DNA of 32,220 nt from Clostridia bacterium (lineage in GTDB: Bacteria; Bacillota; Clostridia; Oscillospirales; CAG-272): positions 1 through 32,220 of the forward strand of contig JAFSAM010000072.1 in assembly GCA_017441005.1 (NCBI GenBank), in the 5' to 3' direction. The translations under genes were made by a program, and so were the position numbers. The notes under the pieces were generated by a model. That model was not told the origin of the DNA, ran no database searches, and saw only the letters and a program-made list of their open reading frames with translations. Shown one piece after another: positions 1 through 32,220 of the stretch; positions within the stretch are counted from its first letter, which is position 1, and each line of letters starts with the position of its first letter.

Positions 1-267
1 GCCGAAATGTTTTGAGCGTTTGAATACTTCCAATAATTTTTCTGACATATTTTTATCATACTTTTCCATTAAATCGAAGTTATCAAGTGTAATTGTAACT
101 CCGTGATATACCATATCGGTAAGACAATCCCAAATAGCACTTAAATTTGCACCAAAATAGTCGGGAAAATCAAGGCCGTTCTTTATTTTATCGTACATAG
201 TGTATCTTGAATTTACCCCGTCAAAATCGACTGTATAGTATTCGTATTCTATTTTTTCTTCGTTCAT
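1..267 (-). CDS. Barstar-family ribonuclease inhibitor, 5' part (truncated by window edge)
   Basis: The frame is open from an ATG at 267 down to base 1, giving the first 89 residues. They contain FPDYFGANLSAIWDCLTD followed by a hydrophobic strand and LDNFD, which matches the barstar family (FPDYYGxNLDALWDCL core, then the inhibitor's central sheet). Barstar binds and blocks the active site of barnase-type secreted ribonucleases in the cytoplasm. A GAGGT ribosome binding site lies about 10 bases upstream. The C-terminal end is outside the window. No barnase-like gene is visible on the side seen here, so the target RNase, if linked, would lie beyond base 1. Orphan barstar homologues without a partner are common. 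Family assignment is firm; the partner and role are unknown. Confidence 0.85.
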   Translation of the reverse strand, partial: MNEEKIEYEYYTVDFDGVNSRYTMYDKIKNGLDFPDYFGANLSAIWDCLTDMVYHGVTITLDNFDLMEKYDKNMSEKLLEVFKRSKHFG

Positions 268-306
268 TTTATATTACCTCGTAAAATGTTTTATAATGGT
301 CATAAG

Positions 307-366
307 TTAACAATTTTTCCAATTGACACTGTTACCTTTAATAAATTGATCCTTGTATACCCTCAT
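307..366 (-). CDS. Possible 19-aa small ORF upstream of barstar gene
   Basis: An ATG at 366 sits 7 bases after a strong AAAGGAG and opens a 19-codon frame (starts MRVYKDQFIKG, ends WKNC) that stops at 307. It lies between a promoter-like sequence (384-412) and the barstar start 40 bases downstream, so both would share one transcript. It could be a leader peptide, a small protein, or the remaining 5' stub of a decayed gene; the product resembles nothing I recognise. The good Shine-Dalgarno spacing is the only support. Confidence 0.4.
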   Translation of the reverse strand: MRVYKDQFIKGNSVNWKNC

Positions 367-383
367 ATAATAGCTCCTTTCTA

Positions 384-412
384 ATTATATACTGTATTTG
401 CAAAAAAGTAAA
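384..412 (-). promoter_or_regulatory. Putative sigma-70-like promoter of small ORF/barstar transcript
   Basis: On the minus strand TATAAT (389-384) is preceded at 17 bases by TTTACT (412-407), a moderate -35 match. It places a start site about 15 bases upstream of the 366 ribosome binding site. Confidence 0.4.
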
Positions 413-596
413 TCGTTTTTGTGCTTATCGGCATTATACAGCAAATAAACAAAAAAAACTCCCCATATTCGTTTGTTGTGCGATCTGTTCCATAGGGGGG
501 CTGCGTGTCCGCCCATGCAAGAAACCGCAGGTCTCCCAAACAATTTATACAAAATAACAGGAACCAAGCTTTATATATGCTTTTTACTTAATGACG
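413..596. other. Intergenic sequence without a supported gene
   Basis: This stretch between the divergent barstar and GTPase transcripts holds no convincing gene. A 60-codon minus-strand frame (385-567) and a plus-strand frame ending near 618 are open but lack a ribosome binding site and family resemblance. On the minus strand an imperfect CCCC/GGGG stem followed by eight T (around 453-500) looks like a weak terminator. The GC-rich core around 495-545 differs in composition from its AT-rich surroundings and may be a decayed repeat. Confidence 0.4.
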
Positions 597-625
597 TTGA
601 AAATAAAACCGGTATGTGATATAAT
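597..625 (+). promoter_or_regulatory. Promoter of the GTPase-NYN gene
   Basis: TTGAAA (597-602), a 17-base spacer and TATAAT (620-625) with an extended-10 TG (617-618) form a near-consensus promoter. The start site would fall about 30 bases before the TTG start codon. That leader is too short for the peptide-attenuator seen upstream of classical tet(M), so inducible attenuation of that kind is unlikely. Confidence 0.7.
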
Positions 626-660
626 ATACAGGATATTCTATAAAAAAGGAGGGACAGGCT

Positions 661-3246
661 TTGAGAAAGAAGATCACGATCGGCATTCTTGCCCACGTTG
701 ATGCGGGAAAGACCACCTTAAGCGAGGCATTGCTTTATGCATCGGGGCGGATCCGCACGTTGGGTAGAGTAGACCACAAGAATACTTATCTTGACACAAA
801 TACCATTGAGCGCGAGCGGGGTATTACCATTTTTTCGAAGCAGGCAAGATTCTCGAGCGAGAATTGCGACTTCATCCTCCTTGATACTCCGGGACACGTT
901 GACTTTTCTGCAGAGACCGAGCGCACTTTGGCGCTTCTCGACTATGCGATACTTGTTGTAAGTGCGTCTGACGGAGTGCAGAATCATACGCGAACACTTT
1001 GGCAGCTGCTTGAGCATTACGGTGTGCCTACCTTTATTTTTGTAAATAAATGCGACATTGCCATAAAACTTAAGGAAGAGATCGAAAAAGAGCTTTCGCA
1101 TTCGCTGTCTTCGTTATGTGTCGGCTTTATGGAGGCGCAGGAAAGACGGGAGCTTGAGGAAAAATTAGCCTTTGTTCACGAGGACCTTATGGATGATTTT
1201 CTTGCAGAAAAGGGAATCGACGACGGAGACGTAGCACATCTGATAAGCTGTCGTAAGCTTTTTCCTTGCTTTTTCGGATCGGCACTGCGTATGCATGGCA
1301 TAGACTATTTTCTTGAGGCTTTAGACAGATACACCCTGTCTCCCGTATATGATCAAGAGGCTTTCGGTGCTAAGGTCTACAAGATATCGCATATAGGAAA
1401 TATGCGTTTGACTTATATGAAGATAACGAGCGGCAGGCTGAACGCACGTGATGAAATAAGCTATCTGTCGGTGGACGGCATTCGTATCACAGAAAAGGTA
1501 AGTCAGATAAGACTCTACTCGGGCGATAAATTCGAGCAGGTCGACGTGGCTTGCGCAGGCGAAATATGCGCAGTGATCGGACTTTCCGATTCATACATCG
1601 GTCAGGGGCTGGGGCTTATGCAGGATACACAAAAGCCGCTTCTCGAGCCGGTACTGTCTTACGCTATTCAGCTTCCCCAAGGCTGCGATGCAAGGATGAT
1701 TTTCCCAAAGCTTAAGGAGCTGGAGGAGGAAGAGCCGTCGTTGCACCTTATGTGGAACGAGGAGCTTTCACAAATTGAAGCGAGACTTATGGGCGAGGTA
1801 CAGACCGAACTTATAATAAGGCTGATAAAAGATCGGTTTTCCGTTGATTGCACACTCGGGGCGGGCAGGATACTGTATAAAGAAAAGGCGGCTGAAAAGG
1901 CTATCGGTGTCGGTCACTTTGAGCCTTTACGTCACTATGCGGAGGTACAGCTGCTTATTGAGCCTCAGCCAAAGGGAACGGGTCTGGTTTTTGATACCCG
2001 TTTGCCCGAGAACGCACTTGATACCAACTGGAAAAGGCTCATTCTGACCCATCTTTATGAAAAAGACCACCGCGGCACTCTTACAGGAGCGTTGCTGACA
2101 GATACAAAGATAACCCTTGTGGCGGGCAAGGCGCATCTCAAGCACACCGAGGGGGGAGACTTCCGCGAGTCGACCTACCGTGCGGTCAGGCACGGGCTTA
2201 TGAAATCGGGATGCATACTGCTCGAGCCGTACTATAAGTTCAGACTTGAGATACCGTCACCTGTTGTAGGCAGAGCAATGTCCGATCTGCAGACGCGTTT
2301 TGCCGAGTTTGCCATCGAGGACTCTGACACAGAGCGCACAACGATAAGCGGAAGAGCACCCGTAGCCACTCTTTTTGATTATACAAAGGACGTGATTGCA
2401 TATACAAAAGGGGAGGGCAGACTGTTTTGCACCTCCGACGGTTACGAGCCCTGTCATAATCAGGATGAGGTGGTAGCCGAAATCGGGTATGACCCCGAAG
2501 CCGATCTCGAAAATCCGCCGCACTCTGTTTTTTGTGCGCACGGTGCAGGCTTTACCGTTCATTGGAGCGAGGTCGACAGCTACAAGCATCTTGACGTCAG
2601 CCTTGATGAAGCTTCTGCAACCGAGTCGATCATACCGAAGGCATCCACGCTGGCGCGAAAATACAGCATAAGCGATGATGAGCTTGAAGCAATAATGCTT
2701 CGGCTGTTCGGACCGATCAAGCGCAAGCAATACAGTGAGCCTAAGAAAATAACAGCAGACAAGAAGGATAAGCCGAATAGGTCAAAAACGTTACGTTCAC
2801 AGAGAAATATGCTGATCGTCGATGGATACAACGTTATTTATTCCGACGAGAACCTGAAAAAGACGTCGCTTTTCAGCATTGACAAGGCGCGCGACGAGCT
2901 TATGGATATTCTGAGCAACTACGTGAACTATACAAAAACAGAGCTTGTACTTGTTTTTGATGCATATCTTGTTAAAAAGGGCGAGGGCTCGGAGTTTATG
3001 CACGACGGTTATAAGGTAGTGTATACGAAAGCTAACCAGACCGCCGATGCATATATCGAAAAGATGATGCACGAGTTAGGGCCCGATTACAGCATACGGA
3101 TGGTGACCGACGATAAGCTCTTGCAATTTTCGGCGGTGCATTCGGGAATCTCCAGAATGACCTCAAAAGAATTTTTGGAGGAGTTAACGCGCATTGGCAA
3201 CGAAATAACCGACTTCGTAAGAAAGCTTGCCGAAAGCAAAAAGTGA
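661..3246 (+). CDS. Tet(M)-like ribosomal GTPase fused to C-terminal NYN (YacP/Rae1-type) nuclease domain
   Basis: The start is TTG at 661, 8 bases after AAGGAGG; 861 residues. Residues 1 to about 650 follow the EF-G/Tet(M) ribosomal-protection layout: P-loop AHVDAGKTT (11-19), ERGIT (52-56), DTPGH (75-79), NKCD (129-132), then the EF-G-like later domains with LLEPYYKFRL. After a Lys-rich linker (about 690-716) comes a second module, 717-861: VDGYN (D721), VFDAY (D767), TADAYIE (D796) and VTDDK (D817-D818), the acidic pattern of the NYN/PIN-like YacP family. B. subtilis Rae1, of that family, cuts mRNA in the ribosomal A site. Tet(M) is about 640 residues and YacP about 170, so this is a two-module fusion. 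The domain IV loop that displaces tetracycline in Tet(M) (YSPVST) is absent; the equivalent region reads HTEGGDFRES (495-504). Role inferred: ribosome-targeted mRNA cleavage or rescue rather than drug resistance. It is monocistronic. Confidence 0.88.
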   Translation: MRKKITIGILAHVDAGKTTLSEALLYASGRIRTLGRVDHKNTYLDTNTIERERGITIFSKQARFSSENCDFILLDTPGHVDFSAETERTLALLDYAILVVSASDGVQNHTRTLWQLLEHYGVPTFIFVNKCDIAIKLKEEIEKELSHSLSSLCVGFMEAQERRELEEKLAFVHEDLMDDFLAEKGIDDGDVAHLISCRKLFPCFFGSALRMHGIDYFLEALDRYTLSPVYDQEAFGAKVYKISHIGNMRLTYMKITSGRLNARDEISYLSVDGIRITEKVSQIRLYSGDKFEQVDVACAGEICAVIGLSDSYIGQGLGLMQDTQKPLLEPVLSYAIQLPQGCDARMIFPKLKELEEEEPSLHLMWNEELSQIEARLMGEVQTELIIRLIKDRFSVDCTLGAGRILYKEKAAEKAIGVGHFEPLRHYAEVQLLIEPQPKGTGLVFDTRLPENALDTNWKRLILTHLYEKDHRGTLTGALLTDTKITLVAGKAHLKHTEGGDFRESTYRAVRHGLMKSGCILLEPYYKFRLEIPSPVVGRAMSDLQTRFAEFAIEDSDTERTTISGRAPVATLFDYTKDVIAYTKGEGRLFCTSDGYEPCHNQDEVVAEIGYDPEADLENPPHSVFCAHGAGFTVHWSEVDSYKHLDVSLDEASATESIIPKASTLARKYSISDDELEAIMLRLFGPIKRKQYSEPKKITADKKDKPNRSKTLRSQRNMLIVDGYNVIYSDENLKKTSLFSIDKARDELMDILSNYVNYTKTELVLVFDAYLVKKGEGSEFMHDGYKVVYTKANQTADAYIEKMMHELGPDYSIRMVTDDKLLQFSAVHSGISRMTSKEFLEELTRIGNEITDFVRKLAESKK

Positions 3247-3260
3247 TATATTCCATAAAA

Positions 3261-3302
3261 AACAAGAAAAACGGGAATCATTTGATTCCCGTTTTTCTTG
3301 TT
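3261..3302. terminator. Bidirectional intrinsic terminator between convergent genes
   Basis: A perfect 20-bp inverted repeat (3261-3280 with 3283-3302, 2-base centre) has an A-rich outer left arm and T-rich right arm, so it can terminate the GTPase transcript on plus and the antiporter transcript on minus. Confidence 0.9.
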
Positions 3303-3326
3303 ATATATTGTCCGTCTATCTATATT

Positions 3327-4637
3327 TTACTTTTTTCTGTCCGGGACAAAGAACATAAATACAAGCGAGCTTATAAGGAGCATCATAGGATAGAATAGGT
3401 GCTTGATCACGTCGAAGGCACTAAGCTCGAGTCCCGCCATGCTGACTGCCGACAGTGCAACAAGCATCTGCGCTCCGTAGGGAAGAAAGCCTTGGAATAT
3501 GCAACTGAACGTATCGAGGATCGATGCGGTCTTTTTGGGATCAATGCCGTATTCCTTTGCCATATCTGAGGCGATCGGATTTGCCATAACGATTGCCACA
3601 GTGTTGTTTGCCGTGGAAATGTCCATAAGTCCGACAAGCAGACCGATTCCGAGCTGACCTGCCTTTTTGCCTCGGAATACTCGGCGTATTCCGTTAAGAA
3701 GAGCCTGAAATCCGCCCGCTTCACGAATCAAGGCACAGAGAGCTGCCACAAGAATTGCAACCATCGAGGTCTCGAACATTCCGGAGACACCGGTGCCCGT
3801 GTTTTTGAGAAGCTCCGAGAAGCCTACAGCTCCCGTTGAAAGCATGATTACACATCCCGATGCAATGCCGATCAAAAGAGTGATAAACACGTTTATGCCG
3901 ATGATTCCGCCTATCAGCACAAGGAGGTATGGTACGATCTGAATGAGATCGTATGAATGTTGTTCCATCGGACGGATATCCGATTGCAGGGAGAGCAAAA
4001 GGATCAGACCGAGCGTTACGATGGCAGCGGGAAGGACTATAGCAAAGTTTGTACGGAACTTGTCCTTCATTTTGCAGCCTTGTCCGTTGCAAGCCGCAAT
4101 TGTAGTGTCGGAGACAAAAGAAAGATTGTCTCCGAACATTGCGCCGCCAACAACCGTTCCGACGCAAAGAGGGAGAGAAAAGCCCGTTGTAGTAGAAATT
4201 GCGGCAGCAATGGGGGTGAGAAGCGTTATTGTGCCGACAGACGTGCCCATTGCGGTGGAAACGAAGCAGCTTACGAGGAAGAGGGTGCATACAGCAAAGC
4301 GAGCAGGTACGAGAGAGAGCATAAAATACGCCACGCTCTCGGCACTGTCTCTTCCGACTACCCCAACAAAAACACCCGCCATAAGGAATATCAACAGCAT
4401 CGTTATGATGTTTTTATCCCCGATGCCTTGTCCCATAAGTGCAAGCTTTTGATCAAAGCTTACTTCTCTGTTTTGCAGACAAGCTACAAGCAGAGCAATC
4501 AAGAATATAACCACAATGGGGATGTTGTAAAATCCCATTGAAACACCCATAATATACTCAAATGTAATACCAAGACCTAAATAAAGTATGACGAAGATGC
4601 CGATCGGCAAAAGCGCCCACGCGTTTCCTTTTTTCAT
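3327..4637 (-). CDS. NhaC-family Na+/H+ antiporter
   Basis: A 436-residue, very hydrophobic protein with about ten to twelve membrane segments. The N-terminal layout, the stretch GTSVGTITLLTPIAAAIS and the conserved GGAMFGDNLSFVSDTTIAA match the NhaC antiporter family (PF03553), whose members exchange sodium for protons, or in some branches malate and lactate, at the plasma membrane. The ATG at 4637 has AAAGGAAAG upstream and a TTGACA-17-TACAAT promoter at 4697-4669. The gene is alone in its transcript and ends at a shared terminator. The next gene, divergent, encodes a malate/lactate-type dehydrogenase, so a 2-hydroxyacid-linked antiporter such as the malate-2H+/lactate-Na+ type is conceivable but unproven. 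Family firm; substrate unknown. Confidence 0.9.
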   Translation of the reverse strand: MKKGNAWALLPIGIFVILYLGLGITFEYIMGVSMGFYNIPIVVIFLIALLVACLQNREVSFDQKLALMGQGIGDKNIITMLLIFLMAGVFVGVVGRDSAESVAYFMLSLVPARFAVCTLFLVSCFVSTAMGTSVGTITLLTPIAAAISTTTGFSLPLCVGTVVGGAMFGDNLSFVSDTTIAACNGQGCKMKDKFRTNFAIVLPAAIVTLGLILLLSLQSDIRPMEQHSYDLIQIVPYLLVLIGGIIGINVFITLLIGIASGCVIMLSTGAVGFSELLKNTGTGVSGMFETSMVAILVAALCALIREAGGFQALLNGIRRVFRGKKAGQLGIGLLVGLMDISTANNTVAIVMANPIASDMAKEYGIDPKKTASILDTFSCIFQGFLPYGAQMLVALSAVSMAGLELSAFDVIKHLFYPMMLLISSLVFMFFVPDRKK

Positions 4638-4668
4638 AAAACTTTCCTTTCAAATATACAGTATGCAT

Positions 4669-4697
4669 ATTGTATCACGAAGTTTGATTATTGTCAA
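4669..4697 (-). promoter_or_regulatory. Promoter of NhaC-family gene
   Basis: On the minus strand TTGACA (4697-4692) and TACAAT (4674-4669) are separated by 17 bases, a near-perfect sigma-70-type promoter about 30 bases before the start codon. Confidence 0.8.
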
Positions 4698-4801
4698 ATA
4701 ATGGGTAAAAATAAAAATATGCAAATCATCGATCTGTATGAAACTAACGTTGCGTGAATTAAATATCAGCCATACAGAATGATATAGTTTGCCTACAGCT
4801 A

Positions 4802-4830
4802 TTGCAAGTTTTAATTTGATATGGTATAAT
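4802..4830 (+). promoter_or_regulatory. Promoter of Ldh_2-type dehydrogenase gene
   Basis: TTGCAA (4802-4807), a 17-base spacer and TATAAT (4825-4830). The start site near 4837 leaves a leader of about 70 bases. A short inverted repeat ATATCA/TGATAT (4763-4768, 4780-4785) lies just upstream and could be an operator. Confidence 0.75.
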
Positions 4831-4906
4831 AAATTATTATTTTATGCCAAAACTTACGGTTTGAATAGATTTTTCCGGTACAGAGCCTTAGGGAGGTGCA
4901 GAAAAT

Positions 4907-6028
4907 ATGGCGAAAAACAATAAAACAACGGTTGTCGATTGGGAAACGATCACTAATTTTGTTATAGATTCTTTTGTCGGCTACGGAGTGCCGACTGAGG
5001 ATGCAAAGATATGTGCCGACATTCTTCTTGAGGCAGACAAGAGAGGAATCGAGTCCCACGGTGTAAACCGCTTTAAGCCCGTATATCTTGACAGAATAAA
5101 GGCGGGTATCCAAAATGCGGTCACAGAAATAGAGATAATAAAAGAAACGCCTACCACCGCAGTTATAGACGGACATCACGGTATGGGTCAGGTGATCGGC
5201 TATAACGCTATGAAGCTGGCGATAAAAAAGGCGAAGGAATACGGCATGGGTATGGTCGTTGTCCGTAATTCCTGCCATTACGGTATAGCGGGATACTATT
5301 CCTCGATGGCTACAAAGGCGGGATGCATTGGTATGACGGGAACAAATGCCCGCCCCACGGTCGCTCCCACAAACGGAGTCGAGGGAATGTTCGGAACAAA
5401 CCCGTTTACCATAGGTGTTCCCACTGACGAGGCATTTGATTTCAATTTTGACTGCGCAACATCGATCACCCAAAACGGCAAGCTCGAATATTATGACCGA
5501 ATCGGCGAGGACGTGCCTAAGGGTACGGTCGTCGGCGATGACGGATGTGCGGTCGAGGGGGATGCCGGTGAGGCACTGAGAAGGATAAACGGCGGAACAG
5601 CTGCACTTACAACCCTCGGCGGAATAGGTGAGTCTCTCGGTGGCTATAAGGGCTACGGCTTCGCTTTGGCGGTCGAGTTTTTCGCTTCCATCCTTCAGGA
5701 CGGCTCATACGGCAAGGCTTTGAGCGGGAGAGACGAAAACGGAAACCGACGTCACTACAGCCTCGGTCATTGGTTTATAGCAATAGATACCGACCATTTT
5801 ATGGGTGAGGACGTTGCAAGAAAGAAGGCGGGCGAGATCACGCGCAGTATGCGTGCATCAAAAAAAGCCCCCGGCGCAGACAGAATATATACCGCGGGCG
5901 AAAAGGAATACGAGACGAGACTTGCAAGAAGTGCGGGTGTGCCTATAAATCAATCCGTTCAGCAGGAGATAAACTCTGTCCGCGATGAGCTCGGACTCAC
6001 AAAATACGTATTCCCCTGGGAAAAGTAA
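4907..6028 (+). CDS. Malate/L-lactate dehydrogenase family (Ldh_2) oxidoreductase
   Basis: A 373-residue protein of the PF02615 family (YlbC/AllD/ComC-like), NAD(P)-dependent dehydrogenases that act on 2-hydroxyacids such as malate, lactate, ureidoglycolate or sulfolactate in the cytoplasm; they are unrelated to Rossmann-fold lactate dehydrogenases. Seen: ESHGVNRF (49-56), the catalytic-histidine segment SCHYGIAGYY (H124), GTNP (163-166), DCATS, and the late GYKGYGFALAVE motif. Length fits the family. The ATG has GGGAGGTG 9 bases upstream. It is monocistronic between its own promoter and a terminator. Its divergent neighbour is an NhaC-family antiporter, which fits a malate- or lactate-linked role, but the substrate cannot be read from the sequence. 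Confidence 0.9.
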   Translation: MAKNNKTTVVDWETITNFVIDSFVGYGVPTEDAKICADILLEADKRGIESHGVNRFKPVYLDRIKAGIQNAVTEIEIIKETPTTAVIDGHHGMGQVIGYNAMKLAIKKAKEYGMGMVVVRNSCHYGIAGYYSSMATKAGCIGMTGTNARPTVAPTNGVEGMFGTNPFTIGVPTDEAFDFNFDCATSITQNGKLEYYDRIGEDVPKGTVVGDDGCAVEGDAGEALRRINGGTAALTTLGGIGESLGGYKGYGFALAVEFFASILQDGSYGKALSGRDENGNRRHYSLGHWFIAIDTDHFMGEDVARKKAGEITRSMRASKKAPGADRIYTAGEKEYETRLARSAGVPINQSVQQEINSVRDELGLTKYVFPWEK

Positions 6029-6031
6029 TTA

Positions 6032-6066
6032 AAAAAGTCATTTGCTTTTTTTGCAAATGACTTTTT
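6032..6066. terminator. Bidirectional terminator between dehydrogenase and lipoprotein genes
   Basis: A 14-bp stem (6032-6045 with 6053-6066) with a seven-T loop, A-rich on the left and T-rich on the right, ends both convergent transcripts. Confidence 0.88.
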
Positions 6067-6092
6067 GTGTTGCATAATTAAATAAGCAGTTG

Positions 6093-6659
6093 TTAAGCTG
6101 CTTCGGTAGCATCTTCTGTTGCAGCCGAAGTCTTGATGCTTTCGAGAATGATCTTTACGTCAGCATCCTCGAGCGAGATATTTCCGTTATACGTTTCAGC
6201 AAAGATATCTACCTGGAACTTCTGGTCATCGCTGACGAGAATTATAGCGTTTGTAGCCTTGTTTATGAAGCCGTTCCAATTAATGTCGCCTGCGGTAAAG
6301 GACTCGATATCTTCTGTCTCTTCGTAAAATTCCTTCATATCATCAAGTGACAGCATCATCTCAACGTCTTTGTAGTACAAAATGTTAACGTACGGCTTTG
6401 TGAATACATCGGCATCGGATTCTCCGCCCTTGATGACCATGATCTTGTTGGGGTCATTTGCAGCGGGCTCTGCCCACATATCAACAACAGGGAATGCTTT
6501 CCAGCCCGAGGGGACGGAAACCGAAATGTTTCCTGCATCAAATTCAGTTGTTGTAATTGTTTTGTCGCCGCCCTTTTCGCTGTCTTCAGAGCCGCCACAA
6601 GCAACGAGCACGCTCAATGCAAGAATTAGAGTAAGTACCAACAATACTAATTTTTTCAT
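6093..6659 (-). CDS. Small secreted lipoprotein of unknown function
   Basis: A 188-residue protein with a lipoprotein signal: MKKLVLLVL, a hydrophobic stretch and the lipobox LVAC with Cys21, followed by a Gly/Ser/Glu-rich tether. The mature part (about 40-175) has alternating strands including ISVSVPSGWKAFP and ends in IILESIKTS, the shape of small PsbP-like or similar lipid-anchored domains seen in many Clostridia, but I do not recognise a named family. It should sit on the outer face of the cytoplasmic membrane. The ATG at 6659 has GGAGG 9 bases upstream. It is monocistronic; the 5' leader contains a hairpin at 6708-6729. No function assigned. Confidence 0.85.
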   Translation of the reverse strand: MKKLVLLVLTLILALSVLVACGGSEDSEKGGDKTITTTEFDAGNISVSVPSGWKAFPVVDMWAEPAANDPNKIMVIKGGESDADVFTKPYVNILYYKDVEMMLSLDDMKEFYEETEDIESFTAGDINWNGFINKATNAIILVSDDQKFQVDIFAETYNGNISLEDADVKIILESIKTSAATEDATEAA

Positions 6660-6707
6660 TTTTGTAATCCTCCTATACGATTAAGTTGATAAAAAGTATT
6701 AGGTTGT

Positions 6708-6729
6708 GATCGGTTGATGACAACCGGTC
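6708..6729 (-). promoter_or_regulatory. Hairpin or operator upstream of lipoprotein gene
   Basis: The arms GATCGGTTG and CAACCGGTC around an ATGA loop pair over 9 positions with one G-U type mismatch. It lies about 50 bases before the lipoprotein start codon. It could be an mRNA 5' hairpin or a dyad for a repressor; no T-run follows, so it is not a terminator. Confidence 0.4.
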
Positions 6730-6790
6730 ACCATCTCTATATTAGAAGTATACTACGGAACATTGAGATTGTCGCCATACTTTTGATGAA

Positions 6791-6844
6791 AAAAGTGTGG
6801 GTTTTTAAAAAAATAATGGATAAAAGTGTGGGAAAAAGTGTGGG
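6791..6844. repeat. Three direct repeats of AAAAGTGTGGG
   Basis: Exact 11-base copies at 6791-6801, 6822-6832 and 6834-6844, in the intergenic region between the divergent lipoprotein and PHP genes. They lie 67 to 120 bases upstream of the PHP promoter -35. Such tandem half-sites suggest a regulator-binding array, but the regulator is unknown. Confidence 0.55.
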
Positions 6845-6910
6845 GATAAGGGGCGGTGCGCCTTTGTTTTGTTGAGGATCGAAAGAAATAATAAAAAGGT
6901 ATGCTTTTGA

Positions 6911-6939
6911 TTGACAAAAGGAGTTAAGTGTATTACAAT
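6911..6939 (+). promoter_or_regulatory. Promoter of the PHP-unknown-pepF operon
   Basis: TTGACA (6911-6916), a 17-base spacer and TACAAT (6934-6939). It overlaps an upstream in-frame GTG at 6928, which therefore cannot be the start codon of the PHP gene. Confidence 0.8.
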
Positions 6940-6975
6940 CAAATCAATAGTATATTTAAAAAAGGGATTACTAAA

Positions 6976-8001
6976 ATGAAGAAATACTTGCTATCGGAAA
7001 CAGGTAATTTTTACAAGGCGAATATGCATTGTCATACTACAATATCCGATGGAAAAATGACACCCGAACAGATAAAGGCTCTATACCTTTCAAAAGGATA
7101 TTCGATCGTAGCTTTTACCGATCATGACGTGCTGATCGATCACAGCGATCTTTGCGACGACGGATTTTTGGCATTGAACGGCTATGAAATGGAGTTTACC
7201 GAGACGGGAGACAAGCCGACAATTATGAAAAAAACGGCTCACTTTTGTTTTGTCGCAAAGGAGCCCGATAATCTTAAGCAGGTATGCTTCCACAGAAGCA
7301 AGTATCTGATAGGCAATGCCGTAAACTACCGAGACGCAGTGATTTTCGACGAGACCGAGCCCGATTTTGAAAGAGATCACGATCCCGTAATCATAAATAA
7401 AGCAATCAAAAAGGCGAAGGAAAACGGCTTTTTCGTTACGTATAACCACCCGGCGTGGTCGCTTGAAAACTATTCACACTACAGCCGATACGAGGGCTTT
7501 GATGCGATGGAGATGTATAACTATTCCTGCCTCGTTTCGGGCTTTATCGACTTCAACGAAAAGGAATATGACGACCTTCTGCGGCTTGGCAAAAGAGTCT
7601 ACTGCGTCGGCGGCGACGATAACCATAATTCGCGAAAAATTGACAGCAGTCGCTTTGACTCCTGCGGAGCATATACCGTGATCAAGGCGGAAAAGCTTGA
7701 ATACAGAGCAATAACAAAGGCACTTACGGACGGAAACTTTTATTCAAGTCTCGGGCCTATGATAAAAGCACTTTGGTATGAGGACGGTTTTATATATATC
7801 GAGACCTCGGAGGTCGACAGAATAGTGATGCATACCTCAATAAGACCAACATTTATTGAGTATGCCGAAAAGGATTCGACGTTGACGGGGGCAAGATTTG
7901 AGATCAAGCCCGAATACGGCTACGTCAGGTTTACGGTGTTCGATAAAAACAACGTTCCCGCAACGACCAATGCATATTTTCTTGAAGATTATTATATATG
8001 A
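6976..8001 (+). CDS. PHP-domain metal-dependent phosphoesterase
   Basis: A 341-residue protein read from the ATG at 6976 (AAAGGG 9 bases before). A longer frame from GTG 6928 is rejected because that codon lies inside the promoter. PHP-superfamily motifs are plain: NMHCHTTISDG (H18, H20, D25), FTDHD (D49-D51), YNHPAW (H158) and VGGDDNHN (D214-H217), together a polynuclear metal site. PHP enzymes hydrolyse phosphoesters such as nucleotides, histidinol phosphate or 3',5'-bisnucleotides. This sits in the stand-alone group, with a C-terminal all-beta extension (about 250-341). Substrate not determinable. It is first in an operon with an unknown protein (19-base gap) and PepF. Confidence 0.88.
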   Translation: MKKYLLSETGNFYKANMHCHTTISDGKMTPEQIKALYLSKGYSIVAFTDHDVLIDHSDLCDDGFLALNGYEMEFTETGDKPTIMKKTAHFCFVAKEPDNLKQVCFHRSKYLIGNAVNYRDAVIFDETEPDFERDHDPVIINKAIKKAKENGFFVTYNHPAWSLENYSHYSRYEGFDAMEMYNYSCLVSGFIDFNEKEYDDLLRLGKRVYCVGGDDNHNSRKIDSSRFDSCGAYTVIKAEKLEYRAITKALTDGNFYSSLGPMIKALWYEDGFIYIETSEVDRIVMHTSIRPTFIEYAEKDSTLTGARFEIKPEYGYVRFTVFDKNNVPATTNAYFLEDYYI

Positions 8002-8020
8002 TCAAAAAACGGAGAAAAAT

Positions 8021-8995
8021 ATGAATGACGGAAAGTTTTTGAAGATATATTCTCCAGAGCTCGGGCAAAAGTATGCACCGTTCAGCATCTATCTTCCCGC
8101 AGGAAAGGGACTTTATGCCGAATACCGCTTTTACTATATGAAAAAGGGAATTAATACGGAGCTTTTGTTTTCGGGCGGACCGAACGATCCTTCAAACTGT
8201 GAGTTTTACAGAATAAGAGAGGCTTATATGGGTAAGCTTGAAAGCGGCGTATTTATGCCGCATTTTCGAGTGCTTCAGGGCGGAGAGGTCGGTTTTGCCT
8301 TTTGCGAGAAGGGCGCTGGAGATTTTTGCGGCGGCTTCCACGGAGACGAGGTTATGACAGAGGTGGCTTTGATCGCCGACGGGAAGAGAATGGATCTTGA
8401 CAGACCGTATTTCGGCAGCTTTGAGGATATTTCTTTTGAAGAGGGATCGGTTATTACTCGTTGCAACACACCGACAGAAAAGCTTGTTTTCCATAAGCAA
8501 AAATATACGGTGAAAAATAACGAGCTGTGCCTTATGCAGTATATTGAATGGCTAAAAGATGCTATGCCGCTTGTCGCGGCGTATTCACCGATGCTGACGG
8601 CGCAAAGGCTAAATCCGTCTGACAAGAGCATATTGACAGACACCGTCGAGTTTTACGACGATCGTGGCGGAAAGCTGTTGACTTCGTTTGATACGACTTC
8701 CTACGGCGATCGTCTCGACGGAAAATTCAGTGAGTCGTTTTGCAGGGATACAAAATCGACCTACGTCAAGGTATACGGAAAGAAAAGCGGCGTTGCCATA
8801 GAGGGAGGGTATAATGTAATAGACGATACGATACCCGATGAGCAGATCGATACACATCTTTGTGTGCGTTTCGGTCAGGCTTTTGACAACAAGATCTATT
8901 TTAATATTGCCAAGGGGCAGGCGCCAAAGAAGGGAACTGTCTGGCAAAGCGATATTTTCTACAGGCTTACATATTCCGGAAAAGAAAAGGGGTAA
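8021..8995 (+). CDS. Unrecognised cytoplasmic protein, 324 aa
   Basis: I chose the ATG at 8021, 8 bases after CGGAG; a longer frame back to 7898 overlaps the PHP gene for 104 bases and is not needed. I do not recognise a family. The 324-residue product has no signal peptide or membrane segment, is rich in aromatics and glycine, and shows many alternating strand-like stretches (for example YAEYRFYYMKKG, EVGFAFCEKG, VKVYGKKSGVAIEGGYNVI), suggesting a beta-sandwich of the kind seen in mutarotase-like or carbohydrate-binding proteins. It lies between the PHP phosphoesterase (19-base gap) and PepF (5-base gap), so the three are surely co-transcribed. No catalytic motif can be named. Confidence 0.85.
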   Translation: MNDGKFLKIYSPELGQKYAPFSIYLPAGKGLYAEYRFYYMKKGINTELLFSGGPNDPSNCEFYRIREAYMGKLESGVFMPHFRVLQGGEVGFAFCEKGAGDFCGGFHGDEVMTEVALIADGKRMDLDRPYFGSFEDISFEEGSVITRCNTPTEKLVFHKQKYTVKNNELCLMQYIEWLKDAMPLVAAYSPMLTAQRLNPSDKSILTDTVEFYDDRGGKLLTSFDTTSYGDRLDGKFSESFCRDTKSTYVKVYGKKSGVAIEGGYNVIDDTIPDEQIDTHLCVRFGQAFDNKIYFNIAKGQAPKKGTVWQSDIFYRLTYSGKEKG

Positions 8996-9000
8996 TTATT

Positions 9001-10761
9001 ATGTACGACAGATGGTCACTTGACGTATTCTATACGGGAATAGACGATCCGAAAATCGAAAAGGATTTTGAAGAATGGGAGAAATTGAATGCCGATTACA
9101 GAAAAAAGGTCTTAGGTGTATCTTCCGAAGATACTGTCAAAGCTATCGAAGAGATATTGTTGCTCAAAGAACAGATATTGAACGTAACAAACAGGCTGTT
9201 CGTTTATTTCAGGCTTCGTAAGTCGGCAAACAATTCGGATAAAGAGGGCAACTCCTACAGAACGAGAATAACCGAGCTTTCTTCGGCAAACGCAAAAGAG
9301 GACGTAATTTTTGTCAAGTATATCGGGGAAATAAGAGACCTTGACGATGTGATCGAAAAAAGCGAATTGCTTAAAGAATACGGCTTTTATCTCCGTAATA
9401 TAAGGTCCGAGGTCGAGCACAGCATGGACGGTGATGCCGAGTATGCATTTTCCCGTCTTTCAAGTGCGGCGGGGCTTGCCTGGGCGGAGCAGTATGCGTA
9501 TTTGATGTCGAACACAAAATTCGAGGTGCTTGGTGAGAAGCGATCGTTTAACCAGCTTCAGACACTTGCAAAAAGCTCTGACAGAAATGAGCGTATAGCG
9601 GCATACGAGGCACAGCTTGCACACTATCCCGCAATAACCGATGCTCTTGCTTTTTCGGTAAACAACATAAAGCTGCACGTCTTGACAGAGGCAGAGCTTC
9701 GCGGATATGAATCTCCCCTTGAAATGACCTTGGCACAGACACATATCAAGCGAGAGACGGTCGATGCAATGTGGACTGCGGTCATCGAGAGCTTCCCCAA
9801 ATTCAGAGAGTATCTGAAGCACAAGGCAAAGCTGCTCGGTCACAAAAACGGATTGCCCTGGTATGACATATACCAGCCGGTAGGGAATGCCGTGTCGAAG
9901 CCCTATACCGTCGAGGAGGCACACAGGTATCTTGTGGAGCATTTTGCAAGCTTTTCTTCCGATATGTCCGAAATGATGGATAAGGCATTCAAAGAGGATT
10001 GGATCGACTTTTACTCAAGACCGGGCAAGTCGGGCGGGGCATTTTGCTATGGCTTGACCTGGTTCGGAGAGGCGCGCATACTCACCAATTATGCGGGCAA
10101 CTTCGGTGCGGTAAATACTCTTGCTCATGAGCTTGGACACGCGTTCCACAGTATGCAGACAAAGCTCAACAGACCGCTTAATAGGCTGAATCCGCTCCCC
10201 GTTTCGGAGACGGCGTCCACGTTCAACGAGATATTCCTTATGAATGATGCCATTGCGAACGCCGAGGGCGATGACAAGATCGTGTTGCTTGATAAGCAGA
10301 TCACCGATGCACTTATGATACTTCCCGATATGTATATCAGATACAGGACGGAGGACGAGTTGATCAACAGGCGGAGAAACGGTTTCGTTTATGCGGACGA
10401 GATAAACAGGCTTATGACCGATACCCAGAAGGAGGTATACGGAGATGCACTCGACAACGATTATCTCTATCCCTACATCTGGTGCGACAAATCGCACTAC
10501 TATTCGGCAAAGAGAACGTATTACAACTATCCTTATGCCTTCGGCGGTCTGTTTGGCCGCGGACTATATGCAAAGTATCTGGAGGAGGGCGACTCCTTCG
10601 TGCCGAAATACAGAGAGATGCTTCGTCAGACTCCTATGAAGACAGTCGAGGATGCGGCTCTTGTAATGGGCATTGATCTTAGCGACGTCAACTTCTGGAG
10701 AAAGAGTATTTCTACCGTATGCGAAAGCATTGACCTTTTTATAAAAGAAACAAGCAAATAA
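9001..10761 (+). CDS. pepF: M3 family oligoendopeptidase (PepF-type)
   Basis: A 586-residue cytoplasmic zinc peptidase of family M3B, which trims oligopeptides of roughly 7 to 17 residues produced by protein turnover or peptide uptake. Seen: HELGHAFHS with zinc ligands H376 and H380 and catalytic E377, and ETAST, with E403 as the probable third ligand, followed by FNE. The N-terminal helical lobe (1-200) and the C-terminal YYNYPYAFGGLFGRGLYA are typical, and length matches PepF (about 600). The ATG follows AAAAGGGG. It is third in the operon after the PHP and unknown genes, and transcription ends at the composite hairpin at 10761-10843. Confidence 0.93.
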   Translation: MYDRWSLDVFYTGIDDPKIEKDFEEWEKLNADYRKKVLGVSSEDTVKAIEEILLLKEQILNVTNRLFVYFRLRKSANNSDKEGNSYRTRITELSSANAKEDVIFVKYIGEIRDLDDVIEKSELLKEYGFYLRNIRSEVEHSMDGDAEYAFSRLSSAAGLAWAEQYAYLMSNTKFEVLGEKRSFNQLQTLAKSSDRNERIAAYEAQLAHYPAITDALAFSVNNIKLHVLTEAELRGYESPLEMTLAQTHIKRETVDAMWTAVIESFPKFREYLKHKAKLLGHKNGLPWYDIYQPVGNAVSKPYTVEEAHRYLVEHFASFSSDMSEMMDKAFKEDWIDFYSRPGKSGGAFCYGLTWFGEARILTNYAGNFGAVNTLAHELGHAFHSMQTKLNRPLNRLNPLPVSETASTFNEIFLMNDAIANAEGDDKIVLLDKQITDALMILPDMYIRYRTEDELINRRRNGFVYADEINRLMTDTQKEVYGDALDNDYLYPYIWCDKSHYYSAKRTYYNYPYAFGGLFGRGLYAKYLEEGDSFVPKYREMLRQTPMKTVEDAALVMGIDLSDVNFWRKSISTVCESIDLFIKETSK

Positions 10762-10843
10762 AAAATCACCGTCTTTTTTGATATGCACCCCAAAAGTTAG
10801 ACACTTTTTGAGGTGCATATCATTTTTTTGAACGGTGCTTTTT
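10761..10843. terminator. Composite terminator hairpin with palindromic insert in the loop
   Basis: The outer stem pairs AAAAATCACCGT (10761-10772) with ACGGTGCTTTTT (10832-10843), one mismatch, giving an A/T-flanked bidirectional terminator between convergent pepF and phoR. Its loop is enlarged by a 42-bp palindrome (10780-10821) flanked by T6 and T7 runs. Confidence 0.75.
10780..10821. mobile_element. 42-bp palindrome resembling fused IS ends (putative MITE-like remnant)
   Basis: Perfect 10-bp arms GATATGCACC/GGTGCATATC continue with one mismatch into CAAAA/TTTTG. Each arm reads roughly GCACCYCAAAAGT, and the left one continues CAAAAGTTAGAC, which from memory resembles terminal inverted repeats of IS150-group IS3-family elements. 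No transposase is present. The T-run on each side could be a target duplication. Classification as a mobile remnant is inference. Confidence 0.5.
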
Positions 10844-10847
10844 TATA

Positions 10848-12494
10848 TTAAAATTCAATTGTGACCGTCGTACCTTTTCCAATCTTGCTGTCAAGCTTGA
10901 TCGTTCCACGGTGATAAACTACAGCATGTTTTACGATAGAAAGTCCAAGGCCGGTGCCGCCGGTTTCTTTGGAGTGGCTTTTATCAACACGGTAGAAGCG
11001 TTCGAAAATGCGGCTTTGATGCTCGGCAGGAATACCGATACCGGTGTCACTTACTGAGAGAATAATACTGCCGTTTTTGTTCTTGAGATCAACCGTTACC
11101 TTGCCGCCTTCCTTGTTGTAACGAATGGCGTTGTCGCAAAGATTATAGATGATTTCATAAAGATATCTGCGGATTCCGTTCATTATACAAGACTCGCCGT
11201 GTAGGTGAAGCTCTACTTGTTTTTTTGTCGCGGAAACGTTCAGTTCTTCAACAACCTCGTTTGCTACATCGTAGAGATCAACAGCCTCGGTGGCAGGTTC
11301 AAGGTCCTCGTCGAGCTGAGAAAGCCGAATAATATCATTGATAAGCGAAACAAGTCTTGTTGCTTCGTTTTTGATATTACCCACAAATCTTTTTGTGTCC
11401 TCCGGTTTTACAAGACCGTTTTCAAGAAGCTCGGCACTACCGATAATGGATTGAAGCGGTGTTTTCAGTTCATGTGAAACATTGGCGGTAAACTCCTTGC
11501 GGTTACGCTCGGCAAACGCCGTTTCAGTTACGTCAAAACAAAGAATAACAATGCCTACCGTCTTGCCGTCCGATTCGGTACGGTTAATCACAAACTGATA
11601 CTCTCTGCCGTTTCTTTCCTCACGGAACTCGGCTCTCTTGCCGCCGAGTGCCTTTTCAACTGCATGGCTCATATCGATACTGCGGTCAAGGGTTAGAAAA
11701 TCACGCCCAACAGCCGTTTCATCTGCCGAAAACAGCATTTTGGCGGCGGCATTGATACTGAGTACTATACCTTTTTTATCAAGCAGGACAAGTCCCTCGT
11801 TCATAGAAGCAGTAATTTGCTCGAACTCATCGGACTTCTGCCGAAGCTCTTGCACTTGTTTTGTGATCTGCTTGTGCTGTTTGTTGAGTTTTGTAAGAAT
11901 AGGTGCAAGCTCCTCATAGGTTTCGTTTTTTGAAGGATTTTCAAGGTCAAGTTCATTAAGCGGCTTTACAATATCATTTGCCATTTTGTGAGACAGCAAA
12001 AAAGCTACAACAGAGGAGATCAAGATAATAGCGGAAATGGCGGGAAGCATACCGATAATCAGAGCACCCACCGTTACCTGGCTAACAGAAATACGAAGCA
12101 CGTCGCCGTTTTTAAGGCGGATGGCTTCATAAAAGGTACGCTCGGTCAAGGTAGAAGAATATCTTGCGCTGCTGCCTTTTCCTTTTTTAAGTGCCTCGGC
12201 AATTTCTTCGCGCTCGAGGTGATTTTCCATATCCCGGGCATTTGCCTGCGAATCGTAGAGCACCGTACCTTCAGCTGATACTAAGGTAAAACGGAATACA
12301 GAAGAATCGAAATTATCAAAATACTCTGTACCGGACTTGTCTACGTTGGCAGCAACAAGGGAAAGCTCCTCTTTGAGCTGTGTTACCTGTGATTTATTAA
12401 AAAAATCATACAGAAAGCTGCTTGCGATGAAAAGACTGGCCAAAAGCACTACCGTTGCAACGGCTATAATAGAGCGAAAAATTTTTTTACTCAT
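10848..12494 (-). CDS. phoR: PhoR-type phosphate sensor histidine kinase
   Basis: I set the start at ATG 12494: it overlaps the response-regulator stop as ATGA and has GGAG 8 bases upstream, whereas the GTG at 12503 overlaps that ribosome binding site. 548 residues: membrane segment about 7-30, extracytoplasmic sensor region about 31-140, second membrane segment about 144-168, a linker, PAS-like domain about 225-325, then the kinase core with SHELKTPLQ (H341), NLCDNAIRYN, DTGIGIP, FERFYRVDKSHS and GTGLGLSIVK. It autophosphorylates and passes phosphate to the co-encoded PhoP/PhoB-type regulator under phosphate limitation. Last gene of the pst-pho operon. Confidence 0.93.
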   Translation of the reverse strand: MSKKIFRSIIAVATVVLLASLFIASSFLYDFFNKSQVTQLKEELSLVAANVDKSGTEYFDNFDSSVFRFTLVSAEGTVLYDSQANARDMENHLEREEIAEALKKGKGSSARYSSTLTERTFYEAIRLKNGDVLRISVSQVTVGALIIGMLPAISAIILISSVVAFLLSHKMANDIVKPLNELDLENPSKNETYEELAPILTKLNKQHKQITKQVQELRQKSDEFEQITASMNEGLVLLDKKGIVLSINAAAKMLFSADETAVGRDFLTLDRSIDMSHAVEKALGGKRAEFREERNGREYQFVINRTESDGKTVGIVILCFDVTETAFAERNRKEFTANVSHELKTPLQSIIGSAELLENGLVKPEDTKRFVGNIKNEATRLVSLINDIIRLSQLDEDLEPATEAVDLYDVANEVVEELNVSATKKQVELHLHGESCIMNGIRRYLYEIIYNLCDNAIRYNKEGGKVTVDLKNKNGSIILSVSDTGIGIPAEHQSRIFERFYRVDKSHSKETGGTGLGLSIVKHAVVYHRGTIKLDSKIGKGTTVTIEF

Positions 12495-13165
12495 CGTTTC
12501 CACTCCATTTTATAACCCACACCGATCACCGTTTCAATAAGGCAGCCGCTATCCCCCAGCTTTTGTCGCAGGGTTTTAATGTGCATATCTACCGTTCTTG
12601 ACTCTCCGAGATAGTCGATGCCCCATACTTCCGACAGGAGCTTATCGCGGGAGAACACGATACCGGGATTTTGCATAAAGAGCTTCAGTATTTCAAATTC
12701 CTTGAAGGTAAGTACCGCTTTTTCACCGTTAACGGTTACAAGGTGTTCCTTGTCGCTGAGAGTGATTTCACCGATTGAAAGTACTTCTTCTTTCCCGTCA
12801 GGCTCACAGCGTCGCAGTACCGCTTTAATACGGGATACCATTTCCATAACACCGAACGGTTTTACAAGGTAATCGTCAGCACCCGTATCAAGACCCTGTA
12901 TCTTATCCATTTCCGAACCTTTAGCTGTTGCCATGATCACAGGGATTCTTCGTGTTTCAGGGTTCATTCTGATTTCTTTCAACACTTCAACGCCGTCCTT
13001 ACCGGGCAGCATAATGTCAAGCACGATCAGCTCCGGCTTTTCGGTTTTCAGCGCTTCGAGTACAGAAATACCGTCAGAAAAGCCTTTCGCTTCAAAGCCG
13101 GTCTGTGTCAGCGTATAAACCTCGATGTCTCGTATGGTATTGTCGTCATCAACACACCAAATCAT
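12491..13165 (-). CDS. phoP: PhoP/PhoB-type OmpR-family response regulator
   Basis: A 224-residue two-domain regulator. The receiver has acidic pocket DDD (6-8), phospho-acceptor D50 in VLDIMLPG and KPFG; the C-terminal OmpR-type winged helix contains LTFKEFEILKLF and SRTVDMHIKTLRQKLG. The ATG at 13165 lies one base after the phoU stop, with AAAGGAG 6 bases upstream. It should bind the direct repeats upstream of pstS (17211-17250). Whether to call it PhoP or PhoB is a naming matter: the position between phoU and phoR decides the function. Translationally coupled to phoR by ATGA. Confidence 0.93.
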   Translation of the reverse strand: MIWCVDDDNTIRDIEVYTLTQTGFEAKGFSDGISVLEALKTEKPELIVLDIMLPGKDGVEVLKEIRMNPETRRIPVIMATAKGSEMDKIQGLDTGADDYLVKPFGVMEMVSRIKAVLRRCEPDGKEEVLSIGEITLSDKEHLVTVNGEKAVLTFKEFEILKLFMQNPGIVFSRDKLLSEVWGIDYLGESRTVDMHIKTLRQKLGDSGCLIETVIGVGYKMEWKR

Positions 13166-13166
13166 A

Positions 13167-13811
13167 TTATTCTCCTTTATGAATACCGGTTACGGAGAAC
13201 TCAACCCATTCTGCAATATTCACGGCGTGGTCTCCGATACGTTCAAAATATTTTGCTATCATAAGAAGATCGAGAGCATACTCGCCATTTGCGGTATTTT
13301 CCGCGATCAACTTAATAAGTGTCTGTTTTACACGGTCAAAGGCATCGTCCACTATGTCATCGTGATCGAATACCGATTTGGCAAGCTTCAGATCCTGATT
13401 TACATAGGCATCAATGCTGTCGGTCACCATTTTAATAGTGGCTTCTGCCATAAGACGAATGTCGTGGCATTCCTCACCGGTCTTGCCGTTAAGGAAAGTG
13501 ATGATCTCGGCAATGTCTTCTGCCTGGTCGCCGATCCTTTCCATATCGGTTATCATTTTAAGGGCAGCGGAGATCACACGAAGGTCTTTTGCTACGGGCT
13601 GCTGCTGGAGAAGCAATTTTAAGCAAATTGCTTCGATTTCACGCTCCATTTGGTCGATCGTATGACCTTGCTCCTTTACTTTTCGGGCGTTTGCAACGTT
13701 GCCTTCCAAAAGTGCTTTTGCTGACAGGGCGATAATACTTTCACATTCAGCACCCATACCAATCATTTTTTTGTTCAGCAGGCTAAGCTGCTCATCAAAT
13801 CTGCTTCTCAT
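13167..13811 (-). CDS. phoU: Phosphate signalling protein PhoU
   Basis: A 214-residue all-helical protein with two PhoU repeats; the repeat signature appears as MITDMERIGDQAEDIAE and IAKYFERIGDHAVNIAE, metal-binding E/D clusters typical of the family. PhoU links the Pst transporter to PhoR and restrains phosphate uptake. I use the ATG at 13811 (MRSRFDEQL, the usual N-terminus of clostridial PhoU, 4 bases after the pstB stop) rather than the in-frame TTG at 13823, which lies on top of the AGGAAGG ribosome binding sequence. It runs to one base before the response regulator. Confidence 0.93.
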   Translation of the reverse strand: MRSRFDEQLSLLNKKMIGMGAECESIIALSAKALLEGNVANARKVKEQGHTIDQMEREIEAICLKLLLQQQPVAKDLRVISAALKMITDMERIGDQAEDIAEIITFLNGKTGEECHDIRLMAEATIKMVTDSIDAYVNQDLKLAKSVFDHDDIVDDAFDRVKQTLIKLIAENTANGEYALDLLMIAKYFERIGDHAVNIAEWVEFSVTGIHKGE

Positions 13812-13815
13812 AATA

Positions 13816-14571
13816 TCAACCAAACCTTCCTGTTATGTAATCTTCGGTACGTTTATCAACGGGCTGGGAGAATATTTTTTCGGTTTCACCGAATTCTACT
13901 AACTCTCCGAGAAGGAAGAATGCCGTATTATCAGAAATACGAACTGCTTGCTGCATATTATGAGTCACTATAATTATAGTATACTTTTCTTTCAATTGCA
14001 ATGCAAGTTCCTCAATTCTTGAAGTAGAAATTGGGTCGAGTGCGCTTGTCGGCTCGTCCATGAGTAACACTTTAGGCTCTACAGCAAGGGCACGGGCAAT
14101 ACATAAACGCTGTTGTTGACCACCCGAGAGGCCGAGAGCGTTCTTTTTGAGGCGGTCTTTTACCTCGTCCCAGATAGCCGCATCACGAAGAGCCTGTTCT
14201 ACGATCTCATCCAGCTTTACCTTGCTTGTGGTACCGTGTGTACGGGGACCGTAGGCAATATTATCGTAAATGCTCATCGGGAAAGGGTTTGGTTTCTGAA
14301 ACACCATACCAACGTCGCGACGCAGCTCGTTTACGTCCACACCTTTGTCGAATATGTTGCTGCCATTGTAGCAAACCTCACCTGTGATCTTTACGATCGG
14401 GATAAGGTCGTTCATGCGGTTAAGGGTTTTAAGAAAAGTGGACTTGCCGCATCCTGAAGGGCCGATCAGCGCCGTGATACTTTTTTCGGGTATGGCAATA
14501 TTTATGTCCTTTAAGGCTTTATTGTCTCCGTACCATAGGCACAGGTCTTTAGCCGTTATTATTTCACTCAT
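13816..14571 (-). CDS. pstB: Phosphate ABC transporter ATP-binding protein PstB
   Basis: A 251-residue ABC ATPase: Walker [10 protein letters not shown] (37-45), Q-loop [14 protein letters not shown], signature LSGGQQQR (148-155), Walker [12 protein letters not shown] (169-179) and switch [21 protein letters not shown] and [14 protein letters not shown] are diagnostic of PstB. It powers high-affinity phosphate import with PstC and PstA. The ATG overlaps the pstA stop (ATGA at 14571-14568). By hand count 10 of its 12 arginines use CGT or CGC, unlike neighbouring chromosomal genes. Confidence 0.96.
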
Positions 14572-15410
14572 ACGTTTCTCCTTTTATCGAAGTATTTGCC
14601 AACCAATGTGGCAGACAGGTTTATCAGTAGTGTCAGTATCATCAATATTGCGGCAATGGCGAAGGCTATTCCGAATTCACCTTCTTCTTTTGCATACACA
14701 TACAAGGCGACAGTTAAGGTCGCACCGGGGGAAGCCAAGCCTTCGACAATGCCATTAAGAGCGTGTGCAAAACCTGCGGTAAAGAGCAAGGCTGCAGATT
14801 CGCCGAGAATACGGCCGACGGATAAGATACAACCGGTGATAACACCGTCTACACATCCGGGGAGAACTACGGTGCGGATGACACGCCATTTACCTGCTCC
14901 CAAACCAAAAGCCCCCTCACGGTAGCTCTGCGGAACGGTTTTCAGACTTTCTTGTGTGGTACGCATTACTGTGGGTAGATTCATAATAACCAAAGTCAGA
15001 GCACCTGCAAGCAGGCTTGTTCCGAAATTATTGGAAAAAAGAAGCATACCGACAAGACCGTAGATGATAGACGGAATGCCCGAAAGAGTTTCGGCGGCGT
15101 ATTCGATCATAGCCACTAACCTTTTATTTTTAGCGTATTCGGTAAGGTAAATTGCCGCACCGACACCGAAGGGAAGCACGATAACAAGTGTGGCAAGTAC
15201 GATATAGACCGTGTTCAAAATGTCCGGCAGAATACCGATCCTCTCGGTTAAGTAGCTTCGCTTGGTGGAGAGTAGCTCCCACGAAATATTCGGGATGCCG
15301 TTTATAAATACATACACAAGCAGGAACAGCACAAGTGCTGCTGTAATCGCTGTTGATGCGATCATAAAGCCACGCATAAAACCGATATATATTTTTCTTT
15401 TCTTGTTCAT
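14568..15410 (-). CDS. pstA: Phosphate ABC transporter permease PstA
   Basis: A 280-residue permease with six predicted membrane segments and the PstA features [33 protein letters not shown] and the EAA-type loop [30 protein letters not shown]. It forms the membrane channel with PstC. The ATG at 15410 starts one base after the pstC stop with AAGGAG upstream, indicating translational coupling. Confidence 0.95.
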
Positions 15411-15411
15411 A

Positions 15412-16284
15412 TTATTTCTCCTTATTACGCTTCAAGAAAAAATTGAGCGTAGCGTTTATCAGCATAATAAACAGGAACAGTACAAGGGCAATAGAGAACA
15501 AAGCGTTTCTCTGTAAGCTGCCGGGGCTTGAATATGCCATTTCGCTTGCAACGGCTGTTGTAAGAAAACGTACACTCTCAAAGAGGGAAGGCATATTAGC
15601 TACGTTACCTGCAACCATCATAACAGCCATTGCCTCACCGATCGCACGACCCACACCGAGCACCACAGCGGCGGCAATGCCGCTCTTTGCTGCAGGGACA
15701 GATACTCTGAAAAAGGTTTCGGTAGGTGTTGCGCCGAGAGCCAAAGATGCATCTTCATATTCCTTCGGGACGGCATCTAACGCTGTGATAGATACTTTTA
15801 TAATGTTCGGCAATATCATGATCGCTAGTACGATAATTGCCGCAAATAAACTTGCACCGTCCGGGATGTTGAAAAATTCACGGATCGCCGGTACAAGTAC
15901 AAGCATACCGACAAGTCCGTACACAACCGAAGGGATGCCTGCCAGCAGATTGACTGAAGCTTCAATAACGGCTCTGACCTTCTTGTTAGCTACTTTAGAA
16001 AGATAGACGGCGGTAAAAAATCCGATCGGTACACCGATCAATATTGCGCCTGCCGTTCCGTACACGCTTGTCAGTATAAACGGCAGTATCCCGTATTTTG
16101 GCTCGGGGGCTGTGGATGCCCATTCTTTTCCGAAAAGGAAATTAAACAGTCCGATCTCCTTAATGGCGGGAATACCCGAAATAATCAGGTATACCGTTAT
16201 AAGCAGAACACAGCCGACCGTTATTAAACCGAGTATGAGGAATATGCCGTGTACGATATTCTCGAATAATCTGTTTTTCTTCAT
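15412..16284 (-). CDS. pstC: Phosphate ABC transporter permease PstC
   Basis: A 290-residue permease with six membrane segments, partner of PstA. Diagnostic stretches are LFGKEWASTAPEPKYGILPFI, shown here by its start LFGKEW, ASVNLLAGIPSVVYGLVGM and the cytoplasmic loop LDAVPKEYEDASLALGATPTETFFRVSVP. The ATG at 16284 has GAGGT 11 bases upstream. It is separated from pstS by 58 bases that contain a stable hairpin (16308-16335), so it can be expressed at a lower level than the binding protein. Confidence 0.95.
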   Translation of the reverse strand: MKKNRLFENIVHGIFLILGLITVGCVLLITVYLIISGIPAIKEIGLFNFLFGKEWASTAPEPKYGILPFILTSVYGTAGAILIGVPIGFFTAVYLSKVANKKVRAVIEASVNLLAGIPSVVYGLVGMLVLVPAIREFFNIPDGASLFAAIIVLAIMILPNIIKVSITALDAVPKEYEDASLALGATPTETFFRVSVPAAKSGIAAAVVLGVGRAIGEAMAVMMVAGNVANMPSLFESVRFLTTAVASEMAYSSPGSLQRNALFSIALVLFLFIMLINATLNFFLKRNKEK

Positions 16285-16307
16285 AGTTTTTTGACCTCAA
16301 GTGGAAC

Positions 16308-16335
16308 AAACGGCGGCACTTGTGAGCCGTCGTTT
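16308..16335 (-). promoter_or_regulatory. Intercistronic hairpin between pstS and pstC
   Basis: AAACGGCGGC (16308-16317) pairs with GCCGTCGTTT (16326-16335), 10 bp with one G-U, 8-base loop, directly after the pstS stop. No T-run follows on the minus strand. It is best read as a 3'-end protector or partial attenuator that raises PstS over the permease subunits. Confidence 0.65.
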
Positions 16336-16342
16336 AGTGTTC

Positions 16343-17143
16343 TTAGTTGGCAGGAACGACACCTGTACTGCTGATGATTTCGTCTGCCGCATCTGAAGTA
16401 ATATAATCGAAGAATTTTTGTGCACTTTCAGGGAGAGCAGTATCTTTTTTGGTTACGAGAACGAAGGGGCGTTGTACTACGTAACTGCCGTCCTTAATGG
16501 TTTCTTCGCTTGCAACAACGCCGCCGATAGTCAAAGCCTTTACGTTGTTTTTTACAGAAGCGAGAGAGGCATACCCGATTGCACCGGGGTTGCTTGCAAC
16601 GGTTGTGATAACGTCACCTGTAGAAGTCAACTCCTGACGATATTTACATTTATCCTTGGTATCTGTTATAGATTCAAAGCCATCTCTTGTTCCGCTGTTT
16701 GCTTCACGACCGATTAGTACGATTTCCGCATCGTTTCCGCCAATCTCTTTCCAGTTTTTGATCTCGCCGGTGTAGATTTTTGCGAGAGTATCAATGTCGA
16801 GGTCTGAAACCGGGTTGTTAGGGTTTACGATAATGGCGATACCGTCAAAGGCCAAGATCGTACCTTCAAGTCCGTTTGCCTTTTCTTCATCTTTAAGGTT
16901 TCGGCTGGAAAGCCCGATGTCGCATCTTCCCTCAAGGACTGCCTGGATACCTGCGCCGGAGCCGGTAGCGTTGTAGGTTACGGTAATACCCGTTTCATTC
17001 TCAAAGGCTTCGCCCAAAGCTCCGATGACCTTGTTCATTGATGTGGATCCGTCTGTTGCAACAGATTCTTTGTTACCGCCGCAACCGGTAAGCGCACATG
17101 CTATGAGAATTGCTGATGTGATCAAACTGATAATCTTCTTCAT
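16343..17143 (-). CDS. pstS: Phosphate-binding lipoprotein PstS
   Basis: A 266-residue substrate-binding lipoprotein: signal peptide and lipobox LTGC (Cys21), then the PstS pattern VATDGSTSMNKVIGALGEAF, where the STS motif contacts phosphate, GSGAGIQAVLEGRCDIGLSSR and GREANSGTRDGFE. It captures phosphate outside the membrane for PstCAB. The ATG at 17143 has AAAAGGAGA upstream, and the Pho box and -10 (17196-17250) lie just beyond. First gene of a seven-gene operon running to phoR. Length is a little short but within the range of Gram-positive PstS. Confidence 0.95.
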   Translation of the reverse strand: MKKIISLITSAILIACALTGCGGNKESVATDGSTSMNKVIGALGEAFENETGITVTYNATGSGAGIQAVLEGRCDIGLSSRNLKDEEKANGLEGTILAFDGIAIIVNPNNPVSDLDIDTLAKIYTGEIKNWKEIGGNDAEIVLIGREANSGTRDGFESITDTKDKCKYRQELTSTGDVITTVASNPGAIGYASLASVKNNVKALTIGGVVASEETIKDGSYVVQRPFVLVTKKDTALPESAQKFFDYITSDAADEIISSTGVVPAN

Positions 17144-17195
17144 TTTCTGTATCTCCTTTTGTATTTATTTGTGCTTTTCTTTTGAGTACGCTTAC

Positions 17196-17250
17196 ATTGT
17201 AAAGCGGGGTAGTAAAATCCGTAAGCAAACCGATGTAAAGTTGATGTAAA
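17196..17250 (-). promoter_or_regulatory. Pho box and -10 element of the pst-pho operon
   Basis: On the minus strand four 7-base units start every 11 bases: TTTACAT (17250-17244), TTTACAT (17239-17233), TTGCTTA (17228-17222) and TTTTACT (17217-17211). TACAAT (17201-17196) follows after 9 bases. The 11-base periodicity and the replacement of a -35 by the box are the known arrangement for PhoB/PhoP activation, so the encoded PhoP-type regulator probably autoregulates the operon here. Confidence 0.82.
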
Positions 17251-17280
17251 ATCATTTTTTGGTAAACCCAAAGAAGAAAG

Positions 17281-17322
17281 CTCAAAAAATAAAAGACAGT
17301 ATAGCTTTTCGGCCATACTGTC
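17281..17322 (-). terminator. Terminator of Crp/Fnr regulator gene
   Basis: The stem GACAGTATRGC/GCYATACTGTC (17322-17295, one imperfection) is followed on the minus strand by TTTTATTTTTT, about 110 bases after the regulator's stop codon. It also insulates the downstream pst promoter. Confidence 0.8.
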
Positions 17323-17432
17323 ATTTTGATTGTTTTATTTGTCATTAATATTTTTTCCGTTATGGATATTCCGTTTTTTCAGACGGTGTTTTTGGGGTGA
17401 TATACGTTTATATCCAAGAATAAAGTATAGAA

Positions 17433-18020
17433 TTATAAAAGAACAAAGTGGTTTTTATTGCTTTTAAGAACTCCCTCTGCCCGTAATTTACTTATCTCGG
17501 CGGAGAGTCCGCTTCGGTCGACCTGTAGGTAGTCTGCAAGCTCCTGTCGGTCAAACGGGATAAAGAAATCGGCACTTCCGACCTCTTTTGATCGGAGCAT
17601 CAGATAGGTCAGAAGCTTCTCGCGCGTCGTTCTTTTTGAGGTGACCTCGATCTTTTGGTGGAAGCCGACCGTTTTTGTCGCCAGATCCTTCATAAGATTG
17701 TAGATAAGGCTTTGGTGGAAGGCGCAGTTGTTAGAGCAGGTGTGTAGAATGTGCGATGATTCTATCAGCATTACCGTGCAGGGCTCGTGCGCCACAACGT
17801 TTACGGGGAGCGTGACCGAGTCGGCGCAGGCAAATTCCTCGGCGAATATGTCGCCGTTTCCCATTGTGCTCAGAATACTTCGATTTCCGTAGTAGTCGAT
17901 CTGTGTCATCTGTGCTTTTCCGTCAAGTATAATTCCAATGTGTTTGGTTGGGGTGCCCTCCGATAGGATTATGCTCTTTTTATTATACTTTTGTATCTTT
18001 GCTCCGAGGCAGTTAAGCAT
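17433..18020 (-). CDS. Crp/Fnr-family transcriptional regulator (true N-terminus uncertain)
   Basis: From ATG 18020 the product has 195 residues: a cyclic-nucleotide-binding-like beta-roll (IILSEGTPTKHIGIILDGKA, GDIFAEEF) and a C-terminal Crp-type helix-turn-helix (DRQELADYLQVDRSGLSAEISKL). It lacks the FNR cysteine cluster. The frame stays open upstream to 18086 and encodes KKCPLFETIEEADLLR just before Met18020, which is the normal N-terminal helix of this clostridial group, so the ATG at 18020 is too short. No standard start lies in that extension: the only in-frame ATG (18092-18090) is followed at once by TAA (18089-18087). Either a rare start codon (ATT at 18074) is used, or the gene has a nonsense change or assembly error. 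Its position opposite the flavodiiron operon suggests control of oxygen-stress genes. Confidence 0.82.
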   Translation of the reverse strand: MLNCLGAKIQKYNKKSIILSEGTPTKHIGIILDGKAQMTQIDYYGNRSILSTMGNGDIFAEEFACADSVTLPVNVVAHEPCTVMLIESSHILHTCSNNCAFHQSLIYNLMKDLATKTVGFHQKIEVTSKRTTREKLLTYLMLRSKEVGSADFFIPFDRQELADYLQVDRSGLSAEISKLRAEGVLKSNKNHFVLL

Positions 18021-18107
18021 TCGAAGCAGATCAGCTTCTTCTATCGTTTCAAACAGGGGGCATTTTTTTAAAATTTGTAGATAAAATTACATATTTTTCT
18101 CTCTTTT

Positions 18108-18121
18108 GTTGAATTTTCAAC
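18108..18121 (-). promoter_or_regulatory. Inverted repeat just downstream of crp promoter
   Basis: GTTGAA-TT-TTCAAC is a perfect dyad resembling a degenerate FNR-type TTGAN-NTCAA site. It lies about 9 to 22 bases after the inferred crp start site, where a bound protein would repress. It could also fold as a short leader hairpin. Confidence 0.4.
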
Positions 18122-18136
18122 ATACAGTTCTTTGTG

Positions 18137-18165
18137 ATTGTACTATAATTATACCGTAAAGTCAA
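18137..18165 (-). promoter_or_regulatory. Promoter of Crp/Fnr regulator gene
   Basis: On the minus strand TTGACT (18165-18160), 17-base spacer, TACAAT (18142-18137). The start site near 18130 leaves about 38 bases before the ATG-TAA pair at 18092-18087. Confidence 0.7.
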
Positions 18166-18172
18166 GACAAAG

Positions 18173-18188
18173 TGTAAAAATATTTACA
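18173..18188. promoter_or_regulatory. Palindromic operator TGTAAA-N4-TTTACA in divergent promoter region
   Basis: A perfect 6+4+6 dyad fitting the GTA-N8-TAC pattern bound by several Crp/Fnr-family regulators. It sits just upstream of the crp -35 and about 80 bases before the flavodiiron start codon; its right arm TTTACA could double as a -35 with TAAATA (18207-18212). Likely site of the adjacent regulator. Confidence 0.55.
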
Positions 18189-18269
18189 TGTTTTATATAA
18201 GCAGGGTAAATAAGACGGCTTTTATTGAACAAATAATATCGTATGATCTAACCGTTGGAGGTACAATAT

Positions 18270-20060
18270 ATGAAGATTACAAACGATATAAAATATATCG
18301 GAGTCAACGATCACAGTATAGATCTTTTTGAGGGACAGTACGTTGTCCCGAACGGAATGGCATATAATTCGTATGCGATCATGGACGAGAAGATCGCCAT
18401 AATGGATACTGTGGATGCAAATTTCACTCATGAATGGCTTGACAATATCCAGAATACGTTGGGCGAAAGAAAGCCCGATTATCTTATAGTTCAGCATATG
18501 GAGCCCGACCATTCGGCAAACATATTCAATTTTGCAAAGACCTATCCCGATGCACAGATCGTATCATCGGCAAAAGCTTTTGCAATGATGAAAAACTTTT
18601 TCGGAACGGACTTTCCCGACAAGCAGATAGTTGTCGGCGAAGGAAGCACGCTTTCGCTCGGCAAGCACGAATTGACCTTCGTTACAGCCCCGATGGTGCA
18701 CTGGCCCGAGGTAATAGTAACCTATGATTCGACCGACAAGGTACTTTTTTCCGCAGACGGCTTCGGTAAATTCGGTGCTCTCGACATTGAGGAGGGCTGG
18801 GCTTGCGAGGCAAGGAGATACTATATCGGTATCGTCGGAAAATACGGAGCACAGGTACAGGCGCTCCTCAAAAAGGCGGCAGGACTTGACATTGAGAAAA
18901 TATGTCCTCTCCACGGTCCCGTTCTGACCGAAAACCTTGGCTACTATATCGGTCTTTACGACACCTGGTCGAGCTATCAGCCTGAGGAAGAGGGAATAGT
19001 GATCTGCTATACCTCGGTATACGGAAATACCAAGAAGGCTGTGCTCAAGCTTGCGGAGGCATTGAAGGCAAACGGATGTCCAAAGGTAACCGTAAACGAT
19101 CTTGCAAGATGCGATATGGCGGAGGCTGTCGAGGATGCGTTCCGTTACAGTAAGCTCGTTCTTGCGACAACGACCTACAATGCGGAAATATTCCCCTTTA
19201 TGCGCGAGTTTATCAACCACCTTGTCGAAAGAAACTTCAGCAACCGCACTGTTGCCTTGATAGAAAACGGCAGCTGGGCACCCATGGCGGCTAAGGTGAT
19301 GAAGGGAATGCTCGAGAAGTGCAAGAATCTTAACTTTACCGATACGACGGTCAGAATAATGTCGGCTCTTAACGAGGATAGCCGGGCACAGGTAGATAAG
19401 CTTGTCGGCGAGCTGTGCAAGGATTATCTGGCACAAAGCTCGGTAACGGCAAACAAGAGTGATATGACAGCACTTTTCAATATCGGTTACGGTCTTTATG
19501 TAGTAACGTCGAACGACGGCAAGAAGGACAACGGTCTGATCGTTAACACGGTTACCCAGGTAACCAGCGTTCCGAACAGAATAGCCGTTACGATAAACAA
19601 GGAAAACTACTCGCACCACGTGATCAAGCAGACGGGAATCATGAACATTAACTGCTTGACGGTAGATGCTCCCTTTGCGGTGTTCGAAAAATTCGGCTTC
19701 CAAAGCGGAAGAAACGTCGATAAGTTTGCAGATTGCACACCGTTGCGTTCTGACAACGGATTGGTGTTCCTGCCGAGACATATCAACTCGTTTATGTCAT
19801 TGAAGGTGGAGCAGTATCTCGACCTCGATACTCACGGAATGTTTATTTGCTCGGTAACCGAGTCGAGAGTTATTTCCGACAGAGAGACGATGACCTATAC
19901 GTACTACCAGAACAACGTAAAGCCGAAACCCAAGACGGACGGTAAAAAGGGATATGTGTGCAGAATATGCGGATATGTTTACGAGGGAGAGGAGCTCCCC
20001 GAGGATTTTGTATGTCCCTTGTGCAAGCACGGTGCTGCCGACTTTGAAGTCATTGAGTAA
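18270..20060 (+). CDS. Flavodiiron protein fused to flavin reductase and rubredoxin domains
   Basis: I use ATG 18270 (GGAGG 8 bases before). 596 residues in four modules. 1-240: metallo-beta-lactamase-like diiron domain with ligands H76, E78, D80, H81 (QHMEPDHSANIF), H144, D163 and H215. 243-390: flavodoxin domain (CYTSVYGNT binds FMN). About 395-545: FMN-binding flavin reductase domain (NGLIVNTVTQVTSVP). 562-596: rubredoxin with C564, C567, C582, C585. The core reduces O2 to water or NO to N2O; the added domains bring electrons from NAD(P)H through flavin to rubredoxin within one chain. Such extended flavodiiron proteins are known in anaerobes. It heads an operon with superoxide reductase and rubredoxin, divergent from a Crp/Fnr regulator. 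A role in oxygen tolerance is well supported; O2 versus NO preference is not readable. Confidence 0.95.
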   Translation: MKITNDIKYIGVNDHSIDLFEGQYVVPNGMAYNSYAIMDEKIAIMDTVDANFTHEWLDNIQNTLGERKPDYLIVQHMEPDHSANIFNFAKTYPDAQIVSSAKAFAMMKNFFGTDFPDKQIVVGEGSTLSLGKHELTFVTAPMVHWPEVIVTYDSTDKVLFSADGFGKFGALDIEEGWACEARRYYIGIVGKYGAQVQALLKKAAGLDIEKICPLHGPVLTENLGYYIGLYDTWSSYQPEEEGIVICYTSVYGNTKKAVLKLAEALKANGCPKVTVNDLARCDMAEAVEDAFRYSKLVLATTTYNAEIFPFMREFINHLVERNFSNRTVALIENGSWAPMAAKVMKGMLEKCKNLNFTDTTVRIMSALNEDSRAQVDKLVGELCKDYLAQSSVTANKSDMTALFNIGYGLYVVTSNDGKKDNGLIVNTVTQVTSVPNRIAVTINKENYSHHVIKQTGIMNINCLTVDAPFAVFEKFGFQSGRNVDKFADCTPLRSDNGLVFLPRHINSFMSLKVEQYLDLDTHGMFICSVTESRVISDRETMTYTYYQNNVKPKPKTDGKKGYVCRICGYVYEGEELPEDFVCPLCKHGAADFEVIE

Positions 20061-20097
20061 ATAATAATTTTTTTATAATAAACAGGAGGATTTGATC

Positions 20098-20478
20098 ATG
20101 TGTGATAACAAATTTTACATCTGCGAGCATTGCGGAAACATTGTAGGACTTATCAAAAACGGCGGTGTACCGCTTATGTGTTGTGGAAAGAAAATGGTAA
20201 AGCTTGAGCCGGGAACGGTTGAAGCAAGCCATGAAAAGCATATTCCCGTAGCAAAGGTTGAGAATAATCTTGTAAAGGTACAAATCGGCTCTGTCGCTCA
20301 TCCTATGACCGAAGAGCACAGCATCACTTGGGTATACCTTCAGACAGATAAGGGCGGCCAGCGTAAGTGCCTTAATCCGGGGGAGGCTCCCGAAGTAACG
20401 TTTGCTTTGGCAGATGAAAAGCCCGTTGCGGTTTACGCTTACTGCAACCTTCACGGAATCTGGAAGGCAGATCTCTAA
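20098..20478 (+). CDS. dfx: Desulfoferrodoxin (superoxide reductase)
   Basis: A 126-residue protein, start ATG 20098 with AGGAGG 7 bases before (an in-frame TTG at 20092 is too close to it). N-terminal desulforedoxin domain with Cys9, Cys12, Cys28, Cys29 (a rubredoxin-like Fe centre), then the catalytic neelaredoxin domain: EKHIP with E46, K47 and H48, then H68, H74, and CNLHG with C116 and H119, giving the His4Cys site that reduces superoxide to hydrogen peroxide without producing O2. Electrons come from rubredoxin, encoded next. All catalytic residues are present. Confidence 0.96.
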   Translation: MCDNKFYICEHCGNIVGLIKNGGVPLMCCGKKMVKLEPGTVEASHEKHIPVAKVENNLVKVQIGSVAHPMTEEHSITWVYLQTDKGGQRKCLNPGEAPEVTFALADEKPVAVYAYCNLHGIWKADL

Positions 20479-20502
20479 TATTTAGTAAAGGAGAATATTA
20501 TA

Positions 20503-20661
20503 ATGAAAAAATACGTATGTGATATTTGCGGATACGAATATGACGAAGAAGTAGGCGAGCAAAGCCAGGGAATAGCTCCCGGAACAAAGTGGGAGGACGT
20601 TTCCGAGGATTTCGTATGTCCCATCTGCGGCGTTGACAAATCCAACTTCAGCGAAGCATAA
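20503..20661 (+). CDS. Rubredoxin
   Basis: A 52-residue protein, ATG at 20503 with AAAGGAG 9 bases before. Two CxxC pairs (C6-C9, C39-C42) with the rubredoxin contexts VCDICGYEYD and DFVCPICGVDKSNF. It binds one iron and carries single electrons, here presumably to superoxide reductase and the flavodiiron protein. Last gene of the operon; a strong terminator follows. Confidence 0.96.
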   Translation: MKKYVCDICGYEYDEEVGEQSQGIAPGTKWEDVSEDFVCPICGVDKSNFSEA

Positions 20662-20675
20662 ATCTTTTGAAAAAT

Positions 20676-20714
20676 GCCGCCCGTAACCCCAAGAACGGGC
20701 GGCTAATGTTTTTT
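20676..20714 (+). terminator. Terminator of oxygen-defence operon
   Basis: GCCGCCCGT (20676-20684) pairs perfectly with ACGGGCGGC (20695-20703), 10-base loop, followed by TAATGTTTTTT. Confidence 0.9.
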
Positions 20715-20746
20715 AACAATAATTCAATGAGACAGAGGGTGTTTAT

Positions 20747-21499
20747 ATGGGAATGGTTTTACTTACTGCCATAGGAGTCGGCGGGGCTACGGTCATAGGC
20801 TCACTGATGGGATTTATGTTCAAAAAAATATCGCATAGGTTTTCCGACATAGTTCTATCGTTTGCCGCGGGTGTAATGCTTGCCGCTGCTGTGATCGGGC
20901 TCGTGCTTCCGTCGCTTGATTATGGAGGTAAATACGGCATAATCATAACAGTTATCGGTATTTTTGCGGGCGCATTCTGTTTAAATCTGATAGATAAGCT
21001 CGTTCCGCACCTTCATAAGCTTATGGGAAGTGACACCGAAAAGCACAATAACGAAAACCTGAGCAAGGTATTGTTTTTTGTTATGGCAATTGCGATACAT
21101 AATTTGCCTGAGGGTATTGCTGCGGGTGTCGGCTTCGGATCGGGAGACGTCTCACAGGCAATGGTAATTGCCGGCGGAATTGCTTTACAAAACATTCCCG
21201 AGGGAATGGTCATAATCGGTCCTATGCTTGCGGCGGGAGTATCGCCGAGAAAGACGTTTTTGTGTGCGATGGCGACGGGGCTTGTTGAGGTTGTAGGGAC
21301 TTTGATAGGTTATCTTGCAGTCAGTGTCGCCACGGTGATCCTGCCGTTTGCGTTGGCTTTTGCGGGAGGAACGATGCTTTACGTTATCAGCGACGAGATG
21401 ATTCCCGAAACACACTCTCACGGAAGCGAAAGAGGGGCGACTTACGCTCTGCTTGTTGGCTTTTGCGTTATGCTCGTTACCGACATTTTGTTGGGATAA
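20747..21499 (+). CDS. ZIP-family metal (zinc) transporter
   Basis: A 250-residue membrane protein with about eight membrane segments. The two metal-binding helices are clear: HNLPEGIAAG (H118, N119, E122) and QNIPEG (Q148, N149, E152), with a histidine-bearing loop near 86-101 between earlier helices. ZIP proteins bring Zn2+, and sometimes Fe2+ or Mn2+, into the cytoplasm. The ATG has GAGGG upstream. It lies between terminators, so it is probably monocistronic, but I see no clear promoter in the 45 bases before it. Metal specificity is unknown. Confidence 0.93.
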   Translation: MGMVLLTAIGVGGATVIGSLMGFMFKKISHRFSDIVLSFAAGVMLAAAVIGLVLPSLDYGGKYGIIITVIGIFAGAFCLNLIDKLVPHLHKLMGSDTEKHNNENLSKVLFFVMAIAIHNLPEGIAAGVGFGSGDVSQAMVIAGGIALQNIPEGMVIIGPMLAAGVSPRKTFLCAMATGLVEVVGTLIGYLAVSVATVILPFALAFAGGTMLYVISDEMIPETHSHGSERGATYALLVGFCVMLVTDILLG

Positions 21500-21504
21500 G
21501 ATAC

Positions 21505-21540
21505 AGAGCTTCGGAATGTTATGCCCGGGGCTCTTTTTTA
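21505..21540 (+). terminator. Terminator of ZIP transporter gene
   Basis: AGAGCTTCGG (21505-21514) pairs with CCGGGGCTCT (21525-21534) with two G-U pairs, 10-base loop, then TTTTTTA. Confidence 0.82.
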
Positions 21541-21570
21541 TTTGCTTTTTTGAATAAAAAAAGCAATAAA

Positions 21571-21611
21571 CAACAATAATTGTTGACAAAACAACATAGT
21601 GGTGCTATAAT
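21571..21611 (+). promoter_or_regulatory. Consensus promoter overlapped by CAACA/TGTTG operator half-sites (fak operon)
   Basis: TTGACA (21583-21588), 17 bases, TATAAT (21606-21611) with an extended-10 TG (21603-21604): essentially perfect. The -35 is embedded in alternating half-sites: CAACAAT-A-ATTGTTG (21571-21585) is a dyad, and its TGTTG also forms a dyad with CAACA at 21592-21596. A bound protein would mask the -35, so this looks like a repressor operator; the MarR protein encoded in the same operon is the obvious candidate. Confidence 0.75.
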
Positions 21612-21681
21612 AAACTTGGTATGTTTTGGGAAAAACATTAGTTAGTACGTATCGAAATAAGCAAAAGAATAAGGAGATAGT

Positions 21682-22548
21682 ATGAAAGACTATATAATCT
21701 TAACCGATTCCGCTTGTGACATTAAACCCGAAATACTTGAAAAGTGGGGAGTTGGATTTGAGAGCCTTACTTTGAGATTTGAAGGCGACGAAAAAGAATA
21801 TTCCAATTTTGAAATAACAGCAAAAGATTTTTATGACAGAATGCGTAAGGGCGGTGCTGCAAAAACTGCCGCTGTAAACGTTGAAAGATTCGTGCAGCTT
21901 TTTGAGAATTATCTCAAAGAGGGCAAGGACGTGCTTTATGTCGGATTTTCCTCCGGACTCAGCACGACCTATAATTCCGCAAGACTTGCGGGCATACAGC
22001 TTGCCGAAAAGTATCCCGAAAACAAGATAATTACAGTAGACTCGCTTTCCGCATCTGCGGGATTCGGTCTCTTGCTTTACCTTACGGTAAAAAAGAAGAA
22101 CGAGGGTGCCACAATTGAGGAGGCGGCAAAGTTTGTTGAGGATACAAGATTGCATCTTTGCCACTGGTTCACCGTTGACGATCTTGTTTACCTAAAGAGG
22201 GGCGGAAGAATCAGTCCCACGGTTGCGTTTGTAGGAAATATGCTCGGCATTAAGCCTGTTTTACACATGGACAACGAGGGACACCTTGTAAACGTTTCAA
22301 AGGTAAGAGGCAGAAGGACCTCTGTCGAGGCTTTGGCTCAGAAGTTTGATGAATTAGCTCTTGACAAAAACGGCGGAACACTCTTTATATCTCAAGGCGA
22401 CTGTATGTCGGATGCAGAGTACCTGGCTTCCATAATCAAGAATAAGCACGGTATTGACGTTGAGATCATCACCGACGTCGGCCCCGTTATCGGTGCTCAT
22501 ACAGGTCCCGGCGTTTTAGCATTCTTCTTTGTAGGTAAAGAAAGATAA
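21682..22548 (+). CDS. DegV family fatty-acid-binding protein (FakB-type)
   Basis: A 288-residue DegV protein: N-terminal TDSACDI, VGFSSGLSTTYNSA (the Ser/Thr pocket that holds the fatty acid carboxylate) and C-terminal GPVIGAHTGPG, whose His contacts the same group. FakB proteins bind an exogenous fatty acid and present it to FakA for phosphorylation to acyl phosphate, which feeds phospholipid synthesis through PlsY or PlsX. Start ATG 21682 with AAGGAGA 5 bases before. FakA follows after 66 bases. By hand count 11 of 12 arginines use AGA or AGG. The chain-length preference cannot be read. Confidence 0.93.
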   Translation: MKDYIILTDSACDIKPEILEKWGVGFESLTLRFEGDEKEYSNFEITAKDFYDRMRKGGAAKTAAVNVERFVQLFENYLKEGKDVLYVGFSSGLSTTYNSARLAGIQLAEKYPENKIITVDSLSASAGFGLLLYLTVKKKNEGATIEEAAKFVEDTRLHLCHWFTVDDLVYLKRGGRISPTVAFVGNMLGIKPVLHMDNEGHLVNVSKVRGRRTSVEALAQKFDELALDKNGGTLFISQGDCMSDAEYLASIIKNKHGIDVEIITDVGPVIGAHTGPGVLAFFFVGKER

Positions 22549-22614
22549 TTTTTTACAGTACACGGACACCAGTGCCGTGATCCACCTAAAATAAACAAAT
22601 AAGGAATTATACTT

Positions 22615-24360
22615 ATGTTTTTCAAAAAATCTGAGAAAAAGGATTCCAAAAAGAAAACAAAGGAATCTAAAGAGCTGAAGATCATTGGCGGTTTTTGGCT
22701 GAAAAAAATGGCAGAGGGCGGAGCCGCAAGACTTCGTTCAAAGTCCGATGAGGTCAATAAACTGAACGTATTTCCCGTGCCCGACGGTGATACGGGCGAC
22801 AATATGAGAATGACCATCGAAAGCGGTATCGCGGCGGTTGAGAATATGGACTCCGATGATATTGCTGAAGTAATGAAGGTCATTTCGCACGGAATGCTCC
22901 TCGGCGCACGAGGAAACTCGGGCGTTATCCTGTCGCAGTTTTTTGCGGGCGTAGCCAAGGGACTTGAAAAGTCAGCGAAGGCTGACGTAAGAACCATGGG
23001 CGAGGCTTTGCAGAAGGGTGTTGAGCAGGCTTATGCATCTGTTATGAACCCTGCAGAGGGTACTATCCTTACCGTTGCAAGAGAGTCTGTCGACTATGCA
23101 GTAAGCAGAATTACCCCCAAAAGTACGATCAGAAGCCTTTTCGGCGACCTTGTAAAGGAAATGTATGCATCTCTTGAACGTACTCCCGAGGCTCTTGCCG
23201 TTTTGAAGGAGGCGGGCGTTGTAGACAGCGGCGGTGCAGGTCTTTTCTACATCATGGACGGCTTTAACAGGGTGCTTAACGGCGAGCAGGTGACACTTGA
23301 ATTGGGCGACGATAAGCCCAAGGCGAAGGCTCCTTTGTTTACATCGGATTTTAACGCTGACAGCGTAATGGAATACGGGTACTGCACAGAGCTTCTCGTT
23401 CAGCTGATGAATGCAAAAACTGACGTTAAGTCGTTTGATATCGAGCCTTTGAAAAAGTTTTTGGGCGAGATAGGTAACTCGGTAGTTTGCTTTAAGACCG
23501 ACAGCATCGTCAAGCTCCACGTACATACAATGACCCCCGAAAAGGTGCTTGAGCATTGCCGTACCTTTGGTGAATTTTTGACAATAAAGATCGAGAATAT
23601 GTCCTTGCAACATACCGAGCTTGAGGCAAAAGAGGACGAGTCTGACAATACTCCCATTATTGCTGAATCCGAGGTCAAGGAATCGCTTACACAGAAAAAG
23701 TACGGAATCGTTGCAGTAACAAACGGAAGCGGAATTGAAAGCCTTTACAAGGAGCTTGGAACAGATGAGGTAGTTCAGGGCGGTCAGACGCAGAACCCCT
23801 CTACAAACGATTTCCTTTCGGCATTTGAAAAGGTGTCAGCCGAGCACATTTTCGTGTTCCCCAATAACGGAAATATCATTATGGCAGCACAGCAGGCTGC
23901 CGAAATATACAAAAAGGCGATAGTCCACGTTATTCCCAGTAAGAATATCGGTACGGGATACGTTGCGGTATCTTCAGCCGATCTCAGCGGAGATGATCCC
24001 GAGAAGATCGAAAAAGAAATGATCGAGGCTATGAAGAGAGTAACGGCAGGCTATATTTCGCCCGCGATCAGGGATGCCGATATGAACGGTGTTCATATCA
24101 ACAACGGCGATACAATCGGTATTATCGAAAAGGAGATCGTCGTATCCGAGCCCGAAAGGCTTGAGGCGGCGAAGAAGCTTGTTGCAAAGCTTTTGGAAGA
24201 TGACGGCAAGTTTATGATCACTGCATTTACGGGTACAGATTCCGATACAGAGGAGTGCTCTGCTTTGGAGGAATACCTCAGAACCGCATATCCTTCTGCT
24301 GAAATATACTTTGTTGAAGGCGGTCAAGAGGTTTACCCCTATATTTTTGTTGCAGAATAA
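22615..24360 (+). CDS. fakA: Fatty acid kinase FakA (DAK2/DegV-like fusion, YloV family)
   Basis: A 581-residue protein. The N-terminal DhaL-like nucleotide domain (about 21-230) contains NVFPVPDGDTGDNM (metal-binding Asp 57, 59, 62) and GARGNSGVILSQ; a middle region (about 240-345) follows, and the C-terminal FakB-interacting domain (about 365-581) contains GGQTQNPSTNDF and FPNNGNIIMAAQQAA. It phosphorylates FakB-bound fatty acid with ATP. The length is near the usual 550, but the first 20 residues are an unusual Lys/Ser-rich, charged extension (FFKKSEKKDSKKKTKESKE) ahead of the normal N-terminus. The ATG at 22615 has AAGGA upstream. It pairs functionally with the FakB gene before it. Confidence 0.94.
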   Translation: MFFKKSEKKDSKKKTKESKELKIIGGFWLKKMAEGGAARLRSKSDEVNKLNVFPVPDGDTGDNMRMTIESGIAAVENMDSDDIAEVMKVISHGMLLGARGNSGVILSQFFAGVAKGLEKSAKADVRTMGEALQKGVEQAYASVMNPAEGTILTVARESVDYAVSRITPKSTIRSLFGDLVKEMYASLERTPEALAVLKEAGVVDSGGAGLFYIMDGFNRVLNGEQVTLELGDDKPKAKAPLFTSDFNADSVMEYGYCTELLVQLMNAKTDVKSFDIEPLKKFLGEIGNSVVCFKTDSIVKLHVHTMTPEKVLEHCRTFGEFLTIKIENMSLQHTELEAKEDESDNTPIIAESEVKESLTQKKYGIVAVTNGSGIESLYKELGTDEVVQGGQTQNPSTNDFLSAFEKVSAEHIFVFPNNGNIIMAAQQAAEIYKKAIVHVIPSKNIGTGYVAVSSADLSGDDPEKIEKEMIEAMKRVTAGYISPAIRDADMNGVHINNGDTIGIIEKEIVVSEPERLEAAKKLVAKLLEDDGKFMITAFTGTDSDTEECSALEEYLRTAYPSAEIYFVEGGQEVYPYIFVAE

Positions 24361-24384
24361 GAGCTTACAGGTGTGTAAAATACA

Positions 24385-24831
24385 ATGGAAGAAAGATTCA
24401 AATTATTTACGGTCTATATGACCAAAATAAGGCGTAGTATACAGAAGATAAAGACCGAAGAGATGGCTGAATATAATCTGAAGAGCCCTCATGTTTCTTG
24501 TTTGTATTATTTATATAAGTATGGCAAAATGACGGCAACGGAGCTTTGCGAGATATGCGATGAAGACAAGGCATCTATTTCGAGATCCATTGTTCAGCTT
24601 GAAAAAGAGGAATATGTTTTTTATCCCGACGGCAGTCAAAAGCGTTATCGCGCTCAAATGGCTCTTACCCCAAAGGGCGAAAAGATCGCAATAGATCTTG
24701 CGCGCAAGATAGACAGAGTTCTTGAACTGGTAGGAGACGGTGTTACCGAGGAATCGAGACAGAACTTTTACAAGAACCTTGCGCTTATAAGCGACAATCT
24801 CGAAGAGATTTGTAAACAATACGATAAATGA
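24385..24831 (+). CDS. MarR-family transcriptional regulator
   Basis: A 148-residue MarR-type winged-helix protein: dimerisation helix at the N-terminus, then MTATELCEICDEDKASISRSIVQLEKEEYV (helix-turn-helix, about 50-77, quoted only in part: ELCEICDEDKASIS) and a wing with Asp/Gly before RAQMALTPKG. It follows fakA by 24 bases and overlaps the HAD gene as ATGA, so it is co-transcribed with the fatty acid kinase genes. In Streptococcus and Lactococcus a MarR protein, FabT, senses acyl groups and represses lipid genes; by context this could be an analogous sensor acting at 21571-21596. That is inference. The ribosome binding site is weak (AGGTG, distant). Confidence 0.9.
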   Translation: MEERFKLFTVYMTKIRRSIQKIKTEEMAEYNLKSPHVSCLYYLYKYGKMTATELCEICDEDKASISRSIVQLEKEEYVFYPDGSQKRYRAQMALTPKGEKIAIDLARKIDRVLELVGDGVTEESRQNFYKNLALISDNLEEICKQYDK

Positions 24832-25577
24832 TCCGAAAAGTGATTGAAGAATTGAACGATACAAAAATAAAAGCGGTGTTGTTTGATCTCGATGGCACAC
24901 TGTTGCCCATGGACCTTGACGAGTTTTTTGAAAACTATTTTAAGCTCCTGGCGGCAAAGCTTTATCCTTACGGATATACCGACTCGGAGAAGCTTATCAA
25001 GGTGGTTGTCGGCGGTGTGTATGAGGCAATAAAAAATGACGGAACAAGATATAACGGCGAGGTCTTCTGGGACTTTTTTGACCGTAATCTTGCACAGGTC
25101 AAGCTTGATAATAAGGCGGAGATTCTGGATGAATTTTACCGCAACGAGTTTAATTCTCTGAAGAGCCTTTGCGGTTTTAATCCTAAGGCAAACCGGACTG
25201 TCAAGCTTTTGAAGCAAAAGGGGATTCGTACCGTTGTTGCTACAAAGCCTATATTTCCTCCGTCTGCGATCGAATCGCGTATGGAGTGGGCGGGACTTGA
25301 GCTGTCGGATTTCGAGTATTATACCGACTACGATAAGTGCAGATACTGTAAGCCCGATGTCGGATACTATAAGGAGATTGCCGACAGACTCGGTGTTTTA
25401 CCGTCGGAATGTCTTATGGTAGGCAATGACGTATCCGAGGATATGACGGCAATGGATATCGGTATGAGAGTCTTCCTCCTGACCGACTGCCTCATAAACA
25501 GCGAAAACAAAGATCTGTCCTCTTATAATAAGGGCGGCTTCGATGAGCTTGTAAAATTTATCGAACAGCATATATAA
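24828..25577 (+). CDS. HAD-family hydrolase (Cof/Gph-like phosphatase)
   Basis: A 249-residue HAD hydrolase: motif I FDLDGTLL with nucleophile D20 and D22, motif II VVATKP, the lysine in YCKPDVGYY and motif III MVGNDVSEDMTAMDIG. A helical cap (about 27-125, FFENYFKLLAAKLYPYG) follows motif I. Such proteins dephosphorylate small metabolites. The start overlaps the MarR stop as ATGA, so the two are translationally coupled and belong to the fak operon. A HAD phosphatase tied to a fatty acid kinase could act on acyl phosphate or a lipid phosphate, but nothing in the sequence proves this. A bidirectional terminator follows. Confidence 0.92.
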   Translation: MIRKVIEELNDTKIKAVLFDLDGTLLPMDLDEFFENYFKLLAAKLYPYGYTDSEKLIKVVVGGVYEAIKNDGTRYNGEVFWDFFDRNLAQVKLDNKAEILDEFYRNEFNSLKSLCGFNPKANRTVKLLKQKGIRTVVATKPIFPPSAIESRMEWAGLELSDFEYYTDYDKCRYCKPDVGYYKEIADRLGVLPSECLMVGNDVSEDMTAMDIGMRVFLLTDCLINSENKDLSSYNKGGFDELVKFIEQHI

Positions 25578-25581
25578 CCAC

Positions 25582-25609
25582 AAAAAACTGCCGATTTCGG
25601 CAGTTTTTT
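25582..25609. terminator. Bidirectional terminator between HAD and AraC genes
   Basis: A perfect 12-bp stem AAAAAACTGCCG/CGGCAGTTTTTT (25582-25593, 25598-25609) with loop ATTT serves both convergent transcripts. Confidence 0.92.
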
Positions 25610-25645
25610 TACTGTAATTTGTTTTGAACAAGAAATATGCATAGT

Positions 25646-26455
25646 TTAAAGCAAGGTTTTCATATACTGTCCCGGCGTCATAGCGTAGCATTTGCGAAAT
25701 GCTCGGATAATGCCGCCGCCCGAGCCGAGCCCCGTTTGCTGTGCGGTCTCTTCCTGGCTTATACCTTTTTTCAGCAGTACAACGGCTTTTTTTACCCTTA
25801 CCTTCATAACGTAGTCGGACAGCGTCAGACCGGTGTGTTTTTTTATGGCGGTCATAAGTGTGGTTCTTCCGATGTTCAGGATTTTTGCAAGATCGGCTGC
25901 AACGATTCTTTCTGCATAGTGTTTGTTTATATAGCTCACCGCGTCAAGCACTATCGGAGAAGAAAATGGCTCTGTCTTTTGTTTTGTAAAAGAGTCGTTT
26001 TCAAGAATATATGTCAAAAGAGCAAGAATTCGAAGCTTTTTTCTTATGACGTTATTATCGTCCATTATTTGATAGAGTTCGGTTTGATATCTTTCACAAT
26101 CGACACGCGAAAGGTTAATGATATTGCCGTTTTTACCGAAAGCGCGCGAGAGTGTGTGCCATTCCTCGATGGAGTTTTCTATAAAGTCAGGCTCAAAAAA
26201 CAGGTTCATACGCGCATAATGGCTGGGGGATGACATAAAGATCAAATGCGGTGTTCCCGGCGCGCAAAGGATGAGGCGCGGTTGATTTCCGTCTTGTTCC
26301 TTGTCGCGGAGCATGCTTTTCATGTGTCCCGAAAGAATAAGGCTGATTTCGTAGTAATCGTGGGAATGAAAATCTGCGGGGTCGGGGCAGTGTCCGTGCT
26401 TGAAGCTAACGTAGCATTGTTGGTTTGACGGGTGACCGTCGTTTGGGATATGCAT
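25646..26455 (-). CDS. AraC-family transcriptional regulator with cupin sensor domain
   Basis: A 269-residue regulator. The N-terminal cupin-like sensor (about 15-140) carries FHSHDYYEISLILSGH and CAPGTPHLI; the C-terminal AraC DNA-binding domain (about 170-269) has two helix-turn-helix units, with VAADLAKILNIGRTTLMTAIKK, quoted by its core ADLAKILNIGRTTL, and ending RAFRKCYAMTPGQYMK. Members usually sense a sugar or related small molecule and activate an adjacent catabolic operon. It is divergent from a TIM-barrel protein and a serine hydrolase, and three repeats between them (26498-26581) are its likely sites. ATG at 26455 with GGAGG 7 bases before. Confidence 0.93.
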   Translation of the reverse strand: MHIPNDGHPSNQQCYVSFKHGHCPDPADFHSHDYYEISLILSGHMKSMLRDKEQDGNQPRLILCAPGTPHLIFMSSPSHYARMNLFFEPDFIENSIEEWHTLSRAFGKNGNIINLSRVDCERYQTELYQIMDDNNVIRKKLRILALLTYILENDSFTKQKTEPFSSPIVLDAVSYINKHYAERIVAADLAKILNIGRTTLMTAIKKHTGLTLSDYVMKVRVKKAVVLLKKGISQEETAQQTGLGSGGGIIRAFRKCYAMTPGQYMKTLL

Positions 26456-26497
26456 AACAGCACCTCCATATTTTGATCAGCTTTATGATAACACTTT

Positions 26498-26581
26498 TTG
26501 AATGATTTGTCAATTATAGCGAGATTACTATAAAAAAACTGATCGTAATTGAACGATATGTCAGTCTTTTGAACGATTGTC
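26498..26581. promoter_or_regulatory. Three direct repeats TTGAAYGATDTGTC, probable AraC-type operator
   Basis: Copies at 26498-26511, 26549-26562 and 26569-26581 (the last one base shorter), all in the same orientation. The second and third are 20 bases apart (two helical turns) and abut the -35 region of the downstream gene; the first lies near the divergent araC start. This is the arrangement expected for an AraC-type activator with a distal site near its own gene. Confidence 0.65.
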
Positions 26582-26583
26582 TA

Positions 26584-26613
26584 TTGCGTAAACAGCTGTG
26601 TTTGATGTATAAT
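26584..26613 (+). promoter_or_regulatory. Activator-dependent promoter of TIM-barrel/serine hydrolase operon
   Basis: TATAAT (26608-26613) is consensus, while the -35 TTGCGT (26584-26589, 18-base spacer) is weak. The repeat ending at 26581 touches the -35, as in class II activation. Confidence 0.6.
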
Positions 26614-26644
26614 CAGAAAAAGTATAATTGTAAGGGGTATTATT

Positions 26645-27418
26645 ATGAAGTTTGGTTCTTGTTTGAGTATGAAGCAGTTTTGGACAATGTATCCGGTGTT
26701 TGCGGAATTTGCGGAAATACCGGCATGCGCTGTTGCCAACATGGAAACGGAAGAGTATAAAAGCTTGAAGAGGCTTGCAGACAGTGGCAGAGTTGATTTT
26801 TACAGTGTAAAAAATCTTATAAAAGAATACCGCTTGACGGGACGGGAAGTAAATTTCACTTTATTAAAGGAATATATTGAAAAGCTTTTTTACAGACTTG
26901 CAGAGCTGAAGACCAAGCTTATAGTATTTGGGTCGGGAAAGGTGAAGGACGTCGAAGAGGGCTTTTCGCGTGAAAAAGCATGGGAACAGCTTTTTGAGTT
27001 TGGTGCAATGATTGCCGATGAAGCGAAAAAATACGGACAGAAAATAGCAGTCGAGCCATTGGCATACAGCGAAACGAATATACTAAACACCGTTGAAGAA
27101 GGTGCATATTACGTAAAAAACGTAGACAGAGCCAATTTCAAATGTATGGTGGATTTTTATCATTTTGACTGCAACAAAGATAATTATGCCGACATCGAAA
27201 AGTATGCGAAAGATATCATTCACATCCACTTTGCAAGTCAATCCTTGCGAAAACTTCCTGTAACAACGGAAGATTGGCAGTATATTGAAAAATGGATGGG
27301 AATACTGAAAAAAATAGGTTATGACGGCGCAGTTGCATTTGAAGGCGGCATTGATACGTCGGAAAATCTGAATAACACTTTGATAAGATTAAGAAAAATT
27401 GCGGAAGGCGATATTTGA
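26645..27418 (+). CDS. Xylose-isomerase-like TIM-barrel protein (sugar phosphate isomerase/epimerase family)
   Basis: A 257-residue AP-endonuclease-2-type TIM barrel (PF01261). The probable metal ligands of this fold are present in order: AVEPLAYSETN (E137), MVDFYHF (D170, H173), HIHFASQ (H195) and AFEGGID (E233). The family includes sugar epimerases, inosose dehydratase and hydroxypyruvate isomerase, all cytoplasmic. ATG 26645 with AAGGGG 7 bases before. It is first in a two-gene operon under the divergent AraC regulator and ends two bases before the serine hydrolase start. The substrate is unknown; carbohydrate metabolism is likely from context. Confidence 0.9.
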   Translation: MKFGSCLSMKQFWTMYPVFAEFAEIPACAVANMETEEYKSLKRLADSGRVDFYSVKNLIKEYRLTGREVNFTLLKEYIEKLFYRLAELKTKLIVFGSGKVKDVEEGFSREKAWEQLFEFGAMIADEAKKYGQKIAVEPLAYSETNILNTVEEGAYYVKNVDRANFKCMVDFYHFDCNKDNYADIEKYAKDIIHIHFASQSLRKLPVTTEDWQYIEKWMGILKKIGYDGAVAFEGGIDTSENLNNTLIRLRKIAEGDI

Positions 27419-27419
27419 T

Positions 27420-28904
27420 ATGTTAAAAAATGTTATACCGGAAAAAGTCGGAATAAGAGCGAAAGAGGTTCATAAATTCCTGTACTCTTTTGAAAAAAGA
27501 AAACTGCATTTGCACAGTTTGATTTTGATGAAGGGTGAGGATATTTTCCTTGAAAGCTACTGGGCACCTTTTACCAAAGAGACTCCGCACAGAATGTACT
27601 CGGTAACAAAGAGCTTTGTTTCGGTCGCTGTCGGTTTAGCTGAAGAAGACGGTCTTTTGGATATTAACAGACCAATAATTGAATATTTTCCCGAAAAGAT
27701 CGAGGGGGAAGTATGCGAAGCTCTGAAAAAACAAACTGTACGCGATATGCTGACTATGACTACGGTAGGACCTTGTACATCTTGGTTCAAAGCGGGGGAC
27801 CCCGACAGAACACATCTGTATTTTAAAGACAGAGCACAGTGTCGCACTCCCGGAACGGTCTGGCAGTATGATAGCTCGGGAAGTCAGGTTATTTGCAATC
27901 TTGTGGAAAAGGTTACGGGAAAAAGCCTGTTTGATTATCTGAACGAGCGTATATTCGTTCACCTCGACGCATTTAAAAACGCGAAGATGCTCAAGACACC
28001 GAACGGAGTTACTTGGGGGGATTCGGCAATGATATGTACTCCTCGCGACCTTGCGATTTTCGCACGTTTTGTTATGAATTACGGAACGTATGACGGCAAA
28101 AGGCTGATGAACGAAGAGTATTTAAGAATGGCTACCTCTTGCGTTGTAAGCAACTTGCGTTCGGGACATAACAGTATGTTTGAACACGGATACGGATATC
28201 AGTTCTGGCGAACGGAAAATAACGGTTTTGCATTTGTCGGTATGGGAAATCAGCTTGCAATATGCTTGCCTGATAAAGACTTGATAATGGTGTGCACCGG
28301 AGATATGCAGGGAAATCAATTTGCAAGGGATTACATAGCGGCACAGCTTATGGATATTATATATGATAATATGTGTGATGCTGCAATTGCCGTAGACACG
28401 GACACCAATCAAGAGCCTCTTATCTGTTCATTTCCGCTTTTTTCCGCAAAGGGAATGGCTGATTCACCGTTCAGAAGCGAGCTTGACGGAATAACATATA
28501 AATGCATTGAAAATCCTTTAGGCTGGCAGGATTTCTGTTTTGAATTTGAAGACGGATCGGGCGGAAAGCTGATATATACCAAATCGGGCAGAAAAAAAGA
28601 ATTGCCGTTTTACGTGAATAAAAATAGATTCGGCATATTTCCTGAGGAAGGTTATTCCAAAGAGTATGGCGGAATGCGGACTACCGATGGGCATAAATAT
28701 AAGGATGCCGTTTCCTTTGCCTGGCTCGAGGAAAAAAGGATTCAAATATTTGTGCAGATAATCGATGATTATTTCGGAAATCTTGCTTTGTTTTTCGGTT
28801 TCAGGGATGACAAGGCAACCGTAACGGCAGTCAAGGCGGCAGAGAACTTTTTGTGGGATTATGCCGGAGAGGCGATCGCCGAAAAGGTAAATGGAGAAGG
28901 GTAG
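27420..28904 (+). CDS. Class C beta-lactamase-like serine hydrolase
   Basis: I use ATG 27420, one base after the preceding stop and 11 bases after AAGG; the frame extends upstream but would overlap that gene. 494 residues. The penicillin-binding-like domain (about 30-330) has SVTKS (nucleophile S61, K64) and YDSSG in the place of the usual YSN motif, with TPGTVWQYD before it and GYGYQFW and GMGNQ later. Residues about 335-494 form an extra C-terminal beta-rich domain that I cannot name. No signal peptide, so it is probably a cytoplasmic esterase, amidase or peptidase rather than a secreted beta-lactamase. It is coupled to the TIM-barrel gene and so likely acts on the same compound, for instance by releasing an acyl or glycosyl-linked group. 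Confidence 0.9.
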   Translation: MLKNVIPEKVGIRAKEVHKFLYSFEKRKLHLHSLILMKGEDIFLESYWAPFTKETPHRMYSVTKSFVSVAVGLAEEDGLLDINRPIIEYFPEKIEGEVCEALKKQTVRDMLTMTTVGPCTSWFKAGDPDRTHLYFKDRAQCRTPGTVWQYDSSGSQVICNLVEKVTGKSLFDYLNERIFVHLDAFKNAKMLKTPNGVTWGDSAMICTPRDLAIFARFVMNYGTYDGKRLMNEEYLRMATSCVVSNLRSGHNSMFEHGYGYQFWRTENNGFAFVGMGNQLAICLPDKDLIMVCTGDMQGNQFARDYIAAQLMDIIYDNMCDAAIAVDTDTNQEPLICSFPLFSAKGMADSPFRSELDGITYKCIENPLGWQDFCFEFEDGSGGKLIYTKSGRKKELPFYVNKNRFGIFPEEGYSKEYGGMRTTDGHKYKDAVSFAWLEEKRIQIFVQIIDDYFGNLALFFGFRDDKATVTAVKAAENFLWDYAGEAIAEKVNGEG

Positions 28905-28922
28905 AAAAACTTTTAAACAATA

Positions 28923-28951
28923 AAAAAGCTCCTCTTTTTGAGGAGCTTTTT
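28923..28951. terminator. Bidirectional terminator between serine hydrolase and yitT-like gene
   Basis: A perfect 12-bp stem AAAAAGCTCCTC/GAGGAGCTTTTT (28923-28934, 28940-28951) with a five-T loop. Confidence 0.92.
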
Positions 28952-28962
28952 GTGTTGTAGAG

Positions 28963-29835
28963 TTATAGTCCGATGCCCGAGTAGTCGCCGAAGCCTTCTC
29001 CAAAGACCTCCTTCGCCTCGCAAACGATGACGAACGCTCTTTCGGGATCGTGCTTTGATACAACTGACTTTATGACGGCGATCTTGTTCTTTTTTACCGT
29101 ACAGAGCAGTATCTTTTTGTCGTCGCCCGTCCAGCCGCCCTTGCCGTTGACAACTGTAACACCGAAGCCAAGATCAAGAAGGTCCTTCATGATGCCGTCG
29201 TTATGCTCGCTGATGATATATGCCATCTTACCGTTTGACGAGCCGTAGCATACGGCATCCATGGCGATGCTGGATATATACATTGCGATTATACCGTAGA
29301 GTGCGCTTTCAAGCATACGGAAGCTCAAAGCATAGATGCAAATAACAGTAACGTCGATTATAAGGCAAACCTTTCCGATCGAAAGAGAGTGGATCTTGTA
29401 TTTGATCAGCCTTGCCATAAGCTCCGTTCCGCCTGTCGTCGCAGATTTCAGCATCATGATTCCGAGGGATATTCCGAGAAGTATGCTGCCGAAAATGCAG
29501 GCAAGAAGTGGATCCATAGGCGGAAAAACGTAAAGATACGAAATACCGTCAATAAGCACCGAAGTAAGGAATATTGCGTAAAATGAGGCAAAAAGCAGCT
29601 TAAAGCCCTCTTTTTTGAAGCCGATTATCATAAGAGGCACGTTCATGACAAACACGGCAGTACCGATGGGGATCGCGGGGATGAAGTGGTCAAGCACCTG
29701 AGCGAGGCCCGTAAAGCCGCCCATTGCAAGATTGTTTGAATCAAAAAACATTGTGAACGAGATGGAATATAAAACACAGCCCAATGTAATTATCAAATAA
29801 TCCCAAAGTATTTTTCTGACTGTCTTGTTTGACAT
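28963..29835 (-). CDS. YitT family membrane protein
   Basis: A 290-residue protein with five to six membrane segments in residues 1-200 (YitT_membrane, with SFTMFFDSNNLAMGGFTGLAQ and TTGGTELMARLI) and a cytoplasmic C-terminal DUF2179 domain (about 205-285, with GVTVVNGKGGWTGDDKKILLC). Members are widespread in Firmicutes; their molecular role is not established, although transport has been suggested. ATG 29835 with GAGGTGA upstream. It follows alanine dehydrogenase by 43 bases with no terminator between, so it is probably last in that operon. Confidence 0.93.
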   Translation of the reverse strand: MSNKTVRKILWDYLIITLGCVLYSISFTMFFDSNNLAMGGFTGLAQVLDHFIPAIPIGTAVFVMNVPLMIIGFKKEGFKLLFASFYAIFLTSVLIDGISYLYVFPPMDPLLACIFGSILLGISLGIMMLKSATTGGTELMARLIKYKIHSLSIGKVCLIIDVTVICIYALSFRMLESALYGIIAMYISSIAMDAVCYGSSNGKMAYIISEHNDGIMKDLLDLGFGVTVVNGKGGWTGDDKKILLCTVKKNKIAVIKSVVSKHDPERAFVIVCEAKEVFGEGFGDYSGIGL

Positions 29836-29878
29836 AGAAGAGTCACCTCTTGTTTTGATTACAGAGCTTTATTTTTTG

Positions 29879-31000
29879 TCAAAAGCCTTTTACAAGCTCC
29901 TCGACGTCGGTAAGCTGTCTGTTCTGCTTTAATGCTGTTTCTTCAAGTGTAAGCATACCGTTGTATGCGGTAAGTCCGCGTCTGAGATGAGCATCCTCTT
30001 TGAGAGCCGCCTTGACGCCCTTGTTTGCGATCTTGAGCAAATAGGGAAGAGTTGCGGTGGAAAGAAGAATGGATGCGGTCCTTGCAAAAGCGGAGGGGAT
30101 GTTGTCTACGCAGTAGTGCTTGATTCCCTCCTCGAAGTAAACGGGATCGTCGTGGGTAGTGCTTCTGCAGGTTTCCACAGCACCCTCGTCGTCACACGCA
30201 ACGTCGACGATCATAGCACCCTTTTTCATCATTTTGAGGTCTTCTCTGTAGATGAGGTGGTCTTTTCTGTGCTTGGGCCACATAATGCAGTTGATAATAA
30301 CGTCGCTGTCCTTGAGGCACTTAACGAGGTTTTCTCTGTTGGATATCATAAACGAAACGTTGGCGGGAAGCTTTGCCTTAGCCGCTTCCATAGCCGCCAT
30401 ATTAACGTCGAGTATTCTTACGGTGTTGCCGAAGCCGGCAGCCAATTCAGCCGCACCGAGTCCGGAGTTGCCGGCACCGATAATCGAAACTACGGGAGCA
30501 TCGATTCCGCATACGTTTGCAAGGAGAAGACCGTTGCCTTGATTTGTAGACTGCATGTGATGGAGAGCCGCCAAGAAGCCGCCCTTACCCGCAAGTATGC
30601 TCATAGGCTTGAGAAGGGGGAAGCCGCCGTTGTTGTCTGTAATATCTTCGTAGGCAATGGCGGTAACCTTGCTTGCAAGAATAGCGTCTGTCTCCTCGGG
30701 ATGTGCATTTGAGTGGATGTATGTGAAGATGATCTTGTCATCCTTCATATACTTGTATTCTTCGGGGAAAAACTCCTTGACCTTGTAGAAGATATCTGCC
30801 TTTGTGTAGACCTCGTCTGCTGTCTGACAGATCTCAGCACCTGCTGCAACGTATTCTTCATCTGTAAAGCCGCTGCCGGCACCTGCGCCCGTTTGCAAAA
30901 GAACGCGGTGACCTCTTGAGGTGATCTCTTTTACAGATGCGGGAACTGCCGCAACACGGAATTCATTGGGTTTGATCTCTTTAAGTACGCCGATAATCAT
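29879..31000 (-). CDS. ald: Alanine dehydrogenase
   Basis: A 373-residue member of the alanine dehydrogenase/transhydrogenase family, catalysing NAD-dependent interconversion of L-alanine with pyruvate and ammonia. Seen: NEFRVAAVP (R15), YKVKEF (Lys about 73), TYIHSNAHPEE (active-site His), the NAD-binding loop GAGNSGLGAAELAAGFG and VDVACDDEGAVETCRSTTHDDPVY with the catalytic Asp. The length fits. It diverges from the canonical Bacillus enzyme around residues 130-165 (FPLLKPMSILAGKGGFLAAL), so a related specificity is possible. ATG 31000 with GGAG upstream, 18 bases after the amidohydrolase stop; co-transcribed. Confidence 0.9.
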   Translation of the reverse strand: MIIGVLKEIKPNEFRVAAVPASVKEITSRGHRVLLQTGAGAGSGFTDEEYVAAGAEICQTADEVYTKADIFYKVKEFFPEEYKYMKDDKIIFTYIHSNAHPEETDAILASKVTAIAYEDITDNNGGFPLLKPMSILAGKGGFLAALHHMQSTNQGNGLLLANVCGIDAPVVSIIGAGNSGLGAAELAAGFGNTVRILDVNMAAMEAAKAKLPANVSFMISNRENLVKCLKDSDVIINCIMWPKHRKDHLIYREDLKMMKKGAMIVDVACDDEGAVETCRSTTHDDPVYFEEGIKHYCVDNIPSAFARTASILLSTATLPYLLKIANKGVKAALKEDAHLRRGLTAYNGMLTLEETALKQNRQLTDVEELVKGF

Positions 31001-31018
31001 AATCTATTCTCCATTTTC

Positions 31019-32194
31019 TTAATTATATTTACTTTGTTCGATAAACGATTTTTTTGCCTCATCAACAAGCGAAGGATTTGACAGAAGGTCAAAAGCAATG
31101 CCGGCGAGAGTTTTGGCGGAGTCCTGCATGCATTTTACTGCGGCATCCGTTTTGCCCGCTTTTATCCATTCCTTTGAGTGCGTGGGAGCTGTGCAGAAGG
31201 GGAGCTTGACAAGGATAGAGGGAACGACCGTGCTTACGTTACCAAAGTCGGTGGAGCCGCCGGCAGGGATGACCTCTCTGTTGATCTTTTCGATGTCAAG
31301 CAATTCAAAGTTATCGTATGAAAGCTGTCTCAATACCTCGTTTGGCATCTGACAGAGATATACGGGGTTCTTTTTGATCTTGATCTTGGTCTCGCACATG
31401 AGACAAGCGCCTTTAAGAATGTTGCGCAATCTCTTTTCAAGGTCGGGCAGAGCCGAGCTCTCTCTGGAACGAACGCAGATCGTAGCCTTTGCCTTAGGAT
31501 GAACAGCGTTGGTGGGACCCGTTCCCTCGTCGATCGAATAGTGCATTCTCACGTTGTCCTTCGTGTGCTCACGCATAAACTCTATTCCGTTGAATGCAAG
31601 AATGAGGGTGTCAAGCGCGCTTCTGCCTATGTGCGGATATGAAGCGGCGTGCGAGCTTTTGCCTATGACCTCTACTTTAAAAGTAAAGAGACCGTATGAG
31701 GGACCGCTTATGGAAGCGGTATCCTGTGTTGCGTGGCTGGCTAACGCAATGTCGAGCTCCTTGAAGCAACCCTTTTCCATCATTATGATCTTTCCGCCGA
31801 AGGTCTCCTCGGCAGGTGTGCCGTATACGGTAAGGGTGCAGTTTATGTTATTTTCGGTAATGTAGGGGATGAGTGCATCGACAGCCGAAATGATGGCGGG
31901 AGTCTGCATGTGGTGTCCGCAAGCGTGCTTGAAATCGCGCAGAGCATCGTATTCGCCGATAAATCCTATATTGGGACCGCCTTCACCGAATTTTTTTGTT
32001 GCCCTAAATGCGGTAGGAAGGTCGGCGATGCCCCTTTCGACTTCGAAGTTCATATCGGTAAGAATGGACGTCAAAAGATCGGACGCGTAGACCTCGTTTC
32101 CGTCCCACTCGGGATGGTCAAAGATTTTGAAAGCGGTTTTTTTGCTGACCTCGCAAGAGTCGTCAATTATCTTGAATATATCCTGTTTGTTCAT
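31019..32194 (-). CDS. M20 family amidohydrolase (AbgB/IAA-amino acid hydrolase-like)
   Basis: A 391-residue M20D-type metallohydrolase. Seen: GEYDALRDFKHACGHHMQ (metal-binding H94 or H95 with D83 region), PAEETFGGK (catalytic E129, E130), a dimerisation domain (about 170-290, GKSSHAASYPHIGRSA) and the late HSKEW. Relatives cleave N-acyl or aminobenzoyl amino acids and dipeptides in the cytoplasm. ATG 32194 with AAGGACGG upstream; it is first in the operon before alanine dehydrogenase, which suggests that the released amino acid is deaminated by its neighbour. The substrate is not determinable. Its promoter lies at or beyond the window edge. Confidence 0.9.
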   Translation of the reverse strand: MNKQDIFKIIDDSCEVSKKTAFKIFDHPEWDGNEVYASDLLTSILTDMNFEVERGIADLPTAFRATKKFGEGGPNIGFIGEYDALRDFKHACGHHMQTPAIISAVDALIPYITENNINCTLTVYGTPAEETFGGKIIMMEKGCFKELDIALASHATQDTASISGPSYGLFTFKVEVIGKSSHAASYPHIGRSALDTLILAFNGIEFMREHTKDNVRMHYSIDEGTGPTNAVHPKAKATICVRSRESSALPDLEKRLRNILKGACLMCETKIKIKKNPVYLCQMPNEVLRQLSYDNFELLDIEKINREVIPAGGSTDFGNVSTVVPSILVKLPFCTAPTHSKEWIKAGKTDAAVKCMQDSAKTLAGIAFDLLSNPSLVDEAKKSFIEQSKYN

Positions 32195-32220
32195 AGCTTA
32201 TACCGTCCTTATATAATAAA

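Follow-up and report, generated by a model that had tools for sequence, protein, structure and literature searches.

A putative MarR-controlled fatty acid kinase operon with a HAD-type hydrolase gene in a Clostridia bacterium

Introduction

Proteins of the FakB family bind a fatty acid, and FakA phosphorylates the bound fatty acid to give an acyl phosphate. According to the part of the source that was available, the acyl phosphate made by FakAB can pass to PlsY or, via PlsX, to acyl-ACP (PMC10146087), so that acyl phosphate and acyl-ACP are both possible signals. The Mg-site residues, the catalytic Cys and the H-hydrophobic-H residues of S. aureus FakA are given in a second source, available in part (PMC9136124). 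FabT is a MarR repressor of Lactobacillales which governs the fab operons and, in the portions available of two accounts, does not count fakAB of E. faecalis among its targets (PMC13046290, PMC9083066). BilQ is a named MarR protein encoded near the bilirubin reductase BilR, and the available portion of its account gives no operator (PMC10769871).

Little was found in print on the control of environmental fatty acid use in Clostridia. Literature searches gave no description of a DegV, MarR and acyl-CoA synthetase regulon or of a FabT and FakB regulon in Clostridia. The search on DegV-MarR fatty acid operons in Firmicutes returned pneumococcal work only, that on the operator core TTGACAAATCAA unrelated contexts only, and that on a haloacid dehalogenase as a fatty-acid acyl phosphate phosphatase a phytoplasma review only.

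The locus described here lies in a stretch of 32,220 nucleotides (the window), which makes up a whole contig (C71) of a draft genome of 2.1 Mb in 83 contigs from a Clostridia bacterium. Its kinase genes resemble S. aureus fakA and fakB in their domains and corresponding catalytic motifs, with solved homologues found, and differ in forming an operon with marR and HAD genes behind a predicted operator. FabT is the nearest known concept: both regulators have a MarR fold and appear as lipid-related regulators encoded inside the operon controlled, but FabT leads a fab operon (PMC13046290, available in part), whereas the window regulator lies in a fak operon. The HAD protein shares motifs and fold with HAD-IA phosphatases and dehalogenases and differs from them by a family signature, ATxPxFPxxAxxxRxxWAG. 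The parts are known, but the regulator-operator pair and its HAD and FakB fusions were not found described in the literature searched. Judged from the sequence comparisons below, the locus very probably belongs to an autoregulated regulon for fatty-acid activation, one that differs from that of FabT.

Results and Discussion

Organization of the locus

The FakB-FakA-MarR-HAD gene set at 21682-25577, named in an initial annotation made from the sequence alone, was confirmed by ORF calls, Pfam and NCBIfam. The features of the locus are the following.

21571..21585, no strand: perfect 15-bp palindrome CAACAATAATTGTTG, overlapping the operator; sole exact copy in the genome
21581..21596, + strand: predicted MarR operator TGTTGACAAAACAACA, containing the -35 box; one mismatch to TGTTGA-N4-TCAACA
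21583..21611, + strand: sigma-70 promoter TTGACA-17-TATAAT; 12/12 match
21682..22548, + strand: fakB, DegV-family fatty-acid-binding subunit, 288 aa (ORF call, Pfam, NCBIfam)
22615..24360, + strand: fakA, fatty acid kinase, 581 aa (ORF call, Pfam, NCBIfam, motifs)
24385..24831, + strand: marR, MarR-family regulator, 148 aa (ORF call, Pfam, fold search)
24828..25577, + strand: had, HAD-IA phosphatase-type hydrolase, 249 aa (ORF call, Pfam, motifs)
25582..25609, + strand: terminator-like inverted repeat AAAAAACTGCCGA/TCGGCAGTTTTTT; perfect 13-bp arms, ending in T's

The coupling of marR and had by ATGA, also noted in the initial annotation, was found at 24828-24831, where the start of had lies inside the end of marR. 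The promoter was the sole 12/12 sigma-70 match within 20500-27500; promoter-like matches in the same scan were near chance (16 against 11.6, sd 3.9). Terminator-like matches numbered 7 against 6.4 by chance, and the inverted repeat at 25582-25609 was not among the terminators listed by that scan. No Rfam match or tRNA was found across the window. We infer that fakB, fakA, marR and had lie on a single transcript. The arrangement exceeds chance, since it recurs in two congeners, in full in G098 and without FakB in G040. Downstream (25646-28904) an AraC-type regulator gene on the minus strand is followed by genes for a sugar-epimerase-like TIM barrel and a beta-lactamase-like protein on the plus strand; an HAD gene beside a TIM-barrel gene was seen again in L120.

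The FakB protein matched the DegV model TIGR00762 with 249.4 bits (cut-off 99.7), as well as solved FakB1 chains, and stayed below the FakB1 equivalog cut-off (139.7 against 350). Similarly, FakA reached 554 bits for the FakA-like/YloV model TIGR03599, above its cut-off, and 471.7 bits for the FakA equivalog, below the cut-off of 975. Pfam resolved DhaL/Dak2, middle and C-terminal domains in FakA; its NVFPVPDGDTG stretch aligned to the solved N-domain 8vip, and GYCTE and HVHT to 7w7h, so that the N/D/D/T residues of the Mg site, the catalytic Cys and the H-hydrophobic-H motif were all accounted for. With the domain set and the S. aureus catalytic-residue motifs kept, both proteins look functional.

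The MarR regulator and its predicted operator

The MarR protein scored 28.3 bits for PF12802 (MarR_2; cut-off 27). Its AlphaFold model had a pLDDT of 89.7, and the top fold matches were MarR proteins, in agreement with a winged-helix MarR fold. For the NCBIfam equivalog of BilQ it scored 38.3 bits, the cut-off being 125, which sets it apart from BilQ.

The element common to the DNA upstream of MarR operons was TGTTGA-N4-TCAACA. With at most one mismatch, 54 sites were found in 43 MarR loci (388 kb), 38 of which had a site, against 4 sites in 91 loci outside that set (757 kb); the five simulated controls had 2, 4, 0, 2 and 0 sites. The 43 loci had been picked by their MarR match and not by the motif, yet the motif was derived from some of them. 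When read by eye, 53 of the 54 sites stood just 5' of the MarR-containing operon. In many loci the TTGACA inside the operator forms the -35 box, a TATAAT-like box lying 17 bp downstream of it. A second operator copy is frequent 36-42 bp after the first. Because the operator covers the -35 box, binding would block the promoter, an arrangement that points to a repressor. At the cut-off of 0-1 mismatch the operator was missing from five of the 43 loci, including congener G040 and the MarR-HAD fusion genome G003 described below, and no site was found in any of L176-L178. The window's own predicted operator is imperfect, with one mismatch. The palindrome CAACAATAATTGTTG was also considered as an operator and rejected: its near-matches were 17 against 14 in the control, and relatives share the adjacent TGTTGA-N4-TCAACA instead.

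An exact scan of TGTTGACANNTCAACA over the 118 genomes of the family, not limited to MarR loci, gave 60 rows representing 58 distinct places in 36 genomes, and a single match for the reversed-pattern control. The first gene behind the site was MarR in 21 places; FakB, FakB-FakA or FakA, an AMP ligase, an acyltransferase or an iron-dependent alcohol dehydrogenase (Fe-ADH) in 23; a GT8 glycosyltransferase in 2; and unrelated, coding background or unassigned in 12. The Fe-ADH, acyltransferase and GT8 labels were confirmed by Pfam on representatives, the other labels resting on local profiles or likeness by eye. The MarR gene was present in 26 of the 36 genomes with an exact site against 22 of the 82 without. 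Over the class sample of 293 genomes, the same scan gave 45 distinct places in 37 genomes (control 4). There, 10 of the 19 MarR places found by the class search had an exact site just 5'; many other exact matches look like coding background, and in genomes without this MarR the pattern also falls in apparently conserved coding sequence.

Within the genome of the window itself, sites with up to two mismatches were hardly enriched (100 against 78 in the control), so that the best-scoring sites alone are useful. Eleven had 0-1 mismatch: one is the fak promoter, and six fall in or near unrelated genes and are background-like. A candidate at C50:13585 lies 264 bp upstream of a second fakB (DegV), which is followed by a gene for an acyltransferase (430 aa, PF01553 on the full ORF), and has a DUF1295 gene on its opposite side. 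Another, at C72:16795, lies about 130 bp before a gene for an AMP-binding enzyme, with another gene on the opposite side. As both sites stand between divergent genes, the real target could be the other gene. A further site, at C43:4443, lies about 300 bp before the gene of an HTH-cupin-AMP-binding protein. In each of the genus's three genomes the second DegV/FakB gene was preceded by the operator, orthology being judged by eye.

From these data the following circuit, to which the initial annotation contributed the gene set and the present analysis adds the operator and the regulon, may be proposed. The four genes would form one unit for the activation of exogenous fatty acids, in which FakB would bind the fatty acid and FakA would phosphorylate it to acyl phosphate. 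The MarR protein, named FakR here, would bind TGTTGA-N4-TCAACA over the -35 box and repress its own operon; the second fakB with its acyltransferase gene and the AMP-binding ligases are further candidate targets. Repression would most likely be set by a fatty acid, either as such or in activated form. We regard the regulator and operator part of this circuit as likely to hold. If so, one regulator family and a short operator would unite fatty acid kinase, AMP-binding acyl ligases, acyltransferases and Fe-dependent alcohol dehydrogenases, and the predicted regulon with its apparent operator makes the regulatory circuit directly testable.

Alternatively, the MarR protein could be a FabT-type regulator of fatty-acid synthesis, placed here by happenstance. 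The FabT-DNA structure 6jbx stood at Foldseek rank 4 for the window MarR, and both regulators would respond to fatty acid supply. Against this, Pfam searches with 23 window proteins turned up no fab gene and none was recognised behind the operator sites, and E. faecalis fakAB lies outside the FabT regulon in the available part of PMC13046290. This alternative appears very improbable.

Relatives of the window MarR, four of them 48-51% identical to it, are encoded next to OYE/BilR-like genes. In L078, L081, L085 and L087 the MarR gene is followed by the OYE/BilR-like reductase gene and the same operator is present, with one mismatch in L085. Since these relatives share the operator, the BilQ neighbourhood, and with it bilirubin-reductase-type operons, could form part of this regulator family, which would place bilirubin-reductase-like genes under this family and operator in some genomes.

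Linkage of MarR, Fak and HAD genes

At the cut-offs used, FakA was found in 86, HAD in 47 and MarR in 48 of the 118 family genomes. The FakA neighbourhoods bore out the pairing with MarR, which lay within 5 kb of FakA at 14 places in 14 genomes; about 0.4 would be expected by chance, in an estimate that ignores kinship. In 5 of the 47 HAD genomes, from three genera, an HAD gene was no more than 5 kb away from FakA; a model that ignores kinship predicted 0.29, and three of the five genomes are of one genus. FakA occurred in 44 of the 47 HAD genomes against 42 of the 71 without HAD, and MarR in 29 of 47 against 19 of 71 (both uncorrected for kinship); at the cut-off applied, three HAD genomes gave no match to FakA.

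The gene order of the window, FakB-FakA-MarR-HAD, was shared by congener G098, and congener G040 had FakA-MarR-HAD with no preceding FakB. Two genomes (G101 and G081) carried FakB-FakA-HAD without MarR. Without an adjoining HAD, the orders seen were MarR-FakB-FakA (G054, G106, G107, G034), FakB-FakA-MarR (G012), FakA-MarR (G014), the reverse MarR-FakA (G074), FakA-MarR-FakB (G109), MarR-AMP ligase-FakB-FakA (G032, G093) and MarR-x-FakB-FakA (G006). In G074 there is also an HAD gene ahead of MarR-AMP ligase; as three operators separate it from MarR, this HAD is not clearly cotranscribed. The class sample, in which neighbourhoods were read for 33 of the 52 HAD places outside the window, added two linked loci, one of the order MarR-FakB-HAD (G170) and one in which FakA and HAD follow a MarR-FakB fusion (G304), and a DegV-HAD pair was found on the named contig L059. 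Linkage was a point on which the initial annotation had made its reading depend, and MarR-HAD-Fak linkage does recur outside the genus.

Several other candidate linkages were rejected: in L119 and L126 the DegV genes are divergent to HAD; in L051 FakB-FakA lies 1.9 kb off on the opposite strand; in L046 and L156 a weak MarR is on the opposite strand; in L129 the OYE gene is two genes away; and in L097 the AMP ligase is distant.

MarR and HAD were also found fused, in a single 388-aa frame in G003 that is intact in G411 (73% identity) and G412 (67%). The fusion thus occurs in three of the six genomes of genus g4, of which a fourth has HAD alone and two gave no match; with the frame intact in three genomes, an assembly error is unlikely. 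A MarR-FakB fusion was observed in G304 alone, and the family's only other genome lacks it. Both fusions point to a direct coupling of lipid handling and DNA binding.

The HAD protein

The HAD protein matched PF00702 with 60 bits and contained all four motifs (DxD, S/T, K and GNDxxxD), as expected of an HAD-IA phosphatase; its structure model had a pLDDT of 90.8. Residues D7, D9, T126, K162, N187 and D192 (numbering of the trimmed sequence) were conserved in at least 95% of 95 HAD sequences. The 18 relatives from named genomes came mostly from Clostridia MAGs, many of them of gut or rumen origin.

Conservation of the catalytic motifs in the relatives, the FakB-FakA-HAD loci without MarR and the locus with MarR-FakB fusion, FakA and HAD would suit a phosphatase dedicated to acyl phosphate, which would undo the FakA reaction and thereby set the acyl-phosphate level, as the initial annotation had imagined. 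Its fatty-acid circuit stands as very probable; an HAD acting on acyl phosphate or tuning the kinase fared less well. Of 22 NCBIfam models matching the protein, the general HAD-SF-IA-v1 alone reached its cut-off; a sequence search of solved structures returned three weak matches, none giving a substrate; the nearest folds were general HAD-IA dehalogenases and phosphatases; and no substrate family fitted. Moreover, only 10 of 97 HAD loci (the window, 18 named, 45 from the family and 33 from the class) had HAD linked to Fak or MarR genes on the same strand, the 87 unlinked ones including loci cut by contig ends, and the HAD genomes lacking a FakA match also argue against this function. We consider it rather unlikely.

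The wide occurrence of HAD at unrelated places would instead fit a housekeeping enzyme that hydrolyses an unrelated small phosphate and was either recruited to the regulon in certain lineages or is a neighbour by chance. The linked rows are scattered on the tree of the 95 sequences, the ten of them requiring 8 changes against a shuffled mean of 9.7 (17 of 500 shuffles were this low), in a tree of weak deep support; its starred branches force one change. Multiple origins are thus not forced by the tree, and repeated recruitment of HAD to Fak/MarR loci is likely but not proven. No pathway common to the neighbours of 21 unlinked loci (22 proteins, read by eye) was seen. Two observations oppose a housekeeping role: the linkage is repeated above the chance estimate and in two kinds of coupling, operon and fusion, and a stand-alone HAD gene is preceded by a perfect operator. 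In that genome (G026) the site begins 45 bp before the ORF, with a promoter-like stretch too, and it is the only perfect site among the 91 loci without this MarR. The operator-like sites before the HAD genes of L049 and L160 have one mismatch in AT-rich DNA, the genome of the latter (G189) having no MarR match, and the remaining near-site lies inside an unrelated ORF. A housekeeping role is possible, if somewhat doubtful.

We hold that HAD probably forms part of the circuit in some lineages. It may be a regulon-associated phosphatase whose substrate is a lipid intermediate in phosphorylated or activated form, or one that trims the signal sensed by MarR; the prospects of this clause are evenly balanced. 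In a further reading, HAD would erase or remodel a phosphorylated fatty-acid signal read by the fused or coupled MarR, and acyl phosphate would be made, erased and sensed at the level of transcription by a single module in several Clostridia lineages; such a phosphatase-coupled lipid sensor seems improbable.

Other operator sites

The operator was also seen before genes for Fe-dependent alcohol dehydrogenases, either immediately or with MarR in between, in L084, L090, L213, L263, L266 and L269, with an aldehyde dehydrogenase gene next to them in L084 and L090; these genes are a possible fatty-aldehyde branch. In two genomes (L207 and L265) it stood before a GT8 glycosyltransferase gene. Finally, the remaining one of the eleven sites with 0-1 mismatch in this genome is a perfect TGTTGA-N4-TCAACA in the window at 18107-18122, between the genes of a Crp-type regulator (17433-18020, minus strand) and a flavodiiron-type protein (18255-20060, plus strand), the latter followed by a desulfoferrodoxin gene (20092-20478, plus strand). 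This site could mark a further regulon member or be an Fnr-type element.
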